Below are positions 1 through 64,000 of a DNA stretch of 64,000 bases, one piece after another. Numbering within the stretch: the first letter of the stretch is position 1; the number at the start of each line of letters is the position of its first letter. Origin of the DNA: Lactobacillus isalae (lineage in GTDB: Bacteria > Bacillota > Bacilli > Lactobacillales > Lactobacillaceae). The stretch is taken from positions 558,001 to 622,000 of the forward strand of contig NZ_OX443569.1 in the NCBI RefSeq assembly GCF_947539375.1. Reading direction: 5' to 3'. The notes under the pieces were generated by a model, which saw nothing but the letters and a program-made list of their open reading frames with translations, did no database searches and was not told the origin of the DNA. Position numbers and translations under genes: made by a program.

Positions 1-304
1 TTACGCAAATTTCAGTTTTTGGATCATATTTCACGTCAAGACTGCGTTCAAGGTATTTACTAATTGCGTCTAATAATTCTGGTTTACCAGCTTGTGGAGC
101 ATAGTGAGAATCGTTAGCTTCAATATCAGCAATAGCTGCATTTTTAACATGGTCTGGCGTGTTTAAATCAGGTTCGCCAATAGTTAACTTGATAATCCCT
201 GGAATTTGAGAAGCTTTTTCATCAAAAGCTCTAATTTTTGATGGTCCTAGAGAATTTAATCGTGTATTTTTTGTAAGTGATAAGTCATTTGCTAATTTCG
301 GCAT
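1..304 (-). CDS. Pyridoxal-phosphate aminotransferase, class I/II (N-terminal part, runs off the window)
   Basis: About 101 N-terminal residues are visible, starting at an ATG (complement of 302-304) with a strong GGAGGG ribosome binding site. The residues TIGEPDLNTPDH followed by HYAPQAGKPELLDAI are typical of the N-terminal arm and small domain of fold-type I class I/II aminotransferases (aspartate or N-acetyl-diaminopimelate aminotransferase type). The catalytic lysine lies outside the window, so substrate cannot be assigned. It is divergent from msrB. The family call is firm; the exact substrate is not. Confidence 0.85.
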   Translation of the reverse strand, partial: MPKLANDLSLTKNTRLNSLGPSKIRAFDEKASQIPGIIKLTIGEPDLNTPDHVKNAAIADIEANDSHYAPQAGKPELLDAISKYLERSLDVKYDPKTEICV

Positions 305-408
305 AATAAATCCCTCCGCTAATATTATAGATTATTGTATAGAAACAAAAATCATGAAACAACATTTTTCTACTAAAATTTGATATGTTTAAAACAGAAG
401 GTGAAAAA

Positions 409-840
409 ATGTTTAATAAAGAAGAAGCACTTAAGAAATTAAATTCGGAGCAATATGAAGTCACACAACATGCGGCCACTGAATATCCTTTTACTGGAAA
501 GTATGACAAATTTAATCAAAAAGGAATATATGTTGATGTGGTATCTGGTGAGCCATTGTTTTCAAGTGAGGATAAGTATGATGCTGGTTGTGGCTGGCCA
601 AGTTTTACTAAGCCGATCGAAAAGCTTGTTTATCACCGAGATCAATCTCATGGGATGGAGCGAACTGAAGTAAAGAGCCCAGTAGCTGATTCTCATTTAG
701 GTCATGTTTTTACAGATGGTCCCGTTGATCAAGGCGGATTAAGATATTGTATTAATTCTGCTGCGTTAAAGTTCATTCCATATGATAAGCTAGAGGAGGA
801 AGGTTATGAAGAGTATAAGAAGTTATTCAAAGGACGATAA
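409..840 (+). CDS. msrB: Peptide-methionine (R)-S-oxide reductase MsrB
   Basis: Reduces the R epimer of methionine sulfoxide in oxidised proteins in the cytoplasm. The 143-residue protein has CGWPSF at 61-66, SHLGHVF at 95-101 and the catalytic RYCINS with Cys114. The CxxC pairs that hold zinc in many MsrB proteins are absent (GEPLFSS replaces CGAPLFSS at about 47-53), so this is a zinc-less form. I chose the ATG at 409 rather than the in-frame ATG at 385, because AGAAGGTG lies 7-14 bases before it and the protein homology begins there. The stop is two bases before the next gene, so the two are probably co-translated. Confidence 0.95.
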
Positions 841-842
841 AA

Positions 843-1601
843 ATGAATTTTGAAGAAGAACTTTATAATTTAGATGTACCTGAAGAACATATTCCAGAAT
901 TATTGAAATTTGGAAAGAATAATCCTGAATTTTTAACTAAGGCAATTAAGGCTGAAGGAAATGCTAAAAAGTATAGTGTTGCTCAAACTAAGATGGAACC
1001 CAATGATTTAATTAATAATCAGATTGCTTTTTTGGGTAGTTCAGTGACCTATGGTGCTGGTGCTTTAGGTGAGTCTTTTGTTGATTATTTAAGTAAAAAA
1101 GATAATATTTGCGCTTTTAAAGATGCGGTCTCAGGGACAACATTAGTTGATAATGGTTCTGATTCATACATTGGTCGTTTAGGAAGATTACCAGTTTTAG
1201 AAAAATTAACAGCATTTGTCCTGCAGCTTTCGACTAATGATGCAGTTAAAGGAGAAGAGAAGCTGGGTGAAATTGCACAAGATGATAATTTTGATACGCA
1301 AACAGTCACTGGTGCAATTGAATATATTTTAAATTATGTAAAGCAAAACTGGAATTGTCCTGTTCTAATCTTTAGTAATCCAAAATTTGATTCTGATTTT
1401 TATGGTCAAATGGTTGAGAGGGTTAAAGAATTACAAAGTAAATGGGGCTTTGATTTTCTTAATATGTGGGATGATGATTCTTTTAATTATAGTGAAAAGG
1501 ACAGAGAACTTTATATGCTTGATCCGATTCATCCAACACGTGCTGGCTATAAATTAAGCTGGCTACCAGTGGTTGAAAAAGAATTATTAGAGATAAAATA
1601 A
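843..1601 (+). CDS. SGNH/GDSL-family hydrolase
   Basis: A 252-residue cytoplasmic hydrolase of the SGNH fold. Block I is FLGSSVTYG with nucleophile Ser67 (GSS in place of GDS), block III is LSTNDA with Asn132, and block V is DPIHPTRAGY with Asp227 and His230, so the full catalytic set is present. There is no signal peptide. About 60 N-terminal residues before block I are specific to this subgroup. It follows msrB with a two-base gap. Substrate is unknown; related proteins act as esterases or acylhydrolases on small esters or carbohydrate esters. Confidence 0.85.
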   Translation: MNFEEELYNLDVPEEHIPELLKFGKNNPEFLTKAIKAEGNAKKYSVAQTKMEPNDLINNQIAFLGSSVTYGAGALGESFVDYLSKKDNICAFKDAVSGTTLVDNGSDSYIGRLGRLPVLEKLTAFVLQLSTNDAVKGEEKLGEIAQDDNFDTQTVTGAIEYILNYVKQNWNCPVLIFSNPKFDSDFYGQMVERVKELQSKWGFDFLNMWDDDSFNYSEKDRELYMLDPIHPTRAGYKLSWLPVVEKELLEIK

Positions 1602-1631
1602 TAGTAAATATTAAGTAAATAATTTAAGCTG

Positions 1632-1675
1632 AATAGTGAATTGATTATGGTCTAAATAATTGATTCGCTATTTTT
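1632..1675 (+). terminator. Rho-independent terminator of msrB-SGNH unit
   Basis: AATAGTGAATTGATTAT pairs with a right arm ending in CGCTATTTTT, giving about 17 pairs including G-U pairs, followed by a T run. Confidence 0.75.
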
Positions 1676-1742
1676 CGATATATAGTGAAAAAGGCCGGAA
1701 ATAATCCATAATTATTCGAATTTAGAAAGAAGTGCTAATAAA

Positions 1743-2297
1743 ATGAAAGACGTTAAATCCCTTGATAACACTAAAGAATCGCCCTATGATACAGCTATCT
1801 TTGCTGGCGGATGTTTCTGGTGCATGGTAGAGCCTTTCGATACTTATCCAGGCATTGTCAGTGTTGTCTCTGGCTATACTAGCGGTCATGTTGAAAACCC
1901 TAGCTATGAAGAAGTCTGTACTGGGACAACAGGTCATGTTGAAGCTGTAGAGATAACATTTGATCCTAAAATCATTTCATATAAGAAACTAGTTGATATT
2001 TATTGGCAAGTGACTGATCCAACAGATGCAATGGGACAATTCCAAGATCGAGGAAGTCAATATCAACCAATTATTTTCTATAATTCTCCTAAACAAAAAG
2101 AAATTGCTGAAGAATCTAAAATGCAGCTTGAGCAATCTGGTAAATTTGATGAACCGATTGTGACAAAGATTGAACCTGCCAGCACTTTTTATCCCGCAGA
2201 AGACTATCATCAAGATTTCTATAAAAAGAATCCATTACGTTATCAAATTGAAGAAGCCGGCGGAAGAGCCAAATTTATTGAAAAACACTGGAAATAA
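1743..2297 (+). CDS. msrA: Peptide-methionine (S)-S-oxide reductase MsrA
   Basis: Reduces the S epimer of methionine sulfoxide and so complements MsrB encoded 0.9 kb upstream. The 184-residue protein has the diagnostic GCFWC at 23-27 with catalytic Cys24, then [21 protein letters not shown] and the [10 protein letters not shown] segment. An AGAAAGAAG ribosome binding site precedes the ATG. It forms its own transcription unit after the terminator at 1632-1675. Having both stereospecific reductases close together is common in lactobacilli, where they protect against oxidative damage. Confidence 0.96.
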
Positions 2298-2391
2298 TAA
2301 TCATAACCATTAGAATTAGCTTTCTTTTTTGATAATGATTGTTAGAATAGATAGTGCAAAAGATTATTTGATATAAAAAAGGAAAATCAAG

Positions 2392-3270
2392 ATGAGTCAA
2401 TTAGAAAAGCTGTCTCGCAGACACTATCTAATTTCCAAATTATCTGCTGCATTCCTTTATGCCTTAGCTGTTGCTGTGGCCCTGAACTTTTTCTGGGGAC
2501 CTGGTAAGATTTATGCTTCTGGTATTACGGGATTTGCGCAAATTATTCAATCAGTGTCTGAACGATTCATGCCATTTACCTTATCGACCTCGGTGATGTA
2601 CTTTGTTTTGAATATCCCTCTTTTTGTTTTGGGATGGTGCAAAATTGGACATCGCTTTACAATTTTTACAATTATTGCGGTTTTACTTGGATCAATTATG
2701 ATGCGGGTAATTGCACCAATTAAAATTACCTATGATCCGATCATTTGTGCTTTATTTGGTGGCGTAATTAATGGGGTCGGAACGGGAATTGCCTTGAAAT
2801 CAGGAATTTCTACAGGTGGTTTAGACGTTCTAGGCATTATTTTAAGAAAAAAGACTGGTAAAAGTTTTGGTCAAATTAATATTTTCTTTAATTTGATCAT
2901 TGTTATCTGTGCTGGATTTGTATTTGGCTGGACGAGAGCTTTATATACTGCTTTAAACATTTTTGTTAATGGTAGAGTAATTGACGCTGTTTATACTCAG
3001 CATCAAAAAATGCAGGTATTTATTGTCACTGAACATCCTAAACATATTATTGAAGGTATTCAGCGTAAAATGCATCGTGGTATCACGATCTTCCATGATG
3101 TTGAAGGTGCATATAGCCATACAGAAAAAACTGTGTTGATGACGATTATTGACCGCTATGATATGTTCGATATCTATAATATTGTTATTCAATCTGATCC
3201 TTATGCCTTTATGAGTGTAAGTGAAGTTGATAAAGTATATGGACGCTTCAAAGAACAGAAACCAGTTTAA
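2392..3270 (+). CDS. YitT family membrane protein (DUF161 plus DUF2179)
   Basis: A 292-residue integral membrane protein. Hydrophobic segments are seen at about 20-40, 60-80, 88-105, 118-135 and 160-180, with the repeated glycine-rich GVGTGIALKSGISTGGLDVLG typical of YitT proteins. A soluble C-terminal DUF2179 domain follows (about 205-285, QVFIVTEHPKHIIEGIQRKMHRGIT). A GGAAAATC ribosome binding site precedes the ATG. The family is widespread and has multiple paralogs in Firmicutes, but its molecular function is not established. Confidence 0.85.
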   Translation: MSQLEKLSRRHYLISKLSAAFLYALAVAVALNFFWGPGKIYASGITGFAQIIQSVSERFMPFTLSTSVMYFVLNIPLFVLGWCKIGHRFTIFTIIAVLLGSIMMRVIAPIKITYDPIICALFGGVINGVGTGIALKSGISTGGLDVLGIILRKKTGKSFGQINIFFNLIIVICAGFVFGWTRALYTALNIFVNGRVIDAVYTQHQKMQVFIVTEHPKHIIEGIQRKMHRGITIFHDVEGAYSHTEKTVLMTIIDRYDMFDIYNIVIQSDPYAFMSVSEVDKVYGRFKEQKPV

Positions 3271-3281
3271 TAGTGTAAGTG

Positions 3282-3320
3282 AAAAGGCTTAATCTACATG
3301 AGTTGTAGGTTAAGCCTTTT
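3282..3320. terminator. Hairpin between convergent genes, probable terminator
   Basis: AAAAGGCTTAA and TTAAGCCTTTT pair, with an inner CTACA/TGTAG extension, about 17 pairs in all. T runs of four on both strands make it usable in either direction. Confidence 0.65.
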
Positions 3321-3352
3321 AAATTGTGATTTTACGTAAGAACTTTTTGACG

Positions 3353-3391
3353 AAAAAAAAGTTACAATCCATTTCAAAATAGATTGTAACT
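3353..3391 (-). terminator. Rho-independent terminator of the DUF299 gene
   Basis: On the minus strand AGTTACAATC and GATTGTAACT form a 10-bp stem followed directly by eight T residues (A run at 3353-3360 on the plus strand). Confidence 0.85.
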
Positions 3392-3428
3392 TTGGCGTTA
3401 TAACAATATTCTTACAGATTATTTCAGT

Positions 3429-4271
3429 CTATTTAGCATAGTCATCGATGCCGAGGTGTTCCATAATTAAAGCAGCAGTTTCTTCAATTGAGCGGTGAGC
3501 AACGTTAATTACGTAACAGCCAAGTTTCTTGTAAAGCTTATTTGCAGCCTCAAGTTCCGCATTGATTGAATCCATATTTGAGTAAGTGGTATCAGGGTTC
3601 AAGCCATAGGCAATCATTCTTTGACGTCTAATTTCATTTAAAACAGATGGATCGTTGGTCAAACCAATGATCTTTTTAGGATTAACTTTATAAATTTCAT
3701 CTGGAATATGAGTTTGAGGAACAAGTGGCAAGTTTGCTACCTTCAAGTTCTTGTTAGCAAGGAATAATGACAGAGGGGTTTTAGAAGTTCTTGAAACTCC
3801 AAGCAAAACAACGTCTGCTTCTAAGAAACCTTTTGGATCTTTTCCATCATCGTACATTACAGCGAATTCCATTGCAGAAATTCTGTCGAAGTAATTTTGA
3901 CCCATGTGGTGAACGGCACCAATCTCATGCTTAGGTTCTTCGCCAGTTAAGGCGTGAATGTTTTCAATTACTCCAGAAAGTAAATCTACATATTTCATAT
4001 TGTGTTCACGCGCAAATTTAATGACAGCTAATTGCTCATCTTCATGAATTAGCGTAAAAGCAATTAGCACGTTCTCAAACTCTGTGATTTCGTCGAAAAC
4101 TTTTTCTAGCTTTTCGCGACTAGTAATAAATGGATAGCGACGGTAGTTAAATTTAACATCTGGATATTGAACCGCACCAGCTTGAACCATATTAAAAGCA
4201 GTATCTCCTACAGAATCGGAAATAATAATTAAGTTAACGATTTTTTGATTTTCTTTCTTTTCTTCAGTCAT
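3429..4271 (-). CDS. DUF299 kinase/pyrophosphorylase (pyruvate, phosphate dikinase regulatory protein family)
   Basis: Members of this family phosphorylate and dephosphorylate a partner of the PEP-synthase/PPDK type, using ADP and phosphate. The 280-residue protein starts with the typical IISDSVGDTAFNMVQA and carries the P-loop-like GVSRTSKT at 158-165, followed by PLSLFLANK. The length matches the family. It is transcribed alone and divergently from rpsU. No ppdK or ppsA is near it, so the partner in this genome is not visible. The family is certain; the biological target is inference. Confidence 0.88.
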   Translation of the reverse strand: MTEEKKENQKIVNLIIISDSVGDTAFNMVQAGAVQYPDVKFNYRRYPFITSREKLEKVFDEITEFENVLIAFTLIHEDEQLAVIKFAREHNMKYVDLLSGVIENIHALTGEEPKHEIGAVHHMGQNYFDRISAMEFAVMYDDGKDPKGFLEADVVLLGVSRTSKTPLSLFLANKNLKVANLPLVPQTHIPDEIYKVNPKKIIGLTNDPSVLNEIRRQRMIAYGLNPDTTYSNMDSINAELEAANKLYKKLGCYVINVAHRSIEETAALIMEHLGIDDYAK

Positions 4272-4335
4272 ATATCTTCACCTCATTATTTATCTAAATT
4301 ATACCAAAATAAGTAAGAAAAATGTTAATCGACTA

Positions 4336-4364
4336 TTGACCGACTTTTCTCGTTTAGCTATAAT
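4336..4364 (+). promoter_or_regulatory. SigA-type promoter of rpsU with leader hairpin
   Basis: TTGACC (4336-4341), a 17-base spacer and a perfect TATAAT (4359-4364). The short leader holds a hairpin, TGGCACA/TGTGCCA (4380-4399), just upstream of the GGAAGGAGGG ribosome binding site. Confidence 0.85.
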
Positions 4365-4422
4365 TTAACTATATTGTTGTGGCACATATTTGTGTGCCAA
4401 GAAATGGAAGGAGGGATCTCAC

Positions 4423-4599
4423 ATGGCTAAGACAATCGTTCACGAAAACGAGTCTATTGATGATGCTCTTCGTCGTTTCAAACGTTCCGTTTCTAGAAGT
4501 GGTACCTTGCAAGAATACCGCAAGCGTGAATTCTACGAAAAACCAAGCGTTAAGAGAAAGTTAAAATCCGAAGCTGCTCGTAAGCGTAGACATTATTAA
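4423..4599 (+). CDS. rpsU: 30S ribosomal protein S21
   Basis: A 58-residue, very basic protein, [19 protein letters not shown] at the start and [15 protein letters not shown] at the end, the standard S21 pattern. S21 takes part in start-site selection on the 30S subunit. I chose the ATG at 4423 because an extended GGAAGGAGGG lies at 4405-4414. The longer in-frame reading from 4390 would place this site inside the gene. It is a single-gene unit with its own strong promoter and terminator, detached from dnaG-rpoD, which lie 7 kb downstream. Confidence 0.97.
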
Positions 4600-4606
4600 T
4601 ATAAAG

Positions 4607-4647
4607 AAAGCTCCTGGTAGAAATTCAATCTATCAAGAGCTTTTTTT
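4607..4647 (+). terminator. Rho-independent terminator of rpsU
   Basis: AAAGCTC and GAGCTTT with an inner TGGTAGA/TCTATCA stem, then seven T residues. Confidence 0.88.
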
Positions 4648-4702
4648 GTATAAAAAGTTTAAAATAGATTATGTAAGTTTTGATTAAAGAGGAGAAAAAT
4701 AA

Positions 4703-5146
4703 ATGTCACTAAATGATACTTTAATGCAAGATATGAAAGCAGCTATGAAGGCAAAGGATAAGGAAGCTTTGACAACTATTCGTTCTCTTAAGGCTGCAGT
4801 AATGAACTATAAAATTAAAGTAGGTCATGACTTAACTGACGATGATGAGTTGACAGTTTTGTCTAGTGCGCTTAAACAACGTAAAGAATCTTTAGAAGAA
4901 TTTACTAAGGCAGGTAGAGACGATTTAATTAACCAAACTAAAGAGGAAATGGAATTAATTGAAAAGTACATGCCAAAACAAATGTCTAAAGAAGAACTTG
5001 AACAAACTGTTGACGAAACAATTAAAGAAGTAAGTGCAAGTTCTAAGAAGGACTTTGGTAAAGTTATGCAAGCTTTAATGCCAAAAATTAAAGGTAAGGC
5101 TGATGGTAAAGCAGCATCTTCAATTGTTGGTAAAAAGCTTAACTAA
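4703..5146 (+). CDS. yqeY: GatB/YqeY domain protein
   Basis: A 147-residue, largely helical protein (MSLNDTLMQDMKAAMKAKDK, then TIRSLKAAVMNYKI and YMPKQMSKEELE) matching the free-standing YqeY family. It resembles the C-terminal tRNA-binding part of GatB. An AGAGGAG ribosome binding site is present. In Firmicutes it commonly lies between rpsU and phoH, as here. Its role is presumed to be in tRNA-linked metabolism; no enzyme activity can be read from the sequence. Confidence 0.92.
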   Translation: MSLNDTLMQDMKAAMKAKDKEALTTIRSLKAAVMNYKIKVGHDLTDDDELTVLSSALKQRKESLEEFTKAGRDDLINQTKEEMELIEKYMPKQMSKEELEQTVDETIKEVSASSKKDFGKVMQALMPKIKGKADGKAASSIVGKKLN

Positions 5147-5176
5147 TAGCTTTTATAAACGGAGGATTAATTTTAA

Positions 5177-6136
5177 GTGGGACAAACTATAGAAGCAACA
5201 TTTACACCAACTAAACCTGAAACAATCATGAATTTAGTTGGAATTAACGATGCAAATTTGCGTTTAATTGAAGAATCTTACGATGTACAAGTGACTGATA
5301 CTGGTAGCGAAATTGAAGTAACCGGAGAAGAAAGCCTTGTTAAAAAAATTATGCAAATTTTTACTGCTTTAGATAAGGTTGTTACCCGGGGAGTTACCAT
5401 TACCGCAACTGACGTTGTTAGTGCAATCAAAATGGCTGACAAAGGGACTTTAGAGTTCTTTGGTGAACTATATAATAAAATTTTGATTAGGGATGCTAAA
5501 GGTCGGCCTGTTCGCGTTAAAAATATGGGACAAAAGCGTTATATTGAAGCAATTCAAAAGTATGACGTTGTTTTTGGAATTGGACCAGCTGGTACAGGAA
5601 AGACTTTCTTAGCAGTAGTAATGGCAATTGCAGCTTTTAAAAAGGGTGAAGTATCACGTATTATTTTAACTAGACCAGCTGTTGAAGCAGGAGAGTCGTT
5701 AGGATTTCTTCCGGGAGACTTAAAAGAAAAAGTTGATCCTTATTTAAGACCGATTTATGATTCTTTGTATGCAATTTTAGGGGTAGAACCAACAAATCGT
5801 TTAATGGAACGAGGTGTGATTGAAGTTGCTCCACTTGCATATATGCGTGGTAGAACTTTAGATGACGCTTTTGTAATTCTTGACGAAGCGCAGAATACAA
5901 CACAAGCTCAAATGAAGATGTTCTTAACTAGATTAGGTTTTAATTCGAAGATGGTAGTTAATGGTGACCAAACTCAAATTGACCTACCTGGGAAAGCGAA
6001 GAGCGGGTTATTACAAGCTGAACATATTCTTTCTAATATTGAACAAGTAAAATTCATTAATTTTACTTTTAATGATGTTGTTCGTCACCCAGTAGTAGCC
6101 AAAATTGTTAGAGCTTATGAAGAAGAGGGACACTAA
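5177..6136 (+). CDS. phoH: PhoH family ATPase
   Basis: A 319-residue cytoplasmic P-loop ATPase. An N-terminal KH-like part (about 15-75) precedes the PhoH domain with Walker A GPAGTGKT at 136-143 and Walker B FVILDEAQN at about 232-240. It starts at GTG (5177) with GGAGG at 5161-5165. It is the first gene of a tight run phoH-ybeY-era-recO, with three bases to ybeY. PhoH-like proteins are linked to RNA metabolism, and neighbouring ybeY and era support a role around ribosomal RNA. Confidence 0.93.
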   Translation: MGQTIEATFTPTKPETIMNLVGINDANLRLIEESYDVQVTDTGSEIEVTGEESLVKKIMQIFTALDKVVTRGVTITATDVVSAIKMADKGTLEFFGELYNKILIRDAKGRPVRVKNMGQKRYIEAIQKYDVVFGIGPAGTGKTFLAVVMAIAAFKKGEVSRIILTRPAVEAGESLGFLPGDLKEKVDPYLRPIYDSLYAILGVEPTNRLMERGVIEVAPLAYMRGRTLDDAFVILDEAQNTTQAQMKMFLTRLGFNSKMVVNGDQTQIDLPGKAKSGLLQAEHILSNIEQVKFINFTFNDVVRHPVVAKIVRAYEEEGH

Positions 6137-6139
6137 AAG

Positions 6140-6667
6140 TTGAATAATTTAGACATTTCTTTTAATGATGAAGTCGATTTCCTAAAAGAAGGCGATAAAG
6201 ATTGGATTCCTTGGATTAGCAAGCTACTTTTATCAGCCAAAAAGGAAATTAATAAAGAAAATGCTCAAGAGATGAGTATTAATTTTGTTTCTTCTGAGAA
6301 AATCCATGAAATTAATAAGAAGTATCGTGGAAAAGACCGTCCGACTGATGTGATTTCTTTTGCAATTGAAGATGGCTTAGATGAAGATTTCATGGCTGCT
6401 TTTAATGATGATCCGGATTTTGTAGAAGATATCGGTGATTTATTTCTTTGCCCAGAAGTGATAAAAAGACATAGTGTAGAGTATGAAACTGGATTTAATC
6501 GTGAGTTTGGATATACACTAGTTCATGGATACCTTCATTTAAATGGCTTTGATCATATCGAGGATGATGAAGCTAAAGTAATGTTTGGTATCCAAGGAAA
6601 AGTTTTACGTGAATATGGTCTTCCGCTTCATCCCGATCAGGAAAATCACGGAAAGCAAATTCACTAA
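6140..6667 (+). CDS. ybeY: rRNA maturation endoribonuclease YbeY
   Basis: A zinc-dependent RNase acting in 16S rRNA 3-prime end maturation and ribosome quality control. The 175-residue protein has the signature [11 protein letters not shown] with zinc ligands His129, His133 and His139, plus the conserved [14 protein letters not shown]. It starts at TTG (6140), three bases after phoH; the GAGGG near 6126-6130 serves as the ribosome binding site. It is probably translated from the phoH transcript. Confidence 0.95.
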
Positions 6668-6690
6668 AACTTAAACAAAAGGATGTAACA

Positions 6691-7602
6691 ATGATGGATG
6701 AGAAAAAAGACTATAAGTCAGGTTTTGTAGCTTTAATTGGTAGACCAAATGTTGGTAAGTCGACTTTATTAAATTTTTTAGTAGGCCAAAAGGTGGCAAT
6801 TATGTCACCACAACCACAAACAACGAGAAATAAAATATCAGGTATTTATACTGATGACCAGGAACAAATTGTGTTTATTGACACTCCTGGAATTCATAAG
6901 CCTAAGAATAAATTAGATGACTTTATGGATAAGTCGAGCTATTCAGCTTTGGATGAAGTTGACGTTGTTTTATTCATGGTTGAACCTGAACCAGCAGGTA
7001 AGGGAGACCAATATATTGCCGAACTTCTTAAAAAAATTAAAAAACCTGTATTTTTAGTGATAAATAAGATTGATAAAGTCCACCCAGATAAGTTATTATC
7101 TATTATAGATTCGTATAAGAATCTAGGCGATTTTGCTGAAATTGTTCCAATCTCTGCTTCTCAAGGAAATAATGTTTCCGAATTGATTAAAACAATTGCC
7201 AAGTATTTGCCTGAAGGTCCGCAATTTTATGATGCAGACCAATTGACTGATCGTCCAGAATATTTTATTGTGGCTGAATTAATTCGCGAGCAGGTTTTGA
7301 AGCTCACCCATGAAGAAGTCCCACATGCAACGGCCGTGGTAGTTGACCGGATGCGGGATCATGAAGGTGGCAAGCTTCAAATTGAGGCTACAATTTATGT
7401 TGAACGTCCAGGTCAAAAGGGCATTATTATTGGTAAAAAAGGTCAAATGTTGAAGCAGATTGGAATTGCTGCACGTCAAGAAATCGAAGCTTTATTAGGC
7501 GAAAAAGTTAATTTACGTCTATGGGTTAAGGTTCAAAAGAATTGGCGGTCTGATCCTGCCTTTCTTAAGTCTATTGGCTACAATGCCAAGGAATTAAGAT
7601 AG
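6691..7602 (+). CDS. era: GTPase Era
   Basis: An essential GTPase that binds the 16S rRNA 3-prime end and aids 30S assembly. The 303-residue protein has G1 GRPNVGKS at 17-24, the TTR switch ([12 protein letters not shown]), G3 DTPG and G4 NKID, and a C-terminal KH domain with the [18 protein letters not shown] loop. AAAGGATG precedes two consecutive ATG codons at 6691 and 6694; either may be used. The cdd and dgk genes often found between ybeY and era are absent. Confidence 0.97.
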
Positions 7603-8355
7603 ATGGTACGTGAACTTTGTGAAGTTCAAGGATTAATTTTTAAAAGAAAAAAATATAAAGAAGCTGATGTACTAACCAAGATCATGACAAGAGATCATGG
7701 TATTTTTACAATAGATGTCCGAGGAGCACTGAGACCAAAGTCCAGATTAGGAGCTGCAACCCTTAACTTCTCTTACGGAAAGTATATTGTAAATACAAAT
7801 TGGAAGGGAATCAGTACGCTGCGGACTTTCAAGGATGTAAAGCAGCTGGACCAATTGTATTTAGATTTAACTAAGAATGCGTATTCGAGCTATGTTTTAG
7901 ACTTACTTGACCATGCTTTTGTTGAATATAAAGATATTGGAAGCTTTTATGATTTACTTATGAAGGCGTTGCTGAAGATAAATTCTGGAGAAGATGCGGC
8001 AATTATTACCCAAATGGTGCAATTGAAGTTGCTTAATGCATATGGAGTAGCACCGCAGTTAGAACGATGTCTAATTTGCGGAAAAGTGCAAGGTGTATTT
8101 GACTACTCGCTGGAATTAGGTGGAATTATTTGTAGTGATCACTTTAATAGTGTCAGTCAAAGGATGCATCGAGATCCTAAAGTAGTTGCCTTGATACGTA
8201 CTTTAGCTTTAATTGATATTGATCGTTTAGGAAAAGTAAAGATTAATCCACAATTAAAAAAGAACTCTGGCAAGGTGATCGACCGGATGTACGCTAACTA
8301 TTTAGATCTTAATTTAAAAACTAAAAAATTTCTTGATGAATTGGCGCTTTTTTAG
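7603..8355 (+). CDS. recO: DNA repair protein RecO
   Basis: A RecFOR pathway mediator that helps load RecA on SSB-coated single-stranded DNA. The 250-residue protein begins with an OB-fold ([21 protein letters not shown]). A helical domain carries a partial zinc site, CLICG (Cys156, Cys159) and Cys177 in GGIICSDH. The ATG directly follows the era stop with no gap, so translation is coupled. The unit ends at the terminator 8377-8412. Confidence 0.95.
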
Positions 8356-8376
8356 CTGTTGACTTTTTATATTCGT

Positions 8377-8412
8377 TTAAAGACTAGTGAGTTTTCTTAC
8401 TAGTCTTTTTTT
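8377..8412 (+). terminator. Rho-independent terminator after recO
   Basis: AAAGACTAGTGAG pairs with CTTACTAGTCTTT, followed by eight T residues. Confidence 0.92.
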
Positions 8413-8450
8413 TGAAAAGATGATAAAATAGAAGCGTATTTTGACAGCTA

Positions 8451-8622
8451 TAAAGGAATAGAAAAGTACCAACACAGCGAGTGCAAGATGGTGGAAGTGC
8501 ATTTTGGGAAAAGGCACCTTTTAGTCAAAGTTGTTAATTAAGGGCAGGAAGAATATTTTCCTGAATTAGGGTGGAACCGCGAAGTAAATCGTCCCTATGC
8601 AATTTTTGCATAGGCTTTTTTT
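8451..8622 (+). promoter_or_regulatory. Glycine T-box riboswitch controlling glyQS
   Basis: The conserved T-box AGGGTGGAACCGCG lies at 8568-8581, followed by a terminator hairpin, CCTATGCAA/TTGCATAGG (8594-8613), with a T run. Upstream, AGCGAG near 8477 and a stem I region are present. A plausible specifier codon is GGC at 8513-8515, a glycine codon followed by the usual purine, but this assignment was made by eye. Uncharged tRNA-Gly would stabilise the antiterminator and allow transcription of glyQS, which starts 28 bases downstream. Confidence 0.93.
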
Positions 8623-8649
8623 GTGCCTATGTTGTGAGGAGAGAGATAG

Positions 8650-9567
8650 ATGTCAGAAAAACTGAATATCCAGAATATGATTTTTAAATTGGAACAGTTC
8701 TGGGCCTCTAAAGGTTGTATGATTATGCCTTCATATGATGAACAAAAAGGTGCCGGGACAATGAGTCCATATACATTTTTACGTGCTGTTGGACCAGAAC
8801 CTTGGGCAGCTTGCTACGTTGAACCTTCAAGAAGACCTGCTGATGGTCGTTATGGTGATAACCCTAATCGTTTATACCAACACCATCAATTCCAAGTCGT
8901 TATTAAGCCTGCACCAAAGGATATTCAACAATATTACTTAGATAGTTTAAGAGTATTGGGTATTGAACCTCTTGAACATGATATTCGATTTGTTGAAGAT
9001 AACTGGGCTAATCCATCTATGGGATGTGCCGGTGTTGGTTGGGAAGTATGGCTTGACGGAATGGAAGTATCTCAATTTACTTACTTCCAAGTAGTTGGTG
9101 AACTTGATGTTAAACCAACAATGAGCGAAATCACATATGGTGTAGAACGTCTTGCTTCTTACATTCAAGATGTAAATTCAGTCTTTGATCTTGAATGGGG
9201 CGATGGTGTAAAATACCGTGATATCTTCAAGCAACCAGAATATGAACATTCTAAGTATGCTTTTGAAGAAAGTGATCAAGAACAATTACTTAAGTTCTTT
9301 GATACTTATGAAGCAACTGCTAAACGCTTATTAAGCCAAAATCTAATTCATCCAGCTTACGATTACATTTTGAAGTGTAGTCATACTTTTAACTTGCTTG
9401 ATGCACGTGGTGCAGTTTCTGTTACTGAAAGAGCAGGTTACTTATCAAGAATTAGAAACTTAGCTCACCTTGCTGCTAAGGGATTTGTTGAAGAACGTGA
9501 AAAACGTGGCTTCCCATTATTGAAACACCAAGAAGAAACTAAGAAAGCGGGGCAAAACAATGACTAA
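8650..9567 (+). CDS. glyQ: Glycine--tRNA ligase alpha subunit
   Basis: The 305-residue alpha subunit of the bacterial alpha2beta2 glycyl-tRNA synthetase, which holds the class II catalytic core. Conserved stretches include [35 protein letters not shown] and [21 protein letters not shown] precedes the ATG. Its last eight bases overlap glyS, as expected for subunits made in equal amounts. Expression is governed by the T-box leader. Confidence 0.98.
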
Positions 9568-11632
9568 AGATTATTTATTTGAAATTGGCACTGAAGAAAT
9601 GCCAGCTCACGTTGTTTCTAGAAGTGTTAAACAATTAGCTGACCGTACTAAAAAATACTTAAAAGAAAACGGCTTAGCTTTTAAAGATATTAAGACTTAT
9701 TCAACTCCTCGTCGTTTAACGATCTTAGTTGAAGATTTGGCTGAAAAGCAAGACGATATTGATGAAGTAAAAAAGGGGCCAGCTAAGAAGATTGCCCAAG
9801 ATAAAGATGGTAATTGGACAAAGGCTGCTCAAGGATTTGCTCGTGGTCAGGGAATGACTACTGACGATATTTACTTTGAAGAACTTAAAGGAACTGAATA
9901 TGCCTATGTTCATGTTCAAAAAGAAGGTAAGAAGGCCTCTGATATTTTAATGGGCATGAGTGATATCGTTAAGGCAATGACTTTCCCAACTAAAATGCGT
10001 TGGGGTAGCTACGATTTTGAATTTGTACGTCCAATTCACTGGATGGTTTCTTTACTTGGTAGCGAAGTAGTACCAGTTAAATTGCTTGATGTAGTTGCTG
10101 GTCGTAAAACTCAAGGTCACCGTTTCTTAGGAGATAGTGTGGTACTTGCAAATGCAGACGACTACGAAGAAGCATTGAAGAGCCAATATGTGATCGCTGA
10201 TGCTGATGAACGTAAGGGCATGATCCTCAACCAAATCCAAGAATTAGTTGCTCAACATAACTGGAAAGTAAATCTTGACAAGGGACTTCTTGAAGAAGTT
10301 ACTAACTTAGTTGAATATCCAACTGTCTTTGCTGGTTCTTTTGATGAAAAATACTTAAATATTCCAGATGAAGTATTAATTACTTCAATGAAGGATAACC
10401 AAAGATACTTCGAAGTTTACGATGAAAACGGTAAGTTGATTAATCACTTTATCGCTGTTAGAAATGGTAATAGTGAGTATTTGGACAATGTTATTGCTGG
10501 TAATGAAAAAGTTCTTGTTGCACGTTTAGATGATGCCCAATTCTTCTATGATGAAGATAAGAAGTATCCATTAGCTCACTTTGTTGATAAGCTTAAGAAT
10601 GTATCATTCCACGATAAGATTGGTTCCGTTGCTGAGCATATGGCACGCGTTCAAATTATTGGTGACTACTTAGGTAAGAAATTTAATATTTCAGATACTG
10701 AAATGAAAGATTTTGATCGAGTTAGTGACATTTATAAATTTGACCTAGTTACTTCAATGGTTGGCGAATTTGCGGAATTACAAGGTGTAATGGGAATGCA
10801 CTATGCTCGCTTAATCGGCGAAGATGAAAATGTTAGCGTAGCAATTAAAGAAAGTTACATGCCAACAAGTGCCGAAGGTAAATTGCCAAGTACAACTGTT
10901 GGTTCACTTCTTTCAGTTGCTGATAAATTAGATACAATTATTTCATTCTTTGGTGCTGGAATGATCCCATCTTCATCTAACGACCCATATGCTTTAAGAA
11001 GAAATGCATATGGTATCGTAAGAATTTTATTAAATGAAGGTTGGTCACTTCCAGTTAAAGATGTTTTACCAGAATTAATTCAATTATTATCAGGTAAAAC
11101 AGCAGCTAAGCTACCTAAAGATACAGAAGCTGAAAATGAAATTGCCGACTTTATCCGTGATCGTGTAAAACAACAATTACAAGTTGAAAAGTATGACTAC
11201 GACGTAATTGATGCAGTACTTGCATCTAGTCAACAAGATCCAATTCAAATTTTGGCAGCAGCTAAGACTTTGCAAATGCATCATGATGATGCTGACTTTA
11301 AGCCAGTAGTTGAAAGTTTAACTAGAATTACTAACATTTTGAAGAAAGCTAAATATAGAAATGCTGCTAAGATTGATGAAAGTCTATTCCAAGATGTAAG
11401 TGAAGAAGAGTTAAATGCAGGTGTAAATGCATTAGAAGACAATAAAGATTTGAGTATTGCTGATCTGTACAAAGGCTTTGTAGAACTGCAACCTGTAATT
11501 GATAATTACTTTGAAAGCAATATGATCCTTGATAAAGATGAAAAGGTAAAGAATAATCGTTTGGCTCAATTGTTAAAGGTTAATAACTTAGCTGATCGAA
11601 TGGGTGACTTAAGTAAATTAGTAATTAAGTAA
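9560..11632 (+). CDS. glyS: Glycine--tRNA ligase beta subunit
   Basis: The 690-residue beta subunit, which carries the tRNA-binding domains. It opens with [15 protein letters not shown], typical of the family, and contains [20 protein letters not shown] and the HD-like region around [17 protein letters not shown]. The C-terminus has the anticodon-binding helical part ([22 protein letters not shown]). It overlaps glyQ by eight bases and shares its T-box. Confidence 0.98.
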
Positions 11633-11655
11633 TAATTGATTGGGATGATCCATTG

Positions 11656-13473
11656 ATGGCAGGACGTATTCCTGAACAATTTATCGATGAAGTTCGAAAT
11701 TCTGTTGATATTGTTGATGTAATAAGTCAATATGTTTCTTTAGAAAAAAAGGGTAAAGATTATATGGGACTTTGTCCTTTCCATCAAGAAAAAACACCTT
11801 CTTTTACTGTTAATGAAGGAAAACAATTTTTCAAATGTTTTGGATGTGGCAAAGGTGGAAACGTATTTAAGTTTTTAATGTATCAGGATCATCTTACCTT
11901 TCCTGAAAGTGTTAAAAAAGTTGCTGAGCTGGCACATCTTCAGATGCCAGAAGGTTATGGAGAAGAAACTAAACCACTCAGTCCACTAAAAAGGATGTAT
12001 CGACAAGCGACAGAATTTTATCAACATATTCTGTTAACTACCAAAGTTGGCGAAAGAGCGCTTGAATATGCTAAAAAGCGTGAGTTAACTAATGATTTAC
12101 TAGAGCATTTTAAAGTAGGTTATGCTCCAGATAATGATAAGATTTTACTTACTTATTTGCAGCAGAAGAAAGAATATACTGATAACGATTTAAGAGAAAG
12201 TGGTCTATTTGTTGAATCGCAAGATGGTCAATTATTTGACCGCTTTCGTGATCGTTTGATGTTTCCTTTAGGAGATGAATCCGGCTATACAGTTGGTTTT
12301 TCTGGTCGTAGAATTAGCAATGATAAAACAATTGCTAAATATATGAATAGTCCAGAAACTAAGATTTTCAATAAGTCTAAATTACTGTTTCATTTTGCTG
12401 AAGCAAAAAAAGCAGCAAGAAGTGAGAAACATTTAATCCTTTATGAAGGCTATATGGATGTAATTGCCGCTTATAAGGCTGGAATTCAGTCTGGAGTAGC
12501 CTCGATGGGGACCAGTTTGACCACTGAACAAGTGTATATGTTAAGACGGATTACTCCTAATATTTTAGTCAACTATGATGGAGATCCACCTGGAATCCAT
12601 GCCGCTGAAAGAGCAACTAAGTTATTTGGGCAAGTACAGGGATTTAACTTAGGTATAATTGTTTTACCTGAAAATCTTGATCCAGATGAATATGTAAAGA
12701 AATACGGGGCAGAAAAATATCGTGCAGAAGTTGCGGGTGCACTTAGTTCGATGGATTTTCTGCTTGAAAGATTGGCAAATCAATATAATTTACATAATGA
12801 TCGAGAAAAGTTAGCCTATATTACGGCTAGTGTACAGATGATTGCTGGTTTAAATGACCCAGTAGCATCTGATCTATATCTTGATAAACTAGCTCGTCAA
12901 ACTGGAGTTACTCGTGAATCTCTAAAGGTTACTTTTGTTCGTGAGAGACGTAAACTGCAGCGTGCCAAAAATCATCAGCAGGCTTATCAAACACCAGCAC
13001 CAATGGATAATCTGGGTGAACTGGCTGAGCCAAAAGAAGCTCAAGCAGGTACTGAAGTAGAAAATAAAAATCCTGCTTTAGATCGTCTACTTTATCTATT
13101 TATTCATAGTGATGAAGCAAGAGATTATTTATTAAGTCAACAGTTTCTGTTTCCAGATGAACGTTATGCAAAATTAGCAGAGTTTTGGTTAAAGTACCAT
13201 CAAACTCATGAAGATGCAGAAGTTAAAGGCTTCATTGATTTTATTCCTGAAGAACTTCAAGGTATAATTATTAATATGGAGATGATTACAATGCCTCCGG
13301 ATTATTCTAAGCGTGAGCTAGATGATCAATTACGGGCATTGGAAAAGAGCAAAATTGATGAGCAATTAAATGATTTGCTTAGTCAATTAAAGGAAGCTCA
13401 AAGAAAACAAGATAATAGTTTAGAACTTGAAATAGCGCAGAAAGTAATTGCGTTAAGAAGAAAGAAGTTTTAG
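11656..13473 (+). CDS. dnaG: DNA primase DnaG
   Basis: Synthesises RNA primers at the replication fork. Counting from the ATG at 11656 the protein has 605 residues. The CHC2 zinc finger is Cys40, His43, Cys61 and Cys64. The TOPRIM core includes ILYEGYMDVIAAYKAG and a DGD-type metal site (VNYDGDPPGIHAA). A C-terminal DnaB-interacting helical domain is present. A TTG at 11653 is an alternative start. It lies 23 bases after glyS and 15 bases before rpoD, and may share the glyQS transcript. Confidence 0.97.
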   Translation: MAGRIPEQFIDEVRNSVDIVDVISQYVSLEKKGKDYMGLCPFHQEKTPSFTVNEGKQFFKCFGCGKGGNVFKFLMYQDHLTFPESVKKVAELAHLQMPEGYGEETKPLSPLKRMYRQATEFYQHILLTTKVGERALEYAKKRELTNDLLEHFKVGYAPDNDKILLTYLQQKKEYTDNDLRESGLFVESQDGQLFDRFRDRLMFPLGDESGYTVGFSGRRISNDKTIAKYMNSPETKIFNKSKLLFHFAEAKKAARSEKHLILYEGYMDVIAAYKAGIQSGVASMGTSLTTEQVYMLRRITPNILVNYDGDPPGIHAAERATKLFGQVQGFNLGIIVLPENLDPDEYVKKYGAEKYRAEVAGALSSMDFLLERLANQYNLHNDREKLAYITASVQMIAGLNDPVASDLYLDKLARQTGVTRESLKVTFVRERRKLQRAKNHQQAYQTPAPMDNLGELAEPKEAQAGTEVENKNPALDRLLYLFIHSDEARDYLLSQQFLFPDERYAKLAEFWLKYHQTHEDAEVKGFIDFIPEELQGIIINMEMITMPPDYSKRELDDQLRALEKSKIDEQLNDLLSQLKEAQRKQDNSLELEIAQKVIALRRKKF

Positions 13474-13488
13474 AGGGGGCTTTTTTAC

Positions 13489-14610
13489 ATGGCAGAGAGT
13501 AAGACTACCAAAAAAGAAGCAACAATGACACTTGATAAGAAAGTCAAGGAAGTTGTTAAGGAAGTTAAGAAAGACAAACAAATTACTGAAAAAGAATTTA
13601 CTGCTCAACTAATTAAGCCATATGATCTTCAAGGAAAAGCAGTAGATCAACTAGTTCAAGAATTTGAAGACAATGGAATTAGTATTGTCGATGAAAATGG
13701 TGAACCTTCAAAATTAGCTTTAAAGAAACAAAAAGATGTTGAAAAAGCTGAATTGAAAGATATGTCTGCACCTTCAAGTGTAAGAATGAATGACCCAGTG
13801 CGGATGTACTTAAAGGAAATTGGGCGTGTTTCATTGCTAAATGCGGACCAAGAAATTGCTTTAGCCAAGCGAATTGAAACAGGCGATGAAGAAGCTAAAC
13901 AAGAATTAGCAGAAGCTAACTTGCGTTTGGTTGTTTCTATTGCCAAGCGTTATGTTGGTCGTGGAATGTCTTTCCTAGACTTGATTCAAGAAGGTAATAT
14001 GGGCTTAATGAAAGCCGTTGACAAGTTCGATTATCGTCTAGGATTTAAGTTCTCAACTTATGCAACTTGGTGGATTAGACAAGCAATTACGCGTGCAATT
14101 GCTGACCAAGCTAGAACTATTCGTATTCCAGTTCATATGGTTGAAACTATCAATAAGTTGATCAGAATTCAAAGACAACTTTTACAAGATTTAGGTAGAG
14201 AACCGACTCCAGAAGAAATTGGTGCTGAAATGGATATGCCAACTGATAAGGTTCGTGAGATCTTGAAGATTGCTCAAGAACCTGTTTCTCTTGAAACTCC
14301 AATTGGTGAAGAAGATGATTCTCACTTAGGTGACTTTATCGAAGATAAAGATGCAACTAGTCCTGAACAACATGCTTCTTACGAACTATTGAAGGAACAA
14401 CTGGAGGAAGTTCTTGATACTTTAACTGACCGTGAAGAAAATGTGTTGCGTTTACGTTTCGGTCTAGATGATGGACGTACTCGTACTCTTGAAGAAGTTG
14501 GTAAGGTATTTGGAGTAACTCGTGAACGTATCAGACAGATTGAAGCTAAAGCTTTGCGTAAGTTACGTCACCCAAGTCGTTCAAACCAATTGAAAGATTT
14601 CTTAGACTAG
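13489..14610 (+). CDS. rpoD: RNA polymerase primary sigma factor RpoD (SigA)
   Basis: The housekeeping sigma factor. The 373-residue protein has a short region 1.1, region 1.2 ([15 protein letters not shown]), regions 2.1-2.4 ([20 protein letters not shown], then [17 protein letters not shown]), region 3 ([16 protein letters not shown]) and the region 4.2 helix-turn-helix ([20 protein letters not shown]). The promoters read in this window fit its expected TTGACA/TATAAT specificity. A GAGGGGGC ribosome binding site is present, and the dnaG-rpoD pairing is conserved across Firmicutes. Confidence 0.98.
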
Positions 14611-14631
14611 AATAATAAATTCAAATGATTG

Positions 14632-14673
14632 AAAAGCCTTGTAGCAATTACAGTATTGCCACAAGGCTTTTTT
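14632..14673 (+). terminator. Rho-independent terminator after rpoD
   Basis: AAAAGCCTTGT pairs with ACAAGGCTTTT, with an inner GGCAATAC-type extension, followed by a T run. Confidence 0.9.
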
Positions 14674-14694
14674 AGTATAAAGAAGATGTATGGT

Positions 14695-14765
14695 AGTATA
14701 TATAAATTTAATATACTTACCTATTGTAACTGATTTAAAGTAAGCCTATAATACAAACAGTTACT
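14695..14765 (+). promoter_or_regulatory. Promoter of the amino acid ABC operon with inverted repeats
   Basis: TTGTAA (14724-14729), a 17-base spacer and TATAAT (14747-14752) form a good SigA promoter. Two inverted repeats surround it: AGTATAT/ATATACT (14695-14717), and GTAACTG (14726-14732) with CAGTTAC (14759-14765) flanking the -10. They may be operators, but no regulator is identified. Confidence 0.7.
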
Positions 14766-14789
14766 TACTTTTAGGAAAGAAGGGAAAAT

Positions 14790-15449
14790 ATGAGTTGGGC
14801 AATTATTCAACAAAGTTTGCCACAATTTATCAAAGGATTTCAAGTAACAGTATGGATGTCCTTTGTTGGAATTATTGGAGCGATGGTGGTTGGGCTCTGT
14901 TGTAGCCTGATTCAATATTTTCATGTTCCCATAATTGATAAGATTACAAGTGCATATGTTGAACTTGCAAGAAATACGCCGCTATTGATTCAGCTTTTCT
15001 TTTTATACTATGCTTTTCCAGTAATTGGATTAAAGATGAGCGCAGTAACTTGTGGCTTGATTGGGTTAGTATTTTTAGGTGGAGCTTATATGGCAGAAGG
15101 CTTTACGGGAGGATTTGATGGAATTAGTAAAAATCAAATTGAGTCTGGTGAAGCGATTGGAATGTCAAAATGGCAATTAGCGCGCTATGTGGTTTTTCCT
15201 CAAGGATTTGCGCTTAGTGTTCCAGCTATTGCAGCGAATATAATTTTCTTAATTAAGGAAACATCTATTTTTTCTGTAATTGCTATTCCTGAATTAACGA
15301 ATACAGCCTTAGACTTGATTGGATTATATTACCATTCAAATGAATATTTGTTTGTTTTAGTAATTGCATATGCAATAATTCTTATTCCGTTATCTTTACT
15401 GTTAACTTGGCTTGAAAGGAGAGTACGTTATGGGACATTCGGGGATTAA
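14790..15449 (+). CDS. Polar amino acid ABC transporter permease (GlnP type), first copy
   Basis: A 219-residue membrane protein of the HisMQ/GlnP permease family. It has about five hydrophobic segments and the EAA loop (GESGEAIGMSKWQLARYVVFPQ region, about 126-145) that docks to the ATPase. AYVELARNTPLLIQLFFLYYA is the family signature. A GGAAAGAAGGG ribosome binding site is present. It is the first gene of a four-gene importer and overlaps the second permease by 20 bases. Confidence 0.92.
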   Translation: MSWAIIQQSLPQFIKGFQVTVWMSFVGIIGAMVVGLCCSLIQYFHVPIIDKITSAYVELARNTPLLIQLFFLYYAFPVIGLKMSAVTCGLIGLVFLGGAYMAEGFTGGFDGISKNQIESGEAIGMSKWQLARYVVFPQGFALSVPAIAANIIFLIKETSIFSVIAIPELTNTALDLIGLYYHSNEYLFVLVIAYAIILIPLSLLLTWLERRVRYGTFGD

Positions 15450-16107
15450 TGTTTTATTTGAAGGAAGAAACTTTACCCGTTTGTTAGGCGGGCTCTGGAC
15501 AAGTGTTTGGATTGCAGTACTTTCTTTAATAATCGGATTAGCACTTGGAGCTTTATTCGGCGTTTTAAGAACTTCTAAGAGTCGACTTGTGAAAGTAATA
15601 TTTAGACTATATTTAGAGTTTTTCCGGATAGTTCCGACAGTAGTTTTATTATTCTTGTTCTACTATATTTTACCAAGACAATTTAATTTAAACTGGCCTG
15701 CTTCAGTCATGGCAGTAATTGCATTTTCACTGTGGGTTTCAGCTGAATTTAGTGATATTGTTCGCGGAGCTTTAATATCAGTACCAAAGATTCAAAAAGA
15801 ATCAGGTTTAGCCTTGGGATTAAATAAGTGGCAATTATTTATTTATGTTTTACTGCCGCAAGCTTTTCAATTAGAACTACCAGCAACAATAAATTTAGCA
15901 ACAAGAGTGATTAAAACTACGTCTCTATTAATGATGATTAGTGTAATGGATGTAATCAACGTTGGACAACAAATCGTTGAAGCAAATAATCAAACTAATC
16001 CAAACGGTGTTTTTTGGGTATATGGATTGATTTTCTTCTTGTACTTCATTGTTGATTATCCTCTATCACTATGGGCAAAGCGATTAAACAAGAGAAGTGA
16101 GGCGTAA
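15430..16107 (+). CDS. Polar amino acid ABC transporter permease (GlnP type), second copy
   Basis: A 225-residue permease paralogous to the previous one, with YLEFFRIVPTVVLLFLFYYIL and the EAA loop QKESGLALGLNKWQLFIYVLLPQ. I chose the ATG at 15430 because AAAGGAGAG lies directly upstream, inside the end of the first permease gene. The two permeases probably form a heterodimer. Three bases separate it from the ATPase gene. Confidence 0.92.
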   Translation: MGHSGINVLFEGRNFTRLLGGLWTSVWIAVLSLIIGLALGALFGVLRTSKSRLVKVIFRLYLEFFRIVPTVVLLFLFYYILPRQFNLNWPASVMAVIAFSLWVSAEFSDIVRGALISVPKIQKESGLALGLNKWQLFIYVLLPQAFQLELPATINLATRVIKTTSLLMMISVMDVINVGQQIVEANNQTNPNGVFWVYGLIFFLYFIVDYPLSLWAKRLNKRSEA

Positions 16108-16110
16108 TAT

Positions 16111-16851
16111 ATGGCTGAAAAAATATTAGAAGTTGAAAATTTAAACAAGTTTTATGGAGATAAACAAGTACTTGATGATATTTCTTTCTATTTAAATAGG
16201 GGAGAAGTGTTAACCTTGCTTGGTCCATCAGGTTCTGGAAAGAGTACATTGTTACGCTGTTTAAATGGTCTAGAAGAATTCAAAAATGGGACTATTGTCT
16301 TTGAAGGAAAGAAAATTATTCCCAATGCCAAAAATTGGCAACAAATTCGTCAAAAGATTGGAATGGTCTTTCAGAGTTATGATCTTTTCCCAAATATGAC
16401 TGTAATGGAAAATATCTTGCTTGGTCCAGTCAAAGTGCAGAAACGGTCAAAGGCCGAAGTTGAGCAAGAGGCCAAAGCATTGTTAAAGAGAGTGCACTTG
16501 GAGCAATATGCAGATTCTTATCCACGTCAGTTATCTGGGGGACAAAAACAAAGAATTGCAATTATTCGAGCTTTAGCACTTCATCCTGACTTAATGTTAT
16601 TTGACGAAGTTACTGCCTCACTTGATCCAGAAATGGTTAGAGGCGTTTTGGAATTGATTAGGCAATTATCTGATGATGACCATATGACAATGATTATTGT
16701 TACCCACGAGATGAATTTTGCTAAACAAATTGCGGATCAAGTTTTGTTCTTAGAAAATGGAAAAATCGTTGAAAATACCCCTGGGAAAGAATTTTTTGAA
16801 CATCCAAAAACAAAGAGAGCAGAAGAATTTTTAGAGAGTATGGAATTTTAG
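16111..16851 (+). CDS. Polar amino acid ABC transporter ATP-binding protein (GlnQ type)
   Basis: A 246-residue ATPase. Walker A is LGPSGSGKSTLL, the Q-loop is GMVFQSYDLFPN, the signature is LSGGQKQR, Walker B is LMLFDEVTASLDPE, and the switch histidine lies in IIVTHE. The sequence is typical of the PAAT family (glutamine, aspartate/glutamate or histidine uptake). It sits in the operon between the second permease and the binding lipoprotein. Confidence 0.94.
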   Translation: MAEKILEVENLNKFYGDKQVLDDISFYLNRGEVLTLLGPSGSGKSTLLRCLNGLEEFKNGTIVFEGKKIIPNAKNWQQIRQKIGMVFQSYDLFPNMTVMENILLGPVKVQKRSKAEVEQEAKALLKRVHLEQYADSYPRQLSGGQKQRIAIIRALALHPDLMLFDEVTASLDPEMVRGVLELIRQLSDDDHMTMIIVTHEMNFAKQIADQVLFLENGKIVENTPGKEFFEHPKTKRAEEFLESMEF

Positions 16852-16862
16852 GAGAGTAAAAA

Positions 16863-17714
16863 ATGAAATATAAATTTATTAAAAAGTTAATTGCGGCAGT
16901 TGGAATTTTAGCAGTTGGAGCTGTTGCATTAACTGCATGCTCAAATAGCTCAAGTAGTAGCAATTCAAGCAACAATCCTAGTTCAGTTGCCGCTATTAAG
17001 AAACGTGGTACTTTGAAAGTCGCTGTCTTTGGTGATTTACCTCCATATGGTTGGGTAAATAAAGATGGTAAGCGAGTTGGATATGACGTTCGTTTAGCTC
17101 GAGAATTAGCTAAGGAAATGGGAGTTAAGGTTAAGTTTGTTCAAGTGAATGCTAATAACCGTGTTGATACTTTGAATGCTAATAAGGCTGACCTTGTTTT
17201 AGCTAATTTCACTGTTACTTCAGAAAGAAAACAAGTGGTAGATTTTGCTAAACCATATATGAAGGTGTCAGTTGGTGTTGTTTCACCAAAATCTAAGCCA
17301 ATTACTAATGTGAACCAATTAAAGGGTAAGAAAGTTATCGTAACTAAGGGTACCACTGCTGAAAACTACTTTACCAGCAAGCAACCAGATGTTGATCTTT
17401 TGAAGTTTGATTCTAAGACTCAACAATTTAATGCAATGAAGAATGGTCGTGCTGCCGCTTTAGCAGACGATAATTCATACTTGTATGCTTGGGCAAAGAA
17501 CAATCCTAAGTATACTGTTGGAATTAAGCACTTAGGACCAAACTCATACATTGCTCCTGCAGTTAAGAAGGGTAACAAGTCACTTCTCGATTGGACTAAC
17601 AAGCACATTAATAAACTTAATAAGGATGGATTCTTTGTAAATGATTACAACCAAGAATTGAAGCCTTACTTTGGTGATGATGTTAAGCCATCTGATATTA
17701 TTATGAATAAATAA
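16863..17714 (+). CDS. Amino acid ABC transporter substrate-binding lipoprotein
   Basis: A 283-residue family 3 solute-binding protein. The signal peptide ends in the lipobox LTAC with lipidated Cys26, followed by a serine/asparagine-rich linker. The binding domain (from about 42, IKKRGTLKVAVFGDLPPYGW) has the two-lobe layout, with DLVLANFTVTSERKQVVDFAKPY and the hinge VIVTKGTTAENYF. Glutamine, glutamate/aspartate or cystine cannot be separated by eye. It is last in the operon, eleven bases after the ATPase gene. Confidence 0.93.
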   Translation: MKYKFIKKLIAAVGILAVGAVALTACSNSSSSSNSSNNPSSVAAIKKRGTLKVAVFGDLPPYGWVNKDGKRVGYDVRLARELAKEMGVKVKFVQVNANNRVDTLNANKADLVLANFTVTSERKQVVDFAKPYMKVSVGVVSPKSKPITNVNQLKGKKVIVTKGTTAENYFTSKQPDVDLLKFDSKTQQFNAMKNGRAAALADDNSYLYAWAKNNPKYTVGIKHLGPNSYIAPAVKKGNKSLLDWTNKHINKLNKDGFFVNDYNQELKPYFGDDVKPSDIIMNK

Positions 17715-17724
17715 ATTGATTTTA

Positions 17725-17763
17725 AAGCAACAGAAGTTTAATTGATCTTCTGTTGCTTTTTTT
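17725..17763 (+). terminator. Rho-independent terminator of the ABC importer
   Basis: AAAGCAACAGAAG pairs with CTTCTGTTGCTTT and runs into seven T residues. Confidence 0.93.
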
Positions 17764-17828
17764 GTTAAAAATATTTTCAAGTAAGTTTTAAGATATCTAT
17801 GCTAAAATTTTTAATAAGAGGTGAGAGT

Positions 17829-18512
17829 GTGTTAGAAGAAAGACTAGCTCAAATTGGTAAAATGGTAGATCCTGAAAGCCGATTGGCTGATATTGGTACC
17901 GATCATGCATATTTGCCAATTGCATTAGTAAAAGAAGGAAAAATAGATTTTGCGATTGCAAGCGACGTTGCTGCAGGTCCTTTGAATAATGCAAAACAAG
18001 ATATTGAACAAGCAGGTTTAGAAGATAAAATTGAAACAAGATTAGGATCAGGCTTAGAGACTTTAAAGGCTGAAGATCGAATTGATACCGTAGTAATTGC
18101 GGGAATGGGCGGAAAGCTGATGACTAATCTTTTAGAAACGGCTTATCAAGAAGGTAAAAAGTATCCAACCTTAATTTTGGAAGCTAATATTGGTGAACCA
18201 TTAGTAAGAAAGTGGTTGATGGATCATCAATATGAAATTGTTGCTGAGCAAATTATTGAGGTGGCTGGCCATATTTATGAAATAATTAAGGCAGAAATTA
18301 AGACAAACAAGCCTAATTTATCTGATCAGGAATTAGCCTTTGGTCCATTTTTATTAAAAGAGAAGAATTCTATTTTTATTAAGAAGTGGACTAATCAACT
18401 TAGATACTATAAAAATTTAAAGGCTAATTTGAATAAGGCTAAAAATAAAGATGAGGATAAGATCAATAAAATAAATGACCTAATTAAAATGATTGAGGAA
18501 GTGTTGAAATGA
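17829..18512 (+). CDS. trmK: tRNA (adenine(22)-N(1))-methyltransferase TrmK
   Basis: A 227-residue SAM-dependent enzyme that methylates A22 of tRNA. Motif I is LADIGTDHAYLPIAL, motif IV is VIAGMGGKLM, and a C-terminal helical coiled region is rich in lysine. I chose the GTG at 17829 because AAGAGGTGAGAG ends a few bases upstream. The upstream in-frame ATG at 17799 lacks a ribosome binding site. Its stop overlaps the next gene by four bases (ATGA), the usual trmK-nif3 arrangement of Firmicutes. Confidence 0.93.
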   Translation: MLEERLAQIGKMVDPESRLADIGTDHAYLPIALVKEGKIDFAIASDVAAGPLNNAKQDIEQAGLEDKIETRLGSGLETLKAEDRIDTVVIAGMGGKLMTNLLETAYQEGKKYPTLILEANIGEPLVRKWLMDHQYEIVAEQIIEVAGHIYEIIKAEIKTNKPNLSDQELAFGPFLLKEKNSIFIKKWTNQLRYYKNLKANLNKAKNKDEDKINKINDLIKMIEEVLK

Positions 18513-19306
18513 CAAAAGTAGCAGACGTTGTAAAACGGTTAAGAGAAGATTTTCCAGAAGAAATTGCTTCTGAAGGTGATCCAGTTGGAATGCAAATTGG
18601 ATCGATGGATGCTGAAGTTACGACAGTAATGACTACCTTAGATGTGCGCCCTGAGGTGGTAGATGAAGCAATTGAGAATGGCGTTGACTTGATCATTAGT
18701 CACCACCCGGTAATGTTCAGACCAGCAAAAAACTTAGACTTTTCTGATCCTCAAAATGCAATGTATGGCAAACTGATTGCAAATGGGATTGCTGTGTACT
18801 CAATTCACACCAATTCTGATAAAGCTCAAAATGGATCAGCAGACTGGCAAGCAGAGGAGCTTGGACTAAAGGATGTTGAACCTTTTGCTTTAGATTCAGA
18901 TGGAATTGCGATTGGTAGAAAAGGTAAACTGCCTAAAGAAATGACTGCTGAAGACTTTGCATACTATGTCAAAGATAAGATGCATATTAAAATGGCGCGG
19001 TTAATTACAGCAGATAATGATAAGCTAATTTCAACTGTTGCCTTTATTTGTGGCGATGGTGGTAAATTTTGGCGTCAAGCTTTAGTCGATGGCGTTGACG
19101 CATTTATCACAGGGGACGTTTACTATCATGTTGGTCATGATATGATCTCAAGTGGCTTAACCGTAGTTGATCCAGGCCACTATACTGAAAAGCTTTTTAA
19201 GTATAAAGTTGGAGATCGCCTTGAAAAGTGGAATAAGGATTATAATTGGAATGTCGCTATAGTAATTTCAAAAGTGTCGACTAATCCGTTTCAGGATTTA
19301 TTTTAG
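18509..19306 (+). CDS. Nif3-like dinuclear metal center hexameric protein
   Basis: A 265-residue protein of the NIF3/DUF34 family. Metal-binding motifs are LIISHHPVMF (paired histidines), the SIHTNSDKAQNGSADW segment and a C-terminal VDPGHYTEKLF. It overlaps trmK by four bases. The family is a toroidal hexamer with a two-metal site; its substrate is not established, and a GTP cyclohydrolase I-like annotation in older records is unreliable. Confidence 0.92.
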   Translation: MTKVADVVKRLREDFPEEIASEGDPVGMQIGSMDAEVTTVMTTLDVRPEVVDEAIENGVDLIISHHPVMFRPAKNLDFSDPQNAMYGKLIANGIAVYSIHTNSDKAQNGSADWQAEELGLKDVEPFALDSDGIAIGRKGKLPKEMTAEDFAYYVKDKMHIKMARLITADNDKLISTVAFICGDGGKFWRQALVDGVDAFITGDVYYHVGHDMISSGLTVVDPGHYTEKLFKYKVGDRLEKWNKDYNWNVAIVISKVSTNPFQDLF

Positions 19307-19317
19307 GAGGAATTAAA

Positions 19318-20565
19318 ATGACTGAATATCCAAATTTATTACCTAGGTTTTTAAAGTACGTTAAAGTAAATTCTAGATCTGATGAGCATTCAGATCGTTT
19401 TCCATCAACTGAAAGAGAGGAAAATTTTCAAAAGAATGTAATTATGAAAGACCTAGAAGAATTAGGTCTTAAAGATGTTCATTATAATCAAAAAAGCGGC
19501 TGTGTAATTGCTACTATTCCATCAAATATTGATTATAAAGTGCCAACATTTGGCTTGTTAGCACACTGTGATACAGCTGACTTTAATTCAGTTGACGTGA
19601 AACCACAAATTACTGAAAATTATGACGGTAAATCCAAGATTCAATTAGGTAATAGCGAATTTTACTTAGATCCTGAAGTCTTTCCGCATTTAAAAAATTA
19701 TAAGGGTCAAACTATTATTTCAGCTTCTGGCGATACTTTACTTGGTGGGGATGACAAGTGTGGTATTTCAGAACTTATGACCTTTGCGGAATACTTGATG
19801 GAACATCCTGAAGAAAAACACGGTGAAATTAAATTAGCCTTTACTCCAGATGAAGAAATTGGAACTGGAGCAGAACACTTTGATGTTGAAGAATTTGGAG
19901 CAGATTTTGCTTATACAGTTGATGGCGAAGCACCAGGAAAACTTGACTGGGGTACGTTCTCAGCAGCTCAATTTGGTTTGGATATTCAGGGAGTTAATGT
20001 TCACCCAGCGGTTGCTAAGGGACAAATGATTAATGCCATTCAGGTTGGAATTGATTTTCATAATCAATTACCTGAACATGATCGTCCAGAACATACCGAT
20101 GGTCGTGAAGGGTTCTTCCACTTAATGAATTTTGATGGAACAGTTGACTCAGCTCATATGGACTACATTATTCGTGATTTTGAACGCGATGGACTTGAAA
20201 GAAGAAAGAATCTGGTTAAAGACATCGTTAAGAAGATGAATGATGAATTTGGTACTGAGCGAATTAAGCTTAAGATGTGGGATCAGTACTACAATATGGC
20301 TGATGAATTAGAAAAGCATATGGAAATTGTTGATTTAGCTAGAGATGCTTATAAGGCTGAGGGGCTTACCGTTAATGAAGATCCAGTTCGTGGCGGTACT
20401 GATGGTTCACAATTGACTTATATGGGCTTACCTTGTCCAAATCTTTTTGCTGGTGAAGAAAACATGCATGGTAGATATGAATATACTGTATTAGAAAGTA
20501 TGTGGAAAGCTGTGGATGTTTTGCGTAAGATTAATCAATTGAATGTTGAAAGAAACAAGAAATAA
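19318..20565 (+). CDS. pepT: Peptidase T (tripeptide aminopeptidase)
   Basis: An M20B zinc peptidase that removes the N-terminal residue from tripeptides, a core activity in peptide-dependent lactobacilli. The 415-residue protein has metal ligands in LLAHCDTADF, LLGGDDKCG, FTPDEEIGTGAEHF and VDGEAPG, and a C-terminal histidine in AGEENMHGRYE. GGAGGAATT precedes the ATG. It follows the NIF3 gene by eleven bases and ends at its own terminator. Confidence 0.97.
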   Translation: MTEYPNLLPRFLKYVKVNSRSDEHSDRFPSTEREENFQKNVIMKDLEELGLKDVHYNQKSGCVIATIPSNIDYKVPTFGLLAHCDTADFNSVDVKPQITENYDGKSKIQLGNSEFYLDPEVFPHLKNYKGQTIISASGDTLLGGDDKCGISELMTFAEYLMEHPEEKHGEIKLAFTPDEEIGTGAEHFDVEEFGADFAYTVDGEAPGKLDWGTFSAAQFGLDIQGVNVHPAVAKGQMINAIQVGIDFHNQLPEHDRPEHTDGREGFFHLMNFDGTVDSAHMDYIIRDFERDGLERRKNLVKDIVKKMNDEFGTERIKLKMWDQYYNMADELEKHMEIVDLARDAYKAEGLTVNEDPVRGGTDGSQLTYMGLPCPNLFAGEENMHGRYEYTVLESMWKAVDVLRKINQLNVERNKK

Positions 20566-20596
20566 ATAGTTAGTGAAACATTTTTTAACTATTTTT
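20564..20596 (+). terminator. Rho-independent terminator of pepT
   Basis: AAATAGTTA pairs with TAACTATTT and overlaps the pepT stop codon; T residues follow. Confidence 0.75.
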
Positions 20597-20761
20597 GATT
20601 AAATTTATTAACTTTTACTTTCTTTTGATGTTAGATAAATACTTTTATATCAACATTTATAAATTAACTAAAAATTAAAAATAGTTTTGCACTGATACTA
20701 TTAATTTGATAAATAGTAGGTAGAATGCTTGAAATATAAGTATTCTATCTGCTATTTTTTT
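20597..20761 (+). other. Non-coding interval with a second, very strong terminator-like hairpin
   Basis: The gap from pepT to the GntR gene is 313 bases. After the pepT terminator come about 115 very AT-rich bases without an ORF. Then a near-perfect 20-bp hairpin follows (arms 20711-20730 and 20738-20757, loop of seven) with a T run. This is a full intrinsic terminator. It may back up the pepT terminator or end an independent small transcript; no clear promoter for such a transcript is seen. Confidence 0.6.
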
Positions 20762-20803
20762 ATTAAAAAATACAATTTTTAAATTGTGAAACAAAAATAT
20801 AGC

Positions 20804-20860
20804 TTGTATTTAAAAATGGATGTTGGTATTATATTAGTGTAATAGACAAACCATACACTA
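20804..20860 (+). promoter_or_regulatory. Promoter and palindromic operator of the GntR-ABC operon
   Basis: TTGTAT (20804-20809), a 17-base spacer and TATTAT (20827-20832) form the promoter. The inverted repeat TAGTGTA (20835-20841)/TACACTA (20854-20860) covers the predicted start of transcription. The AGTGTA/TACACT half-sites are the type bound by YtrA-subfamily GntR repressors, so autoregulation is likely. Confidence 0.75.
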
Positions 20861-20878
20861 GTGAAGAAGGTGTAAAGA

Positions 20879-21247
20879 TTGCAATTCCAAGATAATATTC
20901 CAATTTATGTTCAAATTGAAAAGTATCTTTACCTACAAATCGCTCTGGGCAAAATAAAGCCAGGAGAGAAAGTTCCTTCAGTTCGGCAATTAGCCGTTGA
21001 TCTAACTGTAAATGTAAATACTGTTCAACGAGCACTTAACCAAATGAATACTGAAGGTATTCTTGAAGTTCGAAGAGGACTAGGATCATTCGTTACAACG
21101 GATACAGAGTTGATTTTACAAAAGCGTAGAGAGCTAATTAAGGACACAATGAGCGAATTTTTAGAAAGTACAGCACAATTGGGCCTAACTCCAGAAAAGA
21201 CGCTTGAGGAGCTTAAAAAGTTCATAGAAGAGAAGAAGGGGGATTAA
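20879..21247 (+). CDS. GntR family transcriptional regulator, YtrA subfamily
   Basis: A 122-residue regulator. The winged helix-turn-helix spans about 10-78 (GEKVPSVRQLAVDLTVNVNT, then EGILEVRRGLGSFV). A short C-terminal helical tail replaces a ligand-binding domain, as in the YtrA subfamily that controls ABC exporters. It starts at TTG (20879) after GAAGAAGGTG. The next gene begins one base after its stop. It probably represses its own operon through the operator at 20835-20860. Confidence 0.9.
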   Translation: MQFQDNIPIYVQIEKYLYLQIALGKIKPGEKVPSVRQLAVDLTVNVNTVQRALNQMNTEGILEVRRGLGSFVTTDTELILQKRRELIKDTMSEFLESTAQLGLTPEKTLEELKKFIEEKKGD

Positions 21248-21248
21248 A

Positions 21249-21956
21249 ATGAGTAAACTACTTGAGGTAAAAGGATTAACATATCGCAAAAATTTAAAAA
21301 CTATTCTTGAAGATGTAAATTTAGACGTTGATTCTGGTAAGATTATTGCGCTTTTGGGTGAAAATGGTGCCGGTAAGACTACTTTGATGAGAGTGATTGT
21401 AGGAATTGCCAAACATTATCAAGGAGAAGTACTTCTTAATGGCGATGGCAGTGAAGTTTACCGCAAAGCTAATATCGGAATGACCGATAATTTAAAAGGT
21501 TTAAGCGATTCTACTAAGGTTGGCGAAGTAGAAGAATTTTATCAAAAATTATTTGTTGATTTTGATAGTAGTAAATTTGAACAGCTGCGTTCATTTATGA
21601 AACTCAACAACGATATGAAGTTAGGACAATTATCACGTGGTATGCGCGAAAAGCTTGAAATTGCGTTAACTTTGAGTCGAGAAGCAAAGTTATACTTACT
21701 TGATGAACCGTTTTCTGGAATTGATCCAATGGCTAGAAAAAGAATTATTAACTCAATCCTACTTTGGAAGAGTCCAGATAGCACTATTGTTATTTCTGAT
21801 CATTTCGTAAATGAAATTACGACGATTTTAGATGAAGTTGTAATTGTAAAAGATAAGAAAATCGCCAGTCATCTCTCAGCAGATGATATTAGAGCAAAGG
21901 GACATAGTATTGAAGAATACTATGAAAGCTTATATGCAGATGAAGGAGCTGAATAA
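21249..21956 (+). CDS. ABC transporter ATP-binding protein
   Basis: A 235-residue ATPase. Walker A is LGENGAGKTTLM, the signature region is LSRGMREKLEIAL (a diverged LSGGQ), Walker B is LYLLDEPFSGIDPM, and the switch histidine lies in VISDHF. The type matches ATPases paired with ABC-2-like membrane subunits in YtrA-controlled exporters. It stands between the regulator and two permease genes with gaps of one to two bases. Confidence 0.92.
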   Translation: MSKLLEVKGLTYRKNLKTILEDVNLDVDSGKIIALLGENGAGKTTLMRVIVGIAKHYQGEVLLNGDGSEVYRKANIGMTDNLKGLSDSTKVGEVEEFYQKLFVDFDSSKFEQLRSFMKLNNDMKLGQLSRGMREKLEIALTLSREAKLYLLDEPFSGIDPMARKRIINSILLWKSPDSTIVISDHFVNEITTILDEVVIVKDKKIASHLSADDIRAKGHSIEEYYESLYADEGAE

Positions 21957-21958
21957 AC

Positions 21959-22777
21959 ATGACTACTTTTAAAGCATTATTTAATCAAATGGGTAAAAAG
22001 AAACGTCGCAGCGTTTATTTACTGGCTCTCTTGCAATTGGTAGCAGGTTCAGTTTTTGCACTTTGGGCACTATTTTCAAATGGCGGCGCATTTTCTAATC
22101 AAGCTAAACCAATAGCCTGGTTTGTAATGGTCTTCACTTTTGCTCCTTTTGCAGATATGGCTTATGTAGTGCTTTCTGCTTGGCAGAATGAAAAGGAATA
22201 TAGTTCGCAAACTTGGCGTTTGGTTCCAGTTTCATCTAGTAAGTTTTACTTAGCTAATATTTTATCAGCTATTGTTAACGGACTTTACTTAGTTTTAATC
22301 CAAATTGGAATGGGAATTGTTACCTTTTTACCAGCATTAATAAGTAACGATGTAAGAACTAATATATGGGAAATTAATCAAGCTATCTCTAAGGCAAGTC
22401 ATGCAGGTGACTTTTGGCAAAAGCTCTCTGATTCATTTCCGATTGGAGAAATGCTAAGTGCATTATTGGCATTTTTATTATTTGCAATTTTAGTTTATAG
22501 CATTGTAACAACACTTAATCTTTCAAGTAGAACAATCACTGATTTCCTTCCTGATAAGCATAGTAAGTTAATTCGTTTCGTGATTATGATCGTGTTGATT
22601 TTTATCTTTATTGTATTAACAAACAATTTAGGCAGTTTACTAAATCAATTACGTTGGGGCGAAACAAGTAATGGGCTAGTTGCATTTGCTGAAGGTAATT
22701 TAATGATGGCCTTAATTGATATTATCTTAGGTTCAATTAATATCTGGCTTTTGAAGGACTTCCATGAGGGAAAGTAG
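21959..22777 (+). CDS. ABC transporter permease (ABC-2-like), first copy
   Basis: A 272-residue membrane protein with about six hydrophobic segments (about 18-38, 48-68, 100-122, 158-180, 200-222 and 245-263). The motif EKEYSSQTWRLVPVSSSKFY after the second segment is shared with the next gene, so the two are paralogs. It lies two bases after the ATPase gene. The substrate is unknown; such systems often respond to cell-envelope stress or peptides. Confidence 0.82.
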   Translation: MTTFKALFNQMGKKKRRSVYLLALLQLVAGSVFALWALFSNGGAFSNQAKPIAWFVMVFTFAPFADMAYVVLSAWQNEKEYSSQTWRLVPVSSSKFYLANILSAIVNGLYLVLIQIGMGIVTFLPALISNDVRTNIWEINQAISKASHAGDFWQKLSDSFPIGEMLSALLAFLLFAILVYSIVTTLNLSSRTITDFLPDKHSKLIRFVIMIVLIFIFIVLTNNLGSLLNQLRWGETSNGLVAFAEGNLMMALIDIILGSINIWLLKDFHEGK

Positions 22778-22786
22778 GGATGCCTA

Positions 22787-23623
22787 ATGACGTCTTTTTC
22801 ATCAATATTTAAAGAATTAACTAAAAATAAGGTACGACTAGTTCGGCGTCTTGTATTTTTACAAATAGTAGTTGGTATTCTGCTTGGTTTTTGGGCACTT
22901 TTTTATTCTGCTTTTGAAGGCGAAAGTAAGGCATATTTCCTAATTTCGTTTATTACTATTACTCCTTTGTTTGATGTGGCTTACTTATTTCTATCAAGTA
23001 GAAAAAATGAACAAGTTTATGCATCTCAGACTTGGCGTTTAGCACCAATCAAAGAAAGTACCTTGCTACTTGCAAATTTATTTTCTGCAATTGTTGATGG
23101 CTTATATTTAGTAGTTATTCAATTAGCAATGATATTAATTGCAGGTTTACCAATAATTGGCACAAACGAGTTTTGGAAAACAACATTTAAGAATTTCGGC
23201 TCCATTGGTGAAGGAAAGTTATGGCAAGATATCCATATAACAGATTTGATTTCAGTTATTGTTTTGCTGATTTTAATTGGAATTTTTATTTATCTTGCGG
23301 TTAGTTTAATTAACTTTACTGGGAAAATAGTTAGCGATTTCTTGCCAGAAAAGATAAGCAGACTAGTTTACTTTCTTGTAGTTGTTTCGTTAACTTGCAT
23401 CGGATTAATATTCTTAATTAATGTTTATTGGTTCGTCATGAATTCAGTGACAGGATTTTTACAAAATGGGATGTTTTTAACAACTTTAGGTAAAGATGCT
23501 ATTGACGTTAGGTCTGATCTAACTGATAATTATCTGACCATGGCAGTTGTTTTAGCAGTTGATATAATTTTGATTGCAATTAATGTCGTACTTCTGCGTA
23601 AGTATCATGAAGCGAAGATATAA
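22787..23623 (+). CDS. ABC transporter permease (ABC-2-like), second copy
   Basis: A 278-residue paralog of the preceding permease, with the same layout. EQVYASQTWRLAPIKEST and the following NLFSAIVDGLYLVVIQLAM align with the first copy. The two copies have diverged clearly at the residue level, so the duplication is not recent. They probably form a heterodimeric channel with two copies of the ATPase. It ends the operon. Confidence 0.82.
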   Translation: MTSFSSIFKELTKNKVRLVRRLVFLQIVVGILLGFWALFYSAFEGESKAYFLISFITITPLFDVAYLFLSSRKNEQVYASQTWRLAPIKESTLLLANLFSAIVDGLYLVVIQLAMILIAGLPIIGTNEFWKTTFKNFGSIGEGKLWQDIHITDLISVIVLLILIGIFIYLAVSLINFTGKIVSDFLPEKISRLVYFLVVVSLTCIGLIFLINVYWFVMNSVTGFLQNGMFLTTLGKDAIDVRSDLTDNYLTMAVVLAVDIILIAINVVLLRKYHEAKI

Positions 23624-23624
23624 G

Positions 23625-23677
23625 AAAAAGGAATAAGATTTTGAAAATTTGTTTTCAAAACCCTATTCCTTTTTTTG
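23625..23677. terminator. Terminator between convergent units
   Basis: AAAAAGGAATA and GATTTTGAAAA pair with TTTTCAAAAC and TATTCCTTTTT; seven T residues follow on the plus strand, and an A run makes it usable on the minus strand too. Confidence 0.88.
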
Positions 23678-23694
23678 CTGCTAGTAATTTTAAA

Positions 23695-23880
23695 TTAAGA
23701 ATTAGCTTGAATATAGTCTAGAACTTGTTCAGCTTCTTCCATTGTGTACTTAGCTTCACCAGACTTCATAGCATGTAGTTTTTCAACTGAGAGGTGACTT
23801 GAAAAAGCAAGTGCAGTATCATTTACATTATTCTTAACTTCAAATTCGATAATTGCATCAGATAATTCTTCAGGACTCAT
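23695..23880 (-). CDS. Small conserved-looking protein, function unknown
   Basis: A 61-residue acidic protein starting MSPEELSDAIIEFE and ending MEEAEQVLDYIQANS. The middle (SSHLSVEKLHAMKSGEAKYT) reads like the second half of a small helix-turn-helix fold. The codon use is normal, and the reading frame ends just before the shared terminator. It lies 28 bases after lepB on the same strand and is probably co-transcribed with it. The ribosome binding site is weak (GAAG). I do not recognise a named family with confidence. Confidence 0.65.
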   Translation of the reverse strand: MSPEELSDAIIEFEVKNNVNDTALAFSSHLSVEKLHAMKSGEAKYTMEEAEQVLDYIQANS

Positions 23881-23908
23881 ATTTAATTCTTCACACTTTC
23901 TAAAAAAT

Positions 23909-24481
23909 CTATTTAAACCATTTTATTTGGTCAAATGGGAAATACCGTAATTTAACTTCACCAACAATATCTTGTTTCTTAATAAATCCAATCATTCTTG
24001 AATCTTTTGAAACATTTCGATGATCACCCATTACAAAATAACAATTCTTGGGTACCCGTTTAACATGATAAAGTTGCTGAAGACTAAAATTATTAGTATA
24101 TAACTGACCTTTAGCAAGCTTTTTCTTGTATTTTGTTAAGTATGGCTCTTTAATTGGCTTCCCATTAATATACATTACATCATTTTTTGATTTGATGCTG
24201 TCACCAGGCACTCCGATAATTCTTTTAATGTAAAGTGCACCTGGTTCATCCGGGGCACGAAGAATTACGATATCTCCACGCGACAGTTTCGAATGCCTTA
24301 CTGCAATAATACGATCATTATTTTCAAAGGTTGGCTGCATTGATGGTCCAGTAATAGTTTCATTAGCAAGTAAGACTCGAAATACAAATATATACAATCC
24401 GAAAATTACAATTGCTAAAATAAATACCTGTAGGAGCCAGTGACCAAAAGATTCAGCCGGTTCTGTTTTATGTTTTGACAT
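23909..24481 (-). CDS. lepB: Signal peptidase I
   Basis: A membrane-anchored serine-lysine peptidase that removes signal peptides from exported proteins. The 190-residue protein has one N-terminal transmembrane helix (about 16-38). The nucleophile Ser47 lies in GPSMQPTF and the general base Lys86 in YIKRIIGVPGD. The C-terminal box is GDHRNVSKDSR. GGAGC precedes the start. It is transcribed divergently from the gene at 24572. Confidence 0.96.
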   Translation of the reverse strand: MSKHKTEPAESFGHWLLQVFILAIVIFGLYIFVFRVLLANETITGPSMQPTFENNDRIIAVRHSKLSRGDIVILRAPDEPGALYIKRIIGVPGDSIKSKNDVMYINGKPIKEPYLTKYKKKLAKGQLYTNNFSLQQLYHVKRVPKNCYFVMGDHRNVSKDSRMIGFIKKQDIVGEVKLRYFPFDQIKWFK

Positions 24482-24571
24482 ATTTTTTGCTCCTTATTGT
24501 TTACATCATCTTTATTATACCTGTTTTTATTGATTTTGAATGGTAAAATCATTTCGTAAGGAATAGATAAA

Positions 24572-25300
24572 ATGAAAAAATATCAAATTAAGCTTAATAA
24601 TTTAGATAAAGAATTAAATTATGTACCCCTCCATGAACAAGTTAATATAATTAATGATACGATTACAGAGCTAGAAAAAGGAAAGATTTTGCAAAAAGCA
24701 CCAAATTCACTTGGCTTTTTACCTGATAGCTTGGATATAATGATAGATAATGTTAAAAGCAGAGAAAAGGTACAAGAAGCTAATAATTTACTTAATAACT
24801 TCCGCAGTTTTCTTTCAAGAGAATATGGAATTTGGTCTTTGCCAAATTTAGAAACGGCGAGGTTGATTAAAGAGCAATATCATGTACAGACTAGTTTAGA
24901 AATTATGGCTGGAAATGCTTATTGGTCAAAGGCTTTGAACGAAGTTGGAGTAGACGCAATTGCAAGTGATTCCTTTTCATGGGCAAAAAGCTCAACTACA
25001 GGTAAAATTCCAATTTTTGAAACTGAGAACATGGATGCTCTAAGTGCGATTAAGAAGCATCCTGATGTGGATTTAATCCTTTGCTCTTGGGCGCCTAATT
25101 TTGGAGAAGATGATTTAGAGATTTTAGATCTGTACCGCAGTCTTAAACATCAGCCAGTTTTACTTTTTATTGGTGAAAAGTTCGGAGCAACTAATTCTAC
25201 TTCTTTTTGGTGTGAAGCAAAAACTAGAACTAATAAAAAAATCAATCGTAGTTTCCAAAGTTTCGATTTTATACACGAAGAGGTTTTTGAAGTAAAATAA
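24572..25300 (+). CDS. Unknown protein with a divergent methyltransferase-like fold
   Basis: A 242-residue cytoplasmic protein. From about 108 it shows a Rossmann-like order: LEIMAGNAYWSKALNE resembles SAM motif I, AIASDSFSW fits the acidic end of strand 2, and DLILCSWAPNFG fits motif IV. The first 90 residues are helical. The assignment as a SAM-dependent methyltransferase is inference, since the glycine-rich loop is atypical. The stop overlaps the next start by one base, and the third gene of this run is an RNA methyltransferase. Confidence 0.7.
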   Translation: MKKYQIKLNNLDKELNYVPLHEQVNIINDTITELEKGKILQKAPNSLGFLPDSLDIMIDNVKSREKVQEANNLLNNFRSFLSREYGIWSLPNLETARLIKEQYHVQTSLEIMAGNAYWSKALNEVGVDAIASDSFSWAKSSTTGKIPIFETENMDALSAIKKHPDVDLILCSWAPNFGEDDLEILDLYRSLKHQPVLLFIGEKFGATNSTSFWCEAKTRTNKKINRSFQSFDFIHEEVFEVK

Positions 25301-26277
25301 TGAAAATTAAACGACTTATTCTTCTAGTAATTTCTTTTTTAGCTTTTTTGGGATTGGGGATAATTTTATCTCGCCAGCAATCCCAAAGGGCTGATCAAGT
25401 TCTAAATAATAATGGTTTATCGAGTACATACTATGTTTTTAAGCCAAAAAGAAAACATAATGTTAAGCAATTATTGACTCATGTTGATAAAAATTTTTCT
25501 CACGATAAGGTGCAGATTCACTTTGAATCGGATTATATTCCAGATCGCGTTTTAATTTGGGCCAACTATAATTTGAAAAGTCAGCCTTTAGCTAAAGGAA
25601 GTTCACGCTATTTTAATAAAAAAGACTTTGAAGGCTCAATTCCATTTGCCGTAATTTCAGCAGATACGAGAAGTAAGGTTGTAACTCTACAAAATAATCA
25701 TTATCTTAAAGAAAATAATAGTTACGTTACTATTATTGGCGAACTAAAGAAAAACAATGAAAGTCAAAATGGACAAGCTGTTTACTATCTTTCAACGGGA
25801 ATTAATCAACCAACTGCTAAAGAATCAATCACGAACTATCGCGTAGTAGTCGATGGCCTGAATAAAAATGATGTCAATAGTTTACATCACTATCTAGGAG
25901 GTAGTATGAAGGTTGTGGACTTTAGCAAGACATATAACAAGCAACACGGCATTAGTCCAACTAAAAAGTTAGTTGGGGCAATTGTATGCGTTGTAATTGC
26001 TCTTGCAGTTGCTGTAATCGCTGCTATTTTTGCTGAAAATCCGGTAAACTTAAAGTTTGTTCCTAAGAAAATTGGTGCTCACTTATTAGCTGATTCAGGC
26101 TTGCGATTCTTTTTAGCTAATGGATTAATTGCCGTTTTAACTACCTTAGGTTTACAAACTTGGCGATTTTATTCTAATCATAGCCAACTTTACATTTTAT
26201 TTTCAATCGTCTTTGTAATGCAGATTATAACTTACGTATTGATGCTACTTTTAATAAAAATTAAGAAGGAAAAATAA
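25300..26277 (+). CDS. Membrane protein of unknown function
   Basis: A 325-residue protein. An N-terminal transmembrane anchor (about 5-23) is followed by an extracellular part of about 200 residues, then three transmembrane helices (about 227-247, 265-286 and 299-320). The layout is reminiscent of FtsX/MacB-type or envelope-associated proteins, but I see no diagnostic motif. One-base overlaps with both neighbours imply a three-gene operon, 24572-27665. Confidence 0.75.
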   Translation: MKIKRLILLVISFLAFLGLGIILSRQQSQRADQVLNNNGLSSTYYVFKPKRKHNVKQLLTHVDKNFSHDKVQIHFESDYIPDRVLIWANYNLKSQPLAKGSSRYFNKKDFEGSIPFAVISADTRSKVVTLQNNHYLKENNSYVTIIGELKKNNESQNGQAVYYLSTGINQPTAKESITNYRVVVDGLNKNDVNSLHHYLGGSMKVVDFSKTYNKQHGISPTKKLVGAIVCVVIALAVAVIAAIFAENPVNLKFVPKKIGAHLLADSGLRFFLANGLIAVLTTLGLQTWRFYSNHSQLYILFSIVFVMQIITYVLMLLLIKIKKEK

Positions 26278-27665
26278 TGTCATTACCAGTTGAATTTATT
26301 GAAAAATATCAAAACTTGCTTGGAGAAGAAAGTAGTAAATTCTTTGCAGCAATCGATGGTGCAAGTAAAAAGGGGTTTCGTTTAAATCCACTGAAGAATA
26401 ATTATCAAAAGGTTCACTATAGTCTTGATGAACCGATTGAATTTACTAAAGATGGCTATTATGGCGAAGTTTCTGGACGTGACAGCGAATGGACTGCTGG
26501 TTATGTTTATTCGCAAGATCCTTCAGCAATGTATCCAGCAGTTTCACTCGATGTAAAACCTGGCGAAAAAGTCCTAGATTTATGTGCAGCCCCTGGTGGT
26601 AAGTCAACTGCATTAGCAAGTATGTTAGGAGATAAGGGACTTTTAGTAGCTAATGAAATTTCAAAAAGTAGGGCTAAAGATCTACGAGAGAATTTGGAGC
26701 GCTGGGGAGCTACAAACGTTGTTGTGACAAATGAAAGTCCAGATCGGTTAGCTAAAAAATTACCACAGTTTTTTGATAAGATTTTGGTAGATGCACCTTG
26801 CTCTGGTGAAGGGATGTTTAGAAAAGATCCAGACGCAATGCAATATTGGTCGCCGGAGTATGTATTAACTTGCCAAGCCAGACAAAAGGAAATTTTGATT
26901 GAAGCAATGAAGATGTTAAAGCCAGGTGGAGAAATACTTTATTCTACTTGTACTTACTCGCCAGAAGAAGACGAAGAAATAGTTGCTTGGTTAGTTGAAA
27001 ATTATAATTTAAAAATTGAGCCGATCAAATTATATCCCGGAATGTCTGTGGGTAGGCCAGAATGGACAAAATCTAAATTACCTGAGCTAAAAGATACTAT
27101 TAGGCTTTGGTTTCAAGATGGAGTGGGTGAAGGACAGTTTGTAGCTCACTTAAAAAATACTGATCAACCACAGGAAGCTCCTCTTAAAGTTAAAAAGAGA
27201 AAAAAGAAGCACCAGAAAAAGAGCACTATTGCTCGTTTAAATAAGGATGAAATTGCAGTAGTTTTAAAGGTATTAGAAAATTTCGTTTTACCAGATAGCT
27301 TAGAAAATTGGCAAAAGCTTGTTTTACAAAGTAATGGCCACGTTTTTGTGCCTGCTATTGATCCACAGATGTTAACTGAGCTTCATGTCTTAAATAATGG
27401 TGTTGAATTAGGCTTGCTCAAGAAAAAGCGATTTGAGCCTAGTCATCAGCTAGCTGAAGTTTTAGGTCAAAAACAGCAAACGCAGTTGATTAATTTGGAC
27501 AATAAAGCTGACTATGAACATTATTTGCATGGCGAAACTATAAAAGTGGACAGTAAATTACGTGGTTTTGTTTTAGTTGCATACCAGAATCATATTTTCA
27601 GTTTTGGAAAAATTGGAAATGATCAAATTCTAAAAAATTTCTATCCTAAAGGATTGAGAAAGTAA
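26277..27665 (+). CDS. RsmF/NOL1-NOP2-Sun family rRNA cytosine-C5 methyltransferase
   Basis: A 462-residue SAM-dependent enzyme. The catalytic domain has LCAAPGGKSTALAS (motif I), DAPCSGEGMFRKDP (motif IV with the release cysteine) and YSTCTYSPEEDE (motif VI with the catalytic cysteine). A lysine-rich linker (about 302-316) leads to an RsmF-like C-terminal RNA-binding region ending in a PUA-like part. The expected product is m5C in 16S rRNA; the exact site is inference. Confidence 0.92.
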   Translation: MSLPVEFIEKYQNLLGEESSKFFAAIDGASKKGFRLNPLKNNYQKVHYSLDEPIEFTKDGYYGEVSGRDSEWTAGYVYSQDPSAMYPAVSLDVKPGEKVLDLCAAPGGKSTALASMLGDKGLLVANEISKSRAKDLRENLERWGATNVVVTNESPDRLAKKLPQFFDKILVDAPCSGEGMFRKDPDAMQYWSPEYVLTCQARQKEILIEAMKMLKPGGEILYSTCTYSPEEDEEIVAWLVENYNLKIEPIKLYPGMSVGRPEWTKSKLPELKDTIRLWFQDGVGEGQFVAHLKNTDQPQEAPLKVKKRKKKHQKKSTIARLNKDEIAVVLKVLENFVLPDSLENWQKLVLQSNGHVFVPAIDPQMLTELHVLNNGVELGLLKKKRFEPSHQLAEVLGQKQQTQLINLDNKADYEHYLHGETIKVDSKLRGFVLVAYQNHIFSFGKIGNDQILKNFYPKGLRK

Positions 27666-27694
27666 AAAAAGACTGACCAACTGGTCAGTCTTTT
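27664..27694. terminator. Bidirectional terminator
   Basis: AAAAGACTGACCA pairs perfectly with TGGTCAGTCTTTT, with flanking A and T runs, between convergent genes. Confidence 0.9.
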
Positions 27695-27697
27695 AAA

Positions 27698-28024
27698 TTA
27701 GTCAATAAATTTAACGGCAGTTCCGTAAGCAACGACAGATTGCATATCGCCTGCGATAGAGCCTGAATCAAAACGCATCATAACTACAGCATCAGCGCCC
27801 ATCTCTACGGCATTTTTACGAAGACGGTTAATAGCTTTGTCTCTTGATTCAACTAACATTGAAGTATAGGCTTTAATTTCGCCACCAACAATACTTTTTA
27901 AACCAGCACCCAAGTCTCGAAGGGCATTCTTGGACTGAGTAGTAACACCAAAAACTTCACCAATAATTTCGTATTTTTGATTAGGAATGGTTTCGGTAGT
28001 TGTCACTAGAAGTTGATTTGACAT
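27698..28024 (-). CDS. YbjQ family heavy-metal-binding-domain protein (DUF74)
   Basis: A 108-residue protein matching YbjQ, with [18 protein letters not shown] at the start, the conserved [20 protein letters not shown] and [18 protein letters not shown]-type helices ([20 protein letters not shown] here), and VVAYGTAV at the end. GGAGGAATT precedes the ATG, and a TTGCCT-17-TATAAT promoter lies upstream on the minus strand. The fold is a pentameric ring; cellular function is unknown, and metal binding is a domain label rather than a proven role. Confidence 0.9.
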
Positions 28025-28045
28025 TTTAATTCCTCCTAAAAAATA

Positions 28046-28105
28046 TTTTCTTAATTATACTGAAGCAAAGGCAGCAAGGCAATTATTTTTGTATAATTAA
28101 GAAAA
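28046..28105. promoter_or_regulatory. Divergent promoter region with perfect 15-bp inverted repeat
   Basis: TTTTCTTAATTATAC (28046-28060) and GTATAATTAAGAAAA (28091-28105) form a perfect inverted repeat with a 30-base spacer. The left arm holds the minus-strand -10 (TATAAT, 28054-28059), 17 bases from TTGCCT (28077-28082). The right arm holds TATAAT (28092-28097) for the plus strand, without a good -35. It is a promoter, possibly also an operator. Confidence 0.65.
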
Positions 28106-28150
28106 AAGTAAGCATGCAGCTTACAATAGATAAAGGTGGTGAAATGATAA

Positions 28151-29182
28151 GTGCTCTTATCATTTTCAATTGTATTAGTTTTATTTTTACTAGCTTTGGG
28201 AACATTTATATGGGTTCTAACCCATGAAAGACGAAGCCTTTGGTCAGGAATGACATTAGTATGGACGATAATTACTTTTGGTCTCTTTACAGCGGTTAGT
28301 TTGATGATTGCTGCTGAAGTCTTTCCCCTTACGCATCAGTTTGTTCTAATTGTTTTCGTAATAATTTTGATGGCATTAATGTTTTTTATCTTTGCCTTTA
28401 TTGCAACATTAATTATTATGTTTATTTACAATGGGATCAAAATTTTAATTCGAGAAGGTAATCGATGGACTAATTTTTTATCTTTGGCAATGGGGATTGG
28501 AATTATTTTTTATTTATTCCTATTTCCATTAGTGGGACGATTAACTCGCGATAGTTTTGGAACTTATCTTTATTTATTTGTTAATTTAACCATCATTTAC
28601 TTGATTTTTATCATGATGATGTACACTTTAACTTCTTGGATTAATTTAATTAATTTCAAAACTAAGAAGCTAGACTATATTGTCGTTCTTGGAGCAGGGT
28701 TAATGGGTAAAAAGGTAACGCCATTACTTGCAGCAAGAATTAATCGCGGAATTGAGGTTTATCGTAATAATCCAGGATCGAAAATAATCATGTCAGGTGG
28801 ACAAGGACCTGGAGAGGAGATTCCAGAAGCAGTTGCAATGGCAAAATACGCAGAAGAAAAAGGAATTTCTAAAGAGGATATTATTGTTGAAGATAAGTCG
28901 AAGACAACTAGACAAAATTTGGCTTTTTCACATAAATTAATGAAACCAAATTCGCGTTTTGCAATTGTAACAAATTCCTATCATGTATATCGTGCATTGG
29001 TCCTCGCTAAAAGAATGGGCTTAGATTGTACTGGCTACGGAGCCAAAACTAAGTGGTACTTTACTTTAAATGCATTTGTGCGTGAATTCATTGCATATCT
29101 AACAATTACTTGGCGCCTTCAATTAAGCGTAGTGATATGTATTGGTTTAGGAGTTTTAGGATTAGCATTATTGAGGCTGTAA
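28151..29182 (+). CDS. YdcF family membrane protein (DUF218)
   Basis: A 343-residue protein. The first half holds about five transmembrane helices (from 4 to about 170). A DUF218 domain follows (LDYIVVLGAGLMGKKVTPLL, IIMSGGQGPGEEIPEAVAMA, then DKSKTTRQNLAFSHKLM and NSYHVYRAL), with terminal hydrophobic helices after it. The start is GTG (28151), preceded by GGTGGTG. The family is linked to envelope metabolism (ElyC/SanA relatives); the substrate is unknown. Confidence 0.88.
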   Translation: MLLSFSIVLVLFLLALGTFIWVLTHERRSLWSGMTLVWTIITFGLFTAVSLMIAAEVFPLTHQFVLIVFVIILMALMFFIFAFIATLIIMFIYNGIKILIREGNRWTNFLSLAMGIGIIFYLFLFPLVGRLTRDSFGTYLYLFVNLTIIYLIFIMMMYTLTSWINLINFKTKKLDYIVVLGAGLMGKKVTPLLAARINRGIEVYRNNPGSKIIMSGGQGPGEEIPEAVAMAKYAEEKGISKEDIIVEDKSKTTRQNLAFSHKLMKPNSRFAIVTNSYHVYRALVLAKRMGLDCTGYGAKTKWYFTLNAFVREFIAYLTITWRLQLSVVICIGLGVLGLALLRL

Positions 29183-29184
29183 AA

Positions 29185-29997
29185 ATGGAAAAGATAAAAA
29201 TAATTTCAATCGACGTTGATGGAACATTGTTAAATTCCAAAAAGAAGTTAACGCAAAAGGTAAAAAATGCAATTTTGAAAGCTAAAAATGCCGGAATAAA
29301 AATTGTTATTGCTACCGGGAGACCATTAAGTGGTGCAAAGCAAATCCTTGAAGAGTTGGGCTTAGATAATCAAAATGATCAATATGTTGTTTGTTTTGGT
29401 GGTGGCGTGGTTGAAACAACTTCTGGAGAAGTATTATTTGAAAAGAAATTAACTTATGATAATTATTTGGATTTAGAGACAATTGCCTTAAAATTAGGTT
29501 TGCATTTTCATGCATCAGCTCCAGATCGAATTTATACAGCAGATCGTGATATTGGCGATTATACTTTGTATGAGGCTAATTTAGTGAATTTAGGAATTTC
29601 TTATCGAACTCCAGAGGAAATGAAAAATATTCCAATTATTAAATGCATGTATGTAGACGAGCAAAAATTGTTAGATAAGAAAATTGCAGACCATACTCCG
29701 TTTTCTCATCTTGATAATGAAATTACCTTTACTAAAACTGCACCATTTTATTATGAAGCTAATCCAAAAGGGGTCTCAAAAGGAAATGCTTTGGAGTTTT
29801 TATGTAAAAGATTAAATTTAAGTAGTAAAAATTTAATGGCTATTGGTGACGAGGAAAACGATTTAAGTATGATCAAATATGCAGGAACTGGGGTAGCTAT
29901 GGGAAATGCCGTGCTAGCTGTTAAGAATGCAGCTCAAATGATTACTAAAGATTGTGATCATGATGGAGTTGCAGAAGCAATTGAAAAAATTCTGTAG
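29185..29997 (+). CDS. Cof-type HAD-IIB family hydrolase
   Basis: A 270-residue sugar-phosphate or phosphate ester hydrolase. HAD motif I is ISIDVDGTLLNS (residues 6-17), motif II is IATGRP, motif III involves the lysine in NPKGVSKGNALEFL, and motif IV is AIGDEENDLSMI. The cap domain is of the C2 type. I chose the ATG at 29185 because TTGAGG lies ten bases upstream and the family starts there. It is two bases from the ydcF-like gene. Confidence 0.93.
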   Translation: MEKIKIISIDVDGTLLNSKKKLTQKVKNAILKAKNAGIKIVIATGRPLSGAKQILEELGLDNQNDQYVVCFGGGVVETTSGEVLFEKKLTYDNYLDLETIALKLGLHFHASAPDRIYTADRDIGDYTLYEANLVNLGISYRTPEEMKNIPIIKCMYVDEQKLLDKKIADHTPFSHLDNEITFTKTAPFYYEANPKGVSKGNALEFLCKRLNLSSKNLMAIGDEENDLSMIKYAGTGVAMGNAVLAVKNAAQMITKDCDHDGVAEAIEKIL

Positions 29998-30000
29998 ATA

Positions 30001-30040
30001 AAATAAAAGACTTTCGGAGCAATTTCCGAAAGTCTTATTT
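30001..30040. terminator. Bidirectional terminator
   Basis: AAGACTTTCGGA pairs with TCCGAAAGTCTT, flanked by A/T runs, between convergent genes. Confidence 0.9.
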
Positions 30041-30046
30041 AATTTC

Positions 30047-31642
30047 TTAACGATGTTTAGGTGGCATTTTTAATCGCCTTTGTTTGAACAATTCCATTAT
30101 TAGCTGGAAGAGACCATAGACAATTAACAAAATGCCTAAAATAATTACTGCTTGTCGACTGAAATAATTAGGATTTACAATTACGATAATTCCTGCCGCA
30201 AAAGCAATTAAGCTTTCAAGTGTATCAATGATATTTCTAAAAATACCGTTTTTTTTGTTTTTAACAATAACATTACGCAACCTGACATAGGCAAAACCAA
30301 TTAGAAAGATTCCTAAGACATAATGAGCTAGGAAGGTTAATAAGCGGTTGTTAGAAATAATTGCAACAGCTAAAGCAAAGACAATCAGATAGGTAATGAT
30401 AAAGAAACGTTTCGGCTTAGGAAGCAAATGAGAGTTAGCTGCTTCGATAATATGATAGCCACTCCAGCCAACACAAAAGATAGCAACTAAGACACCAAAA
30501 GCTCGATAGGCATAATCCGGAGTCATAAGATCTACAATACCTAAAATAATTAAAACCCAGCCGATAATGGAATTAGGTGTTATAAATAATTTTTCTAGGT
30601 GAGTTGCCTTGATACTACGCCAAATTGTTTCCCATAAACTGCCAAGCACAAACCGAGTTCTTCGTGATGAATCGGCAAGTGAAAAGAGGATTGCACCGAA
30701 TCCACCAAAACCGTTTTTATTAAGTTCAGTAATTTTGGTCGCTCCACTAGCAGCAAAAGCGTTGAAGAGGTCATTAGTTAAAGCTTCACGCTCTTGAAGA
30801 TTTGCTTCGCCAATCCATTGGTTGATAATTTGATTGTATATTTTAGAAGTAGGATTACGGTGGGCTCTGGTGATAAAATGAGAACCACTTACCTCCCAGC
30901 TCATTGGATCGTGTTGAGCAAGTTTAGGTCGATCGCTGACTAAAATTGTTGGAGTAATATTTTCTGGTTCAAAAAGACGTCCAATAATACTAAATTCTGG
31001 GACATAGCGCTTTAACTTATCAGTTACCCCATCGACTTGAGTACTTAAACCTGGACTGTCAAAAGTATAAATGGTTTTAATTTGTTCTTTTAGATTGTCT
31101 GGTAAGTTAACCGCCGCGTATTCTGCTAGATTTCCACCTTTAGAGTGACCAGCTAAGCTATAAACTTGCTTGGTGGTTTTTAAGATATTAGTAAGATACT
31201 TTAAAGCGTATTTTTGGGCTCCGGTTGTTCTAAAACTAATTTCAAAGTCCTCTTTCCAGCCAACTAAAGAATCATCGGTACCCCTAAAAGAAATATAATT
31301 AGTATCATTATCGAGACTAATTTTGACTGCAGAAAATTGAATTCGGTCAGTTAGAACGTCTGCGAAATAAGATAATTTAGCATCCCCAAATCGAACTGAA
31401 TTAGCCATTAACTTAAGTAAATCCTGATACTTATAATGATCTAGATTTTGATTTGATGAATTAAAATATTTTTTTGCAACTTCTTTAATTGATACCTCTT
31501 TGTCTGAATCGGAAACAATTCCATCAAGATGGATATAAGAAAATGTGGCAATTACTAACGCGTCTACTTCATCAAATGGTCGTGCAGAAAGGGAAATATC
31601 GCCACGCCATTTTATATAAGACAAAATATTATTTGTATCCAT
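30047..31642 (-). CDS. Mbeg1-like (DUF2974) lipase-type protein fused to membrane helices
   Basis: A 531-residue protein. Residues 1 to about 330 form an alpha/beta hydrolase with the nucleophile elbow SLAGHSKGGNLA (GHSKG, about 173-177) and a preceding ISFRGTDDSLVGWKED oxyanion region of class 3 lipase type. Residues from about 355 to 525 hold about six hydrophobic helices resembling HdeD/DUF308 proteins. No signal peptide is present, so the hydrolase faces the cytoplasm unless the topology is unusual. The substrate is unknown. It is transcribed alone. Confidence 0.85.
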   Translation of the reverse strand: MDTNNILSYIKWRGDISLSARPFDEVDALVIATFSYIHLDGIVSDSDKEVSIKEVAKKYFNSSNQNLDHYKYQDLLKLMANSVRFGDAKLSYFADVLTDRIQFSAVKISLDNDTNYISFRGTDDSLVGWKEDFEISFRTTGAQKYALKYLTNILKTTKQVYSLAGHSKGGNLAEYAAVNLPDNLKEQIKTIYTFDSPGLSTQVDGVTDKLKRYVPEFSIIGRLFEPENITPTILVSDRPKLAQHDPMSWEVSGSHFITRAHRNPTSKIYNQIINQWIGEANLQEREALTNDLFNAFAASGATKITELNKNGFGGFGAILFSLADSSRRTRFVLGSLWETIWRSIKATHLEKLFITPNSIIGWVLIILGIVDLMTPDYAYRAFGVLVAIFCVGWSGYHIIEAANSHLLPKPKRFFIITYLIVFALAVAIISNNRLLTFLAHYVLGIFLIGFAYVRLRNVIVKNKKNGIFRNIIDTLESLIAFAAGIIVIVNPNYFSRQAVIILGILLIVYGLFQLIMELFKQRRLKMPPKHR

Positions 31643-31816
31643 ATTTTATCCATCCTTTCTGCCTATTATAATTATTTATTATAAATAAAAATGTTGTATT
31701 TTTTATTAACAAAATGCTAATAAAAGGGAAAATCACTTACTCTTCTTAAGTCTAACACATGTTGTAATGAAGGAATGGATTAACTTGGAAATGGAAGAAT
31801 AGATCTGAGTCTGTTG

Positions 31817-32656
31817 CTACGAAATAGAGTTAATAAAATTATGTGTAAGTTTATTAGCACTAGTACGATAAAAAAAGCCAATATCAACATTGAAATTCCA
31901 GTCAACTTCTTTCAAAACAAATGGCTTACACAAATCAGAAAGGGATTGAGGAACTAAAATAAGTTGATTGCTTAATAAAGCTTCGTTAACAGCGGCTCTG
32001 TTGTAGACAGCATAATTTTGAATATTGATGTTTTTACAATGTTTAGTTAAATAAGTTTCTATTTCAGGAGTTTTATTAAAAATACTTTTTTTAATTAGTA
32101 AAATAATTTGATCCTTTAAATCATTCATACTTATAATTTTTTTAGTAGCCAATTTGTTTTTTGGTGGAACTCCTATTAAAAGGGGAGAAGTTGAAACTTT
32201 TTTGAATAAAAAATCCTGTTTGGGCATAGGTTCGCTAGCGTAAATCGCTTCTATTAAATCAACATCGCTGGGAATATTTTCATAATCTTTAATTTCTTTG
32301 AATTTAAGTTCGAAGAATTGATTTTTAGAGAATTTGTTCCAGTAATCTTCAAGAAAATTCGTTGTACTAAGATAACCAGTTCCAACTATAATCGTATTTT
32401 TATAGTTCTGCATAATTTGGCTAGTTTCTGAAAAAATATTTTGTATTTTTCGAGCTTGAATTAAAAATATTTTACCAGCCTCAGTTAAATAGACACCGTG
32501 TGAATTACGGTCAAAAAGAACACAATCGATCTTTTTTTCTAATAAGTTGATTTGTTGTGTGATTGCCGACTTTGAAATATATAGTTTTCTTGATGCAGCT
32601 GAAAAACTTCCTAATTCTGCTACAGTAATAAAAGTATTTAATTCTTGAGTATACAT
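31817..32656 (-). CDS. LysR family transcriptional regulator
   Basis: A 279-residue regulator. The N-terminal helix-turn-helix is seen in FITVAELGSFSAASRKLYIS and ITQQINLLEKKIDCVLFDR. The effector domain begins at about 88 and is short and diverged. It is divergent from the flavoprotein gene at 32767, with 110 bases between the starts, the standard layout for a LysR regulator and its target. A GTTAAGTCTAAC dyad (32676-32687) between them is a candidate operator. No inducer can be named. Confidence 0.9.
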   Translation of the reverse strand: MYTQELNTFITVAELGSFSAASRKLYISKSAITQQINLLEKKIDCVLFDRNSHGVYLTEAGKIFLIQARKIQNIFSETSQIMQNYKNTIIVGTGYLSTTNFLEDYWNKFSKNQFFELKFKEIKDYENIPSDVDLIEAIYASEPMPKQDFLFKKVSTSPLLIGVPPKNKLATKKIISMNDLKDQIILLIKKSIFNKTPEIETYLTKHCKNINIQNYAVYNRAAVNEALLSNQLILVPQSLSDLCKPFVLKEVDWNFNVDIGFFYRTSANKLTHNFINSIS

Positions 32657-32766
32657 AATTTTAAGCCCTTTCAGAGTTAAGTCTAACCTTTACTCTGCGT
32701 TAGTACAATATAGAAAGCCTAAGCTTAATAAACTCATATAATGAAGATAGAAATGAGGTGTCGGAT

Positions 32767-34239
32767 ATGGAGAAATACGATATTGCTGTTGTAGGTGCTG
32801 GTGCTTCGGGTATAAGTGCTGCTCTTGCTGCGGCGCAAAATGGTGCAAAAGTAGCCTTGCTTGAAAAGGGAAATAAATTTGGTGGTGCCGGAATGTTTGG
32901 CGCACAAGGACTTTTTGCAGTTGAGAGTGAAGCTCAAAAGGCGAGTGGAGAAAAATATAGTATTAAAGATGCATATGAGGAGATTATTAACTATACTCAT
33001 CATTCTTCAAATGCCAGAATGACTAAAAAAATCTTAGAAAAATCAGCTTCAACCATTCAATGGATGAAAGATAATGGATTAGATACTGAATTAGTAACTA
33101 ATACGCAAGAGGTTCATCAAAATCATCCGAGAACTTACCATCAATTTATTGATAAGTTTAATGGTTTTAGAAGAGTAATGGATAATTTTATTAAGGCTGG
33201 TGGGGTCTTAATGACTGAAACTACTGGTAATAAAATTATTAGAAATGAAAATAATGAAGTAACTGGACTTGAAATAATTAATAAAGGAAAGGCCGTAACT
33301 TTAGCAACTAAAGCCGTCATTTTAGCTGATGGTGGTTTTGTCGGAAATAAAGATGAAATTAGTAAAAGCTTAGCAATTGATCCAAATAATTTATATTCAA
33401 TGGGTGAAAGAAAAGCAACTGGTGACGGATTGCGAATGCTAAGAGAAGTTGGCGGGATAGACGATTATAAGCGTATTTTTGAAAATCATGCCGCTACGGT
33501 CTTTTCAAAGAAAAATAGAAAATGGCATAACAATACTATATTTACCTTAACAAATCTTCCATTTTTATGGGTCAATAGCGAGGGTAAAAGATTCACAAAT
33601 GAGGATATAGTATATGACTTTGCTCTCTGGGGCGATACAGTCTATGCAAATGGTGGCTATTATTATTTCTTGATTGATCAAAAATTAGTTGATTATTTAA
33701 AGAAAAATGCCCTGAATTGGACCAATTCATTCGAACGAACTTTTAGACTTTTAGATGGTAAACCAATGACTTATAAGGTTGGACCGTTTGAGAATATTGA
33801 AGGAGATTTGCGAGAAGCAATTAATGAAGAGGCTGCTGTTAAGGCAAATAACCTTAAAGAACTTGCTGAAAAAATAAACGTTAGTCCTGATATTTTAACG
33901 CATGAGGTAAGTCGATATAATCAATTAGTAGAAAATGGACAAGATACTGATTTTTACAAGAATAATAAGTTCATGAATATAAAAGTCCATGAAGGTCCAT
34001 TTTATGCTGTTAGAGCTAACTCAACTACTTTAGGAACTGTTGGTGGAGGACTAGTTACTGAGAATTTTGAAGCTTTGAATGCTAAAAGAAATATAATTCC
34101 AGGTGTTTATGCTGTTGGAAACAATGCTTCTGGTTTATTTGATTCTTCATATCCTACAATTGAAGGATTAAGTAATGCCTTTGCTTGGAATTCAGGTAGA
34201 ATTGCTGGTGAAAAGGCTAGTGAATTTGTAAAAAGATAA
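32767..34239 (+). CDS. FAD-dependent oxidoreductase of the fumarate reductase/flavocytochrome c family
   Basis: A 490-residue flavoprotein. The FAD Rossmann motif is VVGAGASGISAALAAAQNGA with the following acidic ALLEKG. A capping domain and the C-terminal VYAVGNNASGLFDSSYPTIE FAD-contact region follow. The HHTMGG element that holds the substrate histidine in fumarate reductases reads STTLGTVGGG here, so fumarate is unlikely. There is no FMN-binding or heme domain. I chose the ATG at 32767 because GAGGTG ends at 32760. It is probably controlled by the divergent LysR protein. It could reduce enoates such as cinnamates or urocanate, which is inference. Confidence 0.85.
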   Translation: MEKYDIAVVGAGASGISAALAAAQNGAKVALLEKGNKFGGAGMFGAQGLFAVESEAQKASGEKYSIKDAYEEIINYTHHSSNARMTKKILEKSASTIQWMKDNGLDTELVTNTQEVHQNHPRTYHQFIDKFNGFRRVMDNFIKAGGVLMTETTGNKIIRNENNEVTGLEIINKGKAVTLATKAVILADGGFVGNKDEISKSLAIDPNNLYSMGERKATGDGLRMLREVGGIDDYKRIFENHAATVFSKKNRKWHNNTIFTLTNLPFLWVNSEGKRFTNEDIVYDFALWGDTVYANGGYYYFLIDQKLVDYLKKNALNWTNSFERTFRLLDGKPMTYKVGPFENIEGDLREAINEEAAVKANNLKELAEKINVSPDILTHEVSRYNQLVENGQDTDFYKNNKFMNIKVHEGPFYAVRANSTTLGTVGGGLVTENFEALNAKRNIIPGVYAVGNNASGLFDSSYPTIEGLSNAFAWNSGRIAGEKASEFVKR

Positions 34240-34253
34240 TTAGTAAAACACCA

Positions 34254-34299
34254 AAAAACAGACATGATGTCATCTTTACGACGGATCATGCCTGTTTTT
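34254..34299. terminator. Bidirectional terminator between flavoprotein gene and pyrE
   Basis: AAAAACAG-CATGAT pairs with ATCATG-CTGTTTTT, with one opposed mismatch. Confidence 0.85.
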
Positions 34300-34314
34300 A
34301 ATTTTATTCAAATA

Positions 34315-34953
34315 TTAATTATTAAATTGCTTGCTCCAAGCCCAGGGATCTTTATGCCAGGTCTTTAAGACATCATATTGTTCACTAGTAATATGACCTG
34401 ATTCATTTTCTTTTTTAAGCAATTCAGGGTAGGAGAGAAGCGGTGCATATTTCACATTTGCTTTTTTAAAGTTTTCTTTGGCATCTGGTAGGTAATAAGT
34501 GAAGATTGAAGAAACTCCAATTACTTGACCACCATCTTTTTCTGTTGCTTTAACTGCATTGAGGACTGAACCACCAGTAGTAATTAAATCATCAATTAAA
34601 ACTATTTTGTCATTTTTAGAAAAACGTCCCTCAATTTGGCGACCTTTTCCGTGGTCTTTTGGCTTAGGTCTAACATAAATCATAGGTAGATGCAGTTTTT
34701 CAGCAACTAGAGCAGCATGTGGAATTCCTGCAGTTGCAACGCCTCCAATGATTGTTGCTTCAGGAAATTCTTTTGCGATTAAGTTAGCTAAGTCACTGGC
34801 AATCGTATCGCGTAATTCAGGATAGGAAACAGTTAAACGCAAGTCTGTATAGATTGGGGAAAGCATTCCACTAGCGTATGTAAATGATTTGTCGGGTGAA
34901 ATAGTAATAATTTTTTCTTTGATTAATTGGCTGATGATTTGATCTTTATGCAT
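34315..34953 (-). CDS. pyrE: Orotate phosphoribosyltransferase
   Basis: Couples orotate to PRPP to give OMP, step five of UMP synthesis. The 212-residue protein has the PRPP motif IVLIDDLITTGGSVL and the catalytic lysine-rich loop VRPKPKDHGKGRQIEG. I chose the ATG at 34953 because GGAG lies upstream at the correct spacing; a longer in-frame reading would overlap pyrF. It is one base from the pyrF stop, so pyrF and pyrE form a two-gene unit read on the minus strand. Confidence 0.97.
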   Translation of the reverse strand: MHKDQIISQLIKEKIITISPDKSFTYASGMLSPIYTDLRLTVSYPELRDTIASDLANLIAKEFPEATIIGGVATAGIPHAALVAEKLHLPMIYVRPKPKDHGKGRQIEGRFSKNDKIVLIDDLITTGGSVLNAVKATEKDGGQVIGVSSIFTYYLPDAKENFKKANVKYAPLLSYPELLKKENESGHITSEQYDVLKTWHKDPWAWSKQFNN

Positions 34954-34954
34954 T

Positions 34955-35662
34955 TTAGTTGAACTCCTTTTTAATTGCTTCATATGCTGCTTCTGGGTCA
35001 CTTGCTAGGGTAATTGGACGGCCTACAACAATAGCACTTGAACCCCATTCTTTTGCTTGAGCTGGCGTTGCTATTCTAGATTGATCATCTTTGGCGTTTC
35101 CTGCTGGGCGAATGCCAGGAGTGACGTATAAAAAGTCATCGCCAACATTTTGGCGTAAATTATTAACTTCTAACGGTGAACAAATTACTCCATCAGCTCC
35201 TGCTTTTTTAGCAGTATTAGCTAAACTTAAAACTTGCTGATTCATTGATAGATTACAATTTTGTTCTTCATGCAAAATATCATCAGAAATTGAAGTTAAT
35301 TCTGTAACAGCTAGTAACTTAGGGACGTTTTTACCGACCGGTGTGCCAGCAATTAAGCCATCTTTTGCTGCTTTAATCATTTGACTGCCACCTAATGCAT
35401 GAACGGTAGTATAAGTAATTCCTAAATGAGCCAATGCTTTAGCACCATTATAGACGGTATTAGGAATATCGTTCATTTTTAAGTCTAAGAAAATCTGGTA
35501 ACCTTGCTTAGACAAATTTTTAACAATTACTGGTCCTTCATTAAAAAAGAGTTCCATTCCGATTTTAATAAAAACATTTTCTGCTTTACCAAGTTTAGGT
35601 AAGAGCTCATTTAATTTTTTTTCATTGTCTAAATCTAAGGCAACGATAACTGGTCTTGTCAT
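34955..35662 (-). CDS. pyrF: Orotidine 5-prime-phosphate decarboxylase
   Basis: Converts OMP to UMP, the last step of the route. The 235-residue TIM barrel has VIVALDLDN at the start, the catalytic FLDLKMNDIPNTV (the D-x-K-x-x-D set), ADGVICSP and the phosphate-binding TPGIRP and AIVVGRPI. GGAGG precedes the ATG. It is the first gene of pyrFE and is preceded by a PyrR-type attenuator. Confidence 0.97.
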   Translation of the reverse strand: MTRPVIVALDLDNEKKLNELLPKLGKAENVFIKIGMELFFNEGPVIVKNLSKQGYQIFLDLKMNDIPNTVYNGAKALAHLGITYTTVHALGGSQMIKAAKDGLIAGTPVGKNVPKLLAVTELTSISDDILHEEQNCNLSMNQQVLSLANTAKKAGADGVICSPLEVNNLRQNVGDDFLYVTPGIRPAGNAKDDQSRIATPAQAKEWGSSAIVVGRPITLASDPEAAYEAIKKEFN

Positions 35663-35673
35663 TTTTCCTCCAT

Positions 35674-35768
35674 AAAAAAAGTCTATACCGAGCGCAGAGA
35701 GACACTAGGTATAGACTTTTCCAGATAATTTAAGCCAATAAGTTTTAACTTGCGGTCTCTCTGTACCG
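35674..35768 (-). promoter_or_regulatory. PyrR-dependent attenuator of pyrFE
   Basis: Read on the minus strand, CGGT-ACAGAGAG-ACCG (35753-35768) is a hairpin with the NCNGNGAG loop recognised by PyrR. It is followed by a terminator, AAGTCTATACC/GGTATAGACTT, with a long T run (35674-35718). The terminator loop holds TCTCTCTG, which can pair with CAGAGAGA of the PyrR loop and so form the alternative antiterminator. High UMP would favour termination before pyrF. Confidence 0.85.
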
Positions 35769-35855
35769 TTTAAAGTTTAATCAAAATGAAGTTTAGCACC
35801 TTCGGTCGAGAATTACAAATAAAATTTTTAACTTTGAAAAAATAAAAAAAGCGTG

Positions 35856-35909
35856 TACAATCAGTTCTTGAAAAAATAATCGAATGACAGTGAGCATTCA
35901 TTTTGGAGG
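35856..35909 (+). promoter_or_regulatory. pyrD promoter and PyrR-like hairpin next to the ribosome binding site
   Basis: A TACAAT -10 lies at 35856-35861, with a weak TTGAAA-type -35. The leader is short. It contains GAATG-ACAGTGAG-CATTC (35882-35899), a hairpin with the same NCNGNGAG loop as the other pyr leaders. GGAGG (35905-35909) begins six bases later. There is no terminator, so any PyrR control would act on translation initiation. Confidence 0.65.
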
Positions 35910-35914
35910 AAAAT

Positions 35915-36838
35915 ATGATTAATACGCACGTAAAATTACCAGGATTAGATTTAAAAAATCCAGTTATGCCAGCAAGTGGAACTTTTGGTTTTGGGGATGT
36001 ACCTGCAGCTAAGAAGTTTGATTTAAATGATTTAGGTGCGATGGTTATTAAGACAACTACACCTCATGCAACTACTGGTAACCCTCAACCACAAATATCA
36101 GTCTTGAATACCGGGGTTTTAAATTCAGTAGGTTTAACAAATCCTGGTGTTGATGCGGTGATTAAAGATAAATTGACTCCTCTGCGCCAGAATTATCCCG
36201 ATTTACCAATCATGGCTAGTGTCGGAGGGGAAGATGAAGCAGGATATGTTGAAGTAGCCAAGAAATTATCTGATTCTGGTTTAGTTAATGCCTTAGAAAT
36301 TAATGTTTCTTGTCCTAATGTACATCAAGGCGGCATGAGTTTTGGAGTTCATCCAGAAGTTGTTGAATCTTTGACTAAGAAAATTAAAGCAGTTACTAGT
36401 GTTCCAATTTATGTGAAGCTAACGCCTAATGTGACTGATATTACGCAAATCGCTAAAGCGGCTGAGAAAGGCGGAGCTGATGGGTTATCTTTGATTAACA
36501 CTCTTTTGGGAATGGACATTGATATTGAAACTAGAAAGCCAAGTCTAGGTCATAATATTGGTGGACTCTCTGGCGAAGCTGTTCAACCAGTAGCACTTAG
36601 AATGGTTTACCAAGTTCGTCAAAGTACAAGTCTGCCAATTATTGGCATGGGCGGCATTAACTCAGCTAAAGATGTAATTAAATTTATGTTGGTCGGTGCA
36701 AATGCTGTTGCAGTAGGTACTGCTCACTTTAAAGACAGTATTGCGTCAAAGCATATTGCCGATGATTTGCCAAAGGAATTAGAAAAGTTAGGCATTGAAG
36801 ATATTAATGACTTAATAAACAAAGTTGAATTTAATTAA
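35915..36838 (+). CDS. pyrD: Dihydroorotate dehydrogenase, class 1B catalytic subunit
   Basis: Oxidises dihydroorotate to orotate with FMN. The 307-residue protein starts [20 protein letters not shown], has [13 protein letters not shown] with the class 1 catalytic cysteine, and [19 protein letters not shown] for FMN phosphate binding. The N-terminal pattern fits class 1B rather than the fumarate-linked 1A. I chose the ATG at 35915 because of GGAGG at 35905. Class 1B enzymes normally pair with PyrK, but no pyrK is in the window. Confidence 0.95.
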
Positions 36839-36843
36839 ATTGC

Positions 36844-36981
36844 TTGACAAAAATCTTAAATTACAGTAATTTTAAAGCAATGAATGTCCTTTAAAATTAG
36901 TCCCGTGAGGCTAGCAAGGCAGGCTTAAATAAGTATGACTTTACTATAAGCTCCTAGTCTCAAATAACTAGGAGCTTTTTT
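36844..36981 (+). promoter_or_regulatory. Promoter and PyrR attenuator of the pyrR1 operon
   Basis: TTGACA (36844-36849), a 17-base spacer and TAATTT (36867-36872) form the promoter. AGTCCCGTGAGGCT (36899-36912) matches the PyrR-binding consensus ARUCCNGNGAGGYU at every position. The terminator AAGCTCCTAGT/ACTAGGAGCTT with a T run lies at 36948-36981, 25 bases before the pyrR1 start. Confidence 0.93.
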
Positions 36982-37006
36982 CATGGGCAAGACCAGGAGG
37001 GAAAAT

Positions 37007-37549
37007 ATGGCAAAGGAAATTTGGGATGCATTAGCAATGAAGCGTGCATTAACTCGAATTACTTATGAAATTATTGAACAAAATAAGGGAACCGATAATC
37101 TAGTTTTGATCGGAATTAAGACGCGTGGTGTTTACTTAGCTAAGAGAATTCATGATCGTATTCAAAAATTGGAAGATGTTGATGTTCCAGTTGATGAATT
37201 GGATATTACGCTTTACCGTGATGACCGTCATGATGCTTCCTTGAAGCAAGATCCAGTGATTAATTCAAACAAAATAAGCGTTGATATCAATGATAAAAAA
37301 GTGATCTTAATTGATGATGTAATCTATACTGGTCGTACAATTCGAGCAGCAATGGATGCATTAATGGATGATGGACGTCCAAGTTCAATTAAAGTAGCAG
37401 TTTTGGTAGATCGAGGACATCGAGAATTACCAATTAGAGCAGATTTTGTTGGTAAAAACATTCCAACAGCAGCTGACGAACAAGTTGCAGTTAAGATGGT
37501 AGAAAAAGATGGTAAGGATTCAGTTGAACTAAAATCTTTACCAAAGTAG
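37007..37549 (+). CDS. pyrR1: Bifunctional pyr operon RNA-binding attenuator / uracil phosphoribosyltransferase, first copy
   Basis: Binds UMP/UTP and pyr leader RNA to promote termination, and has uracil phosphoribosyltransferase activity. The 180-residue protein has the PRPP motif [23 protein letters not shown] and the basic [19 protein letters not shown] region. I chose the ATG at 37007 because AGGAGGG lies at 36995. It is autoregulated by the attenuator just upstream. A second copy ends the operon. Confidence 0.95.
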
Positions 37550-37586
37550 TTTAGAAATATTAATTTAATAGTCAACCATTTAATTG

Positions 37587-37677
37587 ACTCCAGAGAGGGC
37601 CAGAAGGGTTGCTATATTTTTCGTATGCCAGAATATGAAAAATAGGCCTGGAGCAATTAAATGCTTCAGGCCTTTTT
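37587..37677 (+). promoter_or_regulatory. PyrR attenuator between pyrR1 and pyrB
   Basis: ACTCCAGAGAGGGC (37587-37600) has the NCNGNGAG loop and differs from the full PyrR consensus only in the outer bases. The terminator AGGCCTGGAGCA/TGCTTCAGGCCT with a T run lies at 37644-37677, 19 bases before pyrB. Together with the leader before pyrR1 this gives two successive UMP-sensing checkpoints. Confidence 0.88.
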
Positions 37678-37695
37678 GTTTAGAAAGAATAAAAA

Positions 37696-38652
37696 ATGGA
37701 AAAATTGAATCTTGTTAGTTTACCACATTTCGTTAGCGTAGAAAATTTAAGTGTTGAAGAAGTTGAAGCTCTAATTAAGCGTGCAGAGTACTTTAAAAAT
37801 GGTGGAGCAAGACTTCATTTAACTCAACCAGTGTATATTTCAAACATGTTTTTTGAAGATTCAAGCAGAACGCATACAAGTTTTGAAATGGCTGAGAGAA
37901 AATTAGGTTTAACTGTAATACCTTTTGATCCAGCTCATTCTTCAGTTAATAAGGGAGAGACACTTTATGATACGTCTCTGATTATGGATGCAGTTGGCGT
38001 AAATGTTGAAGTGATTCGTCATCCACAAAATGAATACTATCAAGATTTAATTAGTCCTAAAAAGCATCAACATTTAAATATTGGCGTGATCAATGCTGGG
38101 GATGGAAGTGGACAACATCCTAGTCAATGCTTATTAGATATGATGACTATTCATGAACATTTTAATCATTTTAAAGGATTAAAGGTTGCAATTGTTGGTG
38201 ATATTACTAACTCACGTGTTGCAAAGAGCAATATGGAATTATTGACTAGACTAGGTGCTGAAGTTTACTTCTCGGGTCCTGAGTACTGGTATTCAAGTAA
38301 GTTTGATAAATATGGAAAGTATGAAAAGCTAGATAAACTAATCCCGGAAATGGATGTCATGATGCTCTTGAGAGTGCAACATGAAAGACATAGCGATGAT
38401 CCTAACGAAAAGAATTTTGATGCCAAAGCATATCATGATAAATATGGCATTAACCATGAACGCTACCAAGCACTAAAGCCAGACGCAATTATTATGCATC
38501 CGGGCCCAATTAATCACGATGTTGAGTTAAGCGGAGACTTAGTTGAAAGTGACAAGTGTATGTTTACTCGCCAGATGCAGAATGGTGTATTTATGAGAAT
38601 GGCAATGATTGAAGCAGTTTTGCGTGGAAGAAAATTGGGAGGACTTAAGTAA
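37696..38652 (+). CDS. pyrB: Aspartate carbamoyltransferase catalytic subunit
   Basis: Joins carbamoyl phosphate and aspartate. The 318-residue protein has the carbamoyl phosphate loop [19 protein letters not shown] (S-x-R-T-H) and, near the end, [17 protein letters not shown]. There is no pyrI regulatory subunit, as is usual in Gram-positives. Its stop overlaps the pyrC start by one base, so translation is coupled. Confidence 0.97.
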
Positions 38653-39929
38653 TGGCAACTGTAATAAAAAATGGAACAGTTTACCAAAATGGTCGCTTAA
38701 TTAAGGCCGATGTCTTAATTGAAGATAAAAAAATTAAGGCTATTGGAGAAGACTTGAAGGCTGAAAAGGTAATTGATGCAAAAGGGATGCTCGTTAGTCC
38801 TGGATTAGTGGATGTTCATGTTCATTACCGTGATCCAGGCCAAACCTATAAAGAAAATATCAAAACTGGTAGTCAAGCAGCTGCCCATGGCGGTTTTACC
38901 ACTGTTGGTGCAATGCCAAATGTTACTCCCGTTCCTAATACACCTGAATTAATGAAAAAAATGGTTGAGGAGAACAAGAGCAAAGGAATAGTTCATATTT
39001 TTCAATATGGCCCAATCACTAATGATGAAACTACCGACATTATCCCTGACTATGCAGCTTTAAAACAAGCTGGCGCCTTTGCCCTAAGTAATGACGGACA
39101 TGGCGTTCAAAATGCGCAGACAATGTATTTAGCCATGCAAAAGGCTAAAGAAAATAACTTAATTATTGCTAGTCACGCACAAGATGATTCACTCTTTAAT
39201 AAGGGAATAGTTAATGAAGGCATAGCTGCTGAAAAGCTAGATTTACCGCCAGTTACTGAACTTGCAGAAACTACGCAAATTGCTCGTGACCTGCTTTTAG
39301 CACAAAAGACTGGAGTTCACTATCATATTTGCCACGTTTCAACCAAGACGAGTGTTGAACTTGTGCGTTTGGCTAAAGCACGTGGAATTAACGTAACTTG
39401 TGAAGTTGCTCCTCACCACATTTTATTGACTGACAGCGATATTCCTAAAGACAATGGCTATTTCAAAATGAATCCACCTCTAAGAAGCAAAGAAGATCAA
39501 GCAGCTCTTTTAGTAGGTCTCTTAGACGGAACAATTGACTTGATTGCTACTGATCATGCACCACATGCAAAAAGTGAAAAGCAGGGCGGTATGAAAGATG
39601 CAGCTTTTGGAATCACTGGTAGCGAGACTGCGTTTAGTACGCTCTACACTAAATTTGTAAAAGAAGAAAAAGTATTAAGTCTTGAACAGCTTTTGGCACT
39701 TTTTAGTGATCAGCCTGCTAAGGTATTTGGAATTAAGAATGCAGGAGTTCTAGAGCCAGGAAGAAATGCGGATATTGCAATTTTTGATATTGAACATGAA
39801 AACGAAATCAAGGAAGCGGATTTTAAGTCAAAAGGTGTAAATACGCCATTTACTGGTCAAAAAGTATATGGCGAAACAGTGATGACGCTTGTTGATGGTG
39901 AAGTTGTATATCAAAGGGGAACAAAATGA
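38652..39929 (+). CDS. pyrC: Dihydroorotase
   Basis: Cyclises carbamoyl aspartate to dihydroorotate with a binuclear zinc site. The 425-residue class I enzyme has DVHVHYRDPG (first metal histidines), ICHVSTKTSVELV, CEVAPHHILL and LIATDHAPHAKSEK (metal aspartate and following histidine). It overlaps pyrB by one base and carA by four. Confidence 0.97.
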   Translation: MATVIKNGTVYQNGRLIKADVLIEDKKIKAIGEDLKAEKVIDAKGMLVSPGLVDVHVHYRDPGQTYKENIKTGSQAAAHGGFTTVGAMPNVTPVPNTPELMKKMVEENKSKGIVHIFQYGPITNDETTDIIPDYAALKQAGAFALSNDGHGVQNAQTMYLAMQKAKENNLIIASHAQDDSLFNKGIVNEGIAAEKLDLPPVTELAETTQIARDLLLAQKTGVHYHICHVSTKTSVELVRLAKARGINVTCEVAPHHILLTDSDIPKDNGYFKMNPPLRSKEDQAALLVGLLDGTIDLIATDHAPHAKSEKQGGMKDAAFGITGSETAFSTLYTKFVKEEKVLSLEQLLALFSDQPAKVFGIKNAGVLEPGRNADIAIFDIEHENEIKEADFKSKGVNTPFTGQKVYGETVMTLVDGEVVYQRGTK

Positions 39930-41014
39930 AACGCTACTTAATTTTAGAAGATGGTAGTATTTATGCAGGAGATGCTTTTGGCGCAGATTGTGAAAGCAGT
40001 GGTGAAGTTGTTTTTACAACTGGTATGACTGGCTACCAAGAAGCAATTACTGATCAAAGTTATGCTGATCAGATTTTAGTTTTTACTAATCCATTAATCG
40101 GAAATTACGGAATTACTCTAGCCGACTATGAATCGCTTGAACCACAAATTAAAGGCGTGGTCTGTCACCAGGTTGCTCGTCGTCCAGATAACTGGAGAAT
40201 GCAGACGACTTTACCGAAATTTTTAAAACAATTAAATATTCCTGGGGTGCAAGGAATTGATACGCGTGAATTGGTTAAGAAACTTAGAATTCACGGTGCT
40301 TTGAAAGGAAAAATTACTGATTCAAAAGAAAATGCTGCTAAAATTGCACAAGAATTAAAAGAAAAAAATATTACTCAAGGTGTGATTAGCCGAGTTTCAA
40401 CTAAGAACTCTTATCCAGTTCCAGGATCTAAACGTAATATTGTTGTTATTGATTTTGGAATTAAGCATAGTATTTTACGAGAATTAGCTGAAAGAGACTG
40501 TAACTGTATTGTTTTACCTTACACTGCAACTGCTGATGAAATTTTAAACCTTAATCCAGATGGTGTGCTTTTATCAAATGGCCCAGGAGACCCAGAAGAA
40601 ATGATTGAAGCCGCAAAAATGGTTCAAGAAGTTGAAAAACATGTTCCTTTGTTTGGAATTTGTATGGGACACCAAGTTTTTGCGCTTGCTAATGGTGCTA
40701 AAACCTACAAGATGAAATTTGGACACCGTGGTTTTAACCATCCAGTAAGAGAGATTGCAACTGGTAATATTGGTTTTACTTCACAAAATCACGGTTATGC
40801 AGTTGATCCCGATTCAATTGATAAAGAGAATTTAATGATTACTCATGTTGAGGTAAATGATGGTACCGTTGAGGGGCTACGCCATAAAAAATACCCTGCA
40901 TTTTCAGTCCAATTTCACCCTGATGCAACACCAGGACCTCATGATGAAGACTCACTATTTGATGATTTTATGTCAATGATTGACCAAAGAAAGGAAGAAG
41001 AGCGTCATGCCTAA
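39926..41014 (+). CDS. carA: Carbamoyl-phosphate synthase small subunit (pyrimidine-linked)
   Basis: The glutaminase subunit, which passes ammonia to CarB. The 362-residue protein has an N-terminal small-subunit domain ([15 protein letters not shown]) and a C-terminal class I amidotransferase with nucleophile Cys in [15 protein letters not shown] and the histidine-glutamate region [16 protein letters not shown]. It is also called pyrAA. It overlaps pyrC by four bases and carB by eight. Confidence 0.97.
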
Positions 41015-44000
41015 GAGAACAGATATTCATAAAATTATGGTGATTGGTTCTGGTCCAATTATTATTGGTCAAGCTGCTGAGTTTGATTATTCAGGAACGC
41101 AAGCTTGTTTAGCTCTTCGCGAAGAAGGTTATGAGGTAGTTTTAGTTAACTCAAATCCGGCAACAATCATGACTGATACAACCATTGCTGATAAGGTCTA
41201 CATTGAACCATTAACAGTAGAATCAATTTCTAGAATTATTAGACAGGAATATCCAGATGCAATTCTACCAACTCTTGGAGGCCAAGTAGGGTTAAACATG
41301 GCCCTAGCTTTGGCTAAAATTGGAATTTTAGATGAATTAAATATTGAGCTATTAGGGACAAAATTATCTTCAATTGAACAGGCAGAAGATAGAGAGAAAT
41401 TTAAAGAATTATGTAAAAAATTAGGTGAACCTGTTCCTCCGTCGAAAACTGTTAATACGGTTGAAGATGCTCTCGAATTTGGAGATGAAATAGGCTATCC
41501 AATCATTGTTAGACCAGCATTTACAATGGGTGGAACTGGTGGCGGAATATGTCATAGTGATGAAGAATTAGCTGAAATTGTAAAAAATGGATTAGAACTT
41601 TCGCCAGTTACTGAATGTTTAATTGAAAAATCAATCGCTGGCTATAAAGAAATTGAGTTTGAAGTAATGCGCGACCACGATGATAATGCGATGATTGTTT
41701 GTTGTATGGAAAACTTTGATCCCGTCGGAATTCATACAGGAGATTCAATTGTTTTTTCACCTAGCCAAACTTTAAGCGATAAAGAATATCAAATGCTTAG
41801 GGATTGCTCTTTGCGTTTGATTCGTGCTCTTAAAATTGAAGGTGGCTGTAATGTACAGCTTGCCCTAGATCCAAATAGTTTTGAATATGATGTGATTGAA
41901 GTTAACCCAAGAGTGTCAAGGTCGAGTGCTCTTGCTTCAAAAGCGACAGGTTATCCGATTGCTAAAATGGCAGCTAAAATTGCAATTGGGATGACTTTAG
42001 ATGAAATTAAGAATCCGGTAACTGGAACTACTTATGCCGAATTTGAACCAGCATTAGACTATGTTGTTTGCAAAATTCCACGTTGGCCATTTGATAAGTT
42101 CTCTAAAGCTGACCGTACTTTGGGAACGCAAATGAAGGCAACTGGTGAAGTAATGGCGATTGGTCGAACTGCTGAAGAAGCAATGCAGAAGGCAGTAAGG
42201 TCACTAGAAATTGATGAAAAAGATTTATTTTCCGAAAAAGCTCACCAAGCAAGTGATGAAGAAATAGAACAAAAATTAGTTAAAGCGCAAGATGATCGTC
42301 TTTTCTATTTAGCTGAAGCGTTTAGAAGAGGATATAGCATTGAAGATGTACATGAATTAACCAAAATCAATTTCTACTTCTTAGATATTGTTAGTCATAT
42401 GGTAGAGATGGAAAAGTCCATTAAAGAAAATAAAGATGATCCTGAAATTTTATGTTTAGCTAAGAAGTATGGCTTTAGCGATCCAACTATAGCTGCTTTA
42501 TGGAATGAAAAAACTGATCAAGTTAGAGATTTACGTAAAAAGCATGGTATTATCCCGGTTTATAAAATGGTTGATACGTGTGCAGCCGAATTTGAATCAA
42601 AAACACCTTACTTCTATTCAACTTATGACGGCGAAAATGAATCACATAAGTCTGGAAAGAAATCAGTTATTGTTATTGGTTCTGGTCCAATTAGAATTGG
42701 ACAGGGTGTTGAGTTTGATTATGCAACAGTTCACTGTGTTAAAGCACTGCAAAAAATGGGCTATGAAGCAATTGTTATTAACTCAAACCCAGAAACTGTT
42801 TCAACTGATTTTTCAATTTCGGATAAACTTTACTTTGAACCTTTAACATTAGAGGATGTCTTAAATGTTTGTGACTTAGAAAAGCCGGAAGGTGTCATTG
42901 TTCAATTTGGTGGTCAAACTTCTATTAATTTAGCGGCCGGTTTAGAAAAGCATGGCGTTAAAATTTTAGGAACGACGGTTAAAGATCTTAACCGTGCAGA
43001 AGATCGTGAATTATTTGACCAAATTATTAAAAAACTTCAGCTTAACCAGCCAAAGGGGTTAACTGCTACAACGCATGAGGGAGTAATTAAAGCTGCTGAA
43101 GAGTTGGGATACCCAGTCTTAGTTCGTCCAAGTTATGTGCTTGGGGGAAAAGCAATGGAAATTGTTTATAGTAAGAGCGAACTTGAAGAATATTTGCACG
43201 ATCATGTAGATATTGCAGCCGATCATCCAATTCTAATTGATGATTACTTAGATGGTCGAGAATGCGACGTTGATGCAATTTGTGATGGACATGATGTCTT
43301 ATTGCCTGGAATTATGGAGCATATTGAACATGCTGGTGTTCACTCAGGTGATTCAATGGCTGTTTATCCACCACAAACATTTACTGATGACGTCAAAGAG
43401 AAGATTATGGACGTTACTCGAAAACTTGCCCTTACACTTAATTGTATTGGAATTATGAACATTCAGTTTATTGTAAGAAATGGCGAAGTTTATGTAATCG
43501 AAGTAAATCCTCGTGCAAGTAGAACAGTACCATTTTTAAGTAAGATAACTGGAATTGAAATGGCGCAAGTTGCAACTAAAGTAATTATGGGAGAAAGCTT
43601 AGCAGAGCAAGGATATAGCGATGGTCTTGCACCAGAGCCAGAAATGATTAGTGTTAAGGCTCCTGTCTTTAGTTTTAGTAAGCTAGCAGATGTGGATTCA
43701 TATCTTGGACCTGAAATGAAGTCAACTGGCGAAGTAATGGGAAGCGACCATACTTTTGCTAAAGCACTTTATAAGGCCTTTGCGGGAGCTAAGATGCAGC
43801 TACCTGAAAACGGAAATGTTTTATTGACAATTGAAGATAGAGATAAAGATAAGATTTTACCAATAGCTAAGCGGTTTGCTAGAATTGGTTATCGAATCTT
43901 TGCTACCAAGGGGACAGCTGACTTTTTAAAGAATAATGGCTTGCATGTTGATTTAGTAACCAAAGTTCATGAAAACGAAAATGAAGATGATAATATCTTG

Positions 44001-44195
44001 AATGAATTAAGAGATGGAAAGATTGATCTAGTGATTAATACCATGGGACATGATATTGAAAAGAACTCGGATGGCTTTATTATTAGACAAATGGCCATTC
44101 AACAAAATGTTCCATTGTTGACTGCTCTTGACACAGCAGATGCCCTTTTAACTTCTCTTGAAAATAGATCATTTGCGACAGACGCCTTGAAATAG
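41007..44195 (+). CDS. carB: Carbamoyl-phosphate synthase large subunit (pyrimidine-linked)
   Basis: Makes carbamoyl phosphate from bicarbonate, ammonia and two ATP. The 1062-residue protein shows the duplicated ATP-grasp layout: [20 protein letters not shown] in the first half and [19 protein letters not shown] in the second, plus a C-terminal MGS-type allosteric domain (about 930 on). I chose the ATG at 41007 because AAAGGAAGAAG lies upstream; it overlaps carA by eight bases. It is also called pyrAB. Confidence 0.98.
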
Positions 44196-44222
44196 AAAAA
44201 ACTTGATTAAGGAAGAGATATA

Positions 44223-44759
44223 ATGGCAAAAGAAATTTGGGATAAGCTTGCGATGAAGCGAGCTCTTGTCAGAATTACATATGAAATTATTGAAAGAAAT
44301 AAGGGAGTAGAAGACCTAGTATTGGTAGGTATTAAGACGCGTGGAGTGTATTTAGCTCGTAGAATGCGTGACCGACTTAAAGAGGTCGAAAAGGTAGAGA
44401 TTCCAGTAGGTGAATTAGATATTACTCCTTATCGGGATGATCAAAAAAGCGACCCTAGTCAAGTAACAATATCTGATTTAGAGCCTGCAGATCTGGATAT
44501 TACTAATAAAAATATTGTCTTAGTAGATGATGTTCTCTATACTGGACGTACAATTAGAGCAGCAATGGATGCCTTGATTGCAAATGGTCGACCAAAGTCG
44601 ATTTCTGTAGCTGTTTTAGTTGATCGAGGACATCGAGAATTACCGATTAGAGCTGATTTTGTGGGTAAAAATATTCCAACGTCACTTAATGAGCAAGTAG
44701 CGGTTAATGTCAGTGAAATTGACGGTATTGATAGCATTGAACTAATCAATTTGAAATAG
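44223..44759 (+). CDS. pyrR2: Bifunctional PyrR protein, second copy
   Basis: A 178-residue paralog of PyrR1 (both begin MAKEIWD, share [12 protein letters not shown] and end with the [19 protein letters not shown] region). The PRPP loop [20 protein letters not shown] is intact, so it should be active. An AAGGAAGAG ribosome binding site lies upstream. It is the last gene of the pyr operon, without its own attenuator, so its amount follows the operon. The two copies differ mostly at 75-110. Confidence 0.93.
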
Positions 44760-44778
44760 AAATTTTAATCAAAGAAAA

Positions 44779-44815
44779 TAAGCTGTATCATTGTTTGTAA
44801 AACTGATACAGCTTA
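44779..44815. terminator. Hairpin after pyrR2, probable terminator
   Basis: TAAGCTGTATCA pairs perfectly with TGATACAGCTTA. The T run is poor on the plus strand, so termination strength is uncertain. Confidence 0.6.
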
Positions 44816-44840
44816 CTTGTTATTATTTAATTTCATTACA

Positions 44841-45386
44841 TTATATTAAAGTTGCACCCAGCGAATTCTTAAAGTGGTCTAATGCCCATTCTTGTCCATG
44901 CTCGGTAAATGTTGTAACTCCCTTAGTTGGAATAGTGATGCCGTAATTTAAATTATAGGCACTAACTGCTGTGTGAAGAACACAAATATCAGTACATACT
45001 CCAGTTAACCAAAGATCATCAATTTTACGCTCACGTAAGTAATTATCAAGATTGGTATTTTGGAAAGAAGAGTAGCGATTTTTATTAAACTTATAAATAC
45101 GATCGCTAGACTTATGATTTTCGTACCACTCTTTTAATTTGCCATATAATTCTTGACCAGGGGTGCCAACAATATTATGTGGCGGAAATAGTTTGTATTC
45201 TGGACTGAATGTATCTCCCGTATGACCATCAGTTGGAAAAATTACGTAATCACCATTTTCATAAAATTGATCTGCAAGCTCGATTAAATAATCTTCTAGC
45301 TTTTGGGCTGGTTTACCACAAGTTAATGATCCATTGTCTGCAATAAAGTCATTAGTGTAGTCGATAATTAGTAATGCTTTTGTCAT
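44841..45386 (-). CDS. Isochorismatase-family cysteine hydrolase, probable nicotinamidase
   Basis: A 181-residue hydrolase. The catalytic aspartate is in ALLIIDYTNDF (Asp9), and the nucleophile cysteine is in LTGVCTDICVLHTA with the preceding cis-peptide bond region. Metal-binding residues typical of nicotinamidase (D-x-H near FPTDGHTGDTF) are present, which favours conversion of nicotinamide to nicotinate in NAD salvage. The ribosome binding site is weak (AGCGAG). An inverted repeat lies just upstream. Confidence 0.85.
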   Translation of the reverse strand: MTKALLIIDYTNDFIADNGSLTCGKPAQKLEDYLIELADQFYENGDYVIFPTDGHTGDTFSPEYKLFPPHNIVGTPGQELYGKLKEWYENHKSSDRIYKFNKNRYSSFQNTNLDNYLRERKIDDLWLTGVCTDICVLHTAVSAYNLNYGITIPTKGVTTFTEHGQEWALDHFKNSLGATLI

Positions 45387-45397
45387 GTTATTCTCGC

Positions 45398-45433
45398 TTT
45401 CTAAATAGTTAATATAAGTATACTATTTAGAAA
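45398..45433 (-). repeat. Perfect 12-bp inverted repeat upstream of the nicotinamidase-like gene
   Basis: TTTCTAAATAGT (45398-45409) and ACTATTTAGAAA (45422-45433) form a perfect dyad with a 12-base spacer, 12 bases before the gene start. It could be an operator at the promoter or a leader hairpin. Confidence 0.7.
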
Positions 45434-45499
45434 TAAAATTAGGTAAAAATCTGATGTGGTATACGTAATTGATTGTTACGAATGATTTTATTTGGATTT

Positions 45500-45541
45500 A
45501 AAAGAGACATGTAACTGCCTTTTTTGTTACATGTCTCTTTT
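45500..45541. terminator. Terminator of ppc, symmetrical
   Basis: AAAAGAGACATGTAAC pairs perfectly with GTTACATGTCTCTTTT (16 bp), and the sequence continues in T residues. It lies downstream of the minus-strand ppc gene. Confidence 0.85.
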
Positions 45542-45563
45542 TCATATTTATTGAATTTATGAA

Positions 45564-48302
45564 CTATCCCGAATTACGTAAGCCAGAAGTTACCCCATTA
45601 ATAGTAATTGGTAAGATGCTTTCGTAAACACCAGCAATTTCATCTACACGATCTCGTTTAATCATCTCAATTTGAATGTAGTTAAGAATATTAAAATATG
45701 GCATCCGGTAATTTAAGCTCATCTTTAGACTTGGATTATCAGCTAGTAATTCTTTGTTACCTTCAATTTGAAGAATTACTTCTTTAGTGAGCTTCCATTC
45801 TTGGTAGATAGTGTCAAAGACCTTCTTAGTATCTTCATCCTCACATAAGTTCGCATATTGTTTAGCAATATCCATGTTAGATTTTGATAAAACCATATCA
45901 ACGTTAGAAAGTAGGGAATGGAAGAATGGCCAGCCTTGATACATCTTTTGCAAAGTTTCTAAATTATGAGAATCTGCATCGATAAAGTGCTTAAAGGCAG
46001 ATCCAACTCCATACCAACCTGGGAACATAATTCTACTTTGTGACCAGGAGAATACCCAAGGAATAGCTCTTAAACCAGAGAAGTCAGTGATTTTCTTTCT
46101 TGCAGCTGGACGAGAACCAATATTTAAGTTAGAAATTTGCTTAATTGGGGTAGCTTGCAAGAAGTAGTCAAGAAAGGCAGGCGTTTCAAAAACTAATTTA
46201 CGGTAAACTTTATTGCTATCAAGTACAATCTTATCCATTGAATCACGGAATCCGCCAATGTCATCTTCGCTTACGATTTGTTTAGAAACAATTCGGTCGA
46301 TTGTTGCTGAAGCAAGCATTTCTAAGTTGTAGTAGGCAGTGTCTTGATTACCATATTTATTTTGAATGATTTCGCCTTGTTCAGTCATTCGAATTCGGTC
46401 ATTGATTGAGCCGAAAGGTTGGGCAGTAATAGCTTCATATGAAGGACCACCGCCACGGCCAACAGTTCCACCACGTCCGTGCATGAAGGTAATGTTAACG
46501 CCTAGTTTTTTGCCCATTGCTGTTAAATCTTTTTGTGCCTTGTAAAGGTTCCAGCAGGAAGCTAAGTAGCCGCCATCTTTGTTAGAGTCGGAGTAGCCAA
46601 GCATGATTTCTTGGTAATTATTTTGAGAAGCAAGCCACTTTTTAACAATATCTAAGTTTAAAAACTCTTTCATGATTTCACGAGAGTTCTCTAAGTCTTC
46701 AACTGTTTCAAATAATGGAACCACTTGAATACGAGCTCCTTGATTATCTAAGAGATCGTATTCTTTGAGCATAATTGCTTGCTCTAAAAGGTCGGAAACA
46801 CTCTCTGTATGAGAAATAATATGTTGCTTAATTACATCTTCACCAATTCGGTCTTTAAGTTGACGTGCGGTCTTATAGATCTTTAATTCTTTTTGAAGTA
46901 GGTCAGACTTAAGCTTGTTATTGGCATGAAGATTACGTGGATCGTCATTTAGCTCTTTAAGTAGAACTTGAATCTTATCTTTTTCTGATAATTCGCTGTA
47001 GTTATCGCAGATACCAGCACTCTTGAGTAATTCTGCAACACATGCTTCGTTTACGCTAGAGTCTTGACGCATATCAATTGTTGCCAAATGGAATCCAAAA
47101 ATATCGATTGCTTCTAAAAGTTCAGTGAAGAAACTTCTGATGACTGCCTGGTCGTGATCTTGCTCAAGGGATTCTTTGATCGTAATTAAATCTGATTTGA
47201 AATCTTGGGGATTCTTGTAAACCGGAATTTTGTCTAAGTTTTCTAGGTCACGTTTTTTAACAAAACTATTTTTATCAGCTGTCCCTAAAAGAGTGTATTC
47301 AGTATGAAGTAAACGGCTCTCAATATAGTAGAATGCACGACGGTATGGCTCATTAGTTCTAAATGGTGAATCGTCATTTGAGAGCTCTGAAAGCTTTTCA
47401 ACCGCTGAGGAGGTCTTCATATAAGAAGTTGACATTGAAATAGTACGATAAAGCTTGTTTAGCTTTTTGATGTAATATTCAAAAATTACCTGGCTTTGTA
47501 AACTTGCACTTAACTCTAAAGTATCAGCAGTTACATAGGGGTTACCATCTCGGTCTCCGCCGATCCACATTCCCATAGTAATTGGAGTTGCACCTTTAAG
47601 ATCTAATTTATGCTTCTTAGCTAATTCTTGATAACGAGCTGTGAACTTAGTAATTGCTGGAATTAAAGCCTTAGGATAGTAGGCTAAAACATTAGTAATT
47701 TCGTTAGAAACTTGCAATTTATGACTACGGATAATATCTGTCTGCATCAAAATTTCAATATAGGCACGGAGCTTTTCAGTCCATTCAGCCTGATTGATAG
47801 TTCCACTTTTAACTTCACGATAGCTACGTAATAAGCCATGGATCTGATCAGTTAATTCAAGAACAGTTTTTCTTTGAACTTGAGTTGGGTGAGCAGTTAA
47901 AACAGGTACAACATTAACGTGCTTTAAGATTTCACTAGCATTTTCTTTTTGTGCAACTAAATCAATTGTATCTTCAAGCTTGCCAAGATAGTCTTGATCA
48001 GTATTATTGAGTAAGTTAACTTCGCTTGCTAATTCTACATCTTCAGAAATATTAACTAACAAGGGTAGCGTCGCAAAGTAGCGGGCAACAACAATCATCT
48101 CTTGATTAGTTAAACTAGCAATTTGTGTTTCAAGAGCATCATAGTCTTTTTGAGCAGAGATTTTGATTAAGTCTTGAATCTTGTTAAAAACAACATCGCC
48201 ACTCAACTGACGCGTACTTTCGTTAAGCAAGTTGGTTAAAATTTTAACCTCTTCAGCAACCATAGCGTGGTCGCTACTATTTTCTAACTTCTTGATGGAC
48301 AT
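45564..48302 (-). CDS. ppc: Phosphoenolpyruvate carboxylase
   Basis: Carboxylates PEP to oxaloacetate, the main route to aspartate when the TCA cycle is incomplete. The 912-residue protein has the catalytic [64 protein letters not shown] and the C-terminal SGLRNSG. I chose the ATG at 48302 because AAGGAGGAAA lies upstream. Aspartate from this route feeds PyrB in the neighbouring pyr operon. Confidence 0.97.
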
Positions 48303-48368
48303 TAAAAAGTTTCCTCCTTTTTGTGAAAGATTTAACATAAGGATATCACAGATTCTTATGTTTGAATA

Positions 48369-49493
48369 TTAGTTTGAAACATAATTTTTTTGAGCTTTTT
48401 CAAACATTGCTAAAACCTTGGTGGCCGAGTTTTCAATCGAAAGTGATTTAGCATAATTTTGATAATTTGAACTCATTGTTTTTAAGTCTTGAGAGTGAGT
48501 AATCCAGTAATCAATTTTCTGCGCTAAAATTTGTTTACTGCCGGCTGGAAAACGATTTTGAGAACTTAAAGCATAGGCACTAGTCGAAGAAAGTGGACTT
48601 TCTGCAATTACTGGAACACAGCCAGTTGCGAAAGCTTCCATACAAGCCATTCCTTCTACTTCGACATTAGCGCAATGAACAACAATATTTGATTGTTTCA
48701 TTACTTGTTTTAGTTCATCTCTGCTATAAAAAGCAAGCTGGGCATTAATTTTTAACTTGCGGCAAAGTTCAATATATTCAGACTTTAGTGGACCTTTACC
48801 TGCTAGGATGAGATGAATTTTGTTTTTATATTTGCTGAGTGAAATAGCTTTAATCAGGGTCTTTTGATCTTTTTCATTAGAAAAGCGTCCAATCGAAAGA
48901 ATCGTGAAGGAATCATTTTTTAGATCTTGCTGATTATCTTGTAAGTAATAATCACTAATGCCGTTTGAAATAGTTATTAGCTTAGATTTGAAATGATAAT
49001 TTTGCAATCTTTGTTTGACTTTAGCTGTTGGACACTGCAAGTAATTGCAATAATTAAAGGTAGTATCACGAAAAAGCTTCATGAAAGTAGAGTTGATGTT
49101 AGGGTGATCTAAGATAGGAACAGAAGCAGTTAAATTTTCAGGATAAAGGTGAAAAGTACCAGTAATTGGCTTCTTGACTCGTTTAGCAATTTTACCTGCA
49201 CAAGCGCAAACTGGGAAAGGGTCTTCCAAGTGTACTAGATCAGCCCATTTAACAGCTTTTTCAATGGTTTTCTTTTCAGGTTTAGCAAAATGAAATCCTT
49301 CTTTAGCAATTATGTTTTTAAAAATTGGAATAGTCATTATTGGAAGTGGATAGTCAGGCTCTCCACCAGCGATCGAAGCTAGAACACGTACTTCGTGCCC
49401 CATTTTTTGGAATTGTTTAACAAAGCGTTGTGTAGAAATTGACATGCCATTGCTTTTATTGAAATAATCATCGATGACAATTAAAATTTTCAT
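48369..49493 (-). CDS. Glycosyltransferase family 4 protein
   Basis: A 374-residue GT-B enzyme. The N-terminal acceptor domain has VIDDYFNKSNGMSISTQRFV, and the donor domain has ILSIGRFSNEKDQKTLIKAI and the E-x7-E region GMACMEAFATGCVPVIAES. This resembles GT4 enzymes acting on diacylglycerol glycolipids, but the acceptor cannot be proved from sequence. I chose the ATG at 49493, with GAGAGGATG upstream. It lies 66 bases before ppc on the same strand. Confidence 0.88.
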   Translation of the reverse strand: MKILIVIDDYFNKSNGMSISTQRFVKQFQKMGHEVRVLASIAGGEPDYPLPIMTIPIFKNIIAKEGFHFAKPEKKTIEKAVKWADLVHLEDPFPVCACAGKIAKRVKKPITGTFHLYPENLTASVPILDHPNINSTFMKLFRDTTFNYCNYLQCPTAKVKQRLQNYHFKSKLITISNGISDYYLQDNQQDLKNDSFTILSIGRFSNEKDQKTLIKAISLSKYKNKIHLILAGKGPLKSEYIELCRKLKINAQLAFYSRDELKQVMKQSNIVVHCANVEVEGMACMEAFATGCVPVIAESPLSSTSAYALSSQNRFPAGSKQILAQKIDYWITHSQDLKTMSSNYQNYAKSLSIENSATKVLAMFEKAQKNYVSN

Positions 49494-49554
49494 GATTATC
49501 ATCCTCTCTAATACTAGATTTATTTTAACAAGTAAGGAAACTGAAGGGAAAGAA

Positions 49555-50217
49555 ATGAGCAAGTATCAAGAGTTAAGACAAAGGTTAATTGAGAATAGCA
49601 ATTCAGAAATAGCTAGTCAAATGGAAAGCTATTTGAGAAATAAGTTCAAGTTTTTTGGTTTGAAGTCTCCAGAACGTAGAAGAAGTTATCATGATCTTAT
49701 TAAGTTAGAAAAAGCAAATAAAAAAATTGATTGGGATTTTTTAGATCAAGCATGGGGAGATGAACATCGTGAAGCTCAATATTTTGTTTGCGATTATCTA
49801 ATTGCATTAGAGAAATATCTCACATTTGAAGATATTGACCATATTTCAAATTATGTAAAGTCTAAACAGTGGTGGGATACAATTGATAGTTTAATTAAGC
49901 CAATTGGAAAAATAGGTTTAAGGGATGATCGAGTAAATGATTTAATGCTAGCTTGGTCAAAGGATGACGACTTCTGGGTCAGAAGAGTAGCGATCGAACA
50001 TCAGCTTTTGCGAAAAGATAAAATGAACATTGAATTACTAAATGCAATTTTAGAAAATAATTTAGGTAGTTCAGAATTCTTTATTAATAAGGCAATTGGT
50101 TGGGCATTACGCGATTATTCTAAAACTAATCCAGACTGGGTGAAACATTTTATTAGCAAGCATCATACTGAGATGGCAACTCTTTCAATTAAAGAAGGAA
50201 GCAAGTATTTATCATGA
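49555..50217 (+). CDS. DNA alkylation repair protein, AlkD family
   Basis: A 220-residue HEAT-repeat DNA glycosylase. The pattern FFGLKSPERRR, WGDEHREAQYFVCDYL, KQWWDTIDSL and DDFWVRRVAIEHQL is characteristic; the SKQWWDTID aspartate is the catalytic residue position in AlkD. I chose the ATG at 49555 because GAAGGGAAAG lies upstream; the longer reading overlaps the divergent glycosyltransferase. It removes positively charged alkylated bases. Confidence 0.92.
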   Translation: MSKYQELRQRLIENSNSEIASQMESYLRNKFKFFGLKSPERRRSYHDLIKLEKANKKIDWDFLDQAWGDEHREAQYFVCDYLIALEKYLTFEDIDHISNYVKSKQWWDTIDSLIKPIGKIGLRDDRVNDLMLAWSKDDDFWVRRVAIEHQLLRKDKMNIELLNAILENNLGSSEFFINKAIGWALRDYSKTNPDWVKHFISKHHTEMATLSIKEGSKYLS

Positions 50218-50260
50218 AGTTTAGAAGTAATTTGATCAAGCATTGAAGTCAGTAGATTAA

Positions 50261-50301
50261 AAAAGAACCGTGTGCATGTTGAAGATGCATACGGTTCTTT
50301 T
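50261..50301. terminator. Bidirectional terminator
   Basis: AAAAGAACCGTGTGCAT pairs with ATGCATACGGTTCTTTT (17 bp, one G-U or mismatch) between convergent genes. Confidence 0.92.
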
Positions 50302-50305
50302 GTGT

Positions 50306-51037
50306 TTAGTGAATAAGTTTTAAAATCACATCTGACCAAAGCCAAGATAAGGGCATGACTAAAATCATAGCTGGGATCATTTCCGCTATTGGAAACATCT
50401 TAAGCTTTACCATTCTAAAGCCTGTTGCTAACATAAGAAAACCACCGCAAGCTTTAAAATCTGAAATCATTGATGGAGTTGTGAATGGCAATATAAAACG
50501 AGCAAGTAAGAAAAGAATAAAGAAAATAATAAACTGCGGAATAGCAATGATTGAAACTGCGTAGCCTAAGCTTGCTGCAAAAATTGCTGCAGTGAAAAAG
50601 TCTAGAATTGATTTTGAAACTAAGATAGTAATATCTCCAGACATACCTTCATCAAGTGAACCATAAATACCTGTTCCACTTGCGCAGAAAAGAACTGTGG
50701 CAGTAACCATTAAACTCGTGAATTCATCTTTTGAAATGGATAAATTTTCTGTCGGAATCATGCGTGCAATAGGTCGCTGCATTAAAAGAGCACCTTGATT
50801 AAAAATTTTTCCTAAATGAATCGCAAGACCAACAATTGTTCCAAGAATGACAGCAAAAATAACGGCAGGCATATATTTCATTGGTGCAATTGAGAAAATG
50901 CCCATTCCCATTGAACAGGCCCCGAAGATCATATTTAATTTTTCTTTGAAATCTTCAGACAATTTATTACCAAAGAATCCACCAAAAATTCCTCCTAATA
51001 AAACTGATGAAGCATTAACGATAACTCCGATTGGCAT
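50306..51037 (-). CDS. DUF554 (YqgA/YdfK) family membrane protein
   Basis: A 243-residue protein with about seven hydrophobic segments. The start (PIGVIVNASSVLLGGIFGGF, then FGACSMGMGIFSI) and the central CASGTGIYGSLDEGMSGD are typical of the family. A GAAAGAGG ribosome binding site lies upstream. It is divergent from the LysR gene at 51150, with 112 bases between the starts, so it may also be a LysR target. Its function is unknown. Confidence 0.88.
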   Translation of the reverse strand: MPIGVIVNASSVLLGGIFGGFFGNKLSEDFKEKLNMIFGACSMGMGIFSIAPMKYMPAVIFAVILGTIVGLAIHLGKIFNQGALLMQRPIARMIPTENLSISKDEFTSLMVTATVLFCASGTGIYGSLDEGMSGDITILVSKSILDFFTAAIFAASLGYAVSIIAIPQFIIFFILFLLARFILPFTTPSMISDFKACGGFLMLATGFRMVKLKMFPIAEMIPAMILVMPLSWLWSDVILKLIH

Positions 51038-51117
51038 AGTTGAACCTCTTTCTTATCAAATCAGGTTAATTATAAAAATTACAATAACTTGATCTCAATT
51101 CTAAATTGCGGTTTAAT

Positions 51118-51142
51118 AATGCCAAATTGGAATAGTTGAGGT
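51118..51142 (+). repeat. 25-bp direct repeat, copy 1 (overlaps the lysR ribosome binding site)
   Basis: This copy starts AATGCCAAATTGG and ends TTGAGGT. It is identical base for base to 52013-52037. The GAGG near its end acts as the lysR ribosome binding site, eight bases before the ATG. CCAA-N-TTGG inside it lies in a T-N11-A frame typical of LysR-type operators. Confidence 0.9.
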
Positions 51143-51149
51143 TTAACTT

Positions 51150-52034
51150 ATGGAAATTAATAAATTGCGTGCTTTTGTCGATTTGGCAAAAACGCTGAGT
51201 TTTTCGGAAACGGCAGAAAACCTTTATACTAGTCAAAGCACGATTTCTAAACAAATTAAGGGACTTGAGAAAGAATTAGGAGAAACTTTGTTTAATCGAA
51301 GCAATAAAAAAGTTGTCTTGTCAGATTATGGGAAACTTATTTTGCCTAATGCAGAAAAAATCGTATTGCTTTCTGATTGGATCAGTAAAGAGACGAGTGA
51401 GTTTAAAAACACCAATAGTGGACAGATAAAGTTAGGAATTATTCCTACTTTTGCAAACTATGATATTTTTAAGCAAACAATGGCTTATCAAAAAGTTAAG
51501 TCAGATATTAGTATTGCTTTACAAGAAATTGAAACTAATCAATTAATAAATACTTTGAAGCAAAAGCAAATCGATCTGGCTTTCATTAGGACAATGGCTC
51601 TTGAAAAGCTTGATTTTGAAAAAATTGTTATTGCTCAAGAATCCTTTACTGTTTGCTTAAATAAAGAACATCCACTGGCAAATAAAAGAGAAATAGAGCT
51701 AGCTGATCTTAAAAACGAAAATTTTATTATGCTAGCGAAAAATAGTTTGTTGTATGAGCCAGTAATTAATTTGTGTCGAATAGCTGGCTTTGATCCAAAA
51801 GTCTCTTTTGTAAGTGATCGAATGAGTTCAATTTTCCAAATGGTAGAGAATAATCAAGGCGTAGCTATTTTAATGCACCCTAAAACAAATAATCCTGAAT
51901 TATCATTTGTTCCAATTAAACCTACAGCTACTGGTACTTTACTATTTATTCGTAATAAGGGAAAACACTCTAAAATTGAAAATGACTTTTGGAATTATTT
52001 AAAGCAATTTGAAATGCCAAATTGGAATAGTTGA
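51150..52034 (+). CDS. LysR family transcriptional regulator
   Basis: A 294-residue regulator. The helix-turn-helix is in FVDLAKTLSFSETAENLYTS and STISKQIKGLEKELGETLF. The effector domain starts at about 90 (GQIKLGIIPTFANYDIF), with a C-terminal part ending MPNWNS. It is encoded between the divergent DUF554 gene and the co-directional ubiD operon. The last six codons are part of a 25-bp repeat also found at its own ribosome binding site. It is the likely regulator of the ubiD operon. Confidence 0.92.
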   Translation: MEINKLRAFVDLAKTLSFSETAENLYTSQSTISKQIKGLEKELGETLFNRSNKKVVLSDYGKLILPNAEKIVLLSDWISKETSEFKNTNSGQIKLGIIPTFANYDIFKQTMAYQKVKSDISIALQEIETNQLINTLKQKQIDLAFIRTMALEKLDFEKIVIAQESFTVCLNKEHPLANKREIELADLKNENFIMLAKNSLLYEPVINLCRIAGFDPKVSFVSDRMSSIFQMVENNQGVAILMHPKTNNPELSFVPIKPTATGTLLFIRNKGKHSKIENDFWNYLKQFEMPNWNS

Positions 52035-52037
52035 GGT
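52013..52037 (+). repeat. 25-bp direct repeat, copy 2 (end of lysR, upstream of ubiD promoter)
   Basis: Identical to 51118-51142. It encodes the last residues and stop of LysR and is centred about 60 bases before the predicted ubiD transcription start, where LysR-type recognition sites usually lie. Confidence 0.9.
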
Positions 52038-52048
52038 AATAGATAGAA

Positions 52049-52078
52049 TTGATAAAACTTTTATTTGGCTCGTATGAT
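52049..52078 (+). promoter_or_regulatory. Predicted ubiD operon promoter
   Basis: TTGATA (52049-52054), an 18-base spacer and TATGAT (52073-52078). An AAAGGAG ribosome binding site follows before the ATG at 52112. Confidence 0.75.
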
Positions 52079-52111
52079 AGATGTAAAGCTAAGTAAAAGG
52101 AGATTGTTGAG

Positions 52112-53596
52112 ATGACGAAATTACCTAAAGATCCTTGGGATTTAAGAAAAGTATTACGTGAAATTAAAGATAACCCAGAAGATTATCATGAAACAAATAT
52201 TGAAATTGATCCAGACGCAGAAATTTCTGGTGTTTATCGCTACATTGGAGCAGGGGGCACCGTTGAAAGACCAACAAAAGAAGGGCCTGCAATGATGTTC
52301 AATAATTTAAAAGGTTTTCCTAATACTCGAGTATTAATTGGCTTAATGGCAAGCCGCAAACGAGATGGTCGAATTTTGCATCATGACTATAAGACTTTGG
52401 GGCGTTTCTTAAAAGATGCAGTTGAAAATCCAGTTCATCCAATCAAAGTTGATAAAAAAGATGCTCCTGCTCAAGAAGTTGTTCATTTAGCGAGTGATCC
52501 TGATTTTGATATTAGAAAATTAGTTCCAGCTCCAACTAATACTGAATATGATGCTGGTCCCTACATTACTTGTGGTCTAGTGAAAGGCTCAAATCCAGAT
52601 AAAACAATGACCGATGTAACAATTCACCGGATGGTATTAGAAGATAAAGATACGCTTGGAATGTATATTATGCCTGGCGGGCGTCATATTGGACATTTTC
52701 AAAAGGAATTTGAAAAATTAAATAAGCCTATGCCAATTACAATTAATATTGGTCTTGATCCAGCTGTTACAATTGGAGCAACTTTTGAACCTCCTACAAC
52801 GCCATTAGGCTATGATGAGCTAGACGTTGCTGGAGCTTTAAGACAAGAACCAGTTCAATTAGTTGATGGTGTTTCAGTCGATGAATCTGCTTTAGCTAGA
52901 AGTGAATATGTTCTTGAAGGCTATATTATGCCTAATGAAACGATTAAAGAAGATATTAACACTAATTCTGGTTTTGCTATGCCAGAATTTCCAGGATATA
53001 ACGGACCAGCTAATCCAGCTGTTAATGTAGTAAAAATTACCGCAGTTACTCACCGAAAAGACAATCCAATTATGCAATCTGTTATTGGACCAAGCGAAGA
53101 ACATGTTTCAATGGCTGGTATTCCAACAGAAGCTTCAATTTTAGAATTAGTTGATAAAGCTATTCCAGGAAAAGTCGTTAATGTTTACAATCCTCCTGCA
53201 GGTGGTGGTAAATTAATGACCATTATGCAAATTCATAAAGATAATCCAGCAGATGAGGGAATTCAAAGACAAGCTGCAATTTTGGCTTTTGGTGCATTCA
53301 AGGAATTGAAGACAGTTTGGTTAGTTGATGAAGACGTTGATATTTTTGATATGAATGATGTGGTTTGGACAATGAATACTCGCTTTCAAGCAGATCAAGA
53401 TTTTATTTGTATTCCAGGGATGCGTAACCATCCGCTTGATCCAAGCGAGCGCCCACAATATGATCCAAAATCAATTCGTGTTAAGGGAATGAGTTCTAAG
53501 ACTATTGTCGATGGAACAGTACCATTTGACATGAAAGATCAATTTATTCGCGCCAAGTTTAAAGAAATCCCTGATTGGGAAAAGTATTTGAAATAG
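52112..53596 (+). CDS. UbiD family decarboxylase
   Basis: A 494-residue prenyl-FMN-dependent (de)carboxylase. The DVTIHRM arginine and the SEYVLEGYI glutamates (E-x3-E) fit the R-E-E catalytic set; PGGRHIGHFQKEF and VTHRKDNPIMQSV are typical. The neighbouring ubiX and lpdD-like genes match the gallate/protocatechuate decarboxylase system of Lactiplantibacillus (LpdC). The substrate is probably an aromatic acid; which one is inference. Confidence 0.9.
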   Translation: MTKLPKDPWDLRKVLREIKDNPEDYHETNIEIDPDAEISGVYRYIGAGGTVERPTKEGPAMMFNNLKGFPNTRVLIGLMASRKRDGRILHHDYKTLGRFLKDAVENPVHPIKVDKKDAPAQEVVHLASDPDFDIRKLVPAPTNTEYDAGPYITCGLVKGSNPDKTMTDVTIHRMVLEDKDTLGMYIMPGGRHIGHFQKEFEKLNKPMPITINIGLDPAVTIGATFEPPTTPLGYDELDVAGALRQEPVQLVDGVSVDESALARSEYVLEGYIMPNETIKEDINTNSGFAMPEFPGYNGPANPAVNVVKITAVTHRKDNPIMQSVIGPSEEHVSMAGIPTEASILELVDKAIPGKVVNVYNPPAGGGKLMTIMQIHKDNPADEGIQRQAAILAFGAFKELKTVWLVDEDVDIFDMNDVVWTMNTRFQADQDFICIPGMRNHPLDPSERPQYDPKSIRVKGMSSKTIVDGTVPFDMKDQFIRAKFKEIPDWEKYLK

Positions 53597-53608
53597 GGTT
53601 GATTAGTT

Positions 53609-54178
53609 TTGAAAAAGATAGTAGTTGGAATTTCTGGTGCATCAGGTAGTATTTATGGCATTGATTTACTAGAAAAGTTGAGTAAAGTAACTAATTTTGA
53701 AACTCATTTAGTGATGAGCAATTGGGCCAAAGAAAATATTAAACTCGAAACTAACTATTCCGTAGCTGAAGTAGAAAATTTAGCAGATTTTGTATATGAT
53801 AATCAAAATTTAGGAGCTGCGATTGCTAGTGGTTCTTTCAGAGTTGATAGCATGGTTATTGCACCGGCTAGTATGAAGACTGTTGCCGGGATTAGTATTG
53901 GTTTTGACGAAGACTTAATTATGCGCGCTGCAAGTGTCATGCTTAAAGAGCAACGTAAATTAATCTTGGTTCCAAGAGAAACGCCACTATCGCCAATTCA
54001 CCTAGAAAATCTAACTAAGTTAGCTAAATTGGGTGTTCACATTATTCCACCTATTCCGTCTTTTTATGATCATCCAAAAACGATTCAAGATATCATCGAT
54101 CATCAAACAATGAAAGTTTTGGATAGTTTAGGAATTAAAAATAAAGTAGGCGAGCGCTGGAGCGGAGAAGATGCATAA
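53609..54178 (+). CDS. ubiX: Flavin prenyltransferase UbiX
   Basis: Makes the prenylated FMN cofactor of UbiD from FMN and dimethylallyl phosphate. The 189-residue protein has VVGISGASGSIYGIDLLEKL, the SGSFRVDSMVIAPASMKTVAGI region and LVPRETPLSPIHLEN. It starts at TTG (53609). It lies twelve bases after ubiD and overlaps the next gene by eight bases. In Lactiplantibacillus the counterpart is LpdB. Confidence 0.95.
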   Translation: MKKIVVGISGASGSIYGIDLLEKLSKVTNFETHLVMSNWAKENIKLETNYSVAEVENLADFVYDNQNLGAAIASGSFRVDSMVIAPASMKTVAGISIGFDEDLIMRAASVMLKEQRKLILVPRETPLSPIHLENLTKLAKLGVHIIPPIPSFYDHPKTIQDIIDHQTMKVLDSLGIKNKVGERWSGEDA

Positions 54179-54605
54179 AAAATTTTCAGTAAATAAGTTT
54201 GGCTATAGCATTAACGCACATGTTGAATTAATGAATAGCGACATGGTAGTTACTTTAACTGGTGGAGATGTACCACATCTCGGTGGAGTAGTGACTTATG
54301 ATTTTAAAACTAAAAAAATAGAAAAAGTTTATTTTGCGAGTCACGATGGGAGAAAACACAAAGATGTTTTTCTGGCAGAGAGCTTTGCCCAAAAGATTAT
54401 TTCTGATTTGTCTGGAAATTTATGCGTGACTGCTGGTATTCATATTGATGGAATTACGAAAGAACAAATTGATGCTTCTTTTGTAATGTGTGATGAATTA
54501 GGTGAGCAAGTTTTAAATTGGGTTGATCAAAAAATCAAAACGGCTAAGATTCCTAAGTACACTACTCATTTGAAACGCGATAAGAATGGCAAGTTAATAG
54601 ACTAG
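54171..54605 (+). CDS. LpdD-like prenylated-flavin chaperone/decarboxylase accessory protein
   Basis: A 144-residue protein with INAHVELMNSDMVVTLTGGD, PHLGGVVTYD and CVTAGIHIDGITKEQI. The third small gene in lpd-type decarboxylase clusters encodes a protein of this size and pattern, thought to help deliver prenyl-FMN or mature UbiD. Its start overlaps the end of ubiX by eight bases. The family call rests on context plus recalled pattern and could not be searched. Confidence 0.75.
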   Translation: MHKKFSVNKFGYSINAHVELMNSDMVVTLTGGDVPHLGGVVTYDFKTKKIEKVYFASHDGRKHKDVFLAESFAQKIISDLSGNLCVTAGIHIDGITKEQIDASFVMCDELGEQVLNWVDQKIKTAKIPKYTTHLKRDKNGKLID

Positions 54606-54615
54606 AGGAATTCAG

Positions 54616-55581
54616 ATGGCTAAGAAGTTTTTAAATTCAAAAGTAGTGGCTCAAATGCCACATGATTATGTAGAACCACAGACGATGACTTTTGATGAAT
54701 TCCCTGTTTCTGATTTACATCCAGAGGGAATGAAAATTTTAGATATTGAAGAAACAAACAAAGTTCCATCAGTGAATTTAAATGTAGTATATGCTCAAAA
54801 AGATGGTATGGATTTACATTTGAATATTATTGTTCCGGCATTAGAAAAGGATAGGGCAATTTACCCATTAATTATGTGGGTGCAGGGTTCTGCTTTCCAT
54901 AAACAAAATGTTAATGAGCATTTAGCTGATATGATTGAAGTAGCTAAAAATGGTTTTGTAGTAGCAATGGTAGAATACAGATATGCACCTAAATGGGCTT
55001 TTCCAGTACAAGTGCGTGATTTGAATACTGCAACTCGTTATATGCTAAATCATGCTAATACTTATCATATTGATCCTAAAAAATATATTGCGTGGGGCGA
55101 CTCATCAGGTGGTCATACCGTAAGTTTAGCTAGTGTGACTGAGAATAATCAGTTCTTTAGTGACGAGGATATTTTGGTTGAACCATTGTCTTTTAAAGCT
55201 TGCGTTGATTTTTATGGTCCTACTGATATTAGTCGCATGAATAAAGTTATATCCACTCAGGATCACGTAACTGCTCACAGCTTAGAAGGAGAATTTTTAG
55301 GTACAAGGAATGTTTACAAAAATCTCAAATTAGTCCAAAAAGCTAATCCGACTACTTATATTAAAAATAATATTCATATACCGCCGTTTTTAATAATGCA
55401 TGGTGATAAAGATAGATTTGTACCTTTTGAACAAAGTTGCTTGTTGTATGAGGTATTAAAGAAAAATAGTAAAAAAGTAAGATTTTATAAAATTGAAAAT
55501 TGTGACCATGCTTCGGGTAAATTTTATACGTCTGAGATAAGAAAGATTGTGATTGATTTTATTCGAAGGAGTTTTGAATAA
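54616..55581 (+). CDS. Alpha/beta hydrolase, probable carboxylesterase (BD-FAE-like)
   Basis: A 321-residue cytoplasmic esterase. The nucleophile elbow is WGDSSGGHT, the acid is probably Asp in GDKDRFVPF and the histidine lies in ENCDHASG. The oxyanion segment reads MWVQGSAFHKQ in place of HGGG. It is the last gene of the ubiD operon, eleven bases after the LpdD-like gene. An esterase feeding an aromatic acid decarboxylase suggests hydrolysis of phenolic esters; the substrate is inference. Confidence 0.85.
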   Translation: MAKKFLNSKVVAQMPHDYVEPQTMTFDEFPVSDLHPEGMKILDIEETNKVPSVNLNVVYAQKDGMDLHLNIIVPALEKDRAIYPLIMWVQGSAFHKQNVNEHLADMIEVAKNGFVVAMVEYRYAPKWAFPVQVRDLNTATRYMLNHANTYHIDPKKYIAWGDSSGGHTVSLASVTENNQFFSDEDILVEPLSFKACVDFYGPTDISRMNKVISTQDHVTAHSLEGEFLGTRNVYKNLKLVQKANPTTYIKNNIHIPPFLIMHGDKDRFVPFEQSCLLYEVLKKNSKKVRFYKIENCDHASGKFYTSEIRKIVIDFIRRSFE

Positions 55582-55613
55582 AAATGCAATAATAATACAA
55601 ATTAAAGATGTGG

Positions 55614-55648
55614 AAAAAGCAGTAAGAATTATTTCTTACTGCTCTTTT
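55614..55648. terminator. Bidirectional terminator
   Basis: AAGCAGTAAGAA pairs with TTCTTACTGCTT-type sequence (TTCTTACTGCTCTTTT), between convergent genes, with A and T runs. Confidence 0.88.
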
Positions 55649-56501
55649 CGTCTATAAATTTAATGAAATTCTCTTTTTCTGATATCTTAGAATGATTATT
55701 CAGAAAGCAAATTTCTATCTTAGCGTAAGTACTAGGTGTAATGGGGACTGTTTTTACTCCAGAAAAATTTTCTGGAATTAATTTGCTCATCAAAAGCGAA
55801 ATTCCGATTCCTTTTTGAACAAATTCTAGAATATTTTCAATATAGCGATCTGCATATATTACATTAGGAGTAAAGCCATTTTTTTGACATAAATTAATAC
55901 ATAGTTGATATGGTCGAGAATTAATAGGCTCCAAGATAAAATCTTCATTCTTTAAGTCAGTTAAATTTATTTGATCTTTATTTGCTAAAAAATGATTAGC
56001 TGGCAAAACTGCAACTAATTTATCTTGGCAATAAGGGAACATAGTAAATTTTTGGCTTTCCGGATTTTTGATAAAGGCAATATCTAGTTCGTTATTAAGC
56101 AATTTCTTTTCTAGTTGACTACTAGTATTGTTTTCAATTTTACAGTTAATCTTTGAATATCTCATAAAATCAAAGATTGTATTTAAAATATTATATTCTT
56201 TGGCAGAAGGAATTGTTCCGATCCTAAGTTTAGGAGCTATATTTTGTGTATCACGGATAGTATTGTCACACCGACTCTCAAGATCTTTTATTTGTAAGGC
56301 ATACTTCAAATAGATTTTTCCATAAGAAGTTAGAGAAATTCCCTGACTAGTTCGATTGAATAGTTTTACATTTAAATCTTCTTCAATTTTTTTAAGTTTT
56401 TTTGAAATAGATGATTGAGACATGTAGAGAGAATTAGCCGCATCTGAAAAGTTTTTATATCTAGCTAGAGCTAGAAATTCATTAATGTATTGTAATTTCA
56501 T
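55629..56501 (-). CDS. LysR family transcriptional regulator
   Basis: A 290-residue regulator. The helix-turn-helix is in FLALARYKNFSDAANSLYMS and SSISKKLKKIEEDLNVKLFNR. The effector domain starts at about 92 (KLRIGTIPSAKEYNI). It is divergent from the ceramidase-like/PTS operon, with 113 bases between the starts. Direct repeats of TAATTAGAATT in that gap are candidate binding sites. It is probably the local activator of the operon. Confidence 0.92.
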   Translation of the reverse strand: MKLQYINEFLALARYKNFSDAANSLYMSQSSISKKLKKIEEDLNVKLFNRTSQGISLTSYGKIYLKYALQIKDLESRCDNTIRDTQNIAPKLRIGTIPSAKEYNILNTIFDFMRYSKINCKIENNTSSQLEKKLLNNELDIAFIKNPESQKFTMFPYCQDKLVAVLPANHFLANKDQINLTDLKNEDFILEPINSRPYQLCINLCQKNGFTPNVIYADRYIENILEFVQKGIGISLLMSKLIPENFSGVKTVPITPSTYAKIEICFLNNHSKISEKENFIKFIDEKSSKK

Positions 56502-56537
56502 TTTTACCTCTATTCTTATCTAGAAACAGTGTATTCC

Positions 56538-56603
56538 TAATTAGAATTGCGAGTCAATACATCTATTAATTAGAATTAATAGTGAAGAGTGAAAGCGCTT
56601 AAG
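56538..56603 (+). promoter_or_regulatory. Candidate LysR sites and CcpA (cre) site of the ceramidase-like/PTS operon
   Basis: TAATTAGAATT occurs at 56538-56548 and 56567-56577, 29 bases apart. TGAAAGCGCTTAAG (56590-56603) matches the cre consensus TGWAANCGNTNWCA except at the last two bases. It overlaps the ribosome binding region, so CcpA would block expression when a preferred sugar is present. Confidence 0.7.
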
Positions 56604-56614
56604 GAGGTGGAGGC

Positions 56615-57841
56615 GTGAATATGGAATTAAAAGCAGGTTTTGGAAAAGCAGAACTACATATTACTCAGAAAGACTTACCTATTAGAGAATTTGAATCAAT
56701 AATACAACCTTTGACAACAAGAGTAGCAATCTTGGGTGAAAAAGAAAACAAATGCGTAATACTTTCAATTGATATGACGTCTTTGACTGATAGGGATGTC
56801 AAAAAAATAAAGAAAGAGGCAAATAAATTACTTAAGATTCCTAAAGAAAATATTTGGGTAACAGTAACTCATACTTTTTCAGCACCGCATTTAAAACATG
56901 AAATAAAAACAGAAAAAGATCAAAAGATCTATGATAGTTTTTTTAAGAAAATAGTTGAAAGTATAGAAAAAGCTATTGCAGAAGCAAAACAGGATTATCA
57001 AGACGTGCAAGTTGGATGGAATGAAATATTTTGTCCCTTGAACGTTAATAGAAATATTGAAACCCAAAAAGGTTGGTGGCTTGGTCGTAATTTTACAGAA
57101 TACAGTAATCATAAAGTTCGTATAATTGGCCTACAAGATAAAAGTGGAAGGACAAATCTACTTTATAACTATGACATTCAGCCAAGTGTTTTAGATCACA
57201 TTTGTGATGATAATGGGAAAAGAGTAATCTCTAGTGATATTTTTGGATATGCATCAATGCATGTTGAAGAGAGTTTAAAAAATGTTTCTATCCCTTTAAT
57301 TGGGGCAGCAGGTGATCAAATGCCTTTATTTAAGGGAAAAGCTACTAATTCATTTAATAAAAATCAAGCATTAGTAGTGAGCCAGGGTCAAGTTCTAACC
57401 CAAGTTCTCTTACAAGGAATTAATAGTTTGAGATTTAAAGATAAGTCGTTGATTAACACTTTTACGCTTAAGTGTAAATTACCAGCTCAAGTTCAAAAAC
57501 TTGGTACTTTTGAAATAAAGCCAACACATAAATATGAATTTGAAAAAACAACTTCAAAAGTGCTAGTTGACATAAAAGGAATACAAATAGGGGATTGTTT
57601 AATTTTAGGAACACAACCAGAGCTAAATAGTGAATTTGCAGCCAAAATTTCTGCTCTACTAAGAAAAGAAAAAGTAATGATTGTAACGCTGGTTGATGGA
57701 GCAAGAAAATATTTACCTGAGAAAAAAGACTTTGACCGCGTTACTTATCAAGCTATGAATACTTCAATTGGAAAAGATGCTGATCAGGAAATGTTAAAAG
57801 CCTTTACAAAAGTAAATGAATATTGGAAAGGAGAAAACTAA
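56615..57841 (+). CDS. Neutral/alkaline ceramidase-fold protein, first copy (degenerate zinc site)
   Basis: A 408-residue cytoplasmic protein (no signal peptide) resembling the N-terminal domain of neutral ceramidases: KAGFGKAELHITQ at the start, VTVTHTFSAPH (cf. THTHSGP) and LIGAAGDQMPLF. The second zinc histidine position (AVHPT in ceramidases) reads YDIQPSV, so that ligand is lost. The start is GTG (56615) after AAGGAGGTGG; the ATG at 56621 is also possible. Its stop overlaps the next start by one base. The substrate is unknown. Confidence 0.75.
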   Translation: MNMELKAGFGKAELHITQKDLPIREFESIIQPLTTRVAILGEKENKCVILSIDMTSLTDRDVKKIKKEANKLLKIPKENIWVTVTHTFSAPHLKHEIKTEKDQKIYDSFFKKIVESIEKAIAEAKQDYQDVQVGWNEIFCPLNVNRNIETQKGWWLGRNFTEYSNHKVRIIGLQDKSGRTNLLYNYDIQPSVLDHICDDNGKRVISSDIFGYASMHVEESLKNVSIPLIGAAGDQMPLFKGKATNSFNKNQALVVSQGQVLTQVLLQGINSLRFKDKSLINTFTLKCKLPAQVQKLGTFEIKPTHKYEFEKTTSKVLVDIKGIQIGDCLILGTQPELNSEFAAKISALLRKEKVMIVTLVDGARKYLPEKKDFDRVTYQAMNTSIGKDADQEMLKAFTKVNEYWKGEN

Positions 57842-59091
57842 TGTTAGTAGGACATGGAAGAGTTGATATAACTCCTAAAGGAGAATTTTATCTATTAGGT
57901 TATAAGACGGATTTAAGAAATCAGCCAGCTGCTGGAATTCATGATCATATCTATATCAATGCAATTTTATTCCATAACGAAAAAGGTGAGGAATGTTTTA
58001 TTGCAACTGGTGATTTGTTAGAGATAGAGGATATTGTAGCAGCAGATATTAAGCAAATACTAAGTAAAAAATATGATCTGCCAATGGAAAATATAATTAT
58101 TGGAGTGACACATGATCATCATTCTGTAAGAGATTATCATCGCACATGGGAATATGGAAAGTTTTCGCAAAAATATTATGATTTCTTTGTTGCGAGCTTT
58201 GTGCGAGCCTATGAACAATGTTTAAAAAATCTTGTGCCAGTTAAAGTAGAGTATGGACAGGATTTAGTATTAGGTTATTACGGTAATCGTGATCATAAGG
58301 GAAAACTATCGGACAACATTGTTTCTGTTATCAAATTTATGTATAACGACAAACCTATAGCAGGAATAGTTAATTTGGCCGTTCATTCAACAGTTTTAGG
58401 ATCCTCAAATAGATATCTTACTGCTGATTTAGCTGGAAATGTTTGCACACAATTGAAAAAGAAGTGGGGATTTTATCCATTAATGCTAATCGGATGTGCT
58501 GGCGATTCAAGCAATCGATACCAACGACAAGGAAGAGACTTTAAAGAATTGGAGCGAGTTTCAGTTGGTTTAGCGGATAAGATCAGCCAGATTAATGCTA
58601 ATAAAGTTGTAGATGTTGATCATGGCAAAATTCATTCGCTTACTTTGGCTCAAGAAATTATTAATGATAAGAAAACATATGATGCTTCATTAAGAGAGCT
58701 GATTGCAAGTATGAAGGCACATCCAGAGAAATCTGTTGGTTCCCAAAATGTTCAAAATGTAATAGAAAAATGTGAAAGTCAGTTAAAACAACCACAATTT
58801 CACGATATCTTGCAAATGGAAATTATTGATATTGGCGAGTTAAGAATATTCGTATTTCCTGGTGAACTTGCATCAGCAGGTGCAAAAGTTCTGCGGGCTT
58901 CTACTAATAAAACTGTTTTAATAGCGGGATATTCTAACGGTTTTCATTATTACTTTATGCAAGCTCAAGATTATGGTCTATCCTTTGAAAGCATTGGCAA
59001 TCCCGTGCCAGCAGGAACCTTCGAAGAAATTATCGCAAAATTTGTAAATGCTAGTCACTTGCTAGATGAATATGCAGAGAATTGTAATTAA
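57841..59091 (+). CDS. Neutral/alkaline ceramidase-fold hydrolase, second copy (zinc site intact)
   Basis: A 416-residue paralog of the preceding protein. It has GHGRVDITPKGEFYLLGYKT, VTHDHHSVRDYH (first zinc histidine), NLAVHSTVLGSS (second), FPGELASAGA (glutamate) and AGYSNGFHYY (tyrosine), so all four zinc-ligand positions of ceramidases can be matched. It is cytoplasmic, with no signal peptide. GAAAGGAGAA precedes the ATG at 57841. It probably hydrolyses an amide or related bond in a compound imported by the next gene product. Confidence 0.78.
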   Translation: MLVGHGRVDITPKGEFYLLGYKTDLRNQPAAGIHDHIYINAILFHNEKGEECFIATGDLLEIEDIVAADIKQILSKKYDLPMENIIIGVTHDHHSVRDYHRTWEYGKFSQKYYDFFVASFVRAYEQCLKNLVPVKVEYGQDLVLGYYGNRDHKGKLSDNIVSVIKFMYNDKPIAGIVNLAVHSTVLGSSNRYLTADLAGNVCTQLKKKWGFYPLMLIGCAGDSSNRYQRQGRDFKELERVSVGLADKISQINANKVVDVDHGKIHSLTLAQEIINDKKTYDASLRELIASMKAHPEKSVGSQNVQNVIEKCESQLKQPQFHDILQMEIIDIGELRIFVFPGELASAGAKVLRASTNKTVLIAGYSNGFHYYFMQAQDYGLSFESIGNPVPAGTFEEIIAKFVNASHLLDEYAENCN

Positions 59092-59166
59092 ATCATGAGT
59101 CGTGATTGGGACTCTCTAAAAGTCAATCAATAGATTAATAATTAATTGATTTAGAGGGTAAAAAAA

Positions 59167-61080
59167 ATGGATTATCAAGCATTAGGAAAAGAAATCTTAA
59201 AAGATGTTGGTGGCCCAGAAAATGTCGCAAGTATAACTCATTGTGTTACAAGAGTTAGATTCGTTTTAAAAGATGAAGGAAAAGCAAATGATAAAGCAAT
59301 CCAAAGTCTAAACGGTGTACTGCAGCTTGTTAAACAAGGCGGGCAATATCAAGTCGTAATTGGACCAAGTGTTGAAAAAGTTTACGATGCAATTATTGAT
59401 GCAGGTAAGTTTCCTGAAAGTGTAATTGGCGCAGGTGCAAATTCACACAATCAAAATTCTAACGAAAATAAGGGATGGTTTAATAAAGCATTAGGATTAA
59501 TTTCTACTATTTTTGCACCAATTTTAGGCTTGTTGTGCGGTGCAGGTATGATCAAAGCGGTTCTTTCGATTCTGCAAGTTACGCATGTGATTTCTCCAAC
59601 AGACGGAACTTATATGATTTTAAACGCTTTGGGCGACTCAGTATTCTATTTCTTCCCAGTAATTATTGGCTGGAGTGCAGCTAAAAAATTTAAATTGCCT
59701 GTATCTTATGGCATCATTTTAGGAGCAATTTTGATTTATCCAACCATTATTGCAGCTGCTGGTGCTAAAGGTTTAAAGACTATTTTTGCAGGCAGTATTT
59801 TTGCATTACATTATAAGGATACATTCTTCGGTATCCCAATTGCTTTACAAAATTATTCTAGTTCAGTTATTCCAGCGATTATTCTAATGTGGGTTGCAGG
59901 TTATATTTACCGCTATTTTAAGAAAGTAATTCCTGATGTCATCAAGATGGTATTTGTGCCATTTTTGACAATTATGGTTGCTGGAATTTTGGGATTACTT
60001 GTTATCGGTCCGGTTGCGATGATTTTACAAAATATGTTAAGTGGTTTCGTAATTTGGCTTGTTGGAATTAGTAAAGGATTAACTGGATTCTTCCTTGGTG
60101 CAAGCTGGAGTATCTTAGTTATGTTTGGTTTGCATTGGGCAGTTATTCCGTTTTTCGCAATCGATGTAGCAAAGTATGGATATGATGTGATCAATCCTTT
60201 AATTTTCGCTGGTGCATTGGCTGTTTTAGGTTCTACATTAGGTATTGCTATTCGTACTAAGAATAAAGATACTCGTACAATGTCAATTGCAGCTGCAGTT
60301 TCTTCGTTCTTTGGTGTAAGTGAACCTGCCTTGTACGGGGTATTAGTACCACGTAAATGGGTTATGCTTACTTCATTTTTGGGCGCTGGAATTGGTGGCG
60401 CAATCGCAGGTTTTGGTGGTGCAAAGTTATATTCTTTCGGTGCTAATGGTATTTTAGGATTGCCTTGTTTTATCAATCCTAAAGGAGTTGATACTGGATT
60501 TATCTGTTTATGTTTAAGTGGGGTAGTTGCCTTCTTCTTCTCTTTAATCACTGCTTTAGTTATTGGTGATAAAAAAGGTTCGATTGAAGCTATTTCTACT
60601 AAAGCTGATGAAAAGAAAAGTAAAGTTGCCGAAGTCTATGCTCCATGTAAAGGAGTTGCCAAAGATTTAACGTCAGTTAATGATAAAGTATTTTCTAGTT
60701 TAACTATGGGAGACGGTATTGCAATTACACCAACAGAGGGAAAAATTTATTCTCCTGTAAATGGGATTGTACGCGTAGCTTATAAGACGGGGCATGCGAT
60801 TGGAATTGCTGGTGAAAACGGTGAAGAGCTTTTAATTCACATTGGAATAGATACAGTTAATTTGAATGGAAAGTATTTCCATAGTCATGTAAATCAAGGA
60901 ATGAAAGTTAAGAGAGGACAATTATTAGTTGATTTTGATTTAGAAAAAATTAAGGAAGCAGGATATGATCCAACTGTTATGGTAATTATTACTAAAACAG
61001 ATAATCTGAAGAGTGTCACTCCAAATGAGATGGGACCTGTTAATCCCGAAAATGAAATATTGAAAGTAAGTTTAGATTAA
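59167..61080 (+). CDS. PTS system IIBCA component, glucose/beta-glucoside superfamily
   Basis: Imports and phosphorylates a sugar-like substrate. Of the 637 residues, about 1-85 are IIB with phosphorylated Cys26 (ITHCVTRVRF), about 105-465 are IIC with about ten membrane helices, and about 490-637 are IIA with His558 (LLIHIGID). The order matches BglP/TreP-type permeases. No phospho-glycosidase is in the operon. AGAGGG precedes the ATG; a hairpin (ATTGATT arm at 59145-59151) partly covers it. No LicT-type antiterminator site was found. Confidence 0.93.
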   Translation: MDYQALGKEILKDVGGPENVASITHCVTRVRFVLKDEGKANDKAIQSLNGVLQLVKQGGQYQVVIGPSVEKVYDAIIDAGKFPESVIGAGANSHNQNSNENKGWFNKALGLISTIFAPILGLLCGAGMIKAVLSILQVTHVISPTDGTYMILNALGDSVFYFFPVIIGWSAAKKFKLPVSYGIILGAILIYPTIIAAAGAKGLKTIFAGSIFALHYKDTFFGIPIALQNYSSSVIPAIILMWVAGYIYRYFKKVIPDVIKMVFVPFLTIMVAGILGLLVIGPVAMILQNMLSGFVIWLVGISKGLTGFFLGASWSILVMFGLHWAVIPFFAIDVAKYGYDVINPLIFAGALAVLGSTLGIAIRTKNKDTRTMSIAAAVSSFFGVSEPALYGVLVPRKWVMLTSFLGAGIGGAIAGFGGAKLYSFGANGILGLPCFINPKGVDTGFICLCLSGVVAFFFSLITALVIGDKKGSIEAISTKADEKKSKVAEVYAPCKGVAKDLTSVNDKVFSSLTMGDGIAITPTEGKIYSPVNGIVRVAYKTGHAIGIAGENGEELLIHIGIDTVNLNGKYFHSHVNQGMKVKRGQLLVDFDLEKIKEAGYDPTVMVIITKTDNLKSVTPNEMGPVNPENEILKVSLD

Positions 61081-61096
61081 ATTTGGAGGCACAATA

Positions 61097-62122
61097 ATGA
61101 TTATTGATGCTAATGTATATTGGTTACCAAAAGAATTTTTTAGTGAAGATGGATATTTAGAGCAATTTTTGTCTGAGGTTAATACAGGTAAGGATGTAAA
61201 AGCTATAGTTGAGAATGATGATAATGATCTTCATAAGATTGTGATTGAGCAGCCAATTGGTCAACCTAGTCTTGACTATTTTGAGAAAGATTATGCCTTA
61301 AATTATATGATAGCTCATTTAAATAAAGCTAAGGTTAAAAAAGCAATTTTGAAGATGCCTGGTTGTCAAGAGTGGCTTAGCCTGGACTTATGCAAAGTTT
61401 ATAATCGATTACTTGCTAAATTTGTTAAAAATAGTCAGGGGAGAATGGTAGGTTTAGCAGTAGTTCCACCTTACCCAACTGAAGAAAATTTAAAAGAATT
61501 AGATTATGCAATTAATGAATTAGGTCTAAAAGGGTTGCAGCTGTCAACGCATTATGGTGATGGATATTTAGACAATACAGTTTATAGAGAATTTTTCAAA
61601 TATGTTGATAAGCTTGGCATCCCAGTGTATATTCACCATACTCCTGTACCAATTGAATATAATTCAATTAAAGATTATGAAAACGTTAGAAGGGCATATG
61701 GTAGATGCGAAGATCAAATAATTGCTATTAGTAGGGAAGTGTACAGTACATTATTTGACGATTGCCCAAATTTACATTTGATTCATTCAATGTTAGGCGG
61801 TGGATACTTTACATATAAGACAATGCTTCTTCCACATGATTCTGGCAATGGAAGATTTGATACTAGTAAAACTGAGGCAATAAAGCAACATATGGATCAA
61901 AATATCTATTATGAAATGTCACATGCTCAGCCATGGGGGACAGATAATTTAGAAGTAGCAATTAAAATTTTAGGAGCAAATAAAATTATTTATGGTTCTT
62001 CTTATCCAGTAAAAGAATCTTGGTTAATAAACGGACCAACAATGATAAAAAGCTTGAATATAAGGGAAAAATATAAAGATAAAATTTTAGAAGATAATGC
62101 GATAAACGCTTATCAATTATAA
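61097..62122 (+). CDS. Amidohydrolase-related protein (Amidohydro_2 family) with altered metal site
   Basis: A 341-residue TIM-barrel protein of the ACMSD/decarboxylase type: VGLAVVPPYPTEENLKELD, then GLKGLQLSTHYGDGYLD and VYIHHTP, LIHSMLGGGYF and IIYGSSYPVKE. The first metal motif HxH reads DANVYWLP and the final metal aspartate (GSDxP) reads GSSYP, so three usual ligands are missing while two histidines remain. GGAGG lies upstream. It is the last gene of the operon and probably processes the PTS product. Confidence 0.85.
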   Translation: MIIDANVYWLPKEFFSEDGYLEQFLSEVNTGKDVKAIVENDDNDLHKIVIEQPIGQPSLDYFEKDYALNYMIAHLNKAKVKKAILKMPGCQEWLSLDLCKVYNRLLAKFVKNSQGRMVGLAVVPPYPTEENLKELDYAINELGLKGLQLSTHYGDGYLDNTVYREFFKYVDKLGIPVYIHHTPVPIEYNSIKDYENVRRAYGRCEDQIIAISREVYSTLFDDCPNLHLIHSMLGGGYFTYKTMLLPHDSGNGRFDTSKTEAIKQHMDQNIYYEMSHAQPWGTDNLEVAIKILGANKIIYGSSYPVKESWLINGPTMIKSLNIREKYKDKILEDNAINAYQL

Positions 62123-62127
62123 TTTTG

Positions 62128-62157
62128 AAAGGTCAAAGCTATACTTTGATCTTTTTT
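62128..62157 (+). terminator. Rho-independent terminator of the ceramidase-like/PTS operon
   Basis: AAAGGTCAAAG pairs with CTTTGATCTTT and runs into six T residues. Confidence 0.88.
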
Positions 62158-62224
62158 GTGATTTAAGAAAAAATTACGGAGCTTTTGCGTACTTGTAGAT
62201 AGAGAACTAAATTGGAGGTTAGTT

Positions 62225-62705
62225 ATGAAACTCTATCATGGAAGTAGTGTAAAAGTTAAATTACCGAGTTTACATTATAGTGAAAGAAAACACGATTTTG
62301 GTAAAGCATTTTGTTTAACTTCAAGCTATAATCAAGCGATGAATTGGGCACAGTATAAAGTTAGAAAAAATAATTATATTGGCTATCCTATTGTCTCAAT
62401 TTTTAATTTATCATTAAGTGATATTAATAGTTTGAAGATTATACGATTTGAAGAACCTAACAAAGAATGGCTGGAGGGTATAATAGTACAGTAAAAATAA
62501 TGAGAAAAATAATTGTGACCTTATGATAGGACCTGTAGTAGACGGAAATTTTTCCTGGTACACGATTAAAAAATATAAAAATAAAGAATTGAGCTTAAAA
62601 GAGGCAATTAAAAGATTATCGCCTAATAATCTAAAAGATCAATGGGCTTTTAAAAATAAACAAGCGATAGATTTATTAAAGTTTGAAGGTGTTAAATATA
62701 GATAA
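62225..62705 (+). pseudogene. DUF3990-type gene broken by a frameshift
   Basis: Two consecutive reading frames together spell one DUF3990-like protein. 62225-62494 encodes MKLYHGSSVKVK through NKEWLEGIIVQ and then stops. The next frame continues KNNEKNNCDLMIGPVVDG and runs to 62705. A single-base shift near 62492-62497 (TAAAAAT homopolymer) joins them. The KLYHGSS start is reminiscent of ADP-ribosyltransferase folds. GGAGG precedes the first ATG. It could be a real pseudogene or a sequencing error in the A run. Confidence 0.7.
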
Positions 62706-62943
62706 TGAAAGATCACTTTACATTGAGGCTATTACTCAAGAAGTCAGCAAGATTTTAGCAAAAGAAGAAAAAATTTCATTAGAAAATGCAGAACACAATT
62801 TTATCCATTCAAGAACATACAATTATTTGGCATACTCCAATGATCCTTTTATTGAAGATGGACCAGAAGATTTTGTTGATTTATATCATAACGAACAAAA
62901 ATATCATCGTTTAGTTTCTACTACTCAATTATTGATGGAATAA
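62683..62943 (+). CDS. Small partner protein of the DUF3990 gene (DUF3791-like)
   Basis: At most 86 residues. The central KEEKISLENAEHNFIHSRTYNYLA and the tail PEDFVDLYHNE fit small proteins found beside DUF3990 genes. No ATG is available in frame. TTG (62683) or GTG (62689) inside the end of the upstream gene would be the start, so translation may depend on it. Function unknown; a toxin-antitoxin-like pair is possible but unproved. Confidence 0.55.
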   Translation: MKVLNIDNERSLYIEAITQEVSKILAKEEKISLENAEHNFIHSRTYNYLAYSNDPFIEDGPEDFVDLYHNEQKYHRLVSTTQLLME

Positions 62944-62962
62944 GAAAATAAAAATTAGCTTA

Positions 62963-63002
62963 ATTTCTTTAATAATGATATCATTTATCTAATTAAAGAA
63001 AT
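62963..63002 (+). repeat. Perfect 11-bp inverted repeat before pepO
   Basis: ATTTCTTTAAT (62963-62973) and ATTAAAGAAAT (62992-63002) form a perfect dyad with TGATATCA in the spacer. The right arm directly abuts the pepO ribosome binding site. It is a possible operator or leader hairpin. Confidence 0.6.
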
Positions 63003-63015
63003 GGGGTAAATAATT

Positions 63016-64000
63016 ATGAGAAGATACTTCAGCGTTCGCGGAGGCGCAGGTGACTTAACTAAGCCTGATGTTAATACTAGACCGCAAGATAATTTATACT
63101 TAGCAGTTAACTCTGAATGGCTTTCAAAAGCAAAAATTCCAGCCGATAGAACTTCAAACGGAATTAATTTGATTTTAGACATGCGAATTGAAGACAAGCT
63201 TATGAAGGACTTTGAAGATTTTGTTAGTGGCAAAAAAACTCTTCCTGATGTAGCAAACTTCGATAAAGCAATCCATTACTACAAGTTGGCAGCTGATTTT
63301 GATAAGAGAAATAAGGATCAAGCAGAGCCAATTAAGAAAGACTTGAAAAAGCTAACTTCTTTAAATAGTTTTACAGATTTCAATAAAGAAGCCGCAAAAC
63401 TATTTTTAACCAGTTTTTCTTTTCCATTCAATATCTTTGTAATGGAAGATATGAAAGATACTGACCATAACGCTTTATATGCAGAAGGACCAGGAACATT
63501 CTTACCTGATACGACCGCCTATGAAAGTACAGATGCCCAAAAGCTACTTGCTGTATTAGAAAAGCAAACTATAAACTTGCTTATTATGGCTGGATTAAGT
63601 GAAGACGAAGCTAAAACTTGGGCTAAGAATGGTATTAAATTTGATAAAAAGCTGGCAAAAGTATTGAAGTCAACTGAAGAATGGGCTGATGAAGTGGCGA
63701 TTTATAATCCAGCTAGCATGCCTGACTTTGAAGCAAAATTTGATAAATTTGATATCAATTCATTCTTAAAGCAAATTTTGCCTGAAATGCCAGAAAAGGT
63801 AATTGTTGCTGAGCCACGCTATTTTGATCATATTAATGACTTCTTGAATGAGAGTGAATTTGAAAAAGTTAAGGGCTGGATGATTGTTAAGTTCATCAAT
63901 AGTGCAGCAACTTACTTGTCTCAAGCTTTTAGAGAAGCAGCTTTTCCATTTAGACAAGCTGTTTATGGAGTTCCTGAAATGCCAAATCAAACTAAACATG
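63016..64000 (+). CDS. pepO: Neutral endopeptidase PepO, M13 family (N-terminal part, runs off the window)
   Basis: A cytoplasmic zinc oligopeptidase that degrades peptides of moderate size in lactobacilli. About 328 residues are visible: GGAGDLTKPDVNTRPQDNLY with the M13 LAVNSEWL element, then a long helical N-terminal domain (LPDTTAYES, QAFREAAFPFRQAVYG). The HExxH zinc site lies beyond the window edge. GGGG lies ten bases before the ATG at 63016. There is no signal peptide. Confidence 0.93.
   Translation, partial: MRRYFSVRGGAGDLTKPDVNTRPQDNLYLAVNSEWLSKAKIPADRTSNGINLILDMRIEDKLMKDFEDFVSGKKTLPDVANFDKAIHYYKLAADFDKRNKDQAEPIKKDLKKLTSLNSFTDFNKEAAKLFLTSFSFPFNIFVMEDMKDTDHNALYAEGPGTFLPDTTAYESTDAQKLLAVLEKQTINLLIMAGLSEDEAKTWAKNGIKFDKKLAKVLKSTEEWADEVAIYNPASMPDFEAKFDKFDINSFLKQILPEMPEKVIVAEPRYFDHINDFLNESEFEKVKGWMIVKFINSAATYLSQAFREAAFPFRQAVYGVPEMPNQTKH

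Follow-up and report, generated by a model that had tools for sequence, protein, structure and literature searches.

The window, a stretch of 64,000 nucleotides from Lactobacillus isalae, contains a co-directional run of four genes on the + strand, at 56615-57841, 57841-59091, 59167-61080, and 61097-62122, with intergenic gaps of -1, 75, and 16 bases. The first gene, cerA, has a GTG start and encodes a 408-aa ceramidase-fold protein with an altered active site, while the second, cerB, read from the ATG at 57841, encodes a 416-aa ceramidase-fold hydrolase with a canonical site. These are followed by the gene for a PTS IIBCA permease, placed in the beta-glucoside subfamily, and by the gene for an amidohydrolase-2-fold protein (AH) in which metal and catalytic residues are replaced. 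A LysR-family regulator gene lies divergently at 55629-56501 on the - strand, its product scoring above the Pfam cut-offs for HTH_1 and LysR_substrate. At the other end, a terminator-like stem-loop with a stem of 12 pairs is located at 62127-62155 (+ strand); five such stems occur in the whole 64-kb stretch, versus 2.5 expected. The N-termini of the cerA, cerB, and AH products are not hydrophobic. The layout described in the initial annotation, that is, four genes on one strand with these gaps, an end terminator, a divergent LysR gene, and ceramidase-fold proteins without an export signal, was borne out in each of these respects.

The operon recurs in 14 records from Lactobacillaceae, Streptococcus, and Enterococcus and is therefore not a chance cluster. 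The initial annotation had proposed a catabolic operon and had named conservation of the neighborhood as its own test, which the proposal passed: cerB, the PTS gene, and the AH gene are present in all 14 records, cerA in 13, and the LysR gene adjoins the operon in 11. Distribution is sporadic, with no carriers outside Lactobacillales seen in the samples searched. At E ≤ 1e-30, the CerB alignment matched two of the 348 genomes sampled from the class, namely the source genome of the window and an S. gallolyticus genome, and among 348 genomes from the phylum it matched the source genome alone; a search with AH (E ≤ 1e-20) matched 2 of 198 order genomes, both carrying the operon. No match was found in a motif scan of viral contigs. 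Some copies are degenerating, with cerB interrupted in one locus (L031) and the PTS gene split in two (L027 and L030), which counts against the model. Extra genes inside the co-directional run across the 14 records are x497/x586 surface proteins, their families being assigned by Pfam. Identity between the window and Streptococcus/Enterococcus is 62 to 67% for cerB and 61 to 65% for the PTS, 45 to 46% for AH, and 26 to 29% for cerA. Despite these uneven identities, the gene trees are without well-supported conflict, and no exchange of gene modules is claimed. The median end branch is 0.20 for AH and 0.15 for both cerB and the PTS gene. Among the open-licence PMC papers listed, no title or abstract opening described an operon that joins ceramidase-fold genes to genes for a PTS or for sugar use.

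Two candidate control sites lie upstream of the run. The dyad ATTC-N7-GAAT at 56533-56547, a putative LysR operator, matches exactly in 11 of the 13 upstream regions and with at most one mismatch in 12, versus a mean of 1.86 and a maximum of 6 of 13 regions in dinucleotide shuffles, the motif having been picked by eye on the same 13 regions later scored. A cre-like site, TGAAAGCGCTTAAG, is found at 56590-56603 (+ strand) with two mismatches to TGWAARCGYTTWCA, a match that 4 of 200 shuffled versions of the region (mononucleotide shuffling) also reach. With up to three mismatches, such a site is present in 11 of 13 upstream regions and in neither L029 nor L038. The near-consensus cre site reported earlier is thus present, and the conserved cre-like and operator-like sites support control of the catabolite and LysR types.

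CerB scores 65 bits against Ceramidase_alk (PF04734; cut-off, 32.1). Residues H91, H93, H182, S224, E342, and Y371 are invariant in all 12 rows of its alignment, and we take the mapped columns to be the Zn ligands and catalytic residues of neutral ceramidases. Judged from its sequence, CerB keeps the neutral-ceramidase active site at all six mapped residues and shares catalytic-domain kinship with these enzymes (PF04734; PDB 2zws and 4wgk). For human neutral ceramidase, the residues named are His196, Tyr579, and Ser354 (PMC6952831). Against the equivalog model for neutral ceramidase, NF041649, CerB reaches 23 bits where the cut-off is 1200, and it is therefore a fold relative rather than a ceramidase by that model. 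Unlike neutral ceramidases, the operon proteins are half as large, carry no signal peptide, and are encoded inside a PTS operon. Ceramide is a most unlikely substrate for them.

CerA scores 25.3 bits against PF04734, below the cut-off of 32.1. A 13-row cerA profile matches human neutral ceramidase 4wgk with an E value of 4.1e-9, and hhalign links the cerA alignment to that of cerB at 99.3%; at the level of profiles, these comparisons show CerA to be kin to neutral ceramidases despite its sub-cut-off score. Three of the active-site residues of neutral ceramidases are missing from CerA: the His99 position is Phe in all 13 rows, the His204 position has Gln in 12 rows and Pro in the remaining one, and the Ser column holds Ser in just 2 of 13. 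The initial annotation had treated both ceramidase-fold proteins as working hydrolases of known type, a view not supported for the pair, the catalytic set being kept in CerB only. CerA carries an invariant signature of its own.

AH scores 76.6 bits against Amidohydro_2 (PF04909; cut-off, 26.4). Its best profile matches are 4qs5, 4inf, 4icm, and 3nur, and it has fold-level sequence kinship with the ACMSD, LigW, and gamma-resorcylate decarboxylases. Unlike in these enzymes, the HxH (or ExH) motif, catalytic His, and metal Asp are replaced in 14 of 14 rows by N6-x-Y8, M232, and S302, the N-terminal part of this mapping depending on one HxH relative (L076). AH is therefore not a classical metal amidohydrolase, and the earlier view of it as an ordinary amidohydrolase is not supported.

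These replacements, in 13/13 CerA and 14/14 AH rows, raise the prospect that neither protein is catalytic, CerA being a pseudoenzyme subunit or sensor and AH a binding or scaffold protein. The end branches of cerA, the longest of the four genes (median, 0.62), fit such roles. Against them, many further polar residues are invariant in AH, and the CerA signature is found on Enterobacterales plasmids that lack a cerB match, so that CerA can exist without CerB. We regard loss of catalysis in both proteins as somewhat unlikely.

The kinship of AH with decarboxylases also bears on the substrate. A substrate of the phenolic acyl glycoside or ester kind would make CerB an esterase that cleaves the phosphosugar ester after import, leaving the phenolic part to CerA and AH. 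Apart from the relatedness of AH to LigW and the gamma-resorcylate and ACMSD decarboxylases, a Thioclava relative of AH (37%) clusters with genes for an FAD monooxygenase and for members of the fumarylacetoacetate hydrolase and dienelactone hydrolase families, and plasmids of Klebsiella, Pantoea, and Agrobacterium place ceramidase-fold genes next to EstA/PHB-type esterases, with a subtype B tannase also nearby in Agrobacterium. Furthermore, a UbiD-type hydroxyarylate decarboxylase (window positions 52112-53596) has an orthologue in 10 of 12 operon genomes versus 63 of 231 family genomes (Fisher P value, 6e-5 by genome and 0.018 by genus, in a statistic that ignores phylogeny). However, the UbiD genes are unlinked to the operon within ~10 kb around the other copies, the dyad ATTC-N7-GAAT is absent upstream of the window's UbiD cluster, and the residues used by the related decarboxylases are missing from AH. 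A phenolic substrate handled in this way is, on balance, unlikely.

The permease scores 659 bits against TIGR01995 (beta-glucoside IIABC; cut-off, 614.7), with the domain order B-C-A and with EIIB Cys26 and EIIA His558 motifs, in agreement with the PTS import originally proposed. Its subfamily is of the beta-glucoside type by model score, and beta-glucoside transport is putative. The IIBCA permease and cre-like control are common to this operon and bgl-type beta-glucoside PTS operons, whereas here LysR, not LicT, adjoins and no phospho-beta-glucosidase lies inside the run. Lactobacilli commonly carry several phospho-beta-glucosidases. A plain beta-glucoside might be imported and cut by an enzyme encoded elsewhere, with the ceramidase-fold and AH genes modifying the aglycone or being loosely connected. 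The permease score favors this, as does Companilactobacillus formosensis, where two GH1 genes enclose the cluster, one of them encoded on the other strand and adjoining a PTS gene of its own. The initial statement that no glycosidase is present thus holds for the co-directional run, in all 14 records, but not for the flanks of this cluster. GH1 was found in just one of seven loci whose neighbors were scanned (in part). In L053, moreover, the permease is swapped for a lactose/cellobiose-type EIIC while cerA, cerB, and AH are retained; transport and these three genes therefore form a unit. Together, these points render import of a plain beta-glucoside quite unlikely.

The spacer between cerB and the PTS gene contains a candidate H-type pseudoknot RNA at 59097-59129 (+ strand), with stem 1 at 59097-59101/59110-59114 and stem 2 at 59103-59108/59124-59129. 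It was first spotted when spacers were compared by eye, and the H-type scan is not independent because its bounds were set after the pseudoknot was seen. Ten of the 14 loci have the structure between these two genes. Across nine rows, 4 of the 11 pairs showed changes in both partners and 94.9% of cells were paired, versus at most one such pair and 56.6% in a slid-register control. On this covariation, the spacer is predicted to form a conserved RNA structure before the PTS gene. In seven Lactobacillaceae loci the pseudoknot is predicted to compete with pairing to the PTS Shine-Dalgarno (-8.1 to -12.3 kcal/mol; shuffle P value, 0 to 0.087); in L040, L041, and L023 the latter pairing is weak (-4.2 to -6.0 kcal/mol; P value, 0.09 to 0.32). 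A plain conserved spacer hairpin was rejected: the window's hairpin by itself has a z of -3.5, and the eight other loci folded have values from +0.65 to -2.81. The preQ1-I riboswitch is a small, H-type pseudoknot. Riboswitches of this kind resemble the spacer RNA in size, topology, and, in the seven loci, a predicted alternative Shine-Dalgarno pairing, whereas the spacer RNA sits inside an operon and matches no Rfam family in the sequences searched (501 window bases gave just three chance-level matches, E ≥ 2, on the minus strand, and three small loci gave none at E ≤ 5).

Collectively, these findings suggest that this operon of lactic acid bacteria encodes a so far undescribed route for the use of a sugar conjugate. 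The best reading, to which we assign a rough probability of 0.45 from sequence comparisons, is LysR/CcpA-controlled import and phosphorylation of the conjugate followed by cytoplasmic hydrolysis by CerB. LysR would activate the operon in the presence of its substrate, and CcpA would repress it on preferred sugars. The PTS would bring in and phosphorylate the conjugate, and CerB, acting in the cytoplasm as a Zn-dependent hydrolase like the neutral ceramidases, would cleave an acyl bond (an amide with flanking hydroxyls being the likeliest) and release a sugar phosphate to glycolysis. CerA, which evolves faster and whose translation is probably coupled to that of CerB, may be a partner subunit or a second enzyme with altered chemistry; AH may process the freed non-sugar part without the usual metal site, and the pseudoknot may tune how strongly the PTS gene is translated compared with cerB. 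Candidate substrates are an N-acyl amino sugar, a phenolic conjugate, or an ordinary glycoside; an N-acylated or amide-linked sugar is possible. The fuller scheme, in which ceramidase-fold hydrolysis of the phosphorylated conjugate is combined with remodeled CerA and AH sites and with a pseudoknot riboswitch sensing a pathway compound, appears improbable as a whole. New here are the intact CerB site as against the altered CerA and AH sites, the LysR-type dyad, and the candidate spacer pseudoknot. If the proposal is true, the ceramidase fold gains a role in sugar-conjugate catabolism of food and gut bacteria, CerA and AH represent two enzyme subfamilies with chemistry unreadable from their relatives, and the ligand of a small RNA could reveal the operon substrate. 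Because the signatures of CerA and AH can be searched for with ease, the question is directly testable.

The chb operon of E. coli combines a PTS with the ChbG/YdjC deacetylase. PTS import followed by acyl removal from a phosphorylated sugar is what we propose here too; however, the hydrolase fold is unrelated, chb has no kin of CerA and AH, and the chb glycosidase has no counterpart in this operon. A YdjC gene precedes the cluster in the two streptococci and is probably a separate unit, since the dyad ATTC-N7-GAAT lies after it.

Ceramidase-fold genes were also found in other settings, which count in favor of the best reading. On three alphaproteobacterial plasmids, one lies in an operon with NagB-like, SIS, and NagA-like genes and a sugar ABC transporter, the gene families having been checked for Devosia alone of the three. 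Another adjoins a PTS IIBC gene (L054). Finally, the genome from which the window comes also encodes a divergent ceramidase-fold paralogue, whose gene faces an EIIC-RpiR pair; six of the seven loci examined show this arrangement.

Re-examination of the window bore out the four-gene run described in the initial annotation, with gaps of -1, 75 and 16 bases: cerA (56615-57841), cerB (57841-59091), the PTS gene (59167-61080) and AH, encoding an amidohydrolase-2-fold protein (61097-62122), all on the forward strand. The cerB start codon, ATG 57841, overlaps the stop codon of cerA by a single base. The divergent LysR gene (55629-56501, reverse strand), a terminator-like stem and a cre-like site (56590-56603) were all present as first described. 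CerB scored well above the cut-off of the Pfam family Ceramidase_alk; CerA matched the same family, below the cut-off. The CerA profile matched one neutral ceramidase chain (E = 4.1e-9), the remaining nine matches being ribosomal L23 at E of at least 0.05, and profile comparison united the CerA and CerB alignments (99.3%). The PTS gene encodes a beta-glucoside-type IIBCA permease, and the final gene belongs to Amidohydro_2 (Pfam).

The operon is real and conserved: its neighbourhood was found in 14 records. These are, in Lactobacillus, the window, an uncultured Lactobacillus (L037) and L. colini (L038); Companilactobacillus formosensis (L026, with L039 on the same contig); six more Lactobacillaceae (L025, L027, L028, L029, L030 and L031); Streptococcus gallolyticus (L040) and S. 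orisratti (L041); an Enterococcus raffinosus megaplasmid (L023), matched by two further E. raffinosus records; and one additional Lactobacillales genome (L053). cerB, the PTS gene and AH were present in all 14 records, cerA was visible in 13 (L028 stops at a contig edge), and 11 had LysR alongside. AH stands at either the start or the end of the cluster, and the L053 permease is a lactose/cellobiose-type EIIC. Some copies look damaged, with cerB interrupted in L031 and the PTS gene split in L027 and L030. The trait is rare among sampled genomes: own genome aside, strong matches (E below 1e-100) occurred in 7 of 350 family, 2 of 395 order and 2 of 61 genus genomes, these samples overlapping, and the class and phylum samples (348 genomes each, E ≤ 1e-30) yielded nothing beyond the own genome and S. 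gallolyticus. No operon matching cerA-cerB-PTS-AH appeared in the papers searched.

Catalytic sites were mapped by alignment to solved ceramidases, using the active-site residues His97, His99, His204, Ser250, Glu411 and Tyr448 of 2zws. For human neutral ceramidase, His196, Tyr579 and Ser354 are named in passages of a review (PMC6952831). All six mapped residues were retained in CerB (12/12 rows), which argues, at the level of sequence, for CerB hydrolysing an acyl bond of a cytoplasmic compound that, being cytoplasmic, would be PTS-phosphorylated. Of these six, CerA retained the first His together with the Glu and Tyr (13/13 rows); its His99 column holds Phe (13/13), its His204 column Gln in 12 rows and Pro in 1, and its Ser column Ser in just 2 of 13, beside an invariant Asp-Gln. 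Since this signature was also found in Klebsiella and Pantoea plasmid proteins, it marks an older subfamily and not recent decay. Those proteins begin SRRHF, which is twin-arginine-like, and their genes (L069:8905-11737 and L070:8902-11753) adjoin genes for TetR and for an EstA/PHB-type esterase.

In AH, Asn-x-Tyr replaces His-x-His, Met the catalytic His and Ser the metal Asp in 14/14 rows, while His180 and many further polar residues are invariant. Three canonical relatives each possess the Asp and the catalytic His; their N-terminal motifs differ (HxH in L076, ExH in L077, ExA in L078), so the mapping of this motif is weaker. A relative from Thioclava (37%) shares the Asn and Ser with AH, but its Tyr position holds His; as annotated (L068:8986-10038), it starts too late to include the conserved IDAN-x-H-W N-terminus, which an upstream reading restores.

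In the general model, to which we assign a probability of roughly 45%, the PTS would import a sugar conjugate that CerB would then hydrolyze in the cytoplasm. The working mode would resemble that of chb, a PTS-plus-deacylase operon, although the present operon is not a chb member. The amide-bearing carbon of ceramide is flanked by two hydroxylated carbons, and an N-acyl-2-amino sugar would share this hydroxyl-flanked amide carbon. Ceramidase-fold genes elsewhere accompany amino-sugar type genes or, in 6 of 7 loci, EIIC and RpiR genes. The kinship of AH, the Thioclava and Agrobacterium gene neighborhoods and the co-occurrence of UbiD (10 of 12 operon genomes versus 63 of 231, counted without correction for phylogeny) point instead to a phenolic conjugate. 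An ordinary glycoside is favored by the PTS subfamily and by the pair of GH1 genes that flank the C. formosensis cluster; because of these genes we have rated the general model slightly lower and retain the plain glycoside as an improbable alternative.

Several neighborhoods were observed alongside. Directly before the operon region, UbiD (VdcC-like), UbiX (VdcB-like), PAC_bac-domain and BD-FAE esterase genes stand in a row (52112-55581) and resemble a cluster for hydroxyarylate (gallate-type) decarboxylation that includes an esterase. The window's genome has a third ceramidase-fold gene, a divergent one (G000:C1:225652-226779; L024:9644-10903), which faces a lactose/cellobiose-type EIIC gene and an RpiR-SIS gene, an arrangement also seen in L032, L033, L034, L036 and L060 and not in L035. 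Plasmid operons of Devosia (L065), Microvirga (L066) and Nitratireductor (L067) combine NagB-like, SIS, NagA-like amidohydrolase, ceramidase-fold and sugar ABC transporter genes. Another ceramidase-fold gene (L054:5489-9939) has a PTS IIBC gene on one side and MlrC/M81 family, M24-type and EamA transporter genes on the other.

A candidate new RNA element (59097-59129) lies in the spacer that separates cerB from the PTS gene. In 10 of the 14 loci examined, a GAGYC/GRCUC stem encloses a loop that pairs with a downstream CRAUYA-type stretch, giving an H-type pseudoknot; it is absent from L037, L029, L030 and L053. Covariation was assessed on nine rows, omitting L038, which has a loop shorter by one base. 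The pseudoknot pairing holds in 94.9% of cells, and both sides changed in 4 of 11 pseudoknot pairs, a count equaled by 3 of 500 shuffles and reaching at most 1 in slid registers; the number of pair types was ordinary (136/500 shuffles). A scan for H-type pseudoknots, its bounds fixed after the motif had been seen, identified it in 8 of 13 spacers but failed to detect it in L028 and L023. A covariance model found one strong site (E ≤ 7.6e-6) in 7 of 12 operon genomes, always at the cerB-PTS junction and always a training sequence; all other matches had E of at least 0.98, and L. colini was not recovered. The Shine-Dalgarno sequence of the PTS gene can be bound by the 3' arm of stem 1 together with the bases that follow it in seven Lactobacillaceae loci (-8.1 to -12.3 kcal/mol, with P between 0 and 0.087 against shuffles), and this pairing is weak in L040, L041 and L023. 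The pseudoknot, without an Rfam match in the limited stretches searched, is a candidate translational switch and at most a putative riboswitch. Two spacers without it (L029:11393-11455 and L030:9657-9720) hold a cre-like TGAAAGCGCTTTA instead.

Upstream of the first gene, an ATTC-N7-GAAT dyad, a candidate LysR operator (56533-56547), matched perfectly in 11 of 13 regions and with at most one mismatch in 12, against a mean of 1.86 and a maximum of 6 in shuffled regions; the motif was picked by eye on these same regions, several of which are related. It fits the LysR-type T-N11-A. In the two streptococci the dyad immediately precedes AH, and the LicT, PTS IIBC and YdjC genes ahead of it therefore probably form a unit of their own. 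A cre-like site with at most three mismatches occurs in 11 of 13 regions, L029 and L038 having none upstream of the first gene at this threshold, and shuffles were as good in up to 17% per region. Finally, homologous surface proteins (30%) adjoin the PTS gene in two lineages (L037:5608-7101 and L040:12256-14016), the only matches among the 12 operon genomes; neither has a Pfam family, and one carries a signal peptide while the other is lipoprotein-like.
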